Below, piece after piece: positions 1 to 64,000 of a stretch of 64,000 nucleotides of DNA (position 1 is its first letter; each line of letters starts with the position of its first letter). The stretch spans positions 391,085-455,084 of the forward strand of contig JAEINU010000002.1 in the NCBI GenBank assembly GCA_016342685.1, read 5' to 3'. Below the pieces are notes generated by a model. The model worked only from the letters and a program-made list of their open reading frames with translations. It did no database searches and had not been told where the DNA came from. The DNA comes from Bacteroidales bacterium. Lineage in GTDB: Bacteria > Bacteroidota > Bacteroidia > Bacteroidales > UBA12077. The position numbers were made by a program, and so were the translations under genes.

Positions 1-776
1 AGATTCCCAATCTCATCTAGGAATAAGGTGCCCTTTGATGCTAGTTCTATCCTGCCTGGTTTATCTATTTTAGCATCAGTAAATGCCCCCTTAACATAAC
101 CAAATAACTCACTTTCAAATAAAGAATCCGGTAAAGCTGAAACATCAAGATTTACAAACACTTCGTTTGAGCGATTAGATTTTCTATGAATCTCTCGGGC
201 AATTAGCTCTTTCCCTGTACCATTCTCGCCAAGGATAAGAATATTTGCATCTGTCTTTGCTACTTTATTTATAGTTTTAAATACATCTCTTATTTCGTTA
301 GATTCACCTATTATATCAGGGAATTGCTGCGAAATATTTTCGTTAAGGTGCTGCTGTTTTTGACGAAGATTAATTATTTCGCATTTTGATTTACGGAGTT
401 TATATGCATTTTCAATCGTAGTAATAAATTTTTCATCGTCCCATGGCTTTTGAATAAAGTCGGTTCCTCCTTCACGAATAGCTTTTACTGCTAATTCAAA
501 ATCACCATAAGCTGTTATAAAAACTACAATAGCCTCAGAATCAACTTTTAGAATCTCATTCATCCAATAAATCCCTTCATTACCAGTACTTACGCCAGCA
601 TTATAGTTCATATCCAGTATAATTACATCGAATAATTCTTTAGATAATATTGATGGAATAGTATTTGGATTTCTTGTAGTATGAATCTTTCCAAAATGAT
701 TTGAGAGAAGCATCTCAATTGCTATTAAAATCTCTTCATTATCGTCAACAACAAGTATTTTAGCATCTTTATACAT
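1..776 (-). CDS. Sigma-54-dependent response regulator (receiver + AAA+ domain), C-terminus cut by window edge
   Basis: Translation from ATG at 776: MYKDAKILVVDDNEEILIAIEMLL...FDVIILDMNY...GTDFIQKPWDDEKF...DANILILGENGTGKELIAREIHRKSNR...LPDSLFESELFGYVKGAFTDA...GTLFLDEIGN; Walker A and GAFTGA-like loop. Confidence 0.93.
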   Translation of the reverse strand, partial: MYKDAKILVVDDNEEILIAIEMLLSNHFGKIHTTRNPNTIPSILSKELFDVIILDMNYNAGVSTGNEGIYWMNEILKVDSEAIVVFITAYGDFELAVKAIREGGTDFIQKPWDDEKFITTIENAYKLRKSKCEIINLRQKQQHLNENISQQFPDIIGESNEIRDVFKTINKVAKTDANILILGENGTGKELIAREIHRKSNRSNEVFVNLDVSALPDSLFESELFGYVKGAFTDAKIDKPGRIELASKGTLFLDEIGN

Positions 777-814
777 ACTATTTGAATTGTATTATAAATC
801 AAACTTACTAAATA

Positions 815-856
815 AATGAGTAATATTTACACACACATCGGTAAATATTACTCATT
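815..856. promoter_or_regulatory. Perfect 16-bp inverted repeat, candidate enhancer-binding site
   Basis: AATGAGTAATATTTAC-acacacatcg-GTAAATATTACTCATT in the divergent gap between the sigma-54 regulator and the permease. Confidence 0.7.
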
Positions 857-907
857 CAAATTTAACTTAAAAAACGCAATCCTATGATTATGTGACACTT
901 AAAGCCG

Positions 908-923
908 TGGCACATCAATTGAC
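908..923 (+). promoter_or_regulatory. Candidate sigma-54 (-24/-12) promoter
   Basis: TGGCACATCAATTGAC, close to TGGCACN5TTGCW, about 50 bp upstream of the 973 start. Confidence 0.65.
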
Positions 924-972
924 TAATACTAAAAATAAATATTAAAATTATAATTAATAAATTTAACATATC

Positions 973-3375
973 ATGCTTAAAAGTTATTTTATAATTGCTG
1001 TAAGAAATCTGATTCGACAAAAAGGTTATTTTATCATAAACCTTTTAGGCCTAACAATTGGATTAACCGCCTGTCTTTTAATAAGTTTTTATGTAATTGA
1101 TGATTTAAGCTATGATAAATTTCACGAAAAGGGTGATCGAATATATCGTGTTGGTTATCAGCTCAAAGATCCAAGTGGAGAAATTCATAAAGGAGTTACA
1201 ACGGAATATAAACTTAGGGAACTTTTCGTAAACTATTACAACCAAATAGAATCTTTTGTGCGAATAAGCACTCCTGGATCATTTATTATAAAAAATGGAG
1301 AAATAGAATTTTATCAGAATAACGTTTCACTTGTAGAAAAAGACTTTTTTAATGTTTTTACTTATGAATGGATTATGGGTGATAAAGAAACAGCACTAAA
1401 TGAGCCTTTTTCTGCAGTTATTACTGAATCAGTATCAAAAAAATATTTTGGGGATTCAATCCCAATAGGAAAAACGCTTGATTTAGTTACCTACTTAGGA
1501 AATGCACCTATTAAAATTACCGGTGTAATTAAAGATATGCCGAATAACTCTCATTTCAATTTGAGCATTATGGCTTCAATGGAATCGGCAAAATTTATAT
1601 ACAACGATATGATGCTAAATAACTGGGGCGAAATGACTGGTTATAGTTATATTCTTTTACCAGAAAAAACCTCAATTGAATCATTGCATGAACTTTCAGA
1701 AAAATTTATCGATCAAACTTTTGGAGAAGATAGCTATCGTGAAATGCTGTTTCAGCCATTATTTGATATTCATTTACATTCAAATACTAGATTTGAAATT
1801 CAAGCAAATGGAAATATTAGGAATGTTATAATTTTCTCGATAATTGCCATATTTATTCTTTTAATTGCTACAATAAACTATATGAATCTTGCAACAGCAC
1901 GATCTGCAAAAAGGTCACTTGAAGTGGGTATGCGTAAAATCCTAGGGGCAAAAAGAAGAAATCTGGTAATTCAATTTATAGGTGAAGCAACACTAATTAG
2001 TTTTATTTCCGTTTGGCTTTCAATTGCACTATCAGACATATTAATGCCATACTTCAATCAAATTTCTAACAAGCAAATAGATATTAACTGGATGAATAAT
2101 TTATGGATAATAATACTTACTATCTTGTTTTCTTTTATTATTGGTATTGTATCAGGAAGTTATCCCGCTTTTTATTTAAGCTCTTTTAAACCTTTAAAGG
2201 TTTTAAAAGAAAGAAATAAAGTATCATCATCTAACTCAATACTCCGAAAAGGTTTAATTGTATCACAATTTGTTATTTCTACTTTATTAATCATTTGTAC
2301 TTTAGTTGTATTTATACAATATAAATACATGAAAAATAAGCCTATAGGGATTAATCCGACAAATATTGTTAATGTAAGACATCCAGGAATAGAAAATTAC
2401 CAATCTTTTAAACAAGAACTTCTTAAAAATCCACTAATTAAAAATGTGACAGCTTCAAACAAAAAACCAACAAGAAAATTAAGCAGCAATTTAAGTTATA
2501 AGGCCGAAAATGTTGATAGTGAAGGTAAATCTATAAAAATTGTAACGGTTGATTATGATTTCTTTGAAACATTAGAAAATAAAATTATAGAAGGAAGAAG
2601 CTTTTCGAATAAGAATTCAGCCGATCAAAACTCAACTTTTATTATAAATGAACAAGCAATGAAAGAGTTTGGTTGGGATAACACACTAGGTAAAACATTT
2701 ACAACTTATACTTTTAGTCCCGACATTGATAATTGGATCGAAAGAAAGGGAACAATTATTGGAGTTGCAGAAGATTTTCATTTTGAATCTGTTCATAATG
2801 AAATTGTTCCTGTTGTTTATTTTATAGACGAAAATTGGAGGAATTGGGTTTCAATAAAAATTAGTTCGTCCAATGTAAGTGAAACCATGAAGTTTATAAA
2901 GAAAACTTGGGACGATCTAGATGTTGATGTTCGTTATGACCCATCGTTCTATGAAGAAAACTTAGACTCTTTATACCGCGCCGAGAAAAGATTCTTTATA
3001 CTATTTATAATTTTCTCAAGTTTAGCAATCTCAATTGCTTGTTTAGGGATTTTCGGTTTAGCATCCTTTACAGCTGAACAAAAAACAAAAGAAATAGGAA
3101 TTCGGAAAGTAATGGGTGCTTCAGTTACAACAATAATAAAATTAATTAACAAGGAATTTTTAAAGTTAGTTTTAGTATCTAATATTATTGCATGGCCAAT
3201 AGCATGGTATTTTATGAAAAACTGGCTTAACAATTTTACTTATCGAATTGATCTTTCCATATGGCCATTTCTACTTAGCGGAATAATTGCAATTTTTATT
3301 GCCTTAGCATCGGTAAGCTATCAAGCTTTAAAAGCTAGCAGTACAAATCCAGTAAATGCTTTACGTTACGAATAA
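973..3375 (+). CDS. ABC transporter permease (FtsX/MacB-PCD family)
   Basis: MLKSYFIIAVRNLIRQKGYFIINLLGLTIGLTACLLI..., duplicated FtsX cores with 'EIGIRKVMGAS'. Confidence 0.92.
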   Translation: MLKSYFIIAVRNLIRQKGYFIINLLGLTIGLTACLLISFYVIDDLSYDKFHEKGDRIYRVGYQLKDPSGEIHKGVTTEYKLRELFVNYYNQIESFVRISTPGSFIIKNGEIEFYQNNVSLVEKDFFNVFTYEWIMGDKETALNEPFSAVITESVSKKYFGDSIPIGKTLDLVTYLGNAPIKITGVIKDMPNNSHFNLSIMASMESAKFIYNDMMLNNWGEMTGYSYILLPEKTSIESLHELSEKFIDQTFGEDSYREMLFQPLFDIHLHSNTRFEIQANGNIRNVIIFSIIAIFILLIATINYMNLATARSAKRSLEVGMRKILGAKRRNLVIQFIGEATLISFISVWLSIALSDILMPYFNQISNKQIDINWMNNLWIIILTILFSFIIGIVSGSYPAFYLSSFKPLKVLKERNKVSSSNSILRKGLIVSQFVISTLLIICTLVVFIQYKYMKNKPIGINPTNIVNVRHPGIENYQSFKQELLKNPLIKNVTASNKKPTRKLSSNLSYKAENVDSEGKSIKIVTVDYDFFETLENKIIEGRSFSNKNSADQNSTFIINEQAMKEFGWDNTLGKTFTTYTFSPDIDNWIERKGTIIGVAEDFHFESVHNEIVPVVYFIDENWRNWVSIKISSSNVSETMKFIKKTWDDLDVDVRYDPSFYEENLDSLYRAEKRFFILFIIFSSLAISIACLGIFGLASFTAEQKTKEIGIRKVMGASVTTIIKLINKEFLKLVLVSNIIAWPIAWYFMKNWLNNFTYRIDLSIWPFLLSGIIAIFIALASVSYQALKASSTNPVNALRYE

Positions 3376-3450
3376 AACATACAATAAATAGAAAGATTAT
3401 AGGTATTTGTATATTACAAAAGTCCTAACAAATTCTAATAAATAAAACAT

Positions 3451-5862
3451 ATGATAAAGAATCATTTTATAGTCGCAATACGAAACTTAATCAGACAGAA
3501 AGCTTATTTTATAATTAATCTTTTAGGACTAACAATAGGATTAACAGCTTGTTTACTGCTAACATTTTATATAATTGATGAATTAAGTTACGATCGTTAT
3601 CACGAAAAAGCAGAGCGAATTTACCGAATAGGTTATGATGTTGAGAAACCGAATGGAGATAAGGCACTTCAGATCTTAACAGAATATATGCTAAAGGAAT
3701 CGTTCGAAAGTTACTTTAATCAAATTGAATCCTTTGTAAGGATTGGATATCCCAGCACTTACTATGTTGAATATGAAGATAAAAAATTCTATGAGTCAAA
3801 TATTTCATTGGTGGATAAAGATTTTTTTGATGTATTTACTTATGAATGGATTGCAGGCGATCCAAAAGGTGCTTTGGACGAACCATTTACAATTGTAATA
3901 ACAGAAAGCGTTGCAAAGAAGTTTTTTGGAGATGAGAATCCAATAAATAAAACACTCGACATTATGACAAATGTAGGTGAAGCTCCATCTCGGATTACAG
4001 GCGTAATTAAAGACATGCCTAAGAATTCTCATTTTCATCTTAATATTATGCTATCTATGGGTTCTGCCCCAAATGTACTATCACATTTGCAATTAACAGA
4101 TTGGGGTAACATGTCAGTGTATTGCTACCTGCTAATGCCTGAAAACACATCAATTGAATCAATCCAAAAGAAGGGTAAAGAGTTTACCGGACAAATGCGT
4201 GGAGATGAAGGAACTTTTCTACCTGATTTATTGATTCAACCTTTGTTAGATATCCATTTGCATTCGAATGACAGTTTGGAAATTGAACCTAACGGAAATT
4301 ATAGGAATGTTATAATATTCTCAATAATAGCAATCTTTCTACTGCTTATAGCTTCAATAAATTACATGAATCTTGCGACTGCACGTTCTGCAAAAAGATC
4401 GTTAGAAGTAGGTATGCGTAAAGTGCTGGGAGCAAAAAAACAGAGTCTCGTATTTCAATTCTTAGGAGAAGCTATTATAATGACTTTTCTCTCATTGATA
4501 TTATCTCTTGCATTAGCCGATATTCTGATGCCCGCATTTAATAAAATTGCAGGAAAGGAAATAAACATTGTATGGATGAATAATTTGTGGATAATCTTAT
4601 TAACATTTATTATTGCAATCGTAATTGGAATCTTCTCTGGTAGTTATCCCGCATTTTTTCTAAGCTCAGTAAAACCTCTTAATGCATTGAAAAATAAATC
4701 GAAAAACTCTTCATCCAGTTCAATTTTAAGAAAAGTACTGGTTATTTTCCAATTTTCAATATCTGTGATTCTTATCGTATGTACTTTAATTGTTTTCTTA
4801 CAATGGTCATATATGAAGAATAAACCTTTGGGTGTTAACCCTTCAAATATAATATTAATGCGTCATCCAGGGACAAAAAAATATGAAACTTTTAAAGCAG
4901 AATTACTGAAAAATCCAAATATTACAAGCATATCAGCTTCACTTATGCGTCCCCCATACCGGTTGTCATACAACCTAAGCTATACTGCGGAAGGTATAGA
5001 ATTCAACGGTCAAAAATCTATAAAGTTGGTTCCAGTTGAGTATGACTATTTTAAGACCTTAGAAAATAAAATAGTTGAAGGTAGGAGTTTTGACAGAAAT
5101 ATAAGAGCAGATGAAAATTCCACTTTTATTTTAAATGAAGCTGCTATTAAAGAATTTGGATGGGATGATCCCGTAGGAAAAATGTTTGAAACAAGTAAAG
5201 TTGATTTTACAACTGGTGAATGGGTTCCCCGTAAAGGACAAGTTGTGGGTGTCGCTGAAGATTTTCATTTCGAATCGGTACGCAGTAAAATTGAACCTGT
5301 TGTTTATTATATTAATCATGAGATGCTACGTTGGTCGATTATAAAAATAAAGCCATTGAATACCAGCGAAACATTGGAGTATATTAAAGAAAAATGGGAC
5401 GATCTGAATGTTGAAATAAATTATGCGCCATCTTTCTATAATGATGATCTGGATAATCTGTATGGAGCTGAAGAGCGTTTTCTTCAGTTATTTGTTATTT
5501 TTTCGGGATTAGCAATTGCTATAGCATGTATGGGTATTTATGGTCTGGCGTCATATACCGCTGAACAACGTACAAAGGAGATAGGTATTCGGAAAGTGAT
5601 GGGTGCTTCTGTAACAACAATTATAAGCTTAATTAATAAAGAATTTCTAAAATTAGTATTAGTTTCTAATCTTATTGCATGGCCTATAGCTTGGTATTTT
5701 ATGAAAAACTGGCTAAATGATTTCACTTATCAGATTGATCTTTCTGTATGGCCATTTGTACTTAGCGGAATCATTGCTGTTCTGATAGCAATAGCATCTG
5801 TAAGCTATCAAGCTTTAAAAGCCAGTAGTACAAATCCTGTAAATACTTTGCGCTACGAATAA
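3451..5862 (+). CDS. ABC transporter permease (FtsX/MacB-PCD), tandem paralogue of previous gene
   Basis: Extensive identity to 973..3375 along full length. Confidence 0.92.
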   Translation: MIKNHFIVAIRNLIRQKAYFIINLLGLTIGLTACLLLTFYIIDELSYDRYHEKAERIYRIGYDVEKPNGDKALQILTEYMLKESFESYFNQIESFVRIGYPSTYYVEYEDKKFYESNISLVDKDFFDVFTYEWIAGDPKGALDEPFTIVITESVAKKFFGDENPINKTLDIMTNVGEAPSRITGVIKDMPKNSHFHLNIMLSMGSAPNVLSHLQLTDWGNMSVYCYLLMPENTSIESIQKKGKEFTGQMRGDEGTFLPDLLIQPLLDIHLHSNDSLEIEPNGNYRNVIIFSIIAIFLLLIASINYMNLATARSAKRSLEVGMRKVLGAKKQSLVFQFLGEAIIMTFLSLILSLALADILMPAFNKIAGKEINIVWMNNLWIILLTFIIAIVIGIFSGSYPAFFLSSVKPLNALKNKSKNSSSSSILRKVLVIFQFSISVILIVCTLIVFLQWSYMKNKPLGVNPSNIILMRHPGTKKYETFKAELLKNPNITSISASLMRPPYRLSYNLSYTAEGIEFNGQKSIKLVPVEYDYFKTLENKIVEGRSFDRNIRADENSTFILNEAAIKEFGWDDPVGKMFETSKVDFTTGEWVPRKGQVVGVAEDFHFESVRSKIEPVVYYINHEMLRWSIIKIKPLNTSETLEYIKEKWDDLNVEINYAPSFYNDDLDNLYGAEERFLQLFVIFSGLAIAIACMGIYGLASYTAEQRTKEIGIRKVMGASVTTIISLINKEFLKLVLVSNLIAWPIAWYFMKNWLNDFTYQIDLSVWPFVLSGIIAVLIAIASVSYQALKASSTNPVNTLRYE

Positions 5863-5881
5863 GGTATTAATTAAAATTTAA

Positions 5882-6013
5882 AGAGACCATCTAAAAAATC
5901 AGAAAGTTATCTATACTTCGACAAGCTCAGCATGACAACTCCCTATTAATTAGCCTGTCACACTGAACCTGTCGAAGTATTTTTGTTTAGAGCTATCTTT
6001 TGGGACACCCTCT
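5882..6013. repeat. REP-like palindrome inside degenerate terminator-like arms at a convergent junction
   Basis: Core CTTCGACAAGCTCAGCATGACA (5916) ... TGTCACACTGAACCTGTCGAAG (5956); outer arms agagaccatctaaaaaatc / ctatcttttgggacaccctct. Confidence 0.7.
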
Positions 6014-6017
6014 TTTT

Positions 6018-6479
6018 TTACACACTAAATTCTCTTTCGATTCTTTGTTCCAGAGATATAAATGATTCAGTGCGCCCCACCCCTGATATATTCTGCATTT
6101 TATTTACCAACACATTCATTAAATGATTGTTATCAACACAATAAATCTTAACTAACAAAGCCCAAGTACCGGTAGTAAAATGACATTCAACAATTTCTGG
6201 AATCTTTTCTAATTCCTTAATTACATTATTGTAAACATTGGGTTTATCAAGCAGTATTCCAACAAAAGCACAAATATCGAAACCAACAGCTTTGGGTTGT
6301 ACTGTAAATTTAGAACCACTAATAATTCCAGCTTCTTCGAGCTTTTTAATTCGTTGATGAATTGCTGCCCCTGAAATTCCACATGCACGAGCAATCTCAA
6401 GAAAAGGAGTACGCGCATTTTTTATTAAATAAGATAAAATAGTTCTATCTGTAGCATCAATTTGTACTTTCTTATTCAT
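6018..6479 (-). CDS. Lrp/AsnC family transcriptional regulator
   Basis: DATDRTILSYLIKNARTPFLEIARACGISGAAIHQRIKKLEEAGII + RAM-like domain. Confidence 0.93.
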   Translation of the reverse strand: MNKKVQIDATDRTILSYLIKNARTPFLEIARACGISGAAIHQRIKKLEEAGIISGSKFTVQPKAVGFDICAFVGILLDKPNVYNNVIKELEKIPEIVECHFTTGTWALLVKIYCVDNNHLMNVLVNKMQNISGVGRTESFISLEQRIEREFSV

Positions 6480-6627
6480 ATCATATCAAATTATAATTAG
6501 CACACAAATATAAGTAACAATTCGTAAGCATTAAACCCAAACAATAATAAAAAACTACAATCACAGACAAAAAAAAGAGACTTAACTCTTTGGCTAAACC
6601 TCTTTTAGTCGACAATCTAATTCAAAT

Positions 6628-7251
6628 CTAATTGTAAGTATTTTCGGTAAACTCAATATCAGATGGTGGTTCAAATTTCGAAGCTGGTATTGATATATCT
6701 TCATCAAACTTAATAGCTACTTCATTTACTTCGATTCCCATTAAATTTACTGTCGATTTTAGAACAACCGTTTTATAAATCCATGACTTTGCTCCCATCA
6801 CCTCAATTACTTCACATTTATAACCTAAGAAATTCTCAGGTGCTAATTTTTCACCTCCAAAAGCATTTAACATATCATCTTCGAATTTCTTCTTCTCTGC
6901 ATCGGTCATATCTTCAGAAAAATCTACGGCATCGTAGTATGAATCTGTTCCCATGACAGCAGTTCCATCTAACAAATTAATATCCCAATACTTGTTCCCA
7001 TCAGAAATATGAATAGAGTGAATCTCTTCTTTCTGAACCATTCCGAAAATTTTTACTTCTGAAACTGATTTAATTTCTTCACGTTCTTTATCCCCATAAT
7101 CGTCCCACCAGATTTTTTTCGTTCCTTTTGAGCTTCCGGTTAATTCGTACTCAATATAACCCGACTTTACAATATATCGATCAATACCTTCTTGAGCAAA
7201 AAGTATACCCACCGAAAAGATACAAACTAAACTTAAAACTATCTTTTTCAT
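6628..7251 (-). CDS. Secreted protein of unknown function (DUF4412-like)
   Basis: Signal peptide MKKIVLSLVCIFSVGILFAQ; 'SGYIEYELTGSSKGTKKIWWDDYG'. Confidence 0.6.
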   Translation of the reverse strand: MKKIVLSLVCIFSVGILFAQEGIDRYIVKSGYIEYELTGSSKGTKKIWWDDYGDKEREEIKSVSEVKIFGMVQKEEIHSIHISDGNKYWDINLLDGTAVMGTDSYYDAVDFSEDMTDAEKKKFEDDMLNAFGGEKLAPENFLGYKCEVIEVMGAKSWIYKTVVLKSTVNLMGIEVNEVAIKFDEDISIPASKFEPPSDIEFTENTYN

Positions 7252-7255
7252 CCGT

Positions 7256-7456
7256 TTACTGTTTAATTATTTTATGAAAAACAATATTGTTATCTGAATA
7301 TATCTTTACAATATAAACACCTGACTTTAAACACTTAATATCTATTAATTTATTATTATTTGAATGTATATATATCTTACCATCAACTCCAATAATTTCT
7401 GTTTTAAAATCTGTTCCTATCCCTTTAATCTTTAATATATCTGATAGAAAAACCAC
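7256..7456 (-). pseudogene. Out-of-frame T9SS type A sorting-domain-like tail
   Basis: ...TEIIGVDGKIYIHSNNNKLIDIKCLKSGVYIVKIYSDNNIVFHKIIKQ resembles a Por-secretion C-terminal domain but is in a different frame from the FISUMP ORF it overlaps. Confidence 0.5.
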
Positions 7457-8042
7457 TTAGTTTATGATGATCACGAAATTGAATCACTTGATTATTGGTA
7501 TGCATTATTTCAATATCATCACTTTCTGCACCTTCAGTATTTGTCCACCAATACGCAAATAGCCCTTTATACATAAACATACTAACATTATTCATGTAAC
7601 ATCCCCCAGGAAGAGCAGAAAAACCACTACTGTTTGTTACCTTATCGGATGTATTATTTCCCCAATATTCAGCACTAGGCTCCATCATTTTATAAGCTGC
7701 TTTTATTGGTCCTCCTACATAATCAATTAGCATATTACATTCATCAGTACTTGGAATATGCCAACCATCAGGACAAATATTTTTTGCTGTTTCGTATGTA
7801 TATAAATATCCATATGTGGCAACGTTGCCTTCATCATTATTGTAAGCCCAACATCCTGTATCTGCTTTGAAAGCAAAATTTTCCATCATCCACTCCTGAT
7901 CTCCAATTTTTACATATTTGTACGTTTTACCATCTCTGCTATCGGTAAAGGTTTTACTCTCAATAGGTTTATTACATGACATTGTTACTATCGATAATAT
8001 CATTATACCTATTAGTGCCGATTTAAATAAAAAAGTTTTCAT
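7425..8042 (-). CDS. FISUMP-domain lipoprotein
   Basis: Lipobox LSIVTMSC; 'DRDGKTYKYVKIGDQEWMMENF'-type FISUMP core ending 'SIRYIKD'. Confidence 0.85.
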   Translation of the reverse strand: MKTFLFKSALIGIMILSIVTMSCNKPIESKTFTDSRDGKTYKYVKIGDQEWMMENFAFKADTGCWAYNNDEGNVATYGYLYTYETAKNICPDGWHIPSTDECNMLIDYVGGPIKAAYKMMEPSAEYWGNNTSDKVTNSSGFSALPGGCYMNNVSMFMYKGLFAYWWTNTEGAESDDIEIMHTNNQVIQFRDHHKLSGFSIRYIKD

Positions 8043-8152
8043 AGTTTATAAAATTAATTTAATTATTATTTCTTGTAACTCAATAGTTTTAAGCATGTTA
8101 TTTTGTGCTTAAGCAAATAATAAAAACATATGTTAAAAATGGCTACCAATTC

Positions 8153-8740
8153 TTACAAACAATTCTTTCTCAAATATTTACCTAAAACCGCACCTCCATT
8201 AGAATAAGCACCAGCAACTCTCTCTCCTGAATCTGGATGTGCTGCACCACTCGCTTTACTCATCTTCATAGAAGCAATTATATTATCTGGAGCGTTTGTT
8301 TCTATGAAACTAATTTCAAGATCGATAGCAGCCGCCTTAGATTGAAATCCAAATTGAAAACCAGGTTCAGTAAAAGTTGTTTTCACGATCATTGTATATT
8401 TAAAATCTGAGTTATCTTCAGCAACAAATAAGCTTTTTGAATATTTTCCTAACGTATGGATAAACTTCTCATTAAAACGTTCTCTATCAGCAAAAAAATC
8501 GCTTTTCCATTTTTCACCACTTCCTTCTTCCTTCTTTTCTTTCTCTTCCACTTTTTCATCAATATACTCTTGAAGTGTCATTTTTCCATATTTCATATCA
8601 TTAGGATACACAAAAACAACACTTATTTCAGCTACGTCTTTTAAAAAAGATAAATCGCCTGATTCTACTTTAACTTTTTGTGCATTTGTAGTACCTATTA
8701 TACTTAAAAACGCAACGAATAATAAAATAATATTTTTCAT
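8153..8740 (-). CDS. Secreted hypothetical protein
   Basis: Signal peptide MKNIILLFVAFLSIIGTTNAQ; complete ORF. Confidence 0.6.
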   Translation of the reverse strand: MKNIILLFVAFLSIIGTTNAQKVKVESGDLSFLKDVAEISVVFVYPNDMKYGKMTLQEYIDEKVEEKEKKEEGSGEKWKSDFFADRERFNEKFIHTLGKYSKSLFVAEDNSDFKYTMIVKTTFTEPGFQFGFQSKAAAIDLEISFIETNAPDNIIASMKMSKASGAAHPDSGERVAGAYSNGGAVLGKYLRKNCL

Positions 8741-8797
8741 AATTTTGATTTTGGTTATTTATTAATTTTGGTTATTTATCTTCTAATTTAGAAAAGT

Positions 8798-8826
8798 ATT
8801 TCCCCGATTCTTCAAATCGGGGAAAT
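8798..8826 (-). terminator. Hairpin terminator candidate
   Basis: ATTTCCCCGATT-cttca-AATCGGGGAAAT, downstream of 8883..9413. Confidence 0.6.
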
Positions 8827-8882
8827 CATTCTTTTATATGCTAGAATAAATCACCTTTGCATAAAACACTATAGCACAGCTT

Positions 8883-9413
8883 TTAATTTGTGTTTACAGT
8901 AGCAAAACTTGATTTAAAAGTCCCTTCCAATTTATTGCCATCTTCATCCGTAACATCTAGAGTTACTGTATATGTATCACCAGAACCTTTAATAGTAACT
9001 TTGCCACTTGTAAAAGATGGTGAACTACCTGTTGTTGGGTACTGTCCATTAGCATTCACGTCCAAATCTAAATCAAGTTCGCAAGTACCTTCTTCTTCAC
9101 TATTGCTTAGAACATAGTCCCCAGCCACTAAAGTTCTCGGTGTTGAAGTATAAAAATCTATTTCGAGCCAGTCTCCACTTCCTGTTAATCTTCCATAATC
9201 AACCTTTAAGGAACCTGTAAATACATTCATATTGTAAAACTGATCATCGCTGTAATACCATAATTCTGCATAATCATTCCATGAAAAAGTCTGATCATTA
9301 AATTCAACTGGATTTTCCTTTGGATCGTCTTTTTTTACATCATCATCTTTATCACAAGAAAACATTGTTACGGCAATTAATAATGCCATTCCGATTTTTA
9401 AATAATTTTTCAT
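8883..9413 (-). CDS. Hypothetical lipoprotein
   Basis: Lipobox AVTMFSC followed by Asp/Lys-rich linker; complete ORF. Confidence 0.65.
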   Translation of the reverse strand: MKNYLKIGMALLIAVTMFSCDKDDDVKKDDPKENPVEFNDQTFSWNDYAELWYYSDDQFYNMNVFTGSLKVDYGRLTGSGDWLEIDFYTSTPRTLVAGDYVLSNSEEEGTCELDLDLDVNANGQYPTTGSSPSFTSGKVTIKGSGDTYTVTLDVTDEDGNKLEGTFKSSFATVNTN

Positions 9414-9463
9414 TTCTTAAGTTTTTATTTACTGATTATTAATTTATTTGTTTTTCTACACCT

Positions 9464-10462
9464 TTAATCTTTAACACATCGCACGGACATTCCCATATAA
9501 GCGTGATAGCCGTTTGCATCGTAAAACTTATCGGTACTTATACCAATTGATCTGGCATAACCATATCGTTTCCCGCTAATTCCTGAATCATATCCATCAA
9601 TTGTCCAGAAATAAGCCATATAACCTTGTGATGAGAAATCACCAGATGCTGTTAACATACCACCTGGCAATGCAGTAAAACCACTTTCGTTGTTTCCACT
9701 ATTAACGGCTGTTGTTAAAGTGCTATTCCAATGTTCAGAACCTGCTTCTTTCATTTTACCACCTGCAACATCAGCTCCACCCAAATAATATAGTAAGGTT
9801 TTGTACTCTTCCTGTGTAGGAACATGCCAACCTTCTGGTGCAATTTCGCGAGAATCTTCTACTGCATAAAAGTTATATAGTTTCCCATAAATTGTCCCGT
9901 TGCTTGCGTTATTATCGTAATTACAATATCCACCCGTTGTTGACAGATCCAAATTTCCAACTGCATTTATTGAAGAGATTGCATCTCCATTTCTATAATA
10001 CGTTGCTTTTAGATTCTCAACCATCCAAATTTGCGAACCAATTTGCACTGTATGATATACATTTCCATCGTAATCGGTTACCGTTAACGGTTCGGTTACT
10101 TCAATTGTAAATTCTTTAGATCCTATCTCCTTATCGTTTAAATATGCTTGAAACGTGATAATTTGTTCGCCCATATCTACTTGAAATGTATTCCAAGTAT
10201 ATTCTGCTGGAAAACTTGTAAATGATTCTAATACATTTCCATTTAGCATTAAATCCAGCTTATCAACTAAATCATAATCGTCAACATCGATGTTTATAGA
10301 AATTATAGCACCTTTCATAATTGAAGCATCAGCTTCAACACCGGTTACTGTTATTTCAACTTCATTCTCGTCATTAGTTGGATCATTACTATCATCACAA
10401 CCTGTTAATATTGCAAGAGCAAATAGGCTAGTAAAAATTAGTGTTTTTAATGTGTTCTTCAT
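9464..10462 (-). CDS. FISUMP-domain lipoprotein with Ig-like N-terminal region
   Basis: Lipobox ALAILTGC; 'DYDGNVYHTVQIGSQIWMVENLKATYYRNGDAI...GWHVPTQEEY...SVRCVKD'. Confidence 0.88.
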   Translation of the reverse strand: MKNTLKTLIFTSLFALAILTGCDDSNDPTNDENEVEITVTGVEADASIMKGAIISINIDVDDYDLVDKLDLMLNGNVLESFTSFPAEYTWNTFQVDMGEQIITFQAYLNDKEIGSKEFTIEVTEPLTVTDYDGNVYHTVQIGSQIWMVENLKATYYRNGDAISSINAVGNLDLSTTGGYCNYDNNASNGTIYGKLYNFYAVEDSREIAPEGWHVPTQEEYKTLLYYLGGADVAGGKMKEAGSEHWNSTLTTAVNSGNNESGFTALPGGMLTASGDFSSQGYMAYFWTIDGYDSGISGKRYGYARSIGISTDKFYDANGYHAYMGMSVRCVKD

Positions 10463-10626
10463 TTTAAAAAAAATTACGATTGTTTGTATTGATTAATATT
10501 CAAGTACAAAACAAATAGAAATTATTCGCAATATTTCTTAGTAAATGAATGCGTTAGATACGAACTTGAATTCGTTGGAATTCGTTCTGAAAGTGTAAAA
10601 TGAAGATATTGATTATGGATAAAACA

Positions 10627-11373
10627 TTATAGCTTATCAAAAACATCTAACAATGCCTGCTTACGCCTATGCGCTATAGGAATTTCCTTTTTATTATTTA
10701 AAATGATTGAACCTCCGTCGGTCTTCGTAATTTTATCGATACAATGAAGGTTAACAAGATATGATTGATGTGGTCTGAAGAAATTATAAACCGATAAAAG
10801 ACTTTCAAACTCTTTTATACTTTTCGAAACAATAATCTCCTTCTTATCTTTGATATAAAAAGTGGTGTAACTATTATCACTTACACAATACAAAATATCT
10901 GAAATATCGACTAAGTGAATTGAATCACTAGTTTTAAGAACTATTTTTTTCGTTTGAGTTTTCTTTTCGTAGTGCTCAAAGAAATTATTTACTTGAGCTT
11001 CGATCTGTTTACTTTCAATTGATTCTACGGCATTTTTAATTGCTGTGCAGAATTCGACTTCATTAACTGGTTTTAAAATATAATCAAGCGCACTAAACTT
11101 TATGGCTTTAATAGCAAATTCGTTAAATGCAGTAATAAAAATGATGGCAAAATGATAAGGATGTACTTTTTGTAAGATATGAAATCCGGTTCCACCTTTT
11201 ATATCAATATCTAGCAAAACAAGTTGTGGCTTTTCGGTTTGTATTAACTCTATTCCAGAATCAACAGAATCGGCTTCACCAACTATTTCAATATCAGAAA
11301 AATTATCAGTTATTAATCTTCGATTAATTTCCCGAATATCTTGCTCGTCATCAATAATTATTGCTCTTATCAT
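10627..11373 (-). CDS. LytTR response regulator
   Basis: Receiver domain (IIDDEQDIREIN...LVLLDIDIKGGTG) + LytTR (FFRPHQSYLVNLHCIDKI). Confidence 0.95.
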   Translation of the reverse strand: MIRAIIIDDEQDIREINRRLITDNFSDIEIVGEADSVDSGIELIQTEKPQLVLLDIDIKGGTGFHILQKVHPYHFAIIFITAFNEFAIKAIKFSALDYILKPVNEVEFCTAIKNAVESIESKQIEAQVNNFFEHYEKKTQTKKIVLKTSDSIHLVDISDILYCVSDNSYTTFYIKDKKEIIVSKSIKEFESLLSVYNFFRPHQSYLVNLHCIDKITKTDGGSIILNNKKEIPIAHRRKQALLDVFDKL

Positions 11374-11404
11374 ATATCATTGTTATTAGCATAAAGATAC
11401 TAAT

Positions 11405-13330
11405 CTACTTAATAATAGGAAGAAATAAATGAATTTTTGTTCCTGTATTTTCATCTTCCGAAATATTTTGAATTGAAAGATCGGGAATATGCTTATTTTT
11501 CTTTTTTAAATGTCTCATTCTTTCATTGAAAATCTGTGTAGCCATCGATTCATGATTCCCATCCTTATTTTGTTGCGAATTACCAAACCCAATTCCATTA
11601 TCCAGAATAGTCACTTCTAAAACATCTACCTTATCACTAATTTCAATTGTAATTTTTCCATCTTTCTCAACTTCTTTTAATCCATGTTTGACTGCATTTT
11701 CGATAAAAGGCTGAATCATCATTGGTGGAATATTGATAAACTCAGTTTCCAAATCTTGATCAATAATGAATTCATATGCAAAAGCATTTTTCATACGCAT
11801 TTGCTCCAACTCTAAATAGTTTGTAAGAGTCTCTATCTCCTCCTCAAGGCTAATTGATTCTTCTGAAGAGTATTTTAATATAGAACGCGATAATGATGCG
11901 AAATTACCTAAAAACTGCGCTGCCTTCTTAGTTTCATTCTTGTACATATAGTTTTGAATACTTCCCAAAGCATTAAAAATAAAATGCGGATTCATTTGTG
12001 AACGAAAAAGCTTTTGTTTTAAATCATCCTGAGCTATTTGTGCATTTTTCTTTCTCATTCTCATTAAAAAGAAAATCATAATTACCAATAATACGAGAAC
12101 CGAGATAACTGCAAGGCCTAGTCTTATTCGTTGATTTTTAATTTTATTTTCGGCTGATAAAAGACTTATCTGTTGTTCTTTCTTTTCTGTTTCATACTGC
12201 GTTTCAATTTCTGTAATCGAATTATGCTTTTCTAAATTATAAATAGAATCATTTAAAACATGAAACAACTTATAAAACTCTAATGCTAAAGCCGGTTTAT
12301 TAATATTCTCATAGATTTCTGAGATAAATTCATAAGCTGATAATTTCTCATGATCTAATCCACATTCATCTGCTTTTTGCAAAGATTTATTCGCTAAAAT
12401 TAACGCAGAATCGATCTTCCCCATTTCATTGTATAAATTCGACAAATAAATAAATTCTTCGGCTATTCCCATACAATCATCAATCTCAATTGAAAGTTTT
12501 AAAACTTTCCTATGCATTTCAATCGCTTTATCTATTTCTCCATAGGTAAAATATACTTCGGCCATATTTCCATAACCAACTGCCATTCCACGTTTCCAAT
12601 TGCCTTTTTCAGAATAATAAGCTACCAACTTATAATTGACAAGTGCACTATCCATATCGTTAAGCGTGTTATAATACCCAGCTATTTCATTATGAATTAT
12701 AGCCATTTGGAAGTTATCGGGGTTATCATGCTTAGATATAGCTATTTTAGCTTTGTTAAGGTATTGAAAATGATTAATTGTATCCTGAAGTTTTTGGTAA
12801 ACTGTAGCAAGCGCGGTGTAATTATTAACTAATCGTGGATGATTACAATTTTCTCGGATTTTAAGTGATTTCATTTGATAAATAATAGCTTTATCATAAT
12901 CTGCTAAATCCTTATAAACTCTACCAATATTTTCATAAGAATTCGAAATACTAAGTGTATCATTCAATTCTGAGTTTATAGCTAATGCTTTTGAAAAATA
13001 ATCTAAAGCCACCTGATTTCTTCCCCCCAAACAATTTGAAATACCCAATATATTATATACCTCAGCTTCATATACTTTATCACTAGTTTTATGTGCAAGC
13101 TTTAGCATTTCATCTACAACTTCTTTATGTAAATCCCAACTACCAGAATGCTCATAAACATTTGCTAATTCAATTAATTCAGATTTTACTTTTTCAATAT
13201 CTTTAATAACATTAGCACTTTCAATTATCTGCGTTATACTATCAGCTTTATTTTCTGCAGATTGTTGAGCAAAACATATTTTAAAGCTGAAAATAGAAAA
13301 TAAAATTGGTAGATAAACCTTAATAATCAT
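11405..13330 (-). CDS. TPR-containing LytS-type sensor histidine kinase
   Basis: TPR repeats, TM segment, 'FRSQMNPHFIFNALGSIQNYM' His_kinase motif, HATPase. Confidence 0.95.
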   Translation of the reverse strand: MIIKVYLPILFSIFSFKICFAQQSAENKADSITQIIESANVIKDIEKVKSELIELANVYEHSGSWDLHKEVVDEMLKLAHKTSDKVYEAEVYNILGISNCLGGRNQVALDYFSKALAINSELNDTLSISNSYENIGRVYKDLADYDKAIIYQMKSLKIRENCNHPRLVNNYTALATVYQKLQDTINHFQYLNKAKIAISKHDNPDNFQMAIIHNEIAGYYNTLNDMDSALVNYKLVAYYSEKGNWKRGMAVGYGNMAEVYFTYGEIDKAIEMHRKVLKLSIEIDDCMGIAEEFIYLSNLYNEMGKIDSALILANKSLQKADECGLDHEKLSAYEFISEIYENINKPALALEFYKLFHVLNDSIYNLEKHNSITEIETQYETEKKEQQISLLSAENKIKNQRIRLGLAVISVLVLLVIMIFFLMRMRKKNAQIAQDDLKQKLFRSQMNPHFIFNALGSIQNYMYKNETKKAAQFLGNFASLSRSILKYSSEESISLEEEIETLTNYLELEQMRMKNAFAYEFIIDQDLETEFINIPPMMIQPFIENAVKHGLKEVEKDGKITIEISDKVDVLEVTILDNGIGFGNSQQNKDGNHESMATQIFNERMRHLKKKNKHIPDLSIQNISEDENTGTKIHLFLPIIK

Positions 13331-13412
13331 TCGAAATATATTCTTTTGGGTTAATAAATATGATCTAAATATATTCTTTACATATTAATTTTTTCATGAG
13401 TTTTGTTAGTAT

Positions 13413-13450
13413 ATAAAAAAAGCACCCACAACCGAAGTTATGAGTGCTCT
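13413..13450 (-). terminator. Rho-independent terminator candidate for the oxidoreductase operon
   Basis: AGCACccACAAC-cgaa-GTTatGAGTGCT followed on minus strand by poly-T. Confidence 0.6.
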
Positions 13451-13471
13451 AATATTTAAGTTATGATTTTT

Positions 13472-14026
13472 CTAGTTAAGAATCTGAACTTCTTCAACTA
13501 CTTCACTACCTCTGGTAATTGCTTTTTCATTAACAGGTATCATGTGATGGTAACGTTCTGGCAATGATTTTTTCAAACCAGCAATAACATTTTCCATTTT
13601 AAATATAGGCTTAATCTTTAAGAATCCACCTAAAACAATCATGTTAAAAGTTTTACTTGTTTCCATCTTAGAAGCAGCTTCAGCAGCTGACACACGATAA
13701 ATATTAATATCTTTTCTTTCTGGATGATTAACTATTCCATTAGGATCGTATATTAAAGTACCACCAGGTTTAACCATACTTTCAAATTTATCCATTGATT
13801 GTTGGTTAAGAATAATAGCTGTGTCAAATTCATTAATGATAGGAGAACTGATTCTATCGTCGCTAATAATAACAGTAACGTTTGCAGTACCACCTCTCAT
13901 CTCTGGACCATAAGATGGCATCCAGGTTACTTCTTGTCCTTGAACAATACCTGAGTAACACATAATCTTACCCATAGAAAGAACACCCTGTCCACCAAAT
14001 CCGGCTATAATTATTTCTTCTGTCAT
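13472..14026 (-). CDS. 2-oxoacid:ferredoxin oxidoreductase gamma subunit
   Basis: EEIIIAGFGGQGVLSMGKIMCYSGIVQGQEVTWMPSYGPEMRGGTANVTVIIS. Confidence 0.95.
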   Translation of the reverse strand: MTEEIIIAGFGGQGVLSMGKIMCYSGIVQGQEVTWMPSYGPEMRGGTANVTVIISDDRISSPIINEFDTAIILNQQSMDKFESMVKPGGTLIYDPNGIVNHPERKDINIYRVSAAEAASKMETSKTFNMIVLGGFLKIKPIFKMENVIAGLKKSLPERYHHMIPVNEKAITRGSEVVEEVQILN

Positions 14027-14067
14027 TTTTCTTAATTTTTAAATTATAATTAGAATGATACTCAGAT

Positions 14068-14847
14068 TTATTCCTCTGGAACTTTAATATCTCCAAGTGG
14101 ATAATATGGGAACATGTTATCAACCATCCATTTATTAGATTGGTTTGGTGTCATTTTCCATCCTGAGTTACAATTCGATACTATCTCAACAAAAGAAAGG
14201 CCTTTTTTCAATTTTTGGTTTTCGAACGCTTTCTTAATAGCTTTTTTCGCTTTACGAACAGCAGAAGGAGTATGAACAGCCTGACGACTAACAAAATAAG
14301 TTCCTGGTAATTGAGCAACTAATTCTGTCATCTTTAAAGGAGAACCCATCGTTTCAACATCACGACCATAAGGAGATGTCGATGATTTCATTCCTGGTAA
14401 TGTAGTTGGAGCCATTTGTCCACCTGTCATACCGTAAATCCCATTATTAACGAAGATTATAGTAATATTTTCACCACGGTTACATGCATGAATAGTTTCA
14501 GCAGTACCAATTGCAGCTAAATCACCATCTCCTTGATATGTGAATACGTATTTTTCAGGGTATAAACGCTTAATAGCAGTAGCTAAAGCAGGAGCTCTAC
14601 CATGAGCTGCCTGTTGCATGTCAATATCCATGAATTCGTAAGCAAGTACAGAACAACCAACAGGAGCAATTCCAATTGTTTCTTCTTGAGCATTTAATTC
14701 TTCGATAACTTCCATCACTAAACGGTGTGCAGTACCATGACCACAACCAGGACAATAGCTAAGCGATTTATCTGTAAGAAGATCTGTTTTTTTATAAACA
14801 AGATTCTCTTCTTGTACTATATCATTGTTTGTTATTTTTTCAGCCAT
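14068..14847 (-). CDS. 2-oxoacid:ferredoxin oxidoreductase beta subunit (TPP-binding)
   Basis: SYCPGCGHGTAHRLVMEVIEEL...YVFTYQGDGDLAAIGTAETIHACNRGENITIIFVNNGIYGMTGGQMAPTT. Confidence 0.95.
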   Translation of the reverse strand: MAEKITNNDIVQEENLVYKKTDLLTDKSLSYCPGCGHGTAHRLVMEVIEELNAQEETIGIAPVGCSVLAYEFMDIDMQQAAHGRAPALATAIKRLYPEKYVFTYQGDGDLAAIGTAETIHACNRGENITIIFVNNGIYGMTGGQMAPTTLPGMKSSTSPYGRDVETMGSPLKMTELVAQLPGTYFVSRQAVHTPSAVRKAKKAIKKAFENQKLKKGLSFVEIVSNCNSGWKMTPNQSNKWMVDNMFPYYPLGDIKVPEE

Positions 14848-14858
14848 TTTTTATCCTC

Positions 14859-15935
14859 CTATAAAAATTTTTGTTCCAAAGCTTCAACAACTTCTCCTGG
14901 TGATGGGATAATTCCACCCATTCTACCAAAGTGCTCAACAGGAATGTTACATTCAACAGCTAATTTAACATCTTCAATCATTTGCCCTGCACTCATCTCA
15001 ACAGACAACATACCTTTTACCTGTTTGCTAAGCTCCATAAGTCTTTTGCTTGGGAATGGGAATAAAGTAATTGGACGTAATAAACCAACTTTAATTCCTT
15101 TAGCACGTGCTAGCTCGATTGATTTTTGGCAAATACGAGCACTAGTACCGTATGCTACAAAAATATATTCAGCATCTTCTGTTTCCATCTCTTCATAGCG
15201 AACTTCGTTTGCTTCAACTTCTTTATATTTGGCTTGAAGTTTTTGATTAAACAGCTCTTGCTTATTTGAGTCAAGATCTAAAGAAGTTATTATGTTTCTC
15301 TCACGATTAGCATCTTTACCTGTTGTAGCCCAAGGACATTTTTCCTTAACCTGAGCATCAGTTAATCTCACTTTTTGTTCTCCAATTTCAACTTTTTCCA
15401 TCATCTGGCCAATTGCACCATCAGAAAGGATCATTACTGGATTTCTATATTTAAAAGCTAAATCGAAACTTAATTCAACAAAATCGTACATTTCTTGAAC
15501 AGAAGCAGGCGCTAAAACAATTAATTTATAATCGCCATGACCACCACCTTTTACAGCTTGAAAATAATCTGATTGAGCAGGCTGAATAGTACCAAGACCA
15601 GGGCCTCCCCTAACAACATTTAAAATCATACAAGGAAGTTCAGCTCCTGCAATATAAGTAATACCTTCTTGTTTTAAGCTTATTCCAGGACTTGAAGAAG
15701 ATGTCATTACCATCTTACCTGCACCTGCACCAGCGTAAACCATATTAATAGCAGCAATTTCACTTTCTGCTTGAAGAACAACCATTCCGGTTCTTTCTTC
15801 TGGTTTTTCTAACATAAGGTACTCAAGAACTTCTGATTGCGGAGTAATTGGATAACCAAAATACCCGTCGACACCTGCACGAATAGCTGCTTCAGATATC
15901 GCTTCGTTGCCTTTCATTAATCTTAATTCTTTCAT
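14859..15935 (-). CDS. vorB: 2-oxoacid:ferredoxin oxidoreductase alpha subunit (VorB-type)
   Basis: MKELRLMKGNEAISEAAIRAGVDGYFGYPITPQSEVLEYL...TSSSSPGISLKQEGITYIAGAELPCMI. Confidence 0.9.
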   Translation of the reverse strand: MKELRLMKGNEAISEAAIRAGVDGYFGYPITPQSEVLEYLMLEKPEERTGMVVLQAESEIAAINMVYAGAGAGKMVMTSSSSPGISLKQEGITYIAGAELPCMILNVVRGGPGLGTIQPAQSDYFQAVKGGGHGDYKLIVLAPASVQEMYDFVELSFDLAFKYRNPVMILSDGAIGQMMEKVEIGEQKVRLTDAQVKEKCPWATTGKDANRERNIITSLDLDSNKQELFNQKLQAKYKEVEANEVRYEEMETEDAEYIFVAYGTSARICQKSIELARAKGIKVGLLRPITLFPFPSKRLMELSKQVKGMLSVEMSAGQMIEDVKLAVECNIPVEHFGRMGGIIPSPGEVVEALEQKFL

Positions 15936-15961
15936 TATCTATAGTTCTTTTAAATTTAATA

Positions 15962-16192
15962 CTATGCGTCTACTTTTTTTCTGTAAACAGTAATTACTCC
16001 ATCTGGACAAACAATAGCACAATTAGCGCAACCAATACAAGCATCTGGATTTGCCATGTGGGCATAATGATACCCTTTTCCATTTACTTCTTCGGCTAAT
16101 CGTATTACATCTTGTGGACATGCAGGCATACAAACTTCGCAGCCTTTACATTTCTCAATGTCAACTACTATTGACCCTTTAACTTTTGCCAT
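15962..16192 (-). CDS. 2x[4Fe-4S] ferredoxin-like delta subunit
   Basis: CKGCEVCMPACPQDVI...CIGCANCAIVCPDGVI. Confidence 0.95.
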   Translation of the reverse strand: MAKVKGSIVVDIEKCKGCEVCMPACPQDVIRLAEEVNGKGYHYAHMANPDACIGCANCAIVCPDGVITVYRKKVDA

Positions 16193-16342
16193 TATATTTA
16201 AAATTTAGTTTTTAATATTTACTTTTGAATGCTCTCCAAAGATAGCATTTTTTGATCAGTTTTCCCTCAAAAAAGCTCATCCCAACGCCTGTTCTTCAAC
16301 AGGTTTAATGTCTAGATATAATGAACTTACAGGCTAAAATCA

Positions 16343-17674
16343 TTATTGAGCGTGGTGCTCGTTAAATGTCTTTAATCTGTTCTCAAGATCTTCAAATTGT
16401 GATCGTTGAATTTGCGAAACACAAGCTCTTAATCCTTCAATTCTTTCACTTCCTGTTGTTGCTAATGAAATGGCACTTATACCATAATAAAGTAACTCTT
16501 CTACCAATTCAACTCCATCCATTCCCGGATACGAAAATGTAAAATAGAAACCATCGGCTAATGGCTCATTCTCATCCATATCGTATACAATCTTAAATCC
16601 ATTCTCGGTAAAGAGTTTCTTAATAATTTTGGCTCTCTCACCATATTCCTTTACCTCCTCAACAAAGTTGAATTCACCATCGTTAGCAGCTTTTAATATT
16701 GCAGCTAAACCGTATTGAGCAGAATGACTTGTTCCTGATGATAAAGAATAAATTGCTCCATAAACCATAGAATAACCAAATTCGTCTGTTTTATAGAATC
16801 TCTTTAAATCAGGAAATCTTTTATTAAATAAAGCATCAGAGATTACCATCATTCCTATTCTTTGTCCAGCATAACTGAATGACTTAGAACTTGAAATCAG
16901 TAAAATATAATTATCGGTATAATGAGCAACAGATGCTTGATAAGGTGCAACTCCCGGTTTCGATAAATCTTTACGAAAATCCATAGCAAAATATGCTAAA
17001 TCTTCCATAATAATTACATCGTACTTTGTTGCTAATTCTCCAATTACTTTCAACTCGATTTCTGTAAAACAAATCCATGATGGATTGTTAGGATTTGAAT
17101 AAAGTATTGTTGAGATATTTCCTTTTTGAAGATACTCTTCAAGTTTAGCTTTTAATTTATCACCACGATAATTGTACACATCGAATGATTCATATTTTAA
17201 GCCTAAAACATTATGTTGCATTTTCTGAACTGGAAAACCCGGATCAATAAATAAAGTGGTATCTTTTTTTACATCTCTTCTGCACGAAACCATGAAAGAT
17301 GCAAATCCACCTTGCATTGAACCTACTGTAGGCAAACAGTTCTTTTCATCAACATCAACATTCATGAAATTTTTAACAAATCGTGAAATTTCTTTTTTAA
17401 GAATATCAACACCTTCGATCATAGGGTATTTAGAAGCAACTCCACTTCTTAGTGCAGCAATTTCTCCTTCGATTCCAACCTGTGCAGGAGGTAATCCCGG
17501 AACTCCCATTTCCATACGAACATATTTGTCGCCTGATTCTTTTTCTATTTCGTTAACTAAACGAACTAACTCACGAATAGAAGCTAATCCTATCTTTCCT
17601 AAACCACTTTGCTCTATTTTGTTCTTAACAACGCAAGCATCAATTGGTGTTTTTCTTGTCAAAGTATCGCTCAT
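16343..17674 (-). CDS. PLP-dependent class I/II aminotransferase
   Basis: 'YSNPNNPSWICFTEIEL', 'LISSSKSFSYAGQRIGMMVIS' lysine motif. Confidence 0.93.
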   Translation of the reverse strand: MSDTLTRKTPIDACVVKNKIEQSGLGKIGLASIRELVRLVNEIEKESGDKYVRMEMGVPGLPPAQVGIEGEIAALRSGVASKYPMIEGVDILKKEISRFVKNFMNVDVDEKNCLPTVGSMQGGFASFMVSCRRDVKKDTTLFIDPGFPVQKMQHNVLGLKYESFDVYNYRGDKLKAKLEEYLQKGNISTILYSNPNNPSWICFTEIELKVIGELATKYDVIIMEDLAYFAMDFRKDLSKPGVAPYQASVAHYTDNYILLISSSKSFSYAGQRIGMMVISDALFNKRFPDLKRFYKTDEFGYSMVYGAIYSLSSGTSHSAQYGLAAILKAANDGEFNFVEEVKEYGERAKIIKKLFTENGFKIVYDMDENEPLADGFYFTFSYPGMDGVELVEELLYYGISAISLATTGSERIEGLRACVSQIQRSQFEDLENRLKTFNEHHAQ

Positions 17675-17713
17675 AATGTAAACGTTTTACTTGATATGTA
17701 TTTTGAATTTGAT

Positions 17714-18268
17714 TTATTTCAATTCAGGTTTAATACTTTCAACCCAGTTGTTAACTCTTTCGTCGGTTAATTCAGGTTCGAAATCTTCATTTACAGGCAA
17801 CCCTATAAATTTACCATCAATAATTGCTTGCGACTCTCTACAATCATAAGCTTCTGTATCAACTGCACCTACAATTTTTGCTCCTTTTGGAAGAATTTTC
17901 TCAGCAAGAACTCCTAATGCATCAACAAAATGTAAATCATAAGAAATTTGATCTCCTAAACCAAACATCGCAATTACTTTATTTGAGTAATCAGCTTTTT
18001 CTACTTCTGGTAGAAAAACATCCCAATCATTTGCTGATTTATCAGATTCCCAAGTTTCTTTACCAATTGTAGATAATCCGAAAATTACATTTTCATATTT
18101 ATCAACATCAGCAGATTTTGCATCTTTAGCAGGAATTAAATCAACATTTTCATTACCAAGTGCAGCAGCAACTTTCTTAGCTACTCTTTCTGTTGATCCA
18201 CCAAGCGGGCCGTAAAATAATCCTATTTTTTTCATCGTATTTTTTTTATTAGTTTTTCCTATACTCAC
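17714..18268 (-). CDS. Flavodoxin (long-chain type)
   Basis: KKIGLFYGPLGGSTERVAKKVAAALG...NVIFGLSTIGKETWESDKSANDWDVFLPEVEKADYSNKVIAMFGLGDQ. Confidence 0.93.
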   Translation of the reverse strand: MSIGKTNKKNTMKKIGLFYGPLGGSTERVAKKVAAALGNENVDLIPAKDAKSADVDKYENVIFGLSTIGKETWESDKSANDWDVFLPEVEKADYSNKVIAMFGLGDQISYDLHFVDALGVLAEKILPKGAKIVGAVDTEAYDCRESQAIIDGKFIGLPVNEDFEPELTDERVNNWVESIKPELK

Positions 18269-18278
18269 AAATATACAA

Positions 18279-18971
18279 TTAATTTGTGCTTTTCAAACTT
18301 GCAATTGCTAACAGTATACCGAGCACTACTCCTAGTATTGCCGCAAATAAAACTTGATATTGAACGGGTAAAAGGAATGTTATAGTATGTGCTGGAATCC
18401 AAAAAAATGGAATTGTTTTTTTAAATACAAAGTTCCATTGAACAGACCAATTCATATTAGCCATTATTTCGCCAAATTTGATCTTTCTAAATAAACATGA
18501 AATTGTTCCACCATTATTGATAATATGAATATCTGTAATCTGGTGCAATGTCATCATTATAGGTGCGTAGATCAAGTTAATTGTTGCACTGATTGAAAAT
18601 GCAACCAGTAATTTCAACCATGTGAACGAACCCTTCATTGCTTCAACGGCCTCAGAAAACCCTAAGTAAGCTAAGAATTTTGGTGTTCCTGTTGCGAATA
18701 TCACAAAGGACATTTTAATTGTTAATCCCAAAAAGCCCCAGACAATGGCTCTTGGAATCAATCCAAATCCTTTTTTATTATATACTCCACTTCTTATTCG
18801 AAGTCCTATAGATTCACCTATTGTAGCAAGTATTGCAAATTTTATAAAGCTGGTAATCATTCCATGATCTTTATTAAAAGAATCGTAGAAATTAAATACG
18901 GAATCTGATAAAAAGAATGGTAGAAACAACATTATAAAGCAAATGACAAAAAGTATATCTTTTTTTTTCAT
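18279..18971 (-). CDS. Multi-TM membrane protein, possibly Mpv17/PMP22-like
   Basis: Several TM segments; C-terminal 'NWSVQWNFVFKKTIPFFWIPAHTITFLLPVQYQVLFAAILGVVLGILL' resembles the Mpv17 signature. Confidence 0.5.
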   Translation of the reverse strand: MKKKDILFVICFIMLFLPFFLSDSVFNFYDSFNKDHGMITSFIKFAILATIGESIGLRIRSGVYNKKGFGLIPRAIVWGFLGLTIKMSFVIFATGTPKFLAYLGFSEAVEAMKGSFTWLKLLVAFSISATINLIYAPIMMTLHQITDIHIINNGGTISCLFRKIKFGEIMANMNWSVQWNFVFKKTIPFFWIPAHTITFLLPVQYQVLFAAILGVVLGILLAIASLKSTN

Positions 18972-18988
18972 TTTTTAAAATTTGGTAA

Positions 18989-20239
18989 TTAAAAGAAGTG
19001 AAATGCCGAAAATAAGATTCGTGTATTGGACACTTCATGTGATTTTGTAAATTCACCATATTTATTTACATCATCGCCATAAGCTGCAACAGTGTACTCA
19101 AGCTCAACAGCCAACAAAAAGTTTTTAATCTTATGAGAAACTGTTGGAGTAATTCGATAAACATAATCGAGGTTCAATGCCATTCCGTAGGTATCTCCAA
19201 CAAGCACATCAGTCGCTCCAAGATTTTTAGTATACCCTCCAAACAAACCAACTTTTGTTTGATCGCCATAAACAATATTTGCCCACGTATACATATGATT
19301 AAAAGGGCTATATTCTTCGATTCCAGTTAAAGGATCAATCTTACTTACTCCATAACCACCAGGCATAATATATTCCGACAAATTTTGTCCGTATATAGCT
19401 TTTGACTTAATTAAAAGCTTTGACTTTTGATATTTAAAGTATGCCATTCCAGCATAAGAGTTTAGCTTTTCATCAGTAAGATAATTCAATCCTCCTGTTA
19501 AGGCAGTATCAACTGACAAACGTGGTTGAATGCATTTATAATCAACTGCCACACCTAATAAAAAATTCCCTGGTCGGTATTGAACTTGCAAATGCAAATT
19601 AGGAATATTCGAATTCTTTAAATACTTAGATGATTTGCCGTCAGGGCCACTATTTACATAATCGGCCTGCGAAATGGCTGCTCCAATAATTTTAAATTTT
19701 CCTAATTTATGCGATATCAAAAGTTGTGGACTACGATTAAAAGGTTGGAAAGGAATCCCTGTGTTTAAAGACATTACTGAAGGGTAAACTTCCTTTACAA
19801 ACATCGGATGCCACTCCTGACCAAGAAGAATCTCTGTTTTCTCCCAGCTTAATTTCGAATAAGCATGACGCAATCGAACTCTGCTTGTTGAGAAACCACC
19901 TGTGACGCCTGTAAAATCGACTTCAAGTAATCCGCTTAGCTTTGCCCCAAAAACATCAGGTCCCGATATTTTACCGCGAATTCTGGAAGATATATCGACT
20001 ATTCCAACAGAACTTTTTGCATTGATATCTTTTCCATTTTCATCGTAATTTACATCTTTTGGAAAAAGATGTAACAATCCTTCCAATGCTTCAACATTCT
20101 GACGTGAATCAAAATAAATATCGCTTTTTATAAAACCGGATGCTTCTATCTTGATCTTTTTCTCTTCCGATTCTTGTCCAAAAACTTGACTTGATACAAG
20201 AAGTAATAATAAAACGATATATCTTAAATTCAATTTCAC
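18989..20239 (-). CDS. Outer-membrane beta-barrel/porin-like protein; start reassigned to GTG at 20239
   Basis: From GTG: VKLNLRYIVLLLLLVSSQVFGQ signal peptide, then alternating barrel-like strands ending in aromatic 'FSAFHFF'. The ORF-track N-terminus (to 20302) overlaps an upstream small ORF. Confidence 0.75.
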   Translation of the reverse strand: MKLNLRYIVLLLLLVSSQVFGQESEEKKIKIEASGFIKSDIYFDSRQNVEALEGLLHLFPKDVNYDENGKDINAKSSVGIVDISSRIRGKISGPDVFGAKLSGLLEVDFTGVTGGFSTSRVRLRHAYSKLSWEKTEILLGQEWHPMFVKEVYPSVMSLNTGIPFQPFNRSPQLLISHKLGKFKIIGAAISQADYVNSGPDGKSSKYLKNSNIPNLHLQVQYRPGNFLLGVAVDYKCIQPRLSVDTALTGGLNYLTDEKLNSYAGMAYFKYQKSKLLIKSKAIYGQNLSEYIMPGGYGVSKIDPLTGIEEYSPFNHMYTWANIVYGDQTKVGLFGGYTKNLGATDVLVGDTYGMALNLDYVYRITPTVSHKIKNFLLAVELEYTVAAYGDDVNKYGEFTKSHEVSNTRILFSAFHFF

Positions 20240-20240
20240 T

Positions 20241-20402
20241 TTACTCAGCAAGTTTTTCTGTTTTTGTAAATCCAAATCGTTCCCATCCGTTAAAAAAACC
20301 ATCTTTTACCTGCGACCATTTCAATACTAAAGCAATAATTAGAATTGCAGCCGATAATAAAAGTAACTTCTCGTTTAATCTTAAATCTTTAAATTTTCGC
20401 AT
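20241..20402 (-). CDS. Small single-TM protein (53 aa), absent from the ORF track
   Basis: MRKFKDLRLNEKLLLLSAAILIIALVLKWSQVKDGFFNGWERFGFTKTEKLAE; its TAA is 1 bp from the GTG of the outer-membrane protein gene. Confidence 0.7.
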   Translation of the reverse strand: MRKFKDLRLNEKLLLLSAAILIIALVLKWSQVKDGFFNGWERFGFTKTEKLAE

Positions 20403-20418
20403 CTTAAAAATTTAAAAT

Positions 20419-20440
20419 AAGCGATTCCCGATCAAGCCGG
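20419..20440. repeat. Short REP-like hairpin
   Basis: gATTCCCG-atcaagc-CGGGAATa. Confidence 0.6.
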
Positions 20441-20458
20441 GAATAACACTTATAAATA

Positions 20459-22516
20459 TTATTTCTCTATTCTGATTCGTGCATCAACAGCTACCACCTT
20501 ATCCATTTTTCCGAGAAGTGGATTTAAATCCATCTCAGCAATTTCAGGAGCAGCTTTTACTAAAGCAGATACGCGAGTAACAATTTCGGTAAACATTTCT
20601 TCGTTAACACCTTCTTGTCCACGAGCACCTTTTATAATTCCGTAACTACGAAGATTTTTAATCATCTTAGCAGCCTCATCCGTTGCAATTGGTGCTAATC
20701 CTGCACTCACATCCTTTAGGACTTCAATAAAGATTCCACCTAATCCGCAAAGCACCATATGCCCGAATTTAGGTTCTGCTTTTGCTCCAACAAATAATTC
20801 AGTTCCTGAAAGCATTGGTTGTAAAAGAATAGCAGTAGTATCTTTTATCTGAATCATACGATCGAATTCTGCAGCTACAGTTTCCGAATCTTTAACATTT
20901 AATACTACTCCACCAACATCTGATTTATGAACAGGTCCAACAACCTTCATAACAACTGGCAAACCTAATTCATTAGCAGCTTTAACTGCCTCTTCACGAG
21001 AAGTTACAACCGCTTCTCCAGCTCTTGATATTCCAGCAGCGTCTAATAAAGCCTGAACCTTTTCAGGATCAATATATCCGTCTTCAGAACCATCGATAAT
21101 TGCTCTAATTGATTTATGATCTATTTCTGGCATTCCAGCATTCTCAGAAACAGGCTTTTCGGTATGATATATTTTTGCTAATGCATTTCCAAAAACAACC
21201 TCATCTGGGAAGTTAATTCGTCCCTTTGCAATAAATGCATCAATCTCATCTTTAACATTGATTACAGATGGCAAGATTGGATAAATTGGCTTTTTACATG
21301 TTTTCATCTTTTCATCTAAAAGATCATAAACATCAAAAACTGGGAATAATCCCGGACTACCAAAAATAACTGCCATAGCATCTACATTATCGAAATCTTT
21401 ATCGCAAGCATCGATAATATCACCTAATTGTTGAGCCGTTCCTGTTGCTAAAAAATCGATTGGATTTGCAACAGAAGAACCAGCATATAGTTTTTCTAAT
21501 AAAGCATCAGCTTTTGGTCCATCGATATGAGGAATTTCTAATTTATTATATGATAAGGCATCTGTTAACATTACAGCAGGGCCTCCTGCATGCGTAATAA
21601 TTGCAATATTTTTTCCTTTTAACTCAGGATGCATGAAGATTGAAGCAACGGTTGCTAGCTCATCACGACCAGCGCAACGAACAATGCCTGCTTTTCTGAA
21701 TAAAGCTTCAACCGCAACATCTGAACTTGCCAATGCACCTGTATGCGACGAAGCAGCTCTACTTCCAGCATCGGAACTACCCGATTTAATTGCTGCTATT
21801 TTACATCCCTTTCGAATTAACGAAGATGCATGTTTTAACAACATTTCAGGTTTATCAATACTTTCTATATATAATAATTTAACCCTAGAACTTGTTTTTG
21901 GATCGAAGCTTTCGTCCATATACTTAACAATTTCTTCAACACCCAATTGAGCGCTATTTCCAACCGAATATACGCTTGAAAATTTCAATCCTTTTGGTAC
22001 TCCAGATTCCATAATAAATACAGCAGTTGCACCAGATCCTGAAATAAAATCAACACCTTGTGGATCTAGAGTTGGAATTGGAGTTGTAAAAATTCCATTG
22101 TGATTTTGATTTAAAACACCAACACAGTTTGGTCCAATCAAACATGCACCGTTCTCATTTACAATATCAACCACTTCTTTTTCAAGTTTCGCACCTTCTT
22201 CATTTTCTTCGCTAAAGCCCGCTGATAAAATAATAAAAGCTTTGGTGCCTTTTTGCTCTGCTAATAATCTAACAGTATCAGGACAAAACTTAGCTGCGAT
22301 AGCAAGGATAGCCATATCAACTTGTGGTAAATCGTTCGGATTCTTAAAACTTTGTATACCTTGCACAGTATCCTCCTTAGGATTTGCAACATATAAATCA
22401 CCTTTAAAATTACCGTCAATTAGGTTCTTAAGTACTTTTCCACCTGGCTTGTGGATATTGTCTGAACCGCCTACAACTACAATACTTTTCGGGTCAAGAA
22501 GCTGTTTCGTTATCAT
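20459..22516 (-). CDS. Fused ADP-forming acyl-CoA synthetase (acetate--CoA ligase family)
   Basis: N-terminal CoA-binding (SIVVVGGSDNIHKPGGKVLKNLI), succinyl-CoA-ligase-like domain with 'SHTGALASSD', ATP-grasp domain (PVVMKVVGPVHKSDVGGVVLNV). Confidence 0.95.
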   Translation of the reverse strand: MITKQLLDPKSIVVVGGSDNIHKPGGKVLKNLIDGNFKGDLYVANPKEDTVQGIQSFKNPNDLPQVDMAILAIAAKFCPDTVRLLAEQKGTKAFIILSAGFSEENEEGAKLEKEVVDIVNENGACLIGPNCVGVLNQNHNGIFTTPIPTLDPQGVDFISGSGATAVFIMESGVPKGLKFSSVYSVGNSAQLGVEEIVKYMDESFDPKTSSRVKLLYIESIDKPEMLLKHASSLIRKGCKIAAIKSGSSDAGSRAASSHTGALASSDVAVEALFRKAGIVRCAGRDELATVASIFMHPELKGKNIAIITHAGGPAVMLTDALSYNKLEIPHIDGPKADALLEKLYAGSSVANPIDFLATGTAQQLGDIIDACDKDFDNVDAMAVIFGSPGLFPVFDVYDLLDEKMKTCKKPIYPILPSVINVKDEIDAFIAKGRINFPDEVVFGNALAKIYHTEKPVSENAGMPEIDHKSIRAIIDGSEDGYIDPEKVQALLDAAGISRAGEAVVTSREEAVKAANELGLPVVMKVVGPVHKSDVGGVVLNVKDSETVAAEFDRMIQIKDTTAILLQPMLSGTELFVGAKAEPKFGHMVLCGLGGIFIEVLKDVSAGLAPIATDEAAKMIKNLRSYGIIKGARGQEGVNEEMFTEIVTRVSALVKAAPEIAEMDLNPLLGKMDKVVAVDARIRIEK

Positions 22517-22760
22517 AATATATATATATTTACTTTTTTTGTGATTTTAGGCAAATTTAGTAAAAAATTAGCTATGTTTTGATTTCGATTTGTAAGTAAA
22601 ATGCAAATATTGATTAACAATTAAAACTAAAACATAAGAGTACTAAACAATTGAAGACTTACATTATTAAACATATTCTTAAACATATAACCATTCTGCA
22701 GAAAACATTACGATTATTTGTCACAAAATATTAGTCAGATTGTCTTATTTTTAAAGCTAT

Positions 22761-23285
22761 ATGAAAATACCTTTCAACATAATATATAATGAATACTATA
22801 AGCCGATTTATGGTTTTATATATAGACTAACTTTCTCGAAAAGTGACAGCGAAGATATTGTGCAGGATGTATTCATAAAGTTGCATGCTGAAATAACCAA
22901 AGGCAATGAAATTGATAATGCAAAAGCTTGGCTTTATAGATGTTCTTTAAATATCTTTTTGAATAATAAGAAACGTAAGAAAGTAATTCATTTTACAGAT
23001 AATATACATCAATTTGAAAAAGAGTCGAGCAATTCATTAGAGAATGATATTTTAATCAAAGAAAAGAAACAAAAAATTACAGAAGCACTTTTATCTCTTC
23101 AAGATCACGAACAAGCTATAATTAATCTTTATAATGATGATCTTAGCTACAAGCAAATAAGTGAGATAATGGGAATAAAATTCTCATCGGTGGGAAAAAC
23201 ACTTTCTAGAGCTATTGAAAAGCTTTCAAATCAAATTAAATTAATTAGTCATGGAGAAATGTGTAAGCAAAGAAATATTGTTTGA
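22761..23285 (+). CDS. ECF RNA polymerase sigma factor
   Basis: IYGFIYRLTFSKSDSEDIVQDVFIKLHAE...LSYKQISEIMGIKFSSVGKTLSRAIEKL. Confidence 0.95.
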   Translation: MKIPFNIIYNEYYKPIYGFIYRLTFSKSDSEDIVQDVFIKLHAEITKGNEIDNAKAWLYRCSLNIFLNNKKRKKVIHFTDNIHQFEKESSNSLENDILIKEKKQKITEALLSLQDHEQAIINLYNDDLSYKQISEIMGIKFSSVGKTLSRAIEKLSNQIKLISHGEMCKQRNIV

Positions 23286-23718
23286 TTATTACAACGAATC
23301 ACTTGTTATTAATCAAATGAATTCTATCTCGCGACATCTTAAAAGTTGTAAGCAATGCCAAGCTATTCTTGATGAAATTGGAGATAATATTTCGTTAAGC
23401 AAAGAGTACTTAAGCATTATTACGCCAGAGTTAGATAAGATCCCTGATTTTACTTTGAAGCAACAGAAATCAAAAAAGATAAATGAATTTAAGATTAGAA
23501 AGACTCTAAGTTGGGCTGCAGGAATCAGCCTTCTTATTACGATATCAGCTCTGGCATCAATTAAAATCTCACATAATTTAAACCCAGTTAATGATTATGA
23601 GTATTTAGATTACATACCAGATATGAATGATGCTTGGCAGAACAACACCATTGTCGTTACTCAATACGATAATAATGGAAATCCTCTTAAACATCAATTA
23701 ATAGAAACATCCAATTAA
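23251..23718 (+). CDS. Putative anti-sigma factor (zinc-finger-like N-terminus, single TM)
   Basis: 35-bp overlap with the sigma gene; 'RHLKSCKQCQAILDEI' H..C..C motif; TM 'TLSWAAGISLLITISALASI'. Confidence 0.8.
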   Translation: MEKCVSKEILFDYYNESLVINQMNSISRHLKSCKQCQAILDEIGDNISLSKEYLSIITPELDKIPDFTLKQQKSKKINEFKIRKTLSWAAGISLLITISALASIKISHNLNPVNDYEYLDYIPDMNDAWQNNTIVVTQYDNNGNPLKHQLIETSN

Positions 23719-23739
23719 TATTAACCAAAATTAAGTTTT

Positions 23740-24921
23740 ATGAAAAATATATTATTTCTATTTATATTGCTTTTTTGTATTAGCGAATTACAAGGACAAT
23801 CGTTAATTGAGGTTTATAAAAAGGGTTCAATCGAACTTATTCCAGATAATAAGTACGCTGCAGATACAGATTGGAACACGCTATTCTCAGATAGAAACCA
23901 AATCAAGAATGGTAATCCAATTGGGAAAATGAAAAGTATATCTGTATCTCAGAATGGTGAGCTGTTTGTTGGAAATTACAGTAATTATAAAATATATAAA
24001 TTCGATAATCATGGCAATTTCATAAAAGAATTTGGAAAAGAAGGTAGAAAAGAAAGTGAATTCTTGTACAGACCTACTTTACAAGGAATCCTCGATAATA
24101 AATTTGTTTTTACTAGTGATCATCATGGAAGGATACTTTTTTTTGATTTAAATGGTAATTTTAAGAAAATGGTTAAAATTGACTATATGCCATTACAGAT
24201 AATTCCTTTAAAAGACAATAAAATTGCAATATGGGGAAATGTAGCATATAAAGGTGATACAAAATATATCGTTTCAATAAAAGATATAAATACAGGAAAA
24301 GAAAAAATTGTTGATAGCTATTTTAACAGTTTAATAAAACTAAAACCTTTAATTGTAAAAGATAAAAATGGATACTTATATGGTTTTTCTCCATCGGGAG
24401 TCAAAGATAAAACTATAATTGAAAGGACATTTGATGGCAACTTAATTATTGGTCATAATGTAGAATCAACGTTATCTTTATTCTCACCTTATGGTGATCT
24501 TATAAAAACAATCGACTTGCACAAATCACCTATTAAAACTACCGAAAAGGACAAAGAAAAGTTTCTAAAAACAGCAAAAGATTATTTAATTAAGAAAGAT
24601 TTATACGAAGAAAACAAGGCTTTACTTAATGATCCTAAGATATATCCAGAGACTTATCCAATTTTTTATGCAATAAAGACTGACCCCGAAGATAATATCT
24701 TAATATTTAACTATTCAGAAGAAGAAGGAAATTCGTTTTTAGTTTTTGATAAAAAAGGAACATTTATTTGTGAATCAAAACTTAACTCTGACAACTTAAA
24801 ATTAGATATAAACTCAAGGTTCTCAACATTTGAAATAAGTGCCAATGGATTATATGCATTTGTTAAAGTTATTGATTCTAAAACATCAGAAATAAAAATC
24901 ATAAAAACATTATTGAAGTAA
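23740..24921 (+). CDS. Secreted 6-bladed beta-propeller (NHL-like) protein
   Basis: Signal peptide + repeated 'KIYKFDNHGNFIKEFG' / 'RILFFDLNGNFKKMVKI' blades. Confidence 0.8.
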   Translation: MKNILFLFILLFCISELQGQSLIEVYKKGSIELIPDNKYAADTDWNTLFSDRNQIKNGNPIGKMKSISVSQNGELFVGNYSNYKIYKFDNHGNFIKEFGKEGRKESEFLYRPTLQGILDNKFVFTSDHHGRILFFDLNGNFKKMVKIDYMPLQIIPLKDNKIAIWGNVAYKGDTKYIVSIKDINTGKEKIVDSYFNSLIKLKPLIVKDKNGYLYGFSPSGVKDKTIIERTFDGNLIIGHNVESTLSLFSPYGDLIKTIDLHKSPIKTTEKDKEKFLKTAKDYLIKKDLYEENKALLNDPKIYPETYPIFYAIKTDPEDNILIFNYSEEEGNSFLVFDKKGTFICESKLNSDNLKLDINSRFSTFEISANGLYAFVKVIDSKTSEIKIIKTLLK

Positions 24922-24959
24922 ACTAAATTGTCACTTCGTAATAAAATAATCCTCACATA

Positions 24960-27371
24960 ATGATAAAGCATTATATAAGGCTTTTTATCAGGAATTTATT
25001 AAAGAATAAAATATATTCTCTATTTTCTTTGGCTAGTTTGGTTGTAGCGCTAACCACTTGCTTAATAATAAGCATATATGCCAATTACGAATATTCTTTT
25101 GATGATTTTCATAAAAACAATTCTAAGATCTATCGTGTTTTAATGTCGGATACCTTATATGGTGATCATAGTGCTATGACCTGTTATCCGATTACTTCGC
25201 TCATAAAAACCATTCCTGAGATTGAAAAATCCTTTGTCCTCAACAAAACTGAATTATTAATAAAAAAAGACATTCAGTTTTTTAGAGAAGAACAAGTATT
25301 TTTTACTGAACCCTCCTTTTTTGAAATTTTTGATTTTAAAATTATAGATGGCGATCCCCAATTTCTTTCCGAACAAGGAAATGTTCTCATCTCTGAAAGT
25401 ATTGCATTAAAAATATTCTCAAGCAAGAATGTTATTGATAAAGACCTTACTATAAAAGATGCAGCAGGGAAAGAAAGTACACTTGTAATTAAAGGTATTT
25501 TTGAAGATTTTCCAGAAAACTCGCACATTAAAGCGAATATGCTAATGTCTTATAAGGATATTGAAAAGCATTATCAAGGCAATAGTAAATTCCAATGGAA
25601 TAATAGAATCGTTTATTGTTATATTTTATCGGACGCTACTTCTAAAAAAATTGAAGATAAAATAAATAATATTATACCTCCTGAGATTAAACCGGATTAT
25701 AATTATAAATTTAATTTACAAGCTTTAAATAGAATTCATTTATTCTCGGATAAGATTGATTTAAACATTGAAAAACAATCTGTTTTAAAGCAATTAATTG
25801 TTTTATTAGGTATTGCAGTATTAATAATTATTCTGGCCATATCAAATTATATTATTTACATATTGGTTGCAACTAACTATCGTTTAAAGGAAATTATAAT
25901 AAGACGAATTGTAGGAGCATCAAGATTCGTGTTGTTTAAGCAAACCTTATGGGAATCATTTTTTCAAATCCTCATTTCATTCCCAATAGTTTTATTAATT
26001 ACTTTTTGGCTTTTACCTCATGTCGAACATTATTTCCAGTTTAAAGTCGATACCAATCGTTTTATTCAAGTTGCTTTATTATTCACAACAGGAGTATTTC
26101 TTATTGGTGTTTTATCTTCTTTACTTGTAAGTTTGTATTCGGTATTTCCTTCGCTAAAAAAGTTACTTGAATTATATAAAAATCTCCGTTCAGGAAAATT
26201 TGCTTTTGTAAAAATATTATCGCTTGTTCAGCTTTCAATATTTATGACCTTGCTTATTTGTTTATTATCGATTCAAAAACAACTTAATTTTGCTTTCGAT
26301 CAAAAAGTCGTAGGGTTCAATTACAAAAATCAACTATCAATAAAAATAAATGATAAAAAATTAATACAACAATGGCCTGCTTTTAAAAATGAACTACTAA
26401 AATTTCCAGAAATACAGAATATTGCTGCTTGTAACTCTAATCAACCTGCTTTCTCAACTTTAATTGCCGGATTTAAATGGAAATACGATAAGGATGGGAA
26501 AAAATACGGTTTTATGAAATCGGGTTTTTTAAGCGAAGAAGATAAAGCAGAATTTGAAGAGATTTTTGAAATAAACAGCATATCTGCTGATTACTTTAAA
26601 ACTTTGGGTATAAATAAATTTGAAGGACGTGAGTTTTCAAACAACAATAATGAACGTCCTAATATTATTGTTAATAAAGCATTTATTGATAAACATCAGA
26701 TAAAAGAACCTTTAAATAAAACAATAGATTTTCTTGATACAAAATATACTATAATCGGGCTCGTAAATAATTTTAGAACAAAATCCTTATTCAAGGAACA
26801 AAATCCTATTGTCTTTTGGTATTCTGATAAATACCTTCGACAAGTAGTTATACGTTTTAACGCAGTTGATAAGGCATCAGTATTGAATAAAATAAAATCG
26901 GTATGGGGAAAATTTCTGCCTGATACTCCAATGGAATATCAATTTACAGAAGATGTAATTACCGATTACTATAAAAAAGAAAAACAACTTCTTCAATTTA
27001 TACACTTTTTTGCTGGATTTGGAATTATACTAACTCTTGTTAATCTTATAGGCTTTTCCAGATTAAATTTTAACAATCGTAAAAAAGAGATTGGATTAAG
27101 AAGAATCTTAGGCGCAAGATTCAATAATTTATATAAATTATTACTAAAACCGTATGTATATTATTCTTTGATATCTTCTTTTTTAGGAATATTTATTGCA
27201 ATTCTATTTATGGATTATTGGTTTGCACAATTTAATGAAACAACAAGCTTAAATTTCAGCGAATACTTAATAGCAATTATTGGAGTTATAAGCCTTACAT
27301 TATTAGTTGTTTCTATTAATATTGCCTTTGTTATTAGAGTAAATATGGTTGAAGTTATTAAAAATGAATAA
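24960..27371 (+). CDS. ABC transporter permease (FtsX/MacB-PCD)
   Basis: MIKHYIRLFIRNLLKNKIYSLFSLASLVVALTTCLII...; 'KEIGLRRILGARF'. Confidence 0.9.
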   Translation: MIKHYIRLFIRNLLKNKIYSLFSLASLVVALTTCLIISIYANYEYSFDDFHKNNSKIYRVLMSDTLYGDHSAMTCYPITSLIKTIPEIEKSFVLNKTELLIKKDIQFFREEQVFFTEPSFFEIFDFKIIDGDPQFLSEQGNVLISESIALKIFSSKNVIDKDLTIKDAAGKESTLVIKGIFEDFPENSHIKANMLMSYKDIEKHYQGNSKFQWNNRIVYCYILSDATSKKIEDKINNIIPPEIKPDYNYKFNLQALNRIHLFSDKIDLNIEKQSVLKQLIVLLGIAVLIIILAISNYIIYILVATNYRLKEIIIRRIVGASRFVLFKQTLWESFFQILISFPIVLLITFWLLPHVEHYFQFKVDTNRFIQVALLFTTGVFLIGVLSSLLVSLYSVFPSLKKLLELYKNLRSGKFAFVKILSLVQLSIFMTLLICLLSIQKQLNFAFDQKVVGFNYKNQLSIKINDKKLIQQWPAFKNELLKFPEIQNIAACNSNQPAFSTLIAGFKWKYDKDGKKYGFMKSGFLSEEDKAEFEEIFEINSISADYFKTLGINKFEGREFSNNNNERPNIIVNKAFIDKHQIKEPLNKTIDFLDTKYTIIGLVNNFRTKSLFKEQNPIVFWYSDKYLRQVVIRFNAVDKASVLNKIKSVWGKFLPDTPMEYQFTEDVITDYYKKEKQLLQFIHFFAGFGIILTLVNLIGFSRLNFNNRKKEIGLRRILGARFNNLYKLLLKPYVYYSLISSFLGIFIAILFMDYWFAQFNETTSLNFSEYLIAIIGVISLTLLVVSINIAFVIRVNMVEVIKNE

Positions 27372-27528
27372 CTAAAAAAACTATTGCTTTTTAAGTTCTT
27401 ATAAAATAGATTATTAAACATAACTACAAACAACTTTTCCACTTGTTAAATACTCCTTTCTATGCTTTTTTTGATAATAAAAGACATGAATATCTTTTAT
27501 TAAACATTATTATTTAAAATCTTGTTAC

Positions 27529-27536
27529 TACATTTG
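27529..27536 (+). promoter_or_regulatory. Candidate Bacteroidota -7 box (TACATTTG)
   Basis: Matches TAnnTTTG, 26 bp upstream of the 27562 start. Confidence 0.4.
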
Positions 27537-27561
27537 TGAACGAATTAACAATGATATTTCT

Positions 27562-28653
27562 ATGAGCAATTCAATAGATGAAATTTTAAAGCAAGCCAAA
27601 TTATCAAAAGAAGATGTTATAACTCTTTTACAAACGGATAAAATAGACAGAAATAAGATTTTCACTCATGCAGCAAAAGTAAAAGCTGACAATGTTGGTA
27701 AAAAAGTTTACTATCGTGGTCTTATAGAAATGTCGAACATTTGCAGCAAAAACTGCTACTATTGTGGTATTCGCATGGATAATAAAAAAGCTGAACGCTA
27801 CGATATTTCAGATAAAGAAATACTGGATGCCGTAAAATTTGCTCATGAAAGTAATTATGGATCCCTTGTTCTGCAAGCTGGAGAAATAACTTCACCAACA
27901 TTTACAAAACGAATTTCGAATCTTTTAAAACAGATAAAAGAAATCTCAAATAATGAACTTGGAATCACTATTTCCCTCGGAGAACAACCTGAAGAAGTTT
28001 ACCAAGAATGGTTTGATAGCGGAGCTCATAGATATCTTCTTCGAATAGAATCATCTAATCCAGATTTATATTATAAGATTCATCCAAAAAATAAAAAACA
28101 CGATTTTGAAACAAGAGTTAATTGCTTAAAATCATTACAAAAAGTTGGTTATCAAACAGGAACAGGTGTAATGATTGGTTTACCGTTTCAAACCTATGAT
28201 GATCTAGCGAGTGATCTTTTCTTTATGCGCGATTTTGATATTGATATGTGTGGAATGGGTCCATTTATTGAACATCATGATACTCCTTTATATCAATACA
28301 ATGATTTATTAATGCCAATTGAAGATCGATTTACCTTAACACTTAAAATGATAGCTCTTTTAAGAATCATAATGAAAGACATCAATATAGCTGCTGCCAC
28401 AGCTTTGCAGGCTATTGACCCAATAGGTCGGGAAAAAGCGATAAAAGTTGGAGCAAATATTATTATGCCAAATGTAACTCCAGGAATGTATCGAGACAGT
28501 TACAAGTTATATGAAAATAAGCCATGTACCGACGAAGAAGCAGCTGATTGCACAAATTGTATGGAAATGCGAATTGGAATTACTGGAGACGATATAGGAT
28601 ATGGTGAATGGGGCGATTCGAAACATTACGCAAAAAGAAGACAACAGATTTAA
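27562..28653 (+). CDS. hydE: Radical SAM protein, HydE-type (FeFe-hydrogenase maturase family)
   Basis: YYRGLIEMSNICSKNCYYCGIRMDN (CX3CX2C), 'GEITSPTFTKRI', 'MIGLPFQTYDDLASDLFFM', 'MYRDSYKLYENKPC'. Confidence 0.85.
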   Translation: MSNSIDEILKQAKLSKEDVITLLQTDKIDRNKIFTHAAKVKADNVGKKVYYRGLIEMSNICSKNCYYCGIRMDNKKAERYDISDKEILDAVKFAHESNYGSLVLQAGEITSPTFTKRISNLLKQIKEISNNELGITISLGEQPEEVYQEWFDSGAHRYLLRIESSNPDLYYKIHPKNKKHDFETRVNCLKSLQKVGYQTGTGVMIGLPFQTYDDLASDLFFMRDFDIDMCGMGPFIEHHDTPLYQYNDLLMPIEDRFTLTLKMIALLRIIMKDINIAAATALQAIDPIGREKAIKVGANIIMPNVTPGMYRDSYKLYENKPCTDEEAADCTNCMEMRIGITGDDIGYGEWGDSKHYAKRRQQI

Positions 28654-28760
28654 TATTACTGAGTATCAAGCTTTTTACGATCTTAAATCTTGATACTTCT
28701 ATCTCATGTCTAAAATCTATAAGCTGATAAAAATCATTAGCAATTACATTCATAATACTT

Positions 28761-28768
28761 TATATTTG
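28761..28768 (+). promoter_or_regulatory. Candidate -7 box (TATATTTG)
   Basis: Matches TAnnTTTG, just upstream of the small ORF at 28785. Confidence 0.4.
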
Positions 28769-28784
28769 TATCAAACAATTTGAT

Positions 28785-28856
28785 ATGAATACTTTCAGTT
28801 CAAATAATTTATACCACAATTTTGGCAAAGGCCTTTTCGAGTGCTGGATTTGCTGA
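28785..28856 (+). CDS. Possible 23-aa leader peptide upstream of the activase
   Basis: MNTFSSNNLYHNFGKGLFECWIC*; followed by hairpin AATTATC-attcgttag-GATAATT. Confidence 0.35.
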   Translation: MNTFSSNNLYHNFGKGLFECWIC

Positions 28857-28950
28857 TACCTTTCCTTTTATTATTTCAAATTATCATTCGTTAGGATAAT
28901 TGCGTCCAATTTAGAAATCAGTCTTATTCACCATTAATTAATTTCTTATA

Positions 28951-29745
28951 ATGGAAGGAACAATTTTCGATATAAAACACTTTGCTGTACATGATGGTCC
29001 GGGAATTCGCCAAACCATATTTTTTAAAGGCTGCCCTTTAAATTGTTGGTGGTGTCATAATCCTGAAAGTCAGAATGTAAATCCAGAAAAATACACGAAA
29101 GTCAACAAACTCGATGGAAAAGAATTTAAAAAAGAAGTTGCCGTAGGGTATAAAATATCTGTTGATGAACTTCTCAAAACCATTAGTGGTGATAAAATCT
29201 TTTTTGAAGAATCAGGTGGTGGTGTTACTTTTTCTGGTGGAGAACCATTAATGCAAGCAAGATTCTTAATCGAAATCCTTAAACAATGTAAGCAAAATAA
29301 GATTTATACTTGTATTGACACAACTGGTTTCGCTTCCAAAAATACGATTGAAAAGATTGCTGATTTTGTAGATTGCTTTCTTTTTGATATTAAGTTAATT
29401 GATGAAAAACTGCATCAAAAATATACAGGCATTCCGGTTAAAGGAATATTAGAAAATCTGCAATGGCTTGATCAAAATAATAAAAATGTTGTTTTAAGAT
29501 TTCCAATAATTCCCGGAATAACAAATACTAGTAAAAATATCTCCGAAGTTAAATCTCTACTCAAATCATTAAAAAATATTAACCAGATTGATTTATTGCC
29601 ATATCACAATATTTCGAATGGGAAATACTTAAGATTTAATAAGGAGAATAAAATGAAAAATGCAGAACCTTTATCTGATGATGAAATGCAAAATCTAAAA
29701 TTAGAATTTGAATCCATTGGATTTAAAGTGGGTATTGGTGGATAA
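28951..29745 (+). CDS. Glycyl-radical enzyme activating protein (PflA-like radical SAM)
   Basis: HDGPGIRQTIFFKGCPLNCWWCHNPES; SGGEPLMQ; no cysteine-rich ferredoxin insert. Confidence 0.93.
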   Translation: MEGTIFDIKHFAVHDGPGIRQTIFFKGCPLNCWWCHNPESQNVNPEKYTKVNKLDGKEFKKEVAVGYKISVDELLKTISGDKIFFEESGGGVTFSGGEPLMQARFLIEILKQCKQNKIYTCIDTTGFASKNTIEKIADFVDCFLFDIKLIDEKLHQKYTGIPVKGILENLQWLDQNNKNVVLRFPIIPGITNTSKNISEVKSLLKSLKNINQIDLLPYHNISNGKYLRFNKENKMKNAEPLSDDEMQNLKLEFESIGFKVGIGG

Positions 29746-29774
29746 CATTCTAATTAAAAATTAATAATGAAAAA

Positions 29775-29830
29775 TGTCACTCTGAGCCTGTCGAAGAGTG
29801 CTATCATACTTCGACAAGCTCAGTATGACA
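29775..29830. repeat. REP-like palindrome
   Basis: TGTCACTCTGAGCCTGTCGAAG...CTTCGACAAGCTCAGTATGACA. Confidence 0.85.
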
Positions 29831-29849
29831 AATTAAAACAAGTTTAATT

Positions 29850-32213
29850 ATGAACTCAAGAATAAAACAATTAAGAAACGAAAGCTTAACAGCTATAAAT
29901 ACATTATCGACGGAACGTGCAGATCTGGTTACGGAATTTTACAAGAGTGATATTGCAAATCAGGTTTCTATACCTGTTAAGAGAGCAATGACATTTAAGC
30001 ATATTCTGGAAAATAAGAAAATATGCATAAACAAAAATGAACTTATTGTAGGAGAACGTGGACCAGCTCCAAAAGCTACACCTACTTATCCTGAAGTAAG
30101 TTTACATTCGTTACAGGATCTAGACATTCTTAACGATAGACCCAAAGTTTGGTTTAAAGTTGATGAAAAAACGAAGGAAATCTATGAAAAAGAGATTATT
30201 CCTTTCTGGAAGGGGAATTCGCAACGCGATAAGATTTTTACTCTGTTACCAGATAAATGGATATCAGCTTATGAAGCTGGTGTATTTACAGAATTTCAGG
30301 AACAAAGAGCTCCTGGACATACTGTTGCTGGCAAAAAGGTTTTTAGGAATGGAATGCTCGACTTAAAAGTTGAAATTCAAGCTGCAATTAAAAAGCTGAA
30401 TTCTTCGAATGATACTAAAGCAAGCGATAAAATTGAAGAACTTAAAGCAATGGAAATTGCCGCCGACTCTATTATCTATTTTGCACACAGGCATGCTATT
30501 TCTCTGATTAATTTAGCAGAGATTGAAAAAGATAAAAAAAGAAAAACGGAACTATTGGAGATGGCAAGAATTTGTCGGAAAGTTCCTGCAAATGCCCCTG
30601 AGACATTTCACGAAATGTTGCAGCATTATTGGTTTATTCACTTAGGAGTAATTACGGAAGTAAATCCTTGGGATTCTTTTAATCCTGGAAGGTTAGATCA
30701 ACATTTATATCCATTTTACAAGCAAGAAATTGAAAATGGTTCTTTAACTAAGGAATCTGCAATTGAATTATTAGAAGCCTTTTGGGTAAAATTTAACAAT
30801 CACCCTTCCCCACCCAAAATGGGAGTTACAGCACTAGAAAGTAATACATACACTGATTTTGCCTTAATAAATTTAGGTGGAGTTAAGGAAGATGGCTCAG
30901 ATGCAGTTAACGAACTAACCTACATTATTTTAGATGTGATTGAAGAGATGCGGATTTTACAACCAAGTTCGATGGTGCAGTTGAGTAAAAAGAATCCCGA
31001 TAAATTCATTGAACGTGCAATTAAAATCACCAAAACAGGATTTGGACAACCATCCATTTTTAACACCGATGCAATTGTAAAAGAACTCCTTAATCAAGGG
31101 AAATCGATTATCGATGCTCGCAATGGTGGTGCAAGCGGATGTGTAGAAACGGGGGCCTTTGGTACTGAAAGCTATATCCTTACAGGCTATTTCAATTTAA
31201 ATAAGATTCTGGAAATTACTTTAAATAATGGAACCGATCCAAAAACTGGAAACCAAATCGGAATAGAGACCGGCGATCCACGAAAATTCAAAAATATCGA
31301 AGAATTATTTACAGCATACAAAATTCAACTTAACTATTTTGCAGATATTAAACTAAAAGGTAATAATATCATTGAAAAGTTATTTGCCGAAGAATTACCA
31401 GTTCCATTTTTATCGTTAATTATTGAAGATTGCATTTCGAATGGAGTTGATTACAATGCAGGCGGTGCTCGATACAACACAAGCTATGTGCAAGGCGTAG
31501 GATTAGGAAGCGTTACCGATAATATAACGTCCATAAAGTATAATGTTTTTGATCAAAAAAATATTACTATGGATGAGCTGCTAAAAGCTTTAGAAGCTAA
31601 CTTCGAAGGATACGATCAATTACGTCATGATTTAATTTATGAGACTCCTAAATATGGAAATGATGATGATTATGCTGATTTATTGGCCGTAGAAGTTTTT
31701 AATACTTTTTACGATGCAGTAAACAACAAACCTACTTATCGTGGGGGAAAATTCAGAATTAACATGCTTCCAACTACAAGTCATGTTTATTTTGGAAGCG
31801 TTATGAAAGCTACACCCGACGGAAGAAAAGCATTCGAACCACTTTCTGAAGGAATTAGTCCGTTCCAGGGAGCAGATAAAAAAGGACCTACCGCAGTTTT
31901 AAAATCAGCAGCAAAAATTAATCACATAAAAACAGGTGGAACCTTATTGAATCAGAAATTCTCTCCTTCATTCTTTAAAGATGACCAAAGTATTACAAAG
32001 CTTGGGCATTTGGTAAGGAGCTATTTCAGAATGGATGGACATCATATCCAATTTAATGTGGTAAGTGCAAAAACTCTTCGTGAAGCACAAAAGCATCCTG
32101 AGAAATATTCAGATCTAATTGTTCGCGTTGCAGGATACAGCGATTATTTTAATGATTTGGGCGAAGATTTACAAAACGAAATTATCCGAAGAACAGAACA
32201 TGAAGATATTTAA
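29850..32213 (+). CDS. hypD: Glycyl radical enzyme, trans-4-hydroxy-L-proline dehydratase (HypD) type
   Basis: Long recalled similarity to clostridial HypD (ELIVGERGPAPKATPTYPE, AYEAGVFTEFQEQRAPGHT, NPWDSFNPGRLDQHL, GGASGCVETGAFG, KTGGTLLNQKF); glycyl motif RVAGYSDYF. Confidence 0.85.
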   Translation: MNSRIKQLRNESLTAINTLSTERADLVTEFYKSDIANQVSIPVKRAMTFKHILENKKICINKNELIVGERGPAPKATPTYPEVSLHSLQDLDILNDRPKVWFKVDEKTKEIYEKEIIPFWKGNSQRDKIFTLLPDKWISAYEAGVFTEFQEQRAPGHTVAGKKVFRNGMLDLKVEIQAAIKKLNSSNDTKASDKIEELKAMEIAADSIIYFAHRHAISLINLAEIEKDKKRKTELLEMARICRKVPANAPETFHEMLQHYWFIHLGVITEVNPWDSFNPGRLDQHLYPFYKQEIENGSLTKESAIELLEAFWVKFNNHPSPPKMGVTALESNTYTDFALINLGGVKEDGSDAVNELTYIILDVIEEMRILQPSSMVQLSKKNPDKFIERAIKITKTGFGQPSIFNTDAIVKELLNQGKSIIDARNGGASGCVETGAFGTESYILTGYFNLNKILEITLNNGTDPKTGNQIGIETGDPRKFKNIEELFTAYKIQLNYFADIKLKGNNIIEKLFAEELPVPFLSLIIEDCISNGVDYNAGGARYNTSYVQGVGLGSVTDNITSIKYNVFDQKNITMDELLKALEANFEGYDQLRHDLIYETPKYGNDDDYADLLAVEVFNTFYDAVNNKPTYRGGKFRINMLPTTSHVYFGSVMKATPDGRKAFEPLSEGISPFQGADKKGPTAVLKSAAKINHIKTGGTLLNQKFSPSFFKDDQSITKLGHLVRSYFRMDGHHIQFNVVSAKTLREAQKHPEKYSDLIVRVAGYSDYFNDLGEDLQNEIIRRTEHEDI

Positions 32214-32236
32214 AATCACGATTAAAGACAAAAGTA

Positions 32237-32306
32237 TGTCATACTGAGCCTGTCGAAGTATAACAGCACTCTTCGACATCCCATTAATTATCGGGACGAG
32301 TGACAC
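32237..32306. repeat. REP-like palindrome (hybrid arm)
   Basis: TGTCATACTGAGCCTGTCGAAG...CTTCGACATCCCATTAATTATCGGGACGAGTGACA. Confidence 0.8.
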
Positions 32307-32331
32307 CTTAATATATAATCAATCATCAACC

Positions 32332-34614
32332 ATGAGAAAAATACTAATAACATCCCTAATCATCTTTGTAACAATTGCAAGTTCATTTGCACAAGGAACT
32401 TATGAAGATTACCAACGAGCCGAAAAATATCTGCATTTCAATGTGTATAACTTGGTTCAAAACCTTTACTTAAATCCAAATTGGATTGATAAAACCAACG
32501 ATTTTTGGTATAAAACGGAAATTGAAAACGGGCATCAATTTAAATTAGTGTTAAGTTCAAAAAATGAAGTTAAACCCGCATTCGATCATCAGAAATTAGC
32601 AAAAGCTTTAGAAACAGAATTGGATAAAACTGTTAATCCTGACTCGCTCCCATTTTCAAAGATCAAGTTTAAAGATAAAATGAAAACTGTTATGTTTAAA
32701 GTAGATACCCTCAACTTTAAATATGATCTGAAAAAGAACATTTTATCACAATACACTCCAAAGAAAAAGGATCTGAAAAAGAACGAATACAAATCACCCG
32801 ATGGAAAATGGATTGCATTTGTTAAAGACTATAATTTGTATTTAAGGGATATCAAAACCGAAGAAGAGTTTCAATTAACAACAGATGGTGTTGATTTATA
32901 CGATTATGCAACTCCAATTGATTGGTACAAAATCGTTGATGAATCGGTTGGCGACACTTACGATCCTGGAATTTATGTTGAATGGTCGCCCGATTCTAAA
33001 AAATTTATGGCCATTAAGCTTGACCGTAGAAACAGAACAAAATTGTTAATGTATCAATCTTTACCCGATAGCGGAATGCGTGCAAAAGTTTGGTCATACG
33101 AAAGAGCTTTACCTGGCGAAAATAGTATCCCATTTCAGAACTTTTACATTTTTGATGTTGAGAAAAAATCGAATGTAAAAGTTGATATCGAACCGATGGA
33201 AAATATTTGGTCGGGCTTTGCTCCTGCTTGGACTGCAGATAGCAAAACACTCTACTTTGCTCAAATGGCTCGATACTATAAAACCATTGATTTGTATTTT
33301 GTAAATCCTGAAACTGGCAAAACTACAAATCCGATTCACGAAGATGTAAAGACCATGATCGAATATCAGATGGTCGATTGTGAATTAGTGAACAAGGGTG
33401 AAAAAATTATTTGGATGTCGGAACAAGACGGATGGAGTCATTTGTATTTATACGATGGAAAATCTGGCAATTTGATTAATCAAATTACAAAAGGAGAATT
33501 TGTTGTTCGTGATATTATATATACCAACGATAAAAATGAGATAGTTTACTTTATTGCCAGTGGAAAAGAAAAGGGGCGTGATCCTTATTATAAACATCTC
33601 TACAAAATTAATTTCGACGGATCAGGAATGACGCTTTTAACTCCTGAAGACGCAGAACACGAAATTCAATTCTCTCCCGATTATAAATACTTTATAGACA
33701 ACTATTCCCGTGTTGATTTAAAACCAAAATCAGTTTTAAGAAGACTTTCAGATGGTAAACTTATAAATGAATTACAGGAAGCAAATATTGATAAGTTATT
33801 GGCAACGGGTTGGAAATATCCAGAGCGATTTACAGTTAAAGCACGCGATGGAAAAACAGATATTTATGGCGTTTTGCAATATCCATCGAACTTTGATTCA
33901 AATAAGAAATATCCGATTATTGATAATTCATATTCAGGACCACAAGCTGTAAATGTACCTAAATCTTTTCGTCGTGGAATTTGGAACGATTGGACACCAT
34001 TAGCTGAAGTTGGGTTTATTGTAATGCGAATTGATGGTATGGGAACAGCTATGCGTTCTAAAGCTTTCCACGATGTTTCTTATATGAATCTAGGTGATAT
34101 TGGAGCTTTAGATCATATTACAGGAATCAAACAATTAGCAGAGAAATATTCTTACATCGACACCAATAAAGTTGGGATTTTTGGACATTCAGCTGGTGGT
34201 TATGATGCAGCTCATGCGATTTTAACTTATCCTGATTTTTACAAAGTTGCCGTTGCAGCAGCAGGAAATCACGATCACAGAATGGCTAAAGCATGGTGGC
34301 CTGAGCAATATATGGGAGAACTCGGCGATCATTATAACGAACAATCAAATTTAACGATAGCTAAAAATCTTAAGGGGAAACTAATGCTAGCACATGGCGA
34401 TATGGATAATAATGTGAATCCTGCATCAACATATAGATTAGCTGCCGAACTAATTAAAAATAATAAAGATTTTGAGTTAGTGATAACTCCAAATAATAAC
34501 CATGGTGATTTGTGGGAAAACAAATATTTCATTCGCCGACGAATGGACTTTTTCGTAAAACACTTGTGGAATATTAAACCACCAAAAGAATTTGAATTTA
34601 AAGAATACAAATAA
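32332..34614 (+). CDS. S9 family peptidase, DPP-IV type
   Basis: Signal peptide; DPPIV_N propeller; catalytic 'GIFGHSAGGYDAAHAIL', 'HGDMDNNV', 'NNNHGD'. Confidence 0.93.
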   Translation: MRKILITSLIIFVTIASSFAQGTYEDYQRAEKYLHFNVYNLVQNLYLNPNWIDKTNDFWYKTEIENGHQFKLVLSSKNEVKPAFDHQKLAKALETELDKTVNPDSLPFSKIKFKDKMKTVMFKVDTLNFKYDLKKNILSQYTPKKKDLKKNEYKSPDGKWIAFVKDYNLYLRDIKTEEEFQLTTDGVDLYDYATPIDWYKIVDESVGDTYDPGIYVEWSPDSKKFMAIKLDRRNRTKLLMYQSLPDSGMRAKVWSYERALPGENSIPFQNFYIFDVEKKSNVKVDIEPMENIWSGFAPAWTADSKTLYFAQMARYYKTIDLYFVNPETGKTTNPIHEDVKTMIEYQMVDCELVNKGEKIIWMSEQDGWSHLYLYDGKSGNLINQITKGEFVVRDIIYTNDKNEIVYFIASGKEKGRDPYYKHLYKINFDGSGMTLLTPEDAEHEIQFSPDYKYFIDNYSRVDLKPKSVLRRLSDGKLINELQEANIDKLLATGWKYPERFTVKARDGKTDIYGVLQYPSNFDSNKKYPIIDNSYSGPQAVNVPKSFRRGIWNDWTPLAEVGFIVMRIDGMGTAMRSKAFHDVSYMNLGDIGALDHITGIKQLAEKYSYIDTNKVGIFGHSAGGYDAAHAILTYPDFYKVAVAAAGNHDHRMAKAWWPEQYMGELGDHYNEQSNLTIAKNLKGKLMLAHGDMDNNVNPASTYRLAAELIKNNKDFELVITPNNNHGDLWENKYFIRRRMDFFVKHLWNIKPPKEFEFKEYK

Positions 34615-34632
34615 TCACAATTAAGAAATTAA

Positions 34633-34721
34633 TGTCATGCTGAGCTTGTCGAAGTATGATTTCACTCTTCGACAAGCTCAGAGTGACATACAATTTGTCA
34701 TCTTGAGCCTGTCGAAAGATG
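34633..34721. repeat. REP-like palindrome, 1.5 units
   Basis: TGTCATGCTGAGCTTGTCGAAG...CTTCGACAAGCTCAGAGTGACA + TGTCATCTTGAGCCTGTCGAAAG. Confidence 0.85.
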
Positions 34722-34765
34722 AACGATCAAAATATAAATAATTGAAACTTTTAAAATATACAACC

Positions 34766-36157
34766 ATGTTTAATAAAAAAACTTATATCAACCGCCGCAA
34801 ACAATTAAAATCACAATTCGATTCTGGCATCTTACTTTTCTTAGGAAACGAAGAAAGCTCTATGAATTATGCTGATAATACTTATCATTACAGACAAGAC
34901 AGTACCTTCCTATACTATTTTGGATTAGATTATCCTGGATTAGTTGGAATTATTGATTTAGATAATGACAAAGATTTCATATTTGGTGATGATCTAACCA
35001 TCGATCATATTGTTTGGATGGGATCGCAACCAACAATTGCACAAAGAAGCGAAAAAGCTGGAGTAGAAAATACTGGTTCCATGAGTCAGATGATTGACAC
35101 CTTAAAATCAGCGAAGCAAAAAAATCGTAAGATTAATTTCTTACCAGCTTATCGTCCTGAACATCAAATAAAGCTTTATAATTGGTTGGAGATTCCAATT
35201 AACGAAACAAATAAACATGCTTCCGTTGATTTAATTGTTGCCGTTGGAAAACAACGTAATATAAAATCAGCTGAAGAAATTGAGCAATTAGAACAAGTTG
35301 TGAGCGTAACAGCAGATATGCATCATGCAGCAATGCGATATGCACAACCAGGCATGAATGAATATCAAGTTGCCGCAAAAGTTCATGAAGTAGCTCAAGC
35401 AGCAGGTGGTGATATTTCTTTTCCAATTATTGCAACAATAAACGGACAAACATTACACAATCATTATCATGGGAATACAATTAAAGAAGGTGATTTATTT
35501 TTGTTAGATGCAGGTGCCGAAAACCAAATGCGATATGCCGGTGATATGTCAAGTACATTCCCTGTTTCGGCAAAGTTTACCGAACGCCAAAAAGAAATTT
35601 ATCAAATTGCCTTAAATGGACATAATGCAGCTATAGAAGCTATTAAACCTGGAGTTAATTTTAAAGATATCCACTTTACAGCTGCACGTACTATCTTTGA
35701 TGGTTTAAAAAACCTTGGGTTCACAAAAGGAAATACCGAAGAAGCTATTCAGGCTGGTGCTCACGCTCTATTTTTCCCTTGTGGAACAGGTCATTTAATG
35801 GGATTAGATGTTCACGATATGGAAAATTTGGGTGAGCAGTATGTTGGATATGCAGGTCAAGCAAAAAGCACTTTATTCGGATTAAAATCATTGCGTTTAG
35901 GTCGTGAATTGCAACCTGGATATGTTGTAACTATCGAACCGGGAATTTACTTTATTCCTGAATTAATCGACTTGTGGAAATCACAAAATAAGTTCTCTGA
36001 ATTTATTAATTACAATAAAGTTGAAGAGTATAAAAATTTTGGTGGAACTCGTAATGAAGAAGATATTTTAGTTACAGAAGATGGCTATAAAATTCTTGGA
36101 ACACCATTAGCTAAATCAGTTGAAGATGTAGAAAACGAACGTGCAAAGGCATTTTAA
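34766..36157 (+). CDS. Xaa-Pro aminopeptidase (aminopeptidase P, M24B); ATG at 34766 preferred over TTG at 34742
   Basis: AMP_N + creatinase fold: 'LLDAGAENQMRYAGDMSSTFPVS', 'FPCGTGHLMGLDVHDMEN', 'VVTIEPGIYFIPEL'. Confidence 0.92.
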   Translation: MFNKKTYINRRKQLKSQFDSGILLFLGNEESSMNYADNTYHYRQDSTFLYYFGLDYPGLVGIIDLDNDKDFIFGDDLTIDHIVWMGSQPTIAQRSEKAGVENTGSMSQMIDTLKSAKQKNRKINFLPAYRPEHQIKLYNWLEIPINETNKHASVDLIVAVGKQRNIKSAEEIEQLEQVVSVTADMHHAAMRYAQPGMNEYQVAAKVHEVAQAAGGDISFPIIATINGQTLHNHYHGNTIKEGDLFLLDAGAENQMRYAGDMSSTFPVSAKFTERQKEIYQIALNGHNAAIEAIKPGVNFKDIHFTAARTIFDGLKNLGFTKGNTEEAIQAGAHALFFPCGTGHLMGLDVHDMENLGEQYVGYAGQAKSTLFGLKSLRLGRELQPGYVVTIEPGIYFIPELIDLWKSQNKFSEFINYNKVEEYKNFGGTRNEEDILVTEDGYKILGTPLAKSVEDVENERAKAF

Positions 36158-36166
36158 TAAACCTTT

Positions 36167-36262
36167 CACACTTCGATAAACTCAGTGTGACAAAACTTTT
36201 AAATCACGTCATGCTTAGCTTGTCGAAGTATGACTAAACTCTTCAACAAGCTTAGAGTGACA
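36167..36262. repeat. REP-like palindromes
   Basis: CACACTTCGATAAACTCAGTGTGACA...GTCATGCTTAGCTTGTCGAAG...CTTCAACAAGCTTAGAGTGACA. Confidence 0.8.
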
Positions 36263-36315
36263 AATAAATATTGAATTACATAATTATACTCTTTATATTT
36301 ATTGAAAAAATAACA

Positions 36316-37278
36316 ATGCTAGTAATAAGCGAACAAGACATAATAAAAGCAGTTGAACCAATTGAATTGGTAAGTGCCATCGAGAAAGCCTATATCATTC
36401 AGGATAAAGCCAGCACAAACATTCCAAACAGAATGCACATCGATAATGATGAAAACACTTTACTGGTAATGCCAGGATTTATTGATAGTGTATTCGGCAC
36501 AAAACTGGTTTCTCTATTTCCTAAAAATACACAAGAGAATAAGCCTGTTCTAAATGGTGTAATGGTTTTAAATGATGCCAGAACCGGTGAAGCTTTAGCC
36601 ATGATTAATGGAAATAAACTCACTGCCATGAGAACTGGTGCAGTTGGCGCTACTGCTGTAAAATACCTTGCTCCCTTTGGTGCTCAAACCTTAGGAATTA
36701 TTGGTGCAGGAGTTCAGGCCTATCATCAAGCTTTAATTGTTATAGAACAACGCCCATTTAGGAAACTAATTATTTGTGATAAAAACCTAAGTAAAGCTGA
36801 AGTTGTAAAAGATGATTTAGAAACTAGACTTGAAAATATTGAGATTATTGCTACCGATGATTCAAATCAATTGGTTATAGATTCGGATGTTATTGTAACA
36901 GCAACGTCATCTAGCAAACCTGTTTTTGATCTCGATATGGAGAAAATTGAAAACAAAGTTTTTATAGGAATTGGATCTTACAAACCCGACATGCAAGAAC
37001 TACCTTTATCAATTTACAAAAAAACTGAAAAGGTTTACGTTGACACTTTACATGCAAAAGAAGAATGTGGCGATATCAAAATCCCACTCAATAAAGGTTT
37101 GATAAAAACTGAGAATATAATTCCTTTTAGCACAGTTCTTACAAGTGGAGAATTACTTGAAGAATCATCAATAAAGATCTTTAAATCAGCAGGAATGTCT
37201 TTATTCGATTTAACCGTTGCAGAGTTAATTTACAATAATGCCAAAGAAAAAGGTTTGGGTCAAGAAGTAAGTATATAA
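36316..37278 (+). CDS. Ornithine cyclodeaminase/mu-crystallin family; probable delta1-pyrroline-2-carboxylate reductase
   Basis: TAMRTGAVGATAVKYLAP, Rossmann 'LGIIGAGVQAYHQ', 'GIGSYKPDMQELP' in place of the OCD-type catalytic Asp segment; ATG at 36316 preferred. Confidence 0.85.
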   Translation: MLVISEQDIIKAVEPIELVSAIEKAYIIQDKASTNIPNRMHIDNDENTLLVMPGFIDSVFGTKLVSLFPKNTQENKPVLNGVMVLNDARTGEALAMINGNKLTAMRTGAVGATAVKYLAPFGAQTLGIIGAGVQAYHQALIVIEQRPFRKLIICDKNLSKAEVVKDDLETRLENIEIIATDDSNQLVIDSDVIVTATSSSKPVFDLDMEKIENKVFIGIGSYKPDMQELPLSIYKKTEKVYVDTLHAKEECGDIKIPLNKGLIKTENIIPFSTVLTSGELLEESSIKIFKSAGMSLFDLTVAELIYNNAKEKGLGQEVSI

Positions 37279-37279
37279 T

Positions 37280-37376
37280 CACACTTCGATAAACTCAGTG
37301 TGACAATTCTTAATAGTTGTCGTCATGCTGAGCTTGTCGAAGTAGACATCACTCTTCGACAAGCTCAGAGTGACAA
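37280..37376. repeat. REP-like palindromes
   Basis: CACACTTCGATAAACTCAGTGTGACA...GTCATGCTGAGCTTGTCGAAG...CTTCGACAAGCTCAGAGTGACA. Confidence 0.85.
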
Positions 37377-37388
37377 ATAAGATTTAAA

Positions 37389-38432
37389 ATGAGTAATATA
37401 TTAAAAAACTGGATCTGGAATCCCCCAAAAGATTGGTTAAAGATAAAAACAATCGACTTGCATACAGGCGGTGAACCATTAAGAGTTTATACCAATGGAT
37501 TACCAGAAATAATAGGTTCTACTATTCTTGAAAAGAGAAGATATTTTCGTGATAACTTCGATTATATAAGAACGGGAACAATGTTTGAGCCTCGCGGTCA
37601 TGCCGATATGTATGGAGCAATTATTACAGAGCCAACAACTGATGACGCAGATTTTGGAACATTCTTTTTACATAACGAAGGTTACAGCACCATGTGTGGT
37701 CATGCAATAATTGCATTAACCAAGTTGGTTCTGGATACAGGAATGATTCAAAAAGAAGGGAACGAACCTGAACTAATTATTAATGCTCCTCCGGGAAAAA
37801 TATATGCAAAGGCTTTTCGTGAAAATGGAATTGTGCAAAAAGTTTCTTTCAAAAATGTTCCGTCATTTTTACTACTAGAAGATGAAGAAATTGAAATACC
37901 AGAAATTGGCAAAGTAAAATTTGATGTAGCTTTTGGTGGTGCTTTTTATGCTTTTTGCGATGCGGATGAATTGGGTTTAAAAATGGATGAATCAGATTAC
38001 AACAAATTAATCGATTACGGCAGAAAAATAAAACATGCTGTAATGAACAAGTTTGAAATTAAACATCCATTCGAAGAAGATTTAAGCTTTTTATATGGTA
38101 CAATCTTTACTGGTAAAGCATTTGACTCAAAACATCACAGTCGTAATGTATGCATCTTTGCAGAAGGTGAAGTAGATCGCTCCCCTACAGGGTCTGGAGT
38201 AAGTGCACGAGCAGCATTGCATTACGCCAAAGGTGAATTAAAGCTAAATGAAATAATTACCGTTGAAAGTATTTTAGGATCGACAATGAATGTTGAAGTA
38301 ATTGAAACTACGGAATATGGTTCGCATAAAGCAGTGATTCCTGAGGTTACAGGAACCGCATTCATCACAGGTCAGAATGAATTTTATTTTGATCCTACCG
38401 ATCCTTTCAAAAATGGTTTTATATTTAGATAA
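37389..38432 (+). CDS. Proline racemase superfamily; trans-3-hydroxy-L-proline dehydratase type
   Basis: 'NEGYSTMCGHAIIAL' Cys and 'VDRSPTGSGVSAR' with Thr at the second catalytic position. Confidence 0.85.
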   Translation: MSNILKNWIWNPPKDWLKIKTIDLHTGGEPLRVYTNGLPEIIGSTILEKRRYFRDNFDYIRTGTMFEPRGHADMYGAIITEPTTDDADFGTFFLHNEGYSTMCGHAIIALTKLVLDTGMIQKEGNEPELIINAPPGKIYAKAFRENGIVQKVSFKNVPSFLLLEDEEIEIPEIGKVKFDVAFGGAFYAFCDADELGLKMDESDYNKLIDYGRKIKHAVMNKFEIKHPFEEDLSFLYGTIFTGKAFDSKHHSRNVCIFAEGEVDRSPTGSGVSARAALHYAKGELKLNEIITVESILGSTMNVEVIETTEYGSHKAVIPEVTGTAFITGQNEFYFDPTDPFKNGFIFR

Positions 38433-38460
38433 TTTTTAGAAATCAATTAAAATAAATAAT

Positions 38461-40098
38461 ATGTTTAAAAAAGTATTAGCAATTGTTACAATTCTTGCGT
38501 TAGGATTTCACTTTAATTCTAACGCTTGCACTGTTATTGCAGTTGGAAAGAAAGCTTCTGCAGATGGGTCAATTATTATTTCTCATACCGATACTGGTCC
38601 AGATTCTAGAATATTTGTTGTGCCTGCTCAAACTTTTAAACCGGGAGAAAAAGCGCCAGTTTATTGGGGAATACAAGATGCATCGTTGCCTTTAAATAAC
38701 GATGGCGAGATCCTAGGATATATTCCACAAGTTGAGAAAACCTATAAGTATTTTCAATCGGCTTACTCACATGTAAACGAACATCAGTTAGGAATTGCGG
38801 AAAGCACAACTGCTCAGCGAGAAGAATTAATTTGCATGCAAGGAGAAGGCAAACAAATTATGTCGATTGAGCAAGCACAAATTTTTGCTTTACAGAGATA
38901 TAAAAATGCTCGCGAAGCTGTTCTGTTTATTGGTAATTTAATGACAGAGTATGGTTTTATTCCATCGAGCGGTGATGGTTCAGAAACTCTTGTAATTGCT
39001 GATACCGAAGAAGCTTGGGTTTTTGAAGTATTTGGAGTTGGTAAAGGGTGGAACCCGGAAAGTGGAAAACCCGGAGCAATCTGGGCAGCACAGCGACTTC
39101 CTGACGATCAAGCTACCATGATTCCTAATTGGAGTATCATAAAACAAATTGATGAAGAAGATACTGAAAACTTTATGGTTTCTGATAATTACAAGCAAGA
39201 AGCTATTGATCGTGGTTGGTACGATCCAAACTCAGGAATGCCTTTTATATGGCAAGAAGCTTATACTCCGATTCCTGCTGAATATGCAACAAGTAGATTT
39301 TGGTTGTTTCATCAAACATTTGCACCAAACTTAAAAAAATGGCCTAACAGGTTCCCAGAAGGAAATCCTTACAAAGGAATACAACCTTATTTTCAATACG
39401 TAGAACCTGTTTCTATATATCCTTTCTCTATTGTACCCGAAAAAAAGATTTCAGTTCAGGATGTAATAGCTTTTCAACGTTCAACGTACGAAGGAACAAT
39501 TTATGACATGACATATGATCCAACATGGTTAGTTCCAAACGGTGAAGGTGGATACGAAAAAAGTCCTTTAGCAACACCCTTCCCAAGTAGCGATTTACGT
39601 AAATTATTAAAAATTACTTATCGTCGTCCGGTTGCTCGTCATCGTGGACATTATGGAATGGTTCTTCAATTAAGGGATTGGTTACCAAATGAAATTGGTG
39701 GTGTTTATTGGGTTTATTTAGACAATCCTTATTTTAGTCCTTATGTTCCAATTTATGCTGGGAATTTATCAACTCATGAATCATACAAAACATACGATCC
39801 AAACAAATACAGTGAAAAATCAGCACGTTGGGCAATCGATTTTGTCGATAATTTAGCTAATCTCAAATTCCAACCAATTGCAGAAGATGTTCGTGAAGTA
39901 AGAACTCCTTTTGAAACAAAGATGTTTGAAAATCAGAAAGCTATTGAAGCCGAAGCTATGAAGCTTTACAAGAAAAATCCTAAAAAGGCTCAAGAATATT
40001 TAACAAACTATTCAAATGGATTAATGAACGATGTTACAGTTATGTTTAATGAATTAAGGAACCAAATAATAACTGATTATACCAATAATCACGAATAA
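38461..40098 (+). CDS. C69 family dipeptidase
   Basis: Signal peptide then CTVIAVGKKASADGSIIISHTDTGPDSR (N-terminal nucleophile Cys). Confidence 0.92.
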   Translation: MFKKVLAIVTILALGFHFNSNACTVIAVGKKASADGSIIISHTDTGPDSRIFVVPAQTFKPGEKAPVYWGIQDASLPLNNDGEILGYIPQVEKTYKYFQSAYSHVNEHQLGIAESTTAQREELICMQGEGKQIMSIEQAQIFALQRYKNAREAVLFIGNLMTEYGFIPSSGDGSETLVIADTEEAWVFEVFGVGKGWNPESGKPGAIWAAQRLPDDQATMIPNWSIIKQIDEEDTENFMVSDNYKQEAIDRGWYDPNSGMPFIWQEAYTPIPAEYATSRFWLFHQTFAPNLKKWPNRFPEGNPYKGIQPYFQYVEPVSIYPFSIVPEKKISVQDVIAFQRSTYEGTIYDMTYDPTWLVPNGEGGYEKSPLATPFPSSDLRKLLKITYRRPVARHRGHYGMVLQLRDWLPNEIGGVYWVYLDNPYFSPYVPIYAGNLSTHESYKTYDPNKYSEKSARWAIDFVDNLANLKFQPIAEDVREVRTPFETKMFENQKAIEAEAMKLYKKNPKKAQEYLTNYSNGLMNDVTVMFNELRNQIITDYTNNHE

Positions 40099-40134
40099 AA
40101 AGCTATCTGCAATAGCTTTTAGATATTAGTTCAA

Positions 40135-40222
40135 GGAGCTGTCCAAAAAGTCTCACTTTGTCATCCTCAACTTGAAAAAGGGAATGACAGTTTAGGGGCT
40201 TTTGGGATAGCCCCTTTTTTTC
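40135..40222. terminator. Bidirectional terminator with palindrome in its loop
   Basis: GGAGCTGTCCAAAAAG ... CTTTTGGGATAGCCCCTTTTTTT; inner TGTCATCC...GGGAATGACA. Confidence 0.75.
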
Positions 40223-40262
40223 AAATGTATTTTGTTGTCTTTAGAAAAATTAATCTACAAAT

Positions 40263-40799
40263 CTATTTTCTTTCCATTATTATTTGGGCAAAACTATCAT
40301 CGAACTTTTCTACTTTAGTAATCTTAAATTTCTTAAAATCTGTTCCATTTGCAAATAATGGAATTCCCTTTCCAAGAACAACTGATTTAATTGTAATTAT
40401 AATTTCATCAATTAGATTTTTATTTAATAGGATTTTATTGATTTCACCCCCTCCAATTAACCATATGTCCTTTTCATCTAATTGCTTTAAGTTTGAAACA
40501 AACTCAACAATATTACTTTTAATAAATTCGACAGGATTATCTTCCTTCTTTTCATGATTTTTGCTAAATACATAGTTCTTCTTATCAGGATAAGGAAATG
40601 GAATACCAAAATTTACAATCTCTTTATAAGTATTGTAACCCATTAAAGTAGTGTCGATTGATGAATAGAAATCTAAGTAACCATAAGCATTCTCATCAAT
40701 TTCTTCATTCTCGTTATCATTTAGCCACTCAACACTACCTTTTTCCGTTGCTATAAATCCATCTATACTTTGTGCTATATACAATTTTAACTTTCTCAT
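40263..40799 (-). CDS. Dihydrofolate reductase-like / RibD C-terminal domain protein
   Basis: MRKLKLYIAQSIDGFIATEKGSVEWL...DIWLIGGGEINKILLNKNLIDEIIITI. Confidence 0.92.
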   Translation of the reverse strand: MRKLKLYIAQSIDGFIATEKGSVEWLNDNENEEIDENAYGYLDFYSSIDTTLMGYNTYKEIVNFGIPFPYPDKKNYVFSKNHEKKEDNPVEFIKSNIVEFVSNLKQLDEKDIWLIGGGEINKILLNKNLIDEIIITIKSVVLGKGIPLFANGTDFKKFKITKVEKFDDSFAQIIMERK

Positions 40800-40953
40800 A
40801 ACTTCATTAATTTATTTTTTTTACTCAAAAGAATAAAAAGACTACTATCAATTTCATTCAAATCACCGCTATAAATACTATAATTTTACGGGAATTCAAA
40901 TTTACCATATTTAAGCAAACCTTTATGTTTATTAATACTACCTAAACAAAACC

Positions 40954-40979
40954 GAACAAAAAGTGTTCATAATCGAACA
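40954..40979. promoter_or_regulatory. Inverted repeat plus extra half-site, candidate UAS
   Basis: GAACA-aaaag-TGTTC followed by a third GAACA at 40975. Confidence 0.5.
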
Positions 40980-41035
40980 AACCATCAACAAGCTTAACAT
41001 GTCTATAAGGCTGATTAACTGAAAATAGACAAGTA

Positions 41036-41052
41036 TGGTTTGTTTTTTGCAT
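41036..41052 (+). promoter_or_regulatory. Candidate sigma-54 promoter
   Basis: TGGTTTGTTTTTTGCAT: GG-N10-GC spacing with TTGCA at -12, 34 bp before the 41086 ATG. Confidence 0.5.
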
Positions 41053-41085
41053 TCTGCCCAACAATTACAAAAAAGACAATGAATT

Positions 41086-43497
41086 ATGTTAAGAAATTAC
41101 TTTACAACAGCATTTAGAAATTTATTCAAAAATAAGATCTTTTCAATTATTAATATTATTGGTTTAGCTATTGGAATAACCGCGTGCCTGTTAATATCAT
41201 TATATGCCAATTACGAACTTGGTTACGATAAAGATATTAAAGATATTGATAATTTATATCGGGTTCTTTACGAACGAGTTTCTGAAACAGGAGAAACAGT
41301 TCAATTTGCGTCGGCAAGTCCACCGGTTGGGCCAGCAATTGAAGAAAAATTTCCTGAGATTGAAAAATTTGCAAGAGCTTTTAGGCGCGAAGGAATCTTA
41401 TCAAAAAATGAAATTTCATTTAGTGAAAAAAATGTTTTCTGGGCAGAACCCACTTTCCTTGATTTGTTTTCTTATGAAATGATTCACAAATCATCTGATT
41501 CACTTCTTAGTCAACCTAATACAATGGTTATCTCAGAAAAAATAGCACTGAAATACTTTGGAGATGAAAATCCAACAGGAAAAACACTAAAATTGGATGG
41601 AAACCAGGTGTTTAAAATAACTGGTGTTTTTAAATCTAAACCTAGCAACATGCATTTCGATGCGGATGTTCTTTTATCATATATAAACTTTGAAAACCAA
41701 TTAGGAGAAAATGTTAAAACATTTGGATGGGTTTATAGTGGATTTTACACTTACGTAAAGTTAAAAGATGGAAAGGACTTTAATGAGGTTAATGAAAAAA
41801 TTGAAGCTTTTATTAATGAAGAATTAGCGGAATTTATGGAGTTGTATAAATTAAAAATTGGATACAAACTTCAACCTGTTAAAGATATACATCTTACATC
41901 GCATTTTATGCATGAATTAAAAACAAATGGAAATAAAAACTCCATCATGTTTTTATATATTATATCATGGTTTATAATCTTAATAGCATGGATAAATTTT
42001 GTTAATCTACTTACAATAAGCTCAATAAAAAGATCTCCTGAAATTAGTTTAAGAAAAGTACTAGGAGGTACAACACCTCAGCTTATTAAACAATTTTTAT
42101 TGGAATCAGTACTAATAAATTCTATTGCCTTATTATTGGCTTTCGTTATGATAGAAGCAAGTTTTCCTATCTTTTCAGAACTCACTGACATTCCCGTTAA
42201 ATACGTAATATGGAACAAAATATGGTTTTGGCAGGATACTATTATTATATTTCTTGTTGGTACACTGTTAGCAGGTTCTTATCCGGTTTGGGGAATTTTA
42301 TCAAAGAAAATTATCGCGACACTTAGAGCTGGATTCACTGGATCTAAACGAGCTGTGCTTATCCGTAAGGTATTAGTAATATTTCAATTCTTTATGGCGG
42401 TTGTTTTAATTGCGGGAACAATTAGCGTCTATAAACAACTTCAATTCTTGAAATCAAAAGAATCAGGAATAAACAAAACAAATATTCTAGTAATAAATAC
42501 TCCACGAATAGGAGAGCAAGATATTATCAATCAGCGAAGGGCTTTCAAAGAAGAAGTATCTAAATATCCTTTTGTTAAAAGTATTGGATTTTCATCTGTA
42601 ATTCCAGGAATGCATAATATGTTTAATCGCGGAGGAATACGTCGAATTAATGATGATCCAACGTCGGGTAAAAACTATAGAATTACAGAAGTTGACCCTA
42701 ATTTTTCCAATGTTTACTCAACCACATTTATTGCAGGAAGAAATCTTTCGGATGATTATAACACAGATGCAAATTCAGTTATTGTTAATATTGCAGCGCT
42801 AGAATTGCTTGGTTTTGAGAATCCTGATGCAGCTATAGGAGAAAAAATATTAATTCGTGGAATTGAAAATAATATTATTGGAGTTATTGAAAATTTCCAT
42901 CAAGAATCTCCAAGGCTTGATTTTGAACCACAAATATTTAGATTAGCTCAATATTTTAATGGATATTTTTCAATTAAGCTTGAGAACAATAAAAACTTAA
43001 AAGCTAATCAGGTAATTATTGAAGCAAAATACAAAGAGTTTTTCACTGGAAATCCATTCGACTATTTTTACTTGCAAGATTATTACGAAAATCAATATAA
43101 AACCGAAGTTCGTTTTGGAGAAGTATTTGGTATATTCGCCTTACTTGCCTTATTTATAACATCCTTAGGGATTCTAAGTTTATCTGCATTCTCTGCAGCA
43201 CAGAGAAAAAAAGAAATCGGAATTCGAAAAGTTATGGGTGCAAGTATTAATCAAATATTAATTCTACTTTCGAAAAACTATATTTCATTATTGATAATAT
43301 CATTTACTCTTGCTGTTCCTGTTATTTACTTAGCCCTTAATAAATGGCTTAATAACTTTGCCAACAGAATGGATTTATCGATTTGGATTTTTATAATTCC
43401 AATTATTCTGGTTTCGGTGTTTAGTTTAATAACTGTGGCTTACCAATCGGTTAAAACAGCAAAATCTAATCCAGCAGATTCATTACGACACGAATAA
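41086..43497 (+). CDS. ABC transporter permease (FtsX/MacB-PCD)
   Basis: MLRNYFTTAFRNLFKNKIFSIINIIGLAIGITACLLI; 'KEIGIRKVMGASI'. Confidence 0.92.
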   Translation: MLRNYFTTAFRNLFKNKIFSIINIIGLAIGITACLLISLYANYELGYDKDIKDIDNLYRVLYERVSETGETVQFASASPPVGPAIEEKFPEIEKFARAFRREGILSKNEISFSEKNVFWAEPTFLDLFSYEMIHKSSDSLLSQPNTMVISEKIALKYFGDENPTGKTLKLDGNQVFKITGVFKSKPSNMHFDADVLLSYINFENQLGENVKTFGWVYSGFYTYVKLKDGKDFNEVNEKIEAFINEELAEFMELYKLKIGYKLQPVKDIHLTSHFMHELKTNGNKNSIMFLYIISWFIILIAWINFVNLLTISSIKRSPEISLRKVLGGTTPQLIKQFLLESVLINSIALLLAFVMIEASFPIFSELTDIPVKYVIWNKIWFWQDTIIIFLVGTLLAGSYPVWGILSKKIIATLRAGFTGSKRAVLIRKVLVIFQFFMAVVLIAGTISVYKQLQFLKSKESGINKTNILVINTPRIGEQDIINQRRAFKEEVSKYPFVKSIGFSSVIPGMHNMFNRGGIRRINDDPTSGKNYRITEVDPNFSNVYSTTFIAGRNLSDDYNTDANSVIVNIAALELLGFENPDAAIGEKILIRGIENNIIGVIENFHQESPRLDFEPQIFRLAQYFNGYFSIKLENNKNLKANQVIIEAKYKEFFTGNPFDYFYLQDYYENQYKTEVRFGEVFGIFALLALFITSLGILSLSAFSAAQRKKEIGIRKVMGASINQILILLSKNYISLLIISFTLAVPVIYLALNKWLNNFANRMDLSIWIFIIPIILVSVFSLITVAYQSVKTAKSNPADSLRHE

Positions 43498-43537
43498 ATC
43501 ATGTAACTATAATATTGGGTTACTAATGGCTTTTAAC

Positions 43538-43575
43538 AAAAAAGTCATACTTCTTAACTGAAGTATGACTTTTTT
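43538..43575. terminator. Bidirectional intrinsic terminator
   Basis: AAAAAAGTCATACTTC-ttaact-GAAGTATGACTTTTTT between convergent genes. Confidence 0.85.
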
Positions 43576-43590
43576 GCTTTTTCTATTTTT

Positions 43591-43845
43591 TTACTTTCCC
43601 TTGTACTCGCCTTTTTCTTTCATCTTAGCAATAATTTCTTCTAAGCTTAATGAGCAATTTGGCAAAATCCAATCTGCACACGAACCTATTTGCTCTGCTG
43701 TCATGTATCGTTTACAATTCATCCACTTATCTTTTCCCGCTTTACAATATAGATTTTTATAGGATTCTTCTGATCCTGATCTCTTTAACAACAATCCATT
43801 AAATAATGGGCATGTTTCTACTTTTGGACAATTATTGTTTTCCAT
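43591..43845 (-). CDS. Small Cys-containing hypothetical protein (84 aa)
   Basis: MENNNCPKVETCPLFNG...YCKAGKDKWMNCKRY...GSCADWILPNC; six cysteines; own terminator. Confidence 0.65.
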   Translation of the reverse strand: MENNNCPKVETCPLFNGLLLKRSGSEESYKNLYCKAGKDKWMNCKRYMTAEQIGSCADWILPNCSLSLEEIIAKMKEKGEYKGK

Positions 43846-43911
43846 CTTATCGAATATTTGTTTAAAACCTAAACTTTAAATTACTATTTACAAAGGGTAT
43901 TATCAATATCA

Positions 43912-44034
43912 ACGGAATGCTTTAAGACATCATTCATATTGAGATATACTTACAAATTGCATATCAGCAAGTGTACTTTATGTTGCAATTTGTATAAGTA
44001 GAGCTCGTAATTAAACCGATCAATAGTATTCCGT
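43912..44034. repeat. Imperfect ~120-bp inverted repeat in intergenic region
   Basis: Outer arms ACGGAAT/ATTCCGT; inner arms ACTTACAAATTGCA / TGCAATTTGTATAAGT. Confidence 0.5.
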
Positions 44035-44150
44035 CACAAGAACTATACATTGATCACATAAGCTAGCCATCCATCCCTAATCCTTTGTATATATAGCTTT
44101 ACACTTTATACTTGCAATACAAATCGTAAATATAATTTAAAATCAAAATC

Positions 44151-44960
44151 ATGAAAAAAATCTTTTTATTACTTATTTTAAACATTACCCTTATTTCAAT
44201 TTCAAATGCTCAGTTCGATGATCGTTTCTATTTTCCTGTTAAAGAATGGGACAATATGGATGAATTAAATTATGAAGAATTAACATTTAATATTGATACA
44301 ATAAGCCTGAATGCCATTTTGCTAAAACCAGAATCGAAACCTAAAGTTACTATTCTATTCTTTCATGGTGCTGGAGGGAATGTTTCAAAATATACCTTTA
44401 TGACCAAGCCTTTGGTTGAAGCAGGATATCAGGTATTTATGTTAGATGCAAGAGGTTATGGAAAATCGACTGGAATTCCCACACACACAAATGTCGCAAA
44501 AGATGCTCAATTTGTTTTTGAATCAATTATTAAAAGAAAAGATATCAAGAAAACAAAGCTAATAATCTACGGTGCATCATTAGGAACTCAGATTGCAACT
44601 AAACTTGCAAAAGATAATCAAACAAAAGTAAGTGGTTTAATTCTAGATGGAACCATCAGTTCATTCACCGACATGGCTTTACTTTCAGCTCCCGCTGAAC
44701 AAAAAGCAATGATTGCCCAATATGTTACATCGCCTTATTCAGCTAAAGAAGATATTAAAGAGATAACAGATATGCCTAAGCTATTTATCCATAGCGAAGG
44801 AGACAAATCGGTTCCTTTTTCACAAGGAGAAACAGTTTTTAAGAATGCGCTTGAACCAAAAGAATTTTGGAATTATAAAGGAAATCATATCGATGCAATA
44901 ACAATTTCACCTGAAATCTTAGTACAAAAAGTAAGTAATTTAGTGAATAAAGAGAATTAG
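44151..44960 (+). CDS. Secreted alpha/beta hydrolase
   Basis: Signal peptide; 'TILFFHGAGGNVSKY', 'IIYGASLGTQIATKLA', 'FIHSEGDKSVPF'. Confidence 0.9.
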   Translation: MKKIFLLLILNITLISISNAQFDDRFYFPVKEWDNMDELNYEELTFNIDTISLNAILLKPESKPKVTILFFHGAGGNVSKYTFMTKPLVEAGYQVFMLDARGYGKSTGIPTHTNVAKDAQFVFESIIKRKDIKKTKLIIYGASLGTQIATKLAKDNQTKVSGLILDGTISSFTDMALLSAPAEQKAMIAQYVTSPYSAKEDIKEITDMPKLFIHSEGDKSVPFSQGETVFKNALEPKEFWNYKGNHIDAITISPEILVQKVSNLVNKEN

Positions 44961-44976
44961 ATTAGTCAATTCAAAT

Positions 44977-45104
44977 AAAGAGTAGCCTAAAAGATTCGTT
45001 TTATTACACTTCGACAAGCTCAGTGTAACATTCCGAACAAAAGAAAATTGTCATGCTGAGTTTATCGAAGCATAAGCAATTTTCTTTATATAGGCTTACT
45101 CTTT
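44977..45104. repeat. REP-like palindrome nested in terminator-like arms
   Basis: Outer AAAGAGTAGCCT / AGGCTTACTCTTT; inner CACTTCGACAAGCTCAGTGTAACA...TGTCATGCTGAGTTTATCGAAG. Confidence 0.7.
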
Positions 45105-45116
45105 ACTGAAAACAAA

Positions 45117-46223
45117 TCAAGCGCTCCAACTTAACTTTTCCATCATTAAACTTGCTTGATTAAATTCTGATTTCAATTGATCAAAGACTTCTTTTACTGA
45201 ATATATTTCATTTGCTAAGTAAGCATTGGTTCCAGCAAATGAAAATCCATCATGAAAGTTTCCTTTTGCAGCATTAAATAAAGCTTCGGCTATACAAAAC
45301 TGAACATTAGCATAATTGCAAGTTTTAAGACATTTCCAAGGGCAATTTATAGGCTTCTTCTTTCCCATTTTAATTTGCTGCACAAAATCATTACTAATTA
45401 CTCTACCTGGCAATCCAACCGGACTATCAATTAAAGTGATATCTTCTTTCGAACATTTTAAATAGTTTTGCTTGAAAGAATCTGATGCATCGCATTCGTG
45501 GGTTGTAACAAATCGAGTTCCCATTTTAACGGCACTTGCCCCAGCTTCCATTATTTCAAAAATATCTATACCTGAATATATTCCGCCTGCTGCAATAACC
45601 GGAATTTCTTTTCCATACTTAAATTTAAATGGCTCCAATTCATTGATAGTACCTTTTACCAATGATGTAAGCAATATCTCATTTTCTTCTAAAACTTTTC
45701 TTCGGAAACCCAAGTGTCCACCAGAAAGTGGACCTTCAAGAACTACAGCATCTGGAATACGATTGTATCTATCGGACCAATGCTGAAATATTAAACTAGC
45801 CGCTCTTGGAGATGAAACCTTAGGTATAAATTTAGTATTGGTATTTTCTAAAATTGAGAGATCTATATCCGGCTTCTTTAATGGTAAACCTGCAGTTAAA
45901 AAAACAATATCAACCTTTTCTTCAATTGATACTCGGAGCAAATCGTCAAAATCTGAAACCGCAAGCATAGTATTCACTCCAATTACTCCATCCGAATTTT
46001 GACGTGCTTTTCGAATTTCTTTTCGCAAAGCGATTTTATTTGATTCTCGAAAATTGCTTCTATAGTTTGGTTCTGTCATTCCAATCCCAACGGCTGAGAT
46101 CACTCCCACTCCTCCTTCATTCGCAACTGCCGCCGCCAAACCAGATAAAGAAATACAAACACCCATTCCTCCTTGAATAATTGGATTTTTAATTTTTAAA
46201 TTCCCAATAATAAGTTCTTTCAT
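45117..46223 (-). CDS. Nitronate monooxygenase / FabK-like flavoprotein with C-terminal Cys cluster
   Basis: 'PIIQGGMGVCISLSGLAAAVANEGGVGVISAVGIG', 'IPVIAAGGIYSGIDIFEIMEAGASAVKMGTRF', 'NCPWKCLKTCNYANVQFC'. Confidence 0.9.
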   Translation of the reverse strand: MKELIIGNLKIKNPIIQGGMGVCISLSGLAAAVANEGGVGVISAVGIGMTEPNYRSNFRESNKIALRKEIRKARQNSDGVIGVNTMLAVSDFDDLLRVSIEEKVDIVFLTAGLPLKKPDIDLSILENTNTKFIPKVSSPRAASLIFQHWSDRYNRIPDAVVLEGPLSGGHLGFRRKVLEENEILLTSLVKGTINELEPFKFKYGKEIPVIAAGGIYSGIDIFEIMEAGASAVKMGTRFVTTHECDASDSFKQNYLKCSKEDITLIDSPVGLPGRVISNDFVQQIKMGKKKPINCPWKCLKTCNYANVQFCIAEALFNAAKGNFHDGFSFAGTNAYLANEIYSVKEVFDQLKSEFNQASLMMEKLSWSA

Positions 46224-46234
46224 ACTTTCTATTT

Positions 46235-47716
46235 TTATATAACTTCCTTAAATATTTTACGAAAATGATATCCATAAATGGAGTAAGTAACCGCTTTTGT
46301 CAATACTTGTGGGCGGTTAAATAAACTCCAAAAGATCAATTCCCAATAAAACTTTCTGAACTTGTCGACTACGCCAAGCACTACGATTGATTTTAAAAAT
46401 GCGATAATTAATCTTGGTGATATTTTCCTTTTTGATGTCTCAGATGGATTAAATCTCTTTAAAAATTCAGAAACCCGTTTGTAGAAAGATTCTCCGGAAT
46501 AAATACCACGAATGATATTCTTGTAACCATTGATTAATTGATTCTCATCCATTTTGGGCTTAAAATTCAATGTAAAATCGGTATTATTCCCGCTTGTATC
46601 TTTTACAATTCTATTTTCCTTAGTCAGACGTTTATAAAGCTGTGTTTTTTTAGGAGCGTTCAATAAACCTACCATTGCTGTTATAATTCCGCTACTCCTT
46701 ATGAAATCAATTTGATTCTGAAAAACAGAAGCTTGGTCGCTATCAAAACCAACAATAAAACCACCAGAAACTTCAATTCCCTGCTCCTGAATTCTATGCA
46801 CACTTTCAACCAGACTTCTGTTTTTATTTTGAATCTTGTTACATTCCGACAGGCTTTCTTCATCGGTTGTTTCTATTCCAACAAATACATTTTCAAAACC
46901 AGCTTCAACCAATAGTTTCATTAACTCCACATCATCGGCTAAATCGATCGAAGCTTCCGTTGTAAATTGGAACGGAAACTTTTTCGCACTCATCCATTCT
47001 ATCATCTTAGGAAGCAAATCTGTTTTCAGAAACTTTTTGTTTCCAATAAAGTTATCATCAACAAAAAATACACTTTTACGCCAACCAGAATCATAAATAT
47101 TATTCAACTCACCTATTATTTGATTTGATGTTTTTATTCTAACCTTATGCCCTAGCAAAGCAGTTATGTCGCAGAATTCACAATTAAAAGGACATCCCCG
47201 TGTAAATTGTATACTCAAAGAATTGTATTTCGACAATTTTATTAATGAATAATCAGGCAAAGGCGTTTCTTCCAAATTTGCATATTCACCAGTTTGATAA
47301 ACTCTTTGCAATTCATTATTCTCTAGATCATTTAAAAAATCGGGAAGGGTTATTTCTGCCTCATTTAACACAAAATGATCAATTTGTGGGAAATTTTGAT
47401 ATTCTCCAGTAAATAAAGGGCCACCTGCAACTACCTTTGTTTCGTAATTATTGCATTTATCAACTATTTCATGAACCGATTTCTGTTGAATATTCATCGC
47501 ACTTATAAATACAAAATCGGCCCAAAGTATATCCTGATCTTTTAACAACTCAACATTAAGATCTATGAGTTTCTTTTCCCAAATAACGGGTAATATCGAA
47601 GCTATAGTAATTAAACCTAATGGTGGATTAGCAGCCTTTTTTGACACAAATTTTAGAGCATGTTTAAAGCTCCAGAATGTATCGGGGTATTTCGGATAAA
47701 CTAGAAGTATTTTCAT
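46235..47716 (-). CDS. B12-binding-domain radical SAM protein (DUF4070-like)
   Basis: 'PPLGLITIASILP', 'FTRGCPFNCEFCDITALLGHKVR', 'SGGFIVGFDSDQASVFQNQIDFI'. Confidence 0.93.
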   Translation of the reverse strand: MKILLVYPKYPDTFWSFKHALKFVSKKAANPPLGLITIASILPVIWEKKLIDLNVELLKDQDILWADFVFISAMNIQQKSVHEIVDKCNNYETKVVAGGPLFTGEYQNFPQIDHFVLNEAEITLPDFLNDLENNELQRVYQTGEYANLEETPLPDYSLIKLSKYNSLSIQFTRGCPFNCEFCDITALLGHKVRIKTSNQIIGELNNIYDSGWRKSVFFVDDNFIGNKKFLKTDLLPKMIEWMSAKKFPFQFTTEASIDLADDVELMKLLVEAGFENVFVGIETTDEESLSECNKIQNKNRSLVESVHRIQEQGIEVSGGFIVGFDSDQASVFQNQIDFIRSSGIITAMVGLLNAPKKTQLYKRLTKENRIVKDTSGNNTDFTLNFKPKMDENQLINGYKNIIRGIYSGESFYKRVSEFLKRFNPSETSKRKISPRLIIAFLKSIVVLGVVDKFRKFYWELIFWSLFNRPQVLTKAVTYSIYGYHFRKIFKEVI

Positions 47717-47726
47717 AACTTTCTTT

Positions 47727-48428
47727 TTAAATGTTCAGACTATTTATAATTGAATTTCGGATACTTCTTGTAACTAAATCCCAATTAGAAAATGCAGTAT
47801 TAAAAATTTGCTGTCCTTCTCTAAAAAACTCTTTTAATGCAATATGAGATTCGGTTTTATCAAACTTTGTAGGATGTTTTAGGTTCTGAAGATTAACATA
47901 CTTTATTCTTTTATTGAAAGATTGAAAGTGCAGATTAATTATTGTTTCAACACCAAATCGCGAAGGTTTTATTCTTTTTAGAATTGGAAGAATATCCTTT
48001 TTTCGCAATGCTCTTTGACCAGAAAAAAACTTAAACGGATTAATATTATGATTTATTCTTGTTTCGGTTGCCTGCCCTAGCACCATATCAACTTCATCCT
48101 TAATAACCGGAGTTATTAGTTGATTAATATGCTTTGAGCTAAGATTTGAAAGATCAGCATCAATAAATACGAGAAATTCAGAACTAGAAGCTTCAACTCC
48201 TTTAGCAATTGCATATCCTTTGCCCATATTTTTAGGCAAATGAATAGCATGGAATGGCAGTTCAAGTTTTAGGCTTTCAATAATATTACCTGTTTGATCC
48301 AAAGATCCATCGTTAACAACAATAAGTTCATGAATGCTCGAAATACCAGAAACTTCTTTTAGTATTTTTTCTATTGTACTTTCTTCATTATAAGCACATA
48401 TTACAGCAGATACTCGATTCATTTTCAT
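47727..48428 (-). CDS. Family 2 glycosyltransferase
   Basis: VSAVICAYNEESTIEKILKEV...LIVVNDGSLDQTGNII...FLVFIDADLSNLSSKHI. Confidence 0.93.
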   Translation of the reverse strand: MKMNRVSAVICAYNEESTIEKILKEVSGISSIHELIVVNDGSLDQTGNIIESLKLELPFHAIHLPKNMGKGYAIAKGVEASSSEFLVFIDADLSNLSSKHINQLITPVIKDEVDMVLGQATETRINHNINPFKFFSGQRALRKKDILPILKRIKPSRFGVETIINLHFQSFNKRIKYVNLQNLKHPTKFDKTESHIALKEFFREGQQIFNTAFSNWDLVTRSIRNSIINSLNI

Positions 48429-48562
48429 CGCGATTATATTATTTAATCACAAATCTATGATCGATAAAAATCATTAAAAAAACTTAGGGGTATTGATAAA
48501 TAAAATAGGGAGTAAATCCCTTTTTAGGGGCGAAATTCAATGTCTGATTATCTACTAATTTC

Positions 48563-49402
48563 TTAAATCATCTTTTTAAACTCATTTATATATTTTTGAG
48601 AAACAAGAACAGGGAAATCAATATTACTAAAGGATAGTTTGTAGCCCTGTGAACTTCCTGAAATTTCTTCGATATAATTTTTGTTTACAATGAATGTACG
48701 ATGACATCTGAAAATAAAATCATGTTCAATAAATAATTGCTCTGCTTTTGCCAATGTACTTCTGATCATTTGACTTTTTACTTCTTCATTACTTTTATAA
48801 AAAACCTCAATGTAATTATCAGCCGTTTTTATCAGAATTAAAGAATCTAGTTTAATGCTCAGGCTATCTTTTTTATATTCCGAATCGAAAAAGATCATTT
48901 TATCTTTGAGTTGCTTACTTTCTTTCAGTTTATTATTTAAACGCATTGCGGTTTTAAGATTATTTCTTAATAAACGATCCTGATTAATAATTATTAAAGC
49001 CGCAACAGGTAAAAAAGCAAGTAGTAAAATTTTGCCTATTAATCCAAAACTTATATCGATTACTTCGAATAGTTTTGAGTAAAACAAAAAATTACTTGCC
49101 GATATTAAGAACAGAATCCAGATATTCCAAAGGATTTCTTTTTTGATATTCCATTTATTTTGAAGAAAGATTCTAGGAAAAAAACTGGGTAAAACAATTA
49201 AGTTCAAGCTCAAGGTTAAAAAAGTAGACGCTCCTAGACCTGTAATTAAATAAAAAATATCTTTGTTGCTGTAAGAACTTAAATCGATGGGTTGAAATAG
49301 TACCAAAAATACTAAAACTCCTATACTAATAAAGAATATGATTTTCGCATTATGCCTTAAATCATCGTTAAAAGGATAGGATTTATTTAAAAATTTCAAC
49401 AT
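48563..49402 (-). CDS. Membrane-anchored LytTR transcriptional regulator
   Basis: Four TM segments + LytTR 'ADNYIEVFYKSNEEV...FRCHRTFIVNKNYIEEISG'. Confidence 0.9.
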   Translation of the reverse strand: MLKFLNKSYPFNDDLRHNAKIIFFISIGVLVFLVLFQPIDLSSYSNKDIFYLITGLGASTFLTLSLNLIVLPSFFPRIFLQNKWNIKKEILWNIWILFLISASNFLFYSKLFEVIDISFGLIGKILLLAFLPVAALIIINQDRLLRNNLKTAMRLNNKLKESKQLKDKMIFFDSEYKKDSLSIKLDSLILIKTADNYIEVFYKSNEEVKSQMIRSTLAKAEQLFIEHDFIFRCHRTFIVNKNYIEEISGSSQGYKLSFSNIDFPVLVSQKYINEFKKMI

Positions 49403-49601
49403 TAATATTATTTTAAAATGAGATATTATTAACGAAATTAAGGATAATTTATTACAAGATCAATTTACTAAATATCAACCAATTTAGTACACCATTTATT
49501 TTTCTTTCATAAAAATACATTATCAATTTTAAAATAACTAAAAGACTGAACTTGCTCAAAAATGACTTTTTAGTATCTTCACGCATTATTATACAAAATC
49601 A

Positions 49602-50456
49602 ATGAATTTTATAAACTATATAAACCAGCCTTTCCCCAAAGCAGAATCTAAATGGAAAACAATTATTTCAATTAGTGTTTTTGTAACCTTATTTTTAATT
49701 GTATTTCAGCCATTTGGAATTAATTTATTTAAAAGCGATCATAAATTATTAATCCTATCGGGATATGGTTTGGTTACTTTTTTTACACTGATTTTTGATC
49801 TAATATTAATTGAAAATATATTTAGTCGCTCTTTCAACGATCAAAACTGGAAAATTTGGAAAGAATTTACTTGGTTAATATGGGTAATATTTTCAATAGG
49901 TATCGGAAATGCATTATTTTCCTTCTATATATTCGATAATTTTCATTTTAGTTTAAAAACTTTTATTTCTTTCGAAATAATCACATTGATTGTTGGAGTA
50001 ATTCCAATTACTATTCTAATAATAACAAAGCAAAAATTCCTATTAAAAAAACATCTAACTTCTTCTAACAATTTAAATAAAAATATTCTAATCGATAAAA
50101 TAAAATCAGATCAAAAACAAATTATTCGATTTTATGCAGATAACGAGAAAGATTTTATCGAATTTGATATTAATAATTTTGCTTTTATTGAATCATCTGG
50201 AAACTATGTAGAGATACATTTTTTCGAAGAAAACACACTTATCAAAAAAACATTTCGAAGTACATTAAAAAGAGCATTATCTTTTTTCGATGATAACCAA
50301 AAAATAATCCAATGCCATCGAGCCTATATTGTGAATATAAATAGAATTATTAGTTCAAAAGGAAATTCACAAGGCTTAAAACTTAGTTTAGAAAATTGCG
50401 AACAAGAAATTCCAGTTTCTAGGGGATTTGTAGATAGATTTAGAGAAAATCAATAA
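49602..50456 (+). CDS. Membrane-anchored LytTR transcriptional regulator
   Basis: Paralogous architecture to 48563..49402; 'SSGNYVEIHFFEENTLIKKTFRSTL...IQCHRAYIVNINRI'. Confidence 0.9.
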   Translation: MNFINYINQPFPKAESKWKTIISISVFVTLFLIVFQPFGINLFKSDHKLLILSGYGLVTFFTLIFDLILIENIFSRSFNDQNWKIWKEFTWLIWVIFSIGIGNALFSFYIFDNFHFSLKTFISFEIITLIVGVIPITILIITKQKFLLKKHLTSSNNLNKNILIDKIKSDQKQIIRFYADNEKDFIEFDINNFAFIESSGNYVEIHFFEENTLIKKTFRSTLKRALSFFDDNQKIIQCHRAYIVNINRIISSKGNSQGLKLSLENCEQEIPVSRGFVDRFRENQ

Positions 50457-50653
50457 ACTCATTAAATTAAAATCTCGGTTCAGTACTTCAATTTTACATT
50501 GTACATTATTACACTAATTAGCATTTCGTATCTCAAGATATTCATTCATCACATATTCTTGCAATACATCCCAAATGCATTGCACATAGTCTTTTTCATC
50601 TTAAACTTGCATTACAGATCACAAATCAAATATTCAATTAAAATTAAAAAAAG

Positions 50654-50977
50654 ATGAAAAAATTATGGATTGTTTTAGTAGCTGTAGCTTTATTTATTAT
50701 TGGAACAGTAATGTATTTTAATGGAAATGCGAATATTCTAAACGCTGGCGAATTTGCATATGGTTATTTTGCAGCAGGAGATTTTGCATTAGGTGTATTT
50801 GCCGCAGGTAAATTCTCAGCTGGAATTTTCTCAATTGGAATCTTCTCAATTGGAATTTTCTCAATCAGTGTATTTAATATTGCTATATATTCTGTTGGAA
50901 TCTTTGTTATTGCATACAAAAAACGACTACCTAAATTATTAAAGCAAGAATCAACCAATCCTGAATATGTAGAGTAA
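50654..50977 (+). CDS. Small membrane protein with period-5 GxF[AS]x repeats
   Basis: GEFAY GYFAA GDFAL GVFAA GKFSA GIFSI GIFSI GIFSI SVFNI AIYSV GIF. Confidence 0.75.
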   Translation: MKKLWIVLVAVALFIIGTVMYFNGNANILNAGEFAYGYFAAGDFALGVFAAGKFSAGIFSIGIFSIGIFSISVFNIAIYSVGIFVIAYKKRLPKLLKQESTNPEYVE

Positions 50978-51024
50978 ATTGCAAGTCAAACCTCTGTTAA
51001 TGTAATATTTATAGAATAAAAAAA

Positions 51025-51807
51025 ATGAAAATGAAAATAAAGAGTAACATTTATAAAACAATCATTATTGTAACAACCTTTTTAATAGGAATGTATGGGA
51101 AAACCACATTGTATTATTTATTTGATATTAAACTCAAATTCTCGAATCCTGCCTTAGATGTTGCATTTTTTTATGCTTGGTGGATAATTCCAATTCTAGT
51201 TTCTATTTGGTTGATTTATGGTGTAAAAAACTTTTTTAAAGAACTTGGCTTAAACAAATCAGTTTATAAAGGATTGTTTTGGGCATCAGTCATGGTTTCA
51301 CCAATGTTTATTGGTTCATTTTTTACAGGCAAGTTAGTATCGAATCTTTCATTTTTAAATATATTACATGGGGCTATATTAGCAGGTGTCTTGGAAGAAA
51401 TATTCTTTAGAGGATTCCTTTTTGGACAACTCTTTCGAAAACTTAAATGGGGCTTTATACCTGCTGTAATAATAAATGCAGTAATATTTGCACTAGGGCA
51501 TATTTATCAAGGTAATAATACAAACGAAATTATTGGTGTATTTATGGTAACATTCTTTGGAGCAGCATGGTTTGCCTGGTTATATATTGAATGGAATAAA
51601 AATCTATGGATTCCTATTTTTCTTCATACATTAATGAATTTATCCTGGATGATATTTAATGTAAGTGAAAATGCTCTTGGAGGAACAAGTGCAAATATAT
51701 TTAGACTAACAACGATATTTCTTTCCGTAATAATTACTATTATCTACAAAAAGAGAAATGGAGGATTAAGTATTAATAAGAAGAATTTATTTATAAATCA
51801 CTCTTAG
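51025..51807 (+). CDS. CPBP family intramembrane metalloprotease
   Basis: 'GAILAGVLEEIFFRGFLFGQLFRKLKW', 'IFALGHIYQG', 'IPIFLHTLMNLSWM'. Confidence 0.93.
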   Translation: MKMKIKSNIYKTIIIVTTFLIGMYGKTTLYYLFDIKLKFSNPALDVAFFYAWWIIPILVSIWLIYGVKNFFKELGLNKSVYKGLFWASVMVSPMFIGSFFTGKLVSNLSFLNILHGAILAGVLEEIFFRGFLFGQLFRKLKWGFIPAVIINAVIFALGHIYQGNNTNEIIGVFMVTFFGAAWFAWLYIEWNKNLWIPIFLHTLMNLSWMIFNVSENALGGTSANIFRLTTIFLSVIITIIYKKRNGGLSINKKNLFINHS

Positions 51808-51821
51808 TAATTTTGAAAAGA

Positions 51822-51952
51822 AGGTGTCCAAAAAACTAAATTTTAAATAAAGAATGTCATATTGAGCTTGTCGTAATATTTCATTATCTAATGGAATAAA
51901 TTCTTCGACAAGCTCAGAATGACAAAAAAGCGGAGTTTTGACACCTCTTTTA
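51822..51952. repeat. REP-like palindrome nested in terminator-like arms
   Basis: Outer AGGTGTCCAAAAAACT / AGTTTTGACACCTCTTTT; inner TGTCATATTGAGCTTGTCG...CGACAAGCTCAGAATGACA. Confidence 0.8.
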
Positions 51953-51978
51953 AGTTTATTTCACTTATATTTAAAAAA

Positions 51979-51999
51979 TAATAGCCCGAATTAGGCTAT
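51979..51999 (-). terminator. Minus-strand terminator hairpin
   Basis: Minus strand: AATAGCC-TAATTC-GGGCTATTATTTTTT. Confidence 0.6.
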
Positions 52000-52220
52000 T
52001 TGTTCTTTGCATTTTATCTGCATTTTCTTAACTGCCTCATAAAATTCAGAAAATCAGCTCCATAAATCTTTATCCCAGCTTGTTAATTTATTACACTGAG
52101 TACATGAATCATAAGCTTTCTCTATTGAATATGCTCTTAGAGTACAGTTATGAACAACAGCTCCCTCTGGTTTATTATTCTTACATTTCCTGCAAGAAGC
52201 TATATATTGGTCAAAATATA
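51991..52220 (-). pseudogene. Truncated DUF3795-like Cys-rich protein with in-frame stop
   Basis: Minus-strand frame: IASCRKCKNNKPEGAVVHNCTLRAYSIEKAYDSCTQCNKLTSWDKDLWS*FSEFYEAVKKMQIKCKEQIA*. Confidence 0.6.
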
Positions 52221-52223
52221 CTA

Positions 52224-53372
52224 TTAGTGCAAACTATTTTCAATCCATCTTATAGCCTCATCTAATGCTATCTGTTCAACATTGTGTCCTCCTTCAAAAA
52301 GTAATAATTCAACGTCATAATTTAATTTGGATAATATTTTTTTAGCGTCCTTCGATTCTTTATAACTAATTACCGGATCGTTTCTACCATGAGCAATAAA
52401 TATTTTTAAATCTCTTCCTTTCATTAAATCTTCATTCGAAAGAAACCAAGGGTATTTTTCAGTATTTGGCAACCTACCACCAAATGCAATCACTGCATCA
52501 ATTTTATCGGTGTTCTTTATCCCAGTTGCATAGGCATAAGAAGCTCCTTGAGAAAATCCCAATATATAGTTTTTATCTATCAGGTACGTCGAATTTATTT
52601 GATCCACAACATTGATTATATAATTCATAACTGCAGGATCACTTTTTTTCCATAATTCCTTCTCGTATCCACGAAAACCCCATGAATATTGTTGTCTCCC
52701 ACTACCCGAAACATCTAATATATATGGTGCTTCGGGCACAACATAAATAAAACTATCAGACGCAAATAGACTATTTAACAAACAAAAATTTTCGGCAATT
52801 CCACCATAACCATGCAAACCAATTAACAGCGAATATTTTTTATTTGGTGTAAAGTTTTTAGGAACAATAACTCTACATTTTATTAAAACATTTGCTTCCA
52901 CATAAATCGTTTCTCCATAGTTCAAACCGAATTTCAAAACATCATTCAGAGTATTATAAAAGTTTATATTATTTCCCAAAAGTTTAAAGCATTCTTCATT
53001 CTTAATTTTAGAGAAATTATTGTATCCAGCATTAATTGCCATTACTAAAAAATTACTTGCATACTCGGGCTTTTGCAACATGGCATAACAACAAGCCAGC
53101 TGATAAAGAGAATGAGCATCATCTATATTATGCTCGACAATATCTAAATAATACTTTACTGATTTTTCATAATCTCTATTAAGAAATGATATAGAAGCCA
53201 GCAATTTCAACTCATCAATATTAAACGAATTTAAACGATCAAAATCAACATCAAAAATCGACGAAGTTGTACCTTGTTCTGTAAATTTAGAATCTACCAC
53301 ATCTTGAGAAATACCTGAAACACTAAAGCATAAAGAAATCAAAATGAAGAAAAATACTCTTATATGGATCAT
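52224..53372 (-). CDS. Secreted alpha/beta hydrolase (esterase/depolymerase-like) with N-terminal TPR-like region
   Basis: 'KYSLLIGLHGYGGIAENF', 'YILGFSQGASYAYATGI', 'IFIAHGRNDPVISY', 'FEGGHNV'. Confidence 0.85.
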   Translation of the reverse strand: MIHIRVFFFILISLCFSVSGISQDVVDSKFTEQGTTSSIFDVDFDRLNSFNIDELKLLASISFLNRDYEKSVKYYLDIVEHNIDDAHSLYQLACCYAMLQKPEYASNFLVMAINAGYNNFSKIKNEECFKLLGNNINFYNTLNDVLKFGLNYGETIYVEANVLIKCRVIVPKNFTPNKKYSLLIGLHGYGGIAENFCLLNSLFASDSFIYVVPEAPYILDVSGSGRQQYSWGFRGYEKELWKKSDPAVMNYIINVVDQINSTYLIDKNYILGFSQGASYAYATGIKNTDKIDAVIAFGGRLPNTEKYPWFLSNEDLMKGRDLKIFIAHGRNDPVISYKESKDAKKILSKLNYDVELLLFEGGHNVEQIALDEAIRWIENSLH

Positions 53373-53867
53373 AATAAATATAATTGGTTATAAAATAAAT
53401 TAAAAAAAATACTAGCAAACAACAATTTTTCCTTAACTCTCTTTCTATTGCACCAATAGAACTTGTTAGAATACAATAATTAATATTCATTATCTTTTCA
53501 TTATAATATTTACTCTCGATATTTTCCTTGCATCTCCAGTAGTTAATAGTTTTGAACTCATCATTAAAGGCAACATAAAATTCCTGCTTATACACTCCTT
53601 TTGATAAACTTTCTTCTATATACTTTTGATTTCATCCCTTCAAAGTTAAGTTGGTAATTGTGCTATTTAAGATGATAAATACAACTTTTACCCTTTTTCA
53701 TAAACTCATTAATTTAAACAACTTATATACTTTATATTGATTTTAAATAAGCTCATTTTTTCAACAAACACCAGTTTTAATTATTGATTTTCAATTCGTT
53801 GTTATCAACAATTTGGATAATGAATCCTGACAACCGGCAATCCCTTATTATAGTTGAATAATTTTAT

Positions 53868-53875
53868 TATGTTTG
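53868..53875 (+). promoter_or_regulatory. Candidate -7 box (TATGTTTG) for aprB
   Basis: Matches TAnnTTTG, about 28 bp before the ATG. Confidence 0.4.
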
Positions 53876-53903
53876 TGAATTAACCTCAAAAACAACCTAA
53901 ATT

Positions 53904-54338
53904 ATGCCAAGCTTTGTAATTAGCGAAAAGTGTGATGGATGTAAGGCTCAAGATAAAACTGCCTGTCAATATATTTGTCCAAACGATTTAATGGTTTTAG
54001 ATAAAGAAAAAAATAAAGCATATAACCGTGCTGTTGATATGTGCTGGGAGTGCTATAGTTGTGTTAAAATTTGCCCTACACAAGCTATCGAAGTTCGTGG
54101 ATATGCAGATTTTATGCCACTAGGAGCTGTAGTACAGCCATTGAGAAGTACCGATTCTATTATGTGGTCGGTAAAATTCAGAAACAAAAAAATCAAACGA
54201 TTTAAGTTTCCTATTAGAACTACACCTGAAGGAACAATCGATCCTGATGCTGGTATGGAAACTACAACTGATGATCTAAAGAGTCCTCTGCTTAGAACAG
54301 AACCAGAATCTATTGGAACAGAACTTTACAAAAAGTAA
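53904..54338 (+). CDS. aprB: Adenylylsulfate reductase beta subunit
   Basis: CDGCKAQDKTACQYICPNDLMVLDKE...CWECYSCVKICPTQAIEVRGYADFMPLGA. Confidence 0.95.
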   Translation: MPSFVISEKCDGCKAQDKTACQYICPNDLMVLDKEKNKAYNRAVDMCWECYSCVKICPTQAIEVRGYADFMPLGAVVQPLRSTDSIMWSVKFRNKKIKRFKFPIRTTPEGTIDPDAGMETTTDDLKSPLLRTEPESIGTELYKK

Positions 54339-54376
54339 AAGACAAACTAAAAATTCCAAAATTCAAATAAATATCA
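54339..54376. repeat. Left arm of imperfect palindrome flanking the four-helix-bundle gene
   Basis: ...AAATTCCAAAATTCAAATAAATATC. Confidence 0.6.
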
Positions 54377-54748
54377 ATGAATCAATCTTCAAATAACAAA
54401 CCAGTTTATGATCTGGAAGAAAGAACCTTTCTTTTTGCTAAAAATATCAGAACTAGTTTAAGAAAATTGAAAAAAGATTCATTTAATCAAGATGATATTA
54501 AGCAATTAATTCGTTCTTCGGGTTCTGTTGGAGCAAACTACATTGAAGCTAACGAATCTTTAAGTAAAAAAGATTTTATTCATCGAGTAAAGATTTCAAG
54601 AAAAGAAGCCAAAGAAAGTATCTATTGGATAAGGTTATTAATTGCCTTTTCGAACACAGATGAGAAGAATAGTTTGGAAGTTTTACTACAAAAATCAACC
54701 GAATTAAAGAAGATATTGTCATCAATCATTGAGAAATCTCAAAAATGA
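54377..54748 (+). CDS. Four-helix-bundle protein (23S rRNA-IVP / bAvd-like)
   Basis: DLEERTFLFAKNIRTSLRKLKKD...QLIRSSGSVGANYIEANESLSKKDFIHRVKISRKEAKESIYWIRLL. Confidence 0.95.
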   Translation: MNQSSNNKPVYDLEERTFLFAKNIRTSLRKLKKDSFNQDDIKQLIRSSGSVGANYIEANESLSKKDFIHRVKISRKEAKESIYWIRLLIAFSNTDEKNSLEVLLQKSTELKKILSSIIEKSQK

Positions 54749-54750
54749 GA

Positions 54751-54800
54751 AATTAAATTTGAGATTTATTTGGAATTTATATTTTGTAATTTGGAGCTTA
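54751..54800. repeat. Right arm of palindrome flanking the four-helix-bundle gene
   Basis: GAGATTTATTTGGAATTTATATTTTGTAATTTGGAGC. Confidence 0.6.
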
Positions 54801-54833
54801 AAAATAAATTAGAAGAATAAAAAAAACAAACAT

Positions 54834-56723
54834 ATGAACTCAAATACATTTGAAACAGTTATTGTTGAAACTGACCTACTAATACTTGGTGGTGGTATGG
54901 CTGCTTGTGGTGCTGCTTTTGAAGCTGCTCACTGGGCAAAAAAACATAATAAGAAAGTAACTGTTGTCGATAAAGCATCGATGGAGCGCAGTGGTGCAGT
55001 TGCAATGGGACTTTCTGCAATTAATCTCTATTTAGGATTAAAGAATGGCAAAAACACCATCGAAGATTACGTTAACTACGTAAAGAATGACTTAATGGGT
55101 ATTACCCGCGACGATTTAGTTGCTAATATTGCCCGCCATGTAGATTCTTCTGTTCACCTTTTTGAAAAATGGGGCTTACCAATATGGAAAGATGAAGAAG
55201 GAAATTATGTAAACGAAGGTCGTTGGCAAATAATGATTCATGGTGAATCATATAAAAATATTGTTTCCGAAGCTGCAAAAAATGCCTTAAAAGAATTGGG
55301 TGAAAACGGTGAATATTACGAACGTATATTTATTACCGAACCTATTATGGATGGTGATCGTTGTGTTGGCGCTGCCGGTTTCAGTGTTCGCGAAAACAAA
55401 TTCTATATATTTAAAGCAAATGCAGTACTCGATGTTATGGGCGGTGCAGTTCATATTTTCCGCCCACGTTCGGTGGGTGAGGGATTAGGACGCTCATGGT
55501 ATCCTCCATTTAATTCTGGTGCTAGCGCGTATTTTACTTTGAAAGCTGGTGCTGAAATGACTTGTCAGGAAGTACGCTTTGTTCCTGTTCGTTTTAAAGA
55601 TTCATATGGTCCCGTTGGTGCTTGGTTCTTATTATTTAAATCAAAAGCCACAAATGCTAAAGGCGAAGATTATATGGAAACTCGAAAAGCAGAACTTGAG
55701 AATTGGGCTCCTTACGGAACAGCAAAACCAACTCCTGCCAATCTTAGAAACTACTTGATGCTTCAAGAGCTAGAAGAAGGAAACGGACCAATTTACATGA
55801 AAACCGACGAAGCTATTAAAGAACTAATGGCTGATATAAAAGACGAAAAACAAGCTAAACGTAAAATGAAAGAGCTTGAGTCTGAAGCTTGGGAAGATTT
55901 CTTAGATATGACTGTTAGCCAAGCTTTAAATTGGGCTTCACATAATATATCTCCTGAAGAAAGTCCTTCAGAAATTTCAGCTTGCGAACCTTATTTTATT
56001 AGTTCACATTCAGGCGCATCAGGTGCTTGGGTTAGTGGTCCAAAAGATTTATCTCCATCCGATGATTATCATTGGGGATACGATAATATGACTACTAAAA
56101 AAGGTTTATTTGCTGCTGGTGATGCTTCTGGTGCATCATCTCATAAATTCTCATCAGGTTCTTTTACCGAAGGTAGAATTGCTGCAAAAGCTGCTTTAGC
56201 ATTTATTATTGATAATGACGATGTAGCTAGTTTTGATGAAGGAAAAATCAAGGAATTAAAAGAAAAAATTCTTCAACCACTTGCTACTTTTGAAGAACAT
56301 AAAGATTATGCGAACGACGAAGATGTAAATCCGAATTTCATTAAGCCTAAAATGTTTATGTTTCGTTTACAGAAAATCATGGACGAATATGCGGGTGGAG
56401 CAACCGTAAACTTTAGAACATCAAAAGCCTTATTGGAAAAAGGTCTTGAGTTCTTAGAGTTTATGAAAGAAGATGCTGAAAAATTAGCTGCAAAAGATTT
56501 AAATGAGCTAATGCGTTGTTGGGAAAATGTTCATCGCATGTGGCAAGCCGAATCTCATATTAGAACAATGTTATTCCGCGAAGAAACTCGTTGGCCAGGA
56601 TATTATTTCAGAACAGATCATCCGAAAATGAAAGAAGATTGGAAAGCATTTGCAAATTGCAAATGGAGTCCAGAAACTGGAGAATGGGAAATGATTAAAC
56701 GAAATATTAAAGAACTTTTTTAA
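54834..56723 (+). CDS. aprA: Adenylylsulfate reductase alpha subunit
   Basis: 'VVDKASMERSGAVAMGLSAINLYLG', 'GRWQIMIHGESYKNIVSEAAK', 'FRPRSVGEGLGRSWYPPFNSGASAYFTLKAGAEMTCQEVRFVPVRFKDSYGPVGAWFLLFKSKATNAKGEDYM'. Confidence 0.97.
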   Translation: MNSNTFETVIVETDLLILGGGMAACGAAFEAAHWAKKHNKKVTVVDKASMERSGAVAMGLSAINLYLGLKNGKNTIEDYVNYVKNDLMGITRDDLVANIARHVDSSVHLFEKWGLPIWKDEEGNYVNEGRWQIMIHGESYKNIVSEAAKNALKELGENGEYYERIFITEPIMDGDRCVGAAGFSVRENKFYIFKANAVLDVMGGAVHIFRPRSVGEGLGRSWYPPFNSGASAYFTLKAGAEMTCQEVRFVPVRFKDSYGPVGAWFLLFKSKATNAKGEDYMETRKAELENWAPYGTAKPTPANLRNYLMLQELEEGNGPIYMKTDEAIKELMADIKDEKQAKRKMKELESEAWEDFLDMTVSQALNWASHNISPEESPSEISACEPYFISSHSGASGAWVSGPKDLSPSDDYHWGYDNMTTKKGLFAAGDASGASSHKFSSGSFTEGRIAAKAALAFIIDNDDVASFDEGKIKELKEKILQPLATFEEHKDYANDEDVNPNFIKPKMFMFRLQKIMDEYAGGATVNFRTSKALLEKGLEFLEFMKEDAEKLAAKDLNELMRCWENVHRMWQAESHIRTMLFREETRWPGYYFRTDHPKMKEDWKAFANCKWSPETGEWEMIKRNIKELF

Positions 56724-56749
56724 TTAGTAATATGAAATTTCAATACTCA

Positions 56750-56862
56750 ATTAACAAAATCCAAATAAATTCAAAATTTCAGACTTCAAATCTCAAACAT
56801 TTTTAGTTTTTGAGATTTGTTTTTTGGGATTTATTTGGAATTTGGAGTTTGTTATTTGGTGC
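56750..56862. repeat. Intergenic palindrome (no gene inside)
   Basis: CCAAATAAAT (56761) / ATTTATTTGG (56829); CAAATCTCAAA (56787) / TTTGAGATTTG (56809). Confidence 0.8.
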
Positions 56863-56878
56863 TTTAAATAAAACTAAG

Positions 56879-58105
56879 ATGAATATTAAACCTGTATTGG
56901 TTATTGGCGGTGGAATTAGTGGCGTAACAAGTGCTGTTGAAATTGCTGAAGTTGGAAAAGAAGTTATTCTTATCGAAAAAAATCCATATTTGGGAGGTAA
57001 TGTGGTTAAGTTTAATAACTACTTTCCAAAACTTTGTCCCCCAACTTGTGGTTTAGAAATCAACTTTCGAAGAATAAAACAAAATCCAAGAATCAAATAT
57101 TTTACTTCTACTGAAGTTATAGAAGTTACCGGAGAAAAAGGTGATTTTAAGGTTAAGATGAAAACGAAACCACAGTACATTAAAAATAACTGTACTGCTT
57201 GTGGAAAATGTGCTGAAGTTTGTCCCGAAGAAAGACCAAACGAATTTAACTACGGATTTACCAATACCAAAGCAGCATATTTACCTCACGAAATGGCTTT
57301 CCCGTACAAATTTCAGATTGATGATGAATTTTGCAAAAAAGAAGCTTGCAATAAATGTGTTGAAGCTTGTGAATACAATGCCATTGATTTATCTGCTAAG
57401 GAAGAAATTTCTGAAATAGAAGTAAGTTCAATAATTATAGCAACTGGTTGGAAAAACTACGATGCATCGAAAATAGAAAACTTGAATTATTCTAATTCAC
57501 AGAATATTATTACAAATGTTGAGTTTGAGAGATTTATTGCATCGAATGGCTTAAATGAAAATAAACTACTTCGCCTTTCTGATAATACCGAACCTAAAAA
57601 AATAGCTTTCGTACAGTGTGCTGGTTCTCGCGACGAGAATCATTTACCTTACTGCTCTGCTGTTTGTTGCTCGGCGTCGTTAAAACATGCTTTAACTATT
57701 CAGGAATTGTATCCAGAAGCTGAAGTAAAGATTTTTTATATTGATATGCGCGTTGCTGGTCGCAATGAAGATTTTTTAGTAAAGGTTCAAGAGAATAAAA
57801 ACATTGAGCTGGTTAAAGGAAAAGTTGGGAAAATCAGTGAAACTGAAAACAATAATTTAATTCTTGAAGCAGAAGATATTCTTTCTGGGAAGAAAATAAA
57901 ATACGAAGCTGAAATGGCTATTTTGGCTACAGGCATTGTCCCTTCAGATATCAAGTTTGATTTGAATAAAGATCAAAATCAATTTATTACTGATTTACAA
58001 AAAGATGGAATTATTCCGGTAGCATGCAGTCGTAAACCAATGGATGTATCATCATCGGTAAAAGACGCTACAGCGGCTGCAGTTAAAGCAATACAGATCA
58101 GTTAA
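56879..58105 (+). CDS. qmoA: QmoA, HdrA-like FAD/Fe-S protein; ATG at 56879 preferred
   Basis: MNIKPVLVIGGGISGVTSAVEIAEVGKEVILIEKNPYLGGNVVKFNNYFPKLCPPTCGLEINFRRI; CTACGKCAEVCPEERPNEFNYG. Confidence 0.93.
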   Translation: MNIKPVLVIGGGISGVTSAVEIAEVGKEVILIEKNPYLGGNVVKFNNYFPKLCPPTCGLEINFRRIKQNPRIKYFTSTEVIEVTGEKGDFKVKMKTKPQYIKNNCTACGKCAEVCPEERPNEFNYGFTNTKAAYLPHEMAFPYKFQIDDEFCKKEACNKCVEACEYNAIDLSAKEEISEIEVSSIIIATGWKNYDASKIENLNYSNSQNIITNVEFERFIASNGLNENKLLRLSDNTEPKKIAFVQCAGSRDENHLPYCSAVCCSASLKHALTIQELYPEAEVKIFYIDMRVAGRNEDFLVKVQENKNIELVKGKVGKISETENNNLILEAEDILSGKKIKYEAEMAILATGIVPSDIKFDLNKDQNQFITDLQKDGIIPVACSRKPMDVSSSVKDATAAAVKAIQIS

Positions 58106-58109
58106 AATT

Positions 58110-58230
58110 GAAAAATAACAAATGACAAACTTCAAACTCCAAATAAATTTTAAATCCCAATTTTCAAAACCGAGAGTTTTGGATTTTGATATTGAGATTT
58201 AAAATTTATTTGTGATTTGTTTTTTGTCTC
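58110..58230. repeat. Intergenic palindrome with perfect 17-bp arms
   Basis: CAAATAAATTTTAAATC (58140-58156) / GATTTAAAATTTATTTG (58196-58212). Confidence 0.85.
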
Positions 58231-58267
58231 AAAAGCTTTCGGGATTAGAATTTTAAACAAAATCTAA

Positions 58268-60379
58268 ATGGATAAAAAAGTTGGAGTTTATATATGTTCG
58301 GGTTGTGAAATTGGTAAAAGCATCGATATAAATAAACTTGGTCAGGTGGCCTCAGAACAAAACGTTTCTATTTGCAAAAATCACTCATCTCTTTGCTCAA
58401 TCGAAGGATTTGATTTAATCAATAATGATATTGCCTCAGAAAATCTCGATAAGATTATAATTGCAGCATGTTCTCCACGTGTAAAAACTGAGGTATTTGA
58501 TTTTCCTGAAAATATTTTGGTCGAACGCACAAATATTCGTGAACAAATTGCATGGAGCATGGAACCGGGCGACGAAGACACTCAAATGGCAGCGGAAGAT
58601 TATCTTAGAATGTCGATTGCAAAAGTGAATAACACTGAAGTTCCTACACCATTTATTTCTGAAAATTTAAGCTCAGATATATTGGTTGTTGGCGGAGGAA
58701 TAACCGGGATAACAGCCGCCATTGATGGAGCAAAAGCGGGTTATAATATTCACTTAATCGAAAAAGAACCAAAGCTTGGTGGTTGGTTAAACAAACTGTA
58801 TAAACAAATTCCTTACTCTGCGCCCTACAATGCTTTAAAAGAAACAGAACTAGAAAATAGAATAAAGGAACTGGAACAATACGAAAACATTCAAATCCAC
58901 ACATCTACAACAATAAATCAAATTGATGGTCAGCCTGGTCAGTTTGAAGTTTCGCTTCAGAATAGTAAGAATGAGAAAATAACAGTTGGCTCAATTGTTA
59001 CATCCACAGGATGGCAACCGTACGATGCAAACAAACTTTCTCACTTAGGATATGGCAAATCGAATGTAGTTACGAATGTTGAGTTCGAAGAATTTGTAAA
59101 AAACAAGCCCGACAAAGAGCTTCCTAAAAACATTTTATTTATTCAATGTGCAGGTTCACGCGATAAAGATCATCTCCCCTATTGCTCGGCATTTTGCTGC
59201 GCCACAAGCTTAAAACAAGCAACATACATTCGTGATTTAAGTCCTGATTCAAATGTATTTGTAGTTTATAAAGATATTCGCACCTTAGGATTGTACGAAG
59301 AGTTTTACAAAGAAGTACAAAAAGATGATCAGATCTTCTTCACAAAAGGTGAAATTCAAGAAATAATAGAAAGTGAGAATAAGTTAAAAGTCAATGTAAA
59401 AGACACTCTAATAGGTGAAGATATTTCTTTATCTGTTGATATGATTGTTCTAGCAACTGGCATGGTTCCTAACGGTACCGAAGATTTAAACCTGAATTAT
59501 AGATTAGGGAAAGGTTTACCAGAATTAAAATATAACTTTTCCGATTCGCACTTTATATGTTTCCCTTACGAAACAAGACGTACAGGAATTTATGCTGCTG
59601 GTAGCTTACGTGCCCCAATGGATATTGCATCGAGCAAATCGGATGCATCAGGAGCTATGTTAAAGGCTATTCAAACTATTGAGGCAACTAAACGTGGCGA
59701 AGCAGTTCATCCAAGATCTGGTGATAAATCGTACCCCGACTTATTTTTAGATCGTTGTACTGATTGTAAAAGATGTACCGAAGAATGTCCGTTTGGAGCT
59801 TACGACGAAACTGAAAAAGGGACACCACTTCCAAATCCAAATCGTTGTCGCAGATGTGGAATTTGCTTAGGAGCTTGTCCAGAGCGAGTTATCAACTTTG
59901 CTGATTACTCTATAAATAGTGTTTCGGCAATGATTAAATCCGTTGAAGTGCCTGATGAATTTGAAGAAAAACCAAGAATTCTGGTTTTTGTTTGCGAGAA
60001 CGATGCTTATCCTGCAATGGATATGGCCGGTCAGAAAGGTCTGAAATACAGTCCTTATGTTAGAGTAATACCTGTTCGTTGCATTGGATCTATAAATAAG
60101 GTTTGGATCTCCGATGCTCTTTCGAAAGGTTACGATGGAATTTTACAAATTGGTTGTAAACCTGGCGATGATTATCAATGTCATTTTATACACGGTAGTG
60201 AATTAACGGAAAAACGTGGTGAAAACATTCAGGAAACTCTGGAAACCATGATGCTTGAACCGGAAAGAATGAGAACCGAATTTGTAGAAATTACTGATTA
60301 CGATAAAATCCCACAAATCATTAATGATTATGTGGAAGAAATTGAACTGATTGGACCAAATCCATTCAAAGACATGTAA
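58268..60379 (+). CDS. qmoB: QmoB, HdrA/MvhD-like FAD/Fe-S protein
   Basis: 'DILVVGGGITGITAAIDGAKAGYNIHLIEKEPKLGGWL', ferredoxin domain CTDCKRCTEECPFGAY...CRRCGICLGACPERVI, MvhD-like C-terminus 'GCKPGDDYQCHFIHGSELTEKRGENI'. Confidence 0.93.
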   Translation: MDKKVGVYICSGCEIGKSIDINKLGQVASEQNVSICKNHSSLCSIEGFDLINNDIASENLDKIIIAACSPRVKTEVFDFPENILVERTNIREQIAWSMEPGDEDTQMAAEDYLRMSIAKVNNTEVPTPFISENLSSDILVVGGGITGITAAIDGAKAGYNIHLIEKEPKLGGWLNKLYKQIPYSAPYNALKETELENRIKELEQYENIQIHTSTTINQIDGQPGQFEVSLQNSKNEKITVGSIVTSTGWQPYDANKLSHLGYGKSNVVTNVEFEEFVKNKPDKELPKNILFIQCAGSRDKDHLPYCSAFCCATSLKQATYIRDLSPDSNVFVVYKDIRTLGLYEEFYKEVQKDDQIFFTKGEIQEIIESENKLKVNVKDTLIGEDISLSVDMIVLATGMVPNGTEDLNLNYRLGKGLPELKYNFSDSHFICFPYETRRTGIYAAGSLRAPMDIASSKSDASGAMLKAIQTIEATKRGEAVHPRSGDKSYPDLFLDRCTDCKRCTEECPFGAYDETEKGTPLPNPNRCRRCGICLGACPERVINFADYSINSVSAMIKSVEVPDEFEEKPRILVFVCENDAYPAMDMAGQKGLKYSPYVRVIPVRCIGSINKVWISDALSKGYDGILQIGCKPGDDYQCHFIHGSELTEKRGENIQETLETMMLEPERMRTEFVEITDYDKIPQIINDYVEEIELIGPNPFKDM

Positions 60380-60390
60380 ATTGAGTTAAA

Positions 60391-60447
60391 AGTTACAAGT
60401 TCTGAGTTTAAAGTACACTCAGAACCTTAAACATTAAACTTGGAACT
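60391..60447. repeat. Small intergenic palindrome, different family
   Basis: AGTTACAAGTT / AACTTGGAACT outer; GTTCTGAGT / ACTCAGAAC inner. Confidence 0.65.
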
Positions 60448-60453
60448 AAGATT

Positions 60454-61554
60454 ATGATTAAAGTTAATCCAGATATAGAATTTAAGAAACAACTAAAAGA
60501 TATTAGCAAATCCTCGTTGAATGAATGTATGCAGTGTGGAACTTGCTCTGTTGTTTGTTCTTTAGCGCCAGAAGAAAGACCTTTTCCACGAAAGGAAATG
60601 ATTTGGGCTGGTTGGGGAATGAAAGATAAACTAATTGGCAATACGGATATTTGGTTGTGTCATCAGTGTGGAGATTGCAGCACTTATTGTCCACGAGGGG
60701 TAAAACCCGCTGATGTTTTTTCTGCTATTCGAGAAATTTCATATCAGCACTATGCAAAGCCTAAATTTTTAGGTAAAATATTGAATAATCCAAAATGGTT
60801 ACCAATAGCAATTCTAATACCGGTAGTTATTATATCAGCTATTCTTTTTATGGCGGGAACATTGCAAATTCCAGAAGGACCGGTTAATTATTCAAAATTC
60901 TTTCCTCACGCATGGTTAAATAGTTCATTTACTTTTTTATGGTTCCTAACTATCGGATTGGGAATTGTAGGATTAAGAAACTTTTGGAATGATTTAAAAT
61001 TACAAAACCCTGATTCAACATCTACCGGTAATTTTATTAAAAACTTATTATCGGTACGAAAAGAAATTATCTTACATTCAAATTTTAGCAAATGCTCAGC
61101 TCAAAAAACTAGAAAATTTGCACATCTACTTGTATTCTATGGATTCATACTACTCCTTTTTGTAACAGCATTTGCCATTTATGCTGCTGTTGTTCATAAA
61201 TATCCATTGGGACTTATGCATCCTTTTAAAGTATTAGGAAACATTGCTGCCGTAATGCTTTTTGTTGGTTTAGGAATTATGATAGCAAATAGACTTTTCA
61301 ATAAAAAGGATTTTGGAAACAGTACGTACACCGATTGGTTATTTTTAATCTCTATGTTCTTCTTAACAACATCTGGTGTAGTTATTGAAGCTGCTCGATT
61401 CTTAAACTGGAGTTTTGCTTATCATTTATACTTCTTCCATTTAATATGCGTATGGTTTATTATCATTTACATTCCTTACACAAAATTTGGACATATATTA
61501 TTTCGGATTGTTGCAATGGTTTATGCAGCATCAATAAATAGAAAGCTAAAATAA
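60454..61554 (+). CDS. qmoC: QmoC, HdrC-like Fe-S domain fused to membrane cytochrome b-like domain
   Basis: CMQCGTCSVVCSLAPEERPFPRKEMIWAGWG...CHQCGDCSTYCPRGVKPADVFSAIRE + TM helices with conserved His. Confidence 0.93.
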   Translation: MIKVNPDIEFKKQLKDISKSSLNECMQCGTCSVVCSLAPEERPFPRKEMIWAGWGMKDKLIGNTDIWLCHQCGDCSTYCPRGVKPADVFSAIREISYQHYAKPKFLGKILNNPKWLPIAILIPVVIISAILFMAGTLQIPEGPVNYSKFFPHAWLNSSFTFLWFLTIGLGIVGLRNFWNDLKLQNPDSTSTGNFIKNLLSVRKEIILHSNFSKCSAQKTRKFAHLLVFYGFILLLFVTAFAIYAAVVHKYPLGLMHPFKVLGNIAAVMLFVGLGIMIANRLFNKKDFGNSTYTDWLFLISMFFLTTSGVVIEAARFLNWSFAYHLYFFHLICVWFIIIYIPYTKFGHILFRIVAMVYAASINRKLK

Positions 61555-61572
61555 TTATTAGGAAGATATTCG

Positions 61573-61980
61573 TTAAAGATATTCGTTCTCTTCTATTTTA
61601 AAATTATCATCGATATCATAATATTCGATATAGCGAGCTTTTGTTCTTTTTAGTCTTTTTTCAATAATTTCACCAAACTCCAACATATCCAGATCATCGA
61701 TTTCGTAATACCAGTTTAGATTTAAATGCCTCACACTATCCTTACTATCAATCATTTTAATAAATTCTAAAATATTTTTAGACGAAGAAGTATTAACATA
61801 TTCCAGCTTAACATCGAGTTGAACATTCTCTGCATTAAAATCTTCTACCCAGTCAAACAGCGGGCTGAAAAATTTCTTAGGATCTTCGGGTAAAGATTTG
61901 CCTTTTATACTCAAATGACCAGATTGCTTAAAATAGATCTCCGGAGTTGACGCTGTACTCTGAATTATTAAATCGCTCAC
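61573..61980 (-). CDS. DUF1987 / SiaC-like regulatory phosphoprotein
   Basis: 'TPEIYFKQSGHLSIKGKSLPEDPKKFFSPLFDWVEDF...LEYVNTSSSKNILEFIKMID'. Confidence 0.88.
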   Translation of the reverse strand: MSDLIIQSTASTPEIYFKQSGHLSIKGKSLPEDPKKFFSPLFDWVEDFNAENVQLDVKLEYVNTSSSKNILEFIKMIDSKDSVRHLNLNWYYEIDDLDMLEFGEIIEKRLKRTKARYIEYYDIDDNFKIEENEYL

Positions 61981-62114
61981 TTTATTTAATTTTACCTTTG
62001 ATTCAAAACAAGTTAGTGATAAATATCAAATTATGAAATTAATAATATTTATTTTTGATTAAAACAACTTGATTGAGATAGATTATCTTTGCTTTTCTTT
62101 ATTTTATTTAAGAT

Positions 62115-63188
62115 ATGATCAATAAAAATTTTATTAAGTCTATTCTACCAGGCTTGCTCCCATTGTTTATTTTTATTATTGCTGATGAAATCTGGGGAAC
62201 CAGAATTGGATTGTATGTAGCTCTAATTTTCGGCTTACTAGAATTAGTATATACCTACATCAGAACAAAGAAAATTGAAAAATTTATTCTTTCTGATACT
62301 CTATTATTATTAGCCTTGGGAGGTATCTCAATCATTCTAGATAATGATATCTTTTTTAAATTAAAACCAGCAATAATCGAATCAATTCTTGCCATAATAA
62401 TAGGTATATCGGCTTTTGGTCCTAGGAATCTTATTCTGAACATGAGCAAACGATATTTAAAAAATATAGATATCCCTCTTGAACAATCACGCTTAATGCA
62501 GAAAAGCATGAAAGGAATATTTTATATTACTTCTTTTCATATTGTTTTAATTATATATTCGGCTTTTTTCTTATCCAATGAAGCATGGGCTTTCATAAGT
62601 GGAGGCTTATTCTATATAATTTTTATTGGGTATTTTGTTTTTGAATTTCTAAAAAACAAACGTAAAAAGATCAAGATCGAAACAGAAGAAATCCTACCAC
62701 ATATTGATCAACAAGGAAGTGTTATTTCTGTTCATCCAAGAAGTTCGTTTCACAAGGGAGGAAAAGATAAAATGTTACATCCGGTTGTTCATTTGCATGT
62801 TTTCAATTCTAAAGGAGAAATATATTTACAAAAGCGTCCAATAGATAAGCTTGTTCAACCAGGAATGTGGGATACAGCAGTTGGTGGTCATATTAGTGCC
62901 AATGAAGATTTACAATTGGCCTTAAAACGGGAAATAAAAGAAGAAATTGGATTGGAAAATATAGACATCAAATTCCTTAAGAATTACATTTGGGAAACTG
63001 AAATTGAACTAGAAATGGTTTATATGTTTATTTCAAATACAGATAAAAAACCAAAACCCAACAAGACAGAATTAGATGGCGGAAGATTTTGGAAAATTGA
63101 TGAAATTAAAAAAAACATTGAAAAACATATCTTCACTCCCAACTTTGAGAATGAATTCGAAATTCTAATAAATACAATTATCAATTAG
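62115..63188 (+). CDS. Fusion: YciB/IspZ-like membrane domain + Nudix hydrolase
   Basis: N-terminus 'LPLFIFIIADEIWGTRIGLYVALIFGLLELVYTYIRTKKIEKFIL...FFKLKPAIIESIL'; Nudix box GGHISANEDLQLALKREIKEEIGLENI. Confidence 0.85.
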   Translation: MINKNFIKSILPGLLPLFIFIIADEIWGTRIGLYVALIFGLLELVYTYIRTKKIEKFILSDTLLLLALGGISIILDNDIFFKLKPAIIESILAIIIGISAFGPRNLILNMSKRYLKNIDIPLEQSRLMQKSMKGIFYITSFHIVLIIYSAFFLSNEAWAFISGGLFYIIFIGYFVFEFLKNKRKKIKIETEEILPHIDQQGSVISVHPRSSFHKGGKDKMLHPVVHLHVFNSKGEIYLQKRPIDKLVQPGMWDTAVGGHISANEDLQLALKREIKEEIGLENIDIKFLKNYIWETEIELEMVYMFISNTDKKPKPNKTELDGGRFWKIDEIKKNIEKHIFTPNFENEFEILINTIIN

Positions 63189-63196
63189 AAAAATTC

Positions 63197-63925
63197 CTAT
63201 TCATCTAAACCAAATAATTCAGAAACCCTTGGCTTAAAGCTTTTACCAACTGGCAGTTTTTCTCCCGAAATCTCAATCACATTTCCTTCAAGAGCATCAA
63301 TTTTTTTTACGGAAACAATGTATGATTTATGAATTCGGATAAACTTGTTCTCGGGTAATTTCTCTTCCAATTCTTTCAATGAAGCTAAGGCTGTTACATT
63401 CTTTTTTCCTTCGGAGTGAAAGGTAACATAGGCTTTTTGTCCTTCAATAAATATTAAATCGTCGTAATTAATTTTATAATACTTTCTGTCCGCACGAATA
63501 ATGATATAATCCTCATGAAAATCTGTCTGATTATAATCTGAACTTGGAACATCCTTCTTGCCTTTTGCCAGCATTGCATTATTTACTTTATTTACTGCTT
63601 TTAAAAACCGATTAAAAGAAAAAGGTTTTAATAAGTAATCCGAGATATCCAATTCATAACCTTCCAAAGCGTATTCTTTATAGGCGGTTGTAAGAATTAC
63701 AAAAGGTTTTCGATCCAAACTTCGCAAAAAATCCAATCCAGTAATTTCAGGCATCTGAATGTCCAGAAACATTAAATCCACTTTACCTTTTTCAAGCAAT
63801 TCATATGCTTTTAGTGGCGAATTAAAATCACCAACAAACTCTAAAAAAGGAACCTTGGAAATATAATCCTTCAAGTATTTACGAGCCAAAGCTTCATCAT
63901 CTACAACAGCACATCGGATTTTCAT
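63197..63925 (-). CDS. LytTR response regulator
   Basis: VVDDEALARKYLKDYI...DLMFLDIQMPEITGLDFL + LytTR 'FIRIHKSYIVSVKKIDALEG'. Confidence 0.95.
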   Translation of the reverse strand: MKIRCAVVDDEALARKYLKDYISKVPFLEFVGDFNSPLKAYELLEKGKVDLMFLDIQMPEITGLDFLRSLDRKPFVILTTAYKEYALEGYELDISDYLLKPFSFNRFLKAVNKVNNAMLAKGKKDVPSSDYNQTDFHEDYIIIRADRKYYKINYDDLIFIEGQKAYVTFHSEGKKNVTALASLKELEEKLPENKFIRIHKSYIVSVKKIDALEGNVIEISGEKLPVGKSFKPRVSELFGLDE

Positions 63926-64000
63926 TATGAGTTAATTTTTAATTTTACCGTAAACTTATCATCACTATTATAAATATCTAAGCTATACTTATTTGGATAT
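63925..64000 (-). CDS. C-terminus of upstream protein (probably the partner histidine kinase), truncated
   Basis: Minus frame YPNKYSLDIYNSDDKFTVKLKINS*; TAATG overlap with the regulator start. Confidence 0.55.
   Translation of the reverse strand, partial: YPNKYSLDIYNSDDKFTVKLKINS

Follow-up and report, generated by a model that had tools for sequence, protein, structure and literature searches.

We conclude that the four-helix-bundle (IVP/S23) gene between aprB and aprA in the window (the whole analysed stretch of 64,000 nucleotides, on contig C23 of the Bacteroidales genome G000) and the inverted arms of 7-nt repeats around it probably form one small selfish element of ≈0.45 kb, an intergenic relative of the intervening sequences (IVS) of 23S rRNA, with gene-free derivatives. 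The features of this locus are:

53904-54338, + strand: aprB, adenylyl-sulfate reductase beta, left neighbour (TIGR02060, 202 bits)
54343-54377, no strand: left inverted arm with the heptad-like word AAATTCC/CAAATAA (35 nt; 77% complementarity between the two arms)
54377-54748, + strand: IVP/S23 four-helix-bundle gene, 123 aa, pI 9.7 (PF05635, TIGR02436, PDB 2rld)
54759-54793, no strand: right inverted arm, with a lag-7 array at window 54767
54834-56723, + strand: aprA, adenylyl-sulfate reductase alpha, right neighbour (TIGR02061, 875 bits)
56755-56844, no strand: gene-free heptad hairpin in the aprA-qmoA gap, same word as the window IVP arms (gap score 21; fold z -6.7)
56879-58105, + strand: qmoA-like gene, HdrA-family flavoprotein (NF040770, partial, 362 bits)
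58124-58228, no strand: gene-free heptad hairpin in the qmoA-qmoB gap, same word as the window IVP arms (48 nt arms; gap score 26.5; fold z -6.1)
58268-60379, + strand: qmoB-like gene, HdrA-family plus FlpD (profile matches)
60384-60440, no strand: gene-free heptad hairpin 3' of qmoB with another, AGTTTAA-like word (gap score 15; lag-7 array)

The gene at 54377-54748 encodes a 23S_rRNA_IVP/four helix bundle protein, which scored above the curated cut-off of both profiles (PF05635, 53 bits compared to 33.8; TIGR02436, 72 bits compared to 24) and matched PDB 2rld with E=1.6e-12. Thus, a 123-aa four-helix-bundle gene does part aprB from aprA, as the preliminary description of this DNA had proposed, and the TIGR02060 and TIGR02061 matches bear out the identity of its neighbours. 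The left arm spans the gap from the aprB stop codon to the IVP start codon, and the imperfect inverted arms described around the gene were confirmed by a pair score of 19 compared to a 99th percentile of 18.5 for mismatched-locus controls. Between the arms lies the IVP gene alone; PF05635 was the sole Pfam match there, and no Y1 HUH transposase was found.

The gene-free palindromes said to resemble these arms in the next two gaps of the operon are also real and have the same word. Their hairpin scores of 21 and 26.5 compare to a shuffled 99th percentile of 19.2 over 222 intergenic gaps (455 kb), and RNA folding gave z values of -6.7 and -6.1. The resemblance is one of 7-nt periodic words, however, and not of a single conserved sequence. 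The CCAAATAAAT word is limited to the apr-qmo operon in G000, and exact AATTCCAAATAAAT occurs only in this operon, at one contig edge and in one coding gene. The palindrome was therefore rejected as a single conserved mobile sequence. The hairpin at 60384-60440 is the fourth of the operon, with a heptad word unlike that of the other three, and the gene downstream of the qmoB-like gene is probably qmoC-like.

Inverted heptad arms proved to be general at IVP genes. G000 carries seven such genes, nearly all inside inverted arms whose word differs from pair to pair (AAGTTTAAAAGTTA, AAGCTTCTTGC, ACTGAATACTGA and others at separate loci), and across the genomes compared the arms consist of degenerate repeats of 7 nt in inverted orientation on the two sides of the gene, with a word that changes at almost every locus. 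Across 95 IVP loci from the genus and order, the median inverted-arm score was 15.5 compared to 10.0 for mismatched loci (p=4e-32), inverted matches exceeded direct ones (p=4e-8), and 49 of the 95 lay above the 95th control percentile. Self-match of the IVP flanks (70 nt per side) reached 0.45, 0.41-0.43 and 0.38-0.41 at lags 7, 14 and 21, compared to ≈0.30 at other lags, and the best lag was 7 in 108 of ≈135 scoring arm segments. By contrast, ordinary G000 spacers, the one genome from which controls for the lag test were taken, were flat, with a lag-7 self-match of 0.329 (293 segments), and we therefore rejected heptad hairpins as generic spacer filler.

A broad set of species from many phyla gave the same picture. 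This set was scanned with a 6-member IVP alignment, the 12-member one being too diverse, and comprised 77 testable loci of 80, three, including an archaeal one, having been left out for proximity to contig ends or low score. Repeats again appeared at lags 7, 14 and 21, and arm scores exceeded the control at 28 of 39 Bacteroidota loci and the 95th control percentile at 31 of 38 loci of other phyla (p=9e-19). Over both sets (95 and 77 loci), lag-7 self-match was 0.39-0.45 compared to 0.27-0.31, and p for inverted arms ranged from ≈1e-17 to 1e-32. The possibility that the flanks of other four-helix-bundle genes share no arms with the window palindromes was thus true of the sequence, the CCAAATAAAT word not being shared by other IVP flanks, but not of the architecture.

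Both sets have left arms rich in G and right arms rich in C, and the element therefore has a polarity, which direct reading of the sequence shows to be reversed in the window's own copy. IVP genes in co-directional gaps are nearly always in sense orientation (78 sense and 1 antisense in the genus set; 54 and 2 in the broad set), and their products are basic (median pI 8.7-9.0). Arm mismatches were not enriched in sense-strand G-U pairs (89 vs 115), and selection on an RNA hairpin through such pairs was not supported. The basic pI, the sense orientation within operons and the words common to neighbouring gaps of one operon would also fit a normal host function of the IVP gene, such as RNA-binding regulation of the processing of operon mRNA, for which the intercistronic hairpins would be the cognate sites. 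We consider this very improbable: presence is scattered among close species, with 0 to 19 copies per genome, some copies are decayed or bear internal stops, and the occupied sites belong to unrelated host operons.

Polymorphic sites were found; all genomes compared are drafts. At aprB-aprA, 5 of 12 species carry the IVP gene, and at least three gains or losses are needed there to fit the aprA tree; the gene is therefore not ancestral to this junction in all relatives. The IVP-free aprB-aprA gaps hold gene-free hairpins of a different word; clean empty sites occur at serC-serA. In 14 of 18 same-genus genomes, that spacer is 75-98 bp long, has no heptads and carries a conserved terminator-like hairpin (GACTCAAGGC...GCTTTGAGTCTTTTT), which is lost where the IVP element sits. 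The gap is occupied by an IVP gene with arms in G000 and in a second draft, G022; a third genome retains a decayed, deleted remnant that still begins AAAAGTCGATGGCA, and one of the 18 contigs is cut at the junction. In the occupied gap the whole ancestral spacer has been replaced, and no target-site duplication was seen. The gap after serA holds gene-free hairpins in some species and none in others (30-33 bp).

Identity between G000 and G022, the latter a draft with 8% contamination, climbs from a background of ≈70-88% to 92-98% over a tract that starts ≈170 bp before the serC-serA IVP gene and ends ≈240 bp after it. Such a tract would be expected from co-conversion during homing and equally from any chance recombination event. 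A second orthologous pair (L060/L062) showed a like decay of identity on both sides of the gene; most orthologous IVP pairs have no raised identity around the gene and look vertically inherited. In several pairs the gene and one arm are ≈90% identical or more, whereas identity in the other arm falls to 58-72% through gain, loss or shuffling of heptad units of an unchanged word. Between separate loci, IVP genes clearly share arm words at 75% protein identity or higher (8 pairs), weakly so at 45-75%, and not below.

Gene-free hairpins were surveyed in 455 kb of G000 and in samples of other genomes. The IVP-rich genome G048 contains 33 lag-7 arrays in 500 kb, compared to 1-11 at other lags. For 26 of these 33 gene-free arrays, the best match was to the arms of the five IVP loci of G048 itself, ahead of all 87 GC-matched loci (5% would be expected), and only 10 of the 33 lie in a clear inverted repeat. 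In G000, none of the seven arrays distant from IVP genes matches an IVP word of that genome, and gene-free copies of the window word are operon-local. The proposal that the palindromes are non-autonomous forms of the element is thus supported in G048 and, within G000, in the apr-qmo operon only. Local spread is also evident near metK in G022, where three IVP copies within 4 kb and a gene-free array all have a CAATNNN word; this cluster (L182, C122:39000-53000) also includes a NusG-like gene. Four IVP-less genomes showed no lag-7 excess. Two further repeats were recorded on G000 contig C23: an abundant family of other palindromes (TGTCACTCTGAGCTTGTCGAAG / CTTCGACAAGCTCAGTGTGACA) at window 34614-34765 and 37278-37388 and in many other spacers of the contig, and GGAGCTGTCCAAAAAGTCCTAAACCTGTCATTCCC, with an inverted partner ≈85 nt away, at 95093-95271, 200495-200919 and 220725-220981 of the contig (L115, L121, L122).

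A second gene family occupies similar arms. The aprA-qmoA gap of two relatives holds a GxxExxY gene (TIGR04256, 126 bits) with CCACAGATTCACAG arms, and the qmoA-qmoB gap holds one in two other relatives; since GxxExxY loci were seen in these apr-qmo gaps, the gaps of one operon can hold no gene, an IVP gene or a GxxExxY gene. Inverted arms were above control at 15 of 31 GxxExxY loci (p=6e-7), and the best lag of their arm words was 8-10 nt and never 7 nt. The arm period thus tracks the gene carried, 7 for IVP and 8-10 for GxxExxY.

These results bear on a model in which the hairpins are host-made or independent, slippage-prone spacer features, and IVP is a separate passenger gene that lands in hairpin loops or persists best there. 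Gene-free hairpins at many sites, including sites with no nearby IVP gene, the other-word hairpins of IVP-free aprB-aprA gaps and the interchange of no gene and GxxExxY in the same operon gaps all fit a passenger. We nevertheless judge it unlikely, as it does not account for the association of each period with its own gene, the lack of period 7 in ordinary spacers and in the IVP-less genomes, the joint absence of arms and gene from serC-serA in 14 species, or the common words of near-identical IVPs at distinct loci.

It is also unlikely, though compatible with a selfish element, that mobility depends on an enzyme supplied in trans, either a Y1 transposase of the IS200/RAYT type or a reverse transcriptase, working on the hairpins. 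Genomes with more IVP genes tend to have more copies of Y1_Tnp (rho 0.53), but this may simply mirror overall mobile load, and two IVP-rich drafts lack Y1_Tnp, several drafts being incomplete. A reverse transcriptase driver was not supported, as its number is uncorrelated with that of IVP (rho -0.02) and 14 drafts that carry five or more IVP genes have none. The accessory variability protein (Avd) of diversity-generating retroelements (DGRs) has a four-helix-bundle fold related to IVP. Unlike a DGR, the window element has no reverse transcriptase or variable repeat, and reverse transcriptase is missing from many IVP-rich genomes; G000 has one RVT_1 match, which lies on contig C4, and the window is on C23.

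The closest known system is the IVS of 23S rRNA with an S23p/IVP open reading frame, as summarized in PMC4990558 (citing Ralph and McClelland 1993/1994). In both, inverted repeats enclose a loop that encodes this protein family, and an IVS is likewise sporadic in distribution, apparently horizontally transferred and transcribed within host RNA (PMC4990558). By contrast, the element described here lies in the spacers of protein operons, aprB-aprA in the window, and it has degenerate arms of period 7 as well as forms that lack the gene. A search of 289 loci found no 23S rRNA motif, and a location inside 23S rRNA was rejected for them. The window element thus has an S23-family open reading frame between complementary arms and does not lie inside an rRNA gene; it would work like an rRNA IVS, with the same protein, but outside rRNA, and is therefore not filed as one. 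RAYT/REPIN systems (PMC3116915) have a similar layout: inverted copies of a palindromic repeat surround a gene, and further copies that lack the gene lie at other genomic sites, as seen for the IVP words in G048 but not in G000. IVP, however, is not a tyrosine HUH transposase, and the repeat here is a variable heptad word and not a fixed REP. The TAACTGA heptamers of Beggiatoaceae, Cyanobacteria and Bacteroidetes (PMC4679880) are also 7-nt intergenic repeats, present in some Bacteroidetes too, but form direct repeats of one fixed word before start codons, and the account of them in that source reports no association with IVP or inverted arms.

We propose the following mechanism for the selfish element. 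Located in operon spacers and almost always in sense, it would presumably be co-transcribed with its neighbours. We know of no catalytic function of IVP, and none was found within the element. An IVP homologue forms a pentameric ring (PMC4990558). The basic protein would bind the repeated heptads of the hairpin, and a word length of 7 would reflect that binding. Spread between species would occur by recombination between flanking host genes, gene-free hairpins would be internally deleted derivatives, and the arm words would drift through slippage and hairpin template switching. The mobile context suggested for orphan IVP genes is supported more broadly than proposed, by arms in the genus and in other phyla, polymorphic sites and clean empty serC-serA spacers, but no transposition machinery, target duplication or movement was seen. 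More tentatively, such elements might represent a widespread class of bacterial selfish hairpins, in which the cargo protein sets the word length of the arms (7 nt for IVP, 8-10 nt for GxxExxY) and reads the period instead of a fixed sequence, the arms drift freely, and spread relies on flank-homology recombination and not on an integrase or transposase of their own.

IVP/S23 proteins have been known since the early 1990s, and the mobility of IVP intervening sequences is a long-standing question on which the rule found here bears. The open-access papers searched contained no account of IVP genes together with heptad arms, which is not proof of novelty. Under this rule (a sense-oriented IVP gene, enclosed by inverted arms of 7-nt period, in an operon spacer, with empty sites that can be dated), the orphan genes annotated as 'four helix bundle protein' become a class of elements open to testing; the rule also ties IVP to a second orphan family, GxxExxY, and accounts for a common type of degenerate intergenic repeat in these genomes. 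Thus, the orphan IVP gene, found across many bacterial phyla, probably belongs to a small selfish DNA element so far unrecognised.
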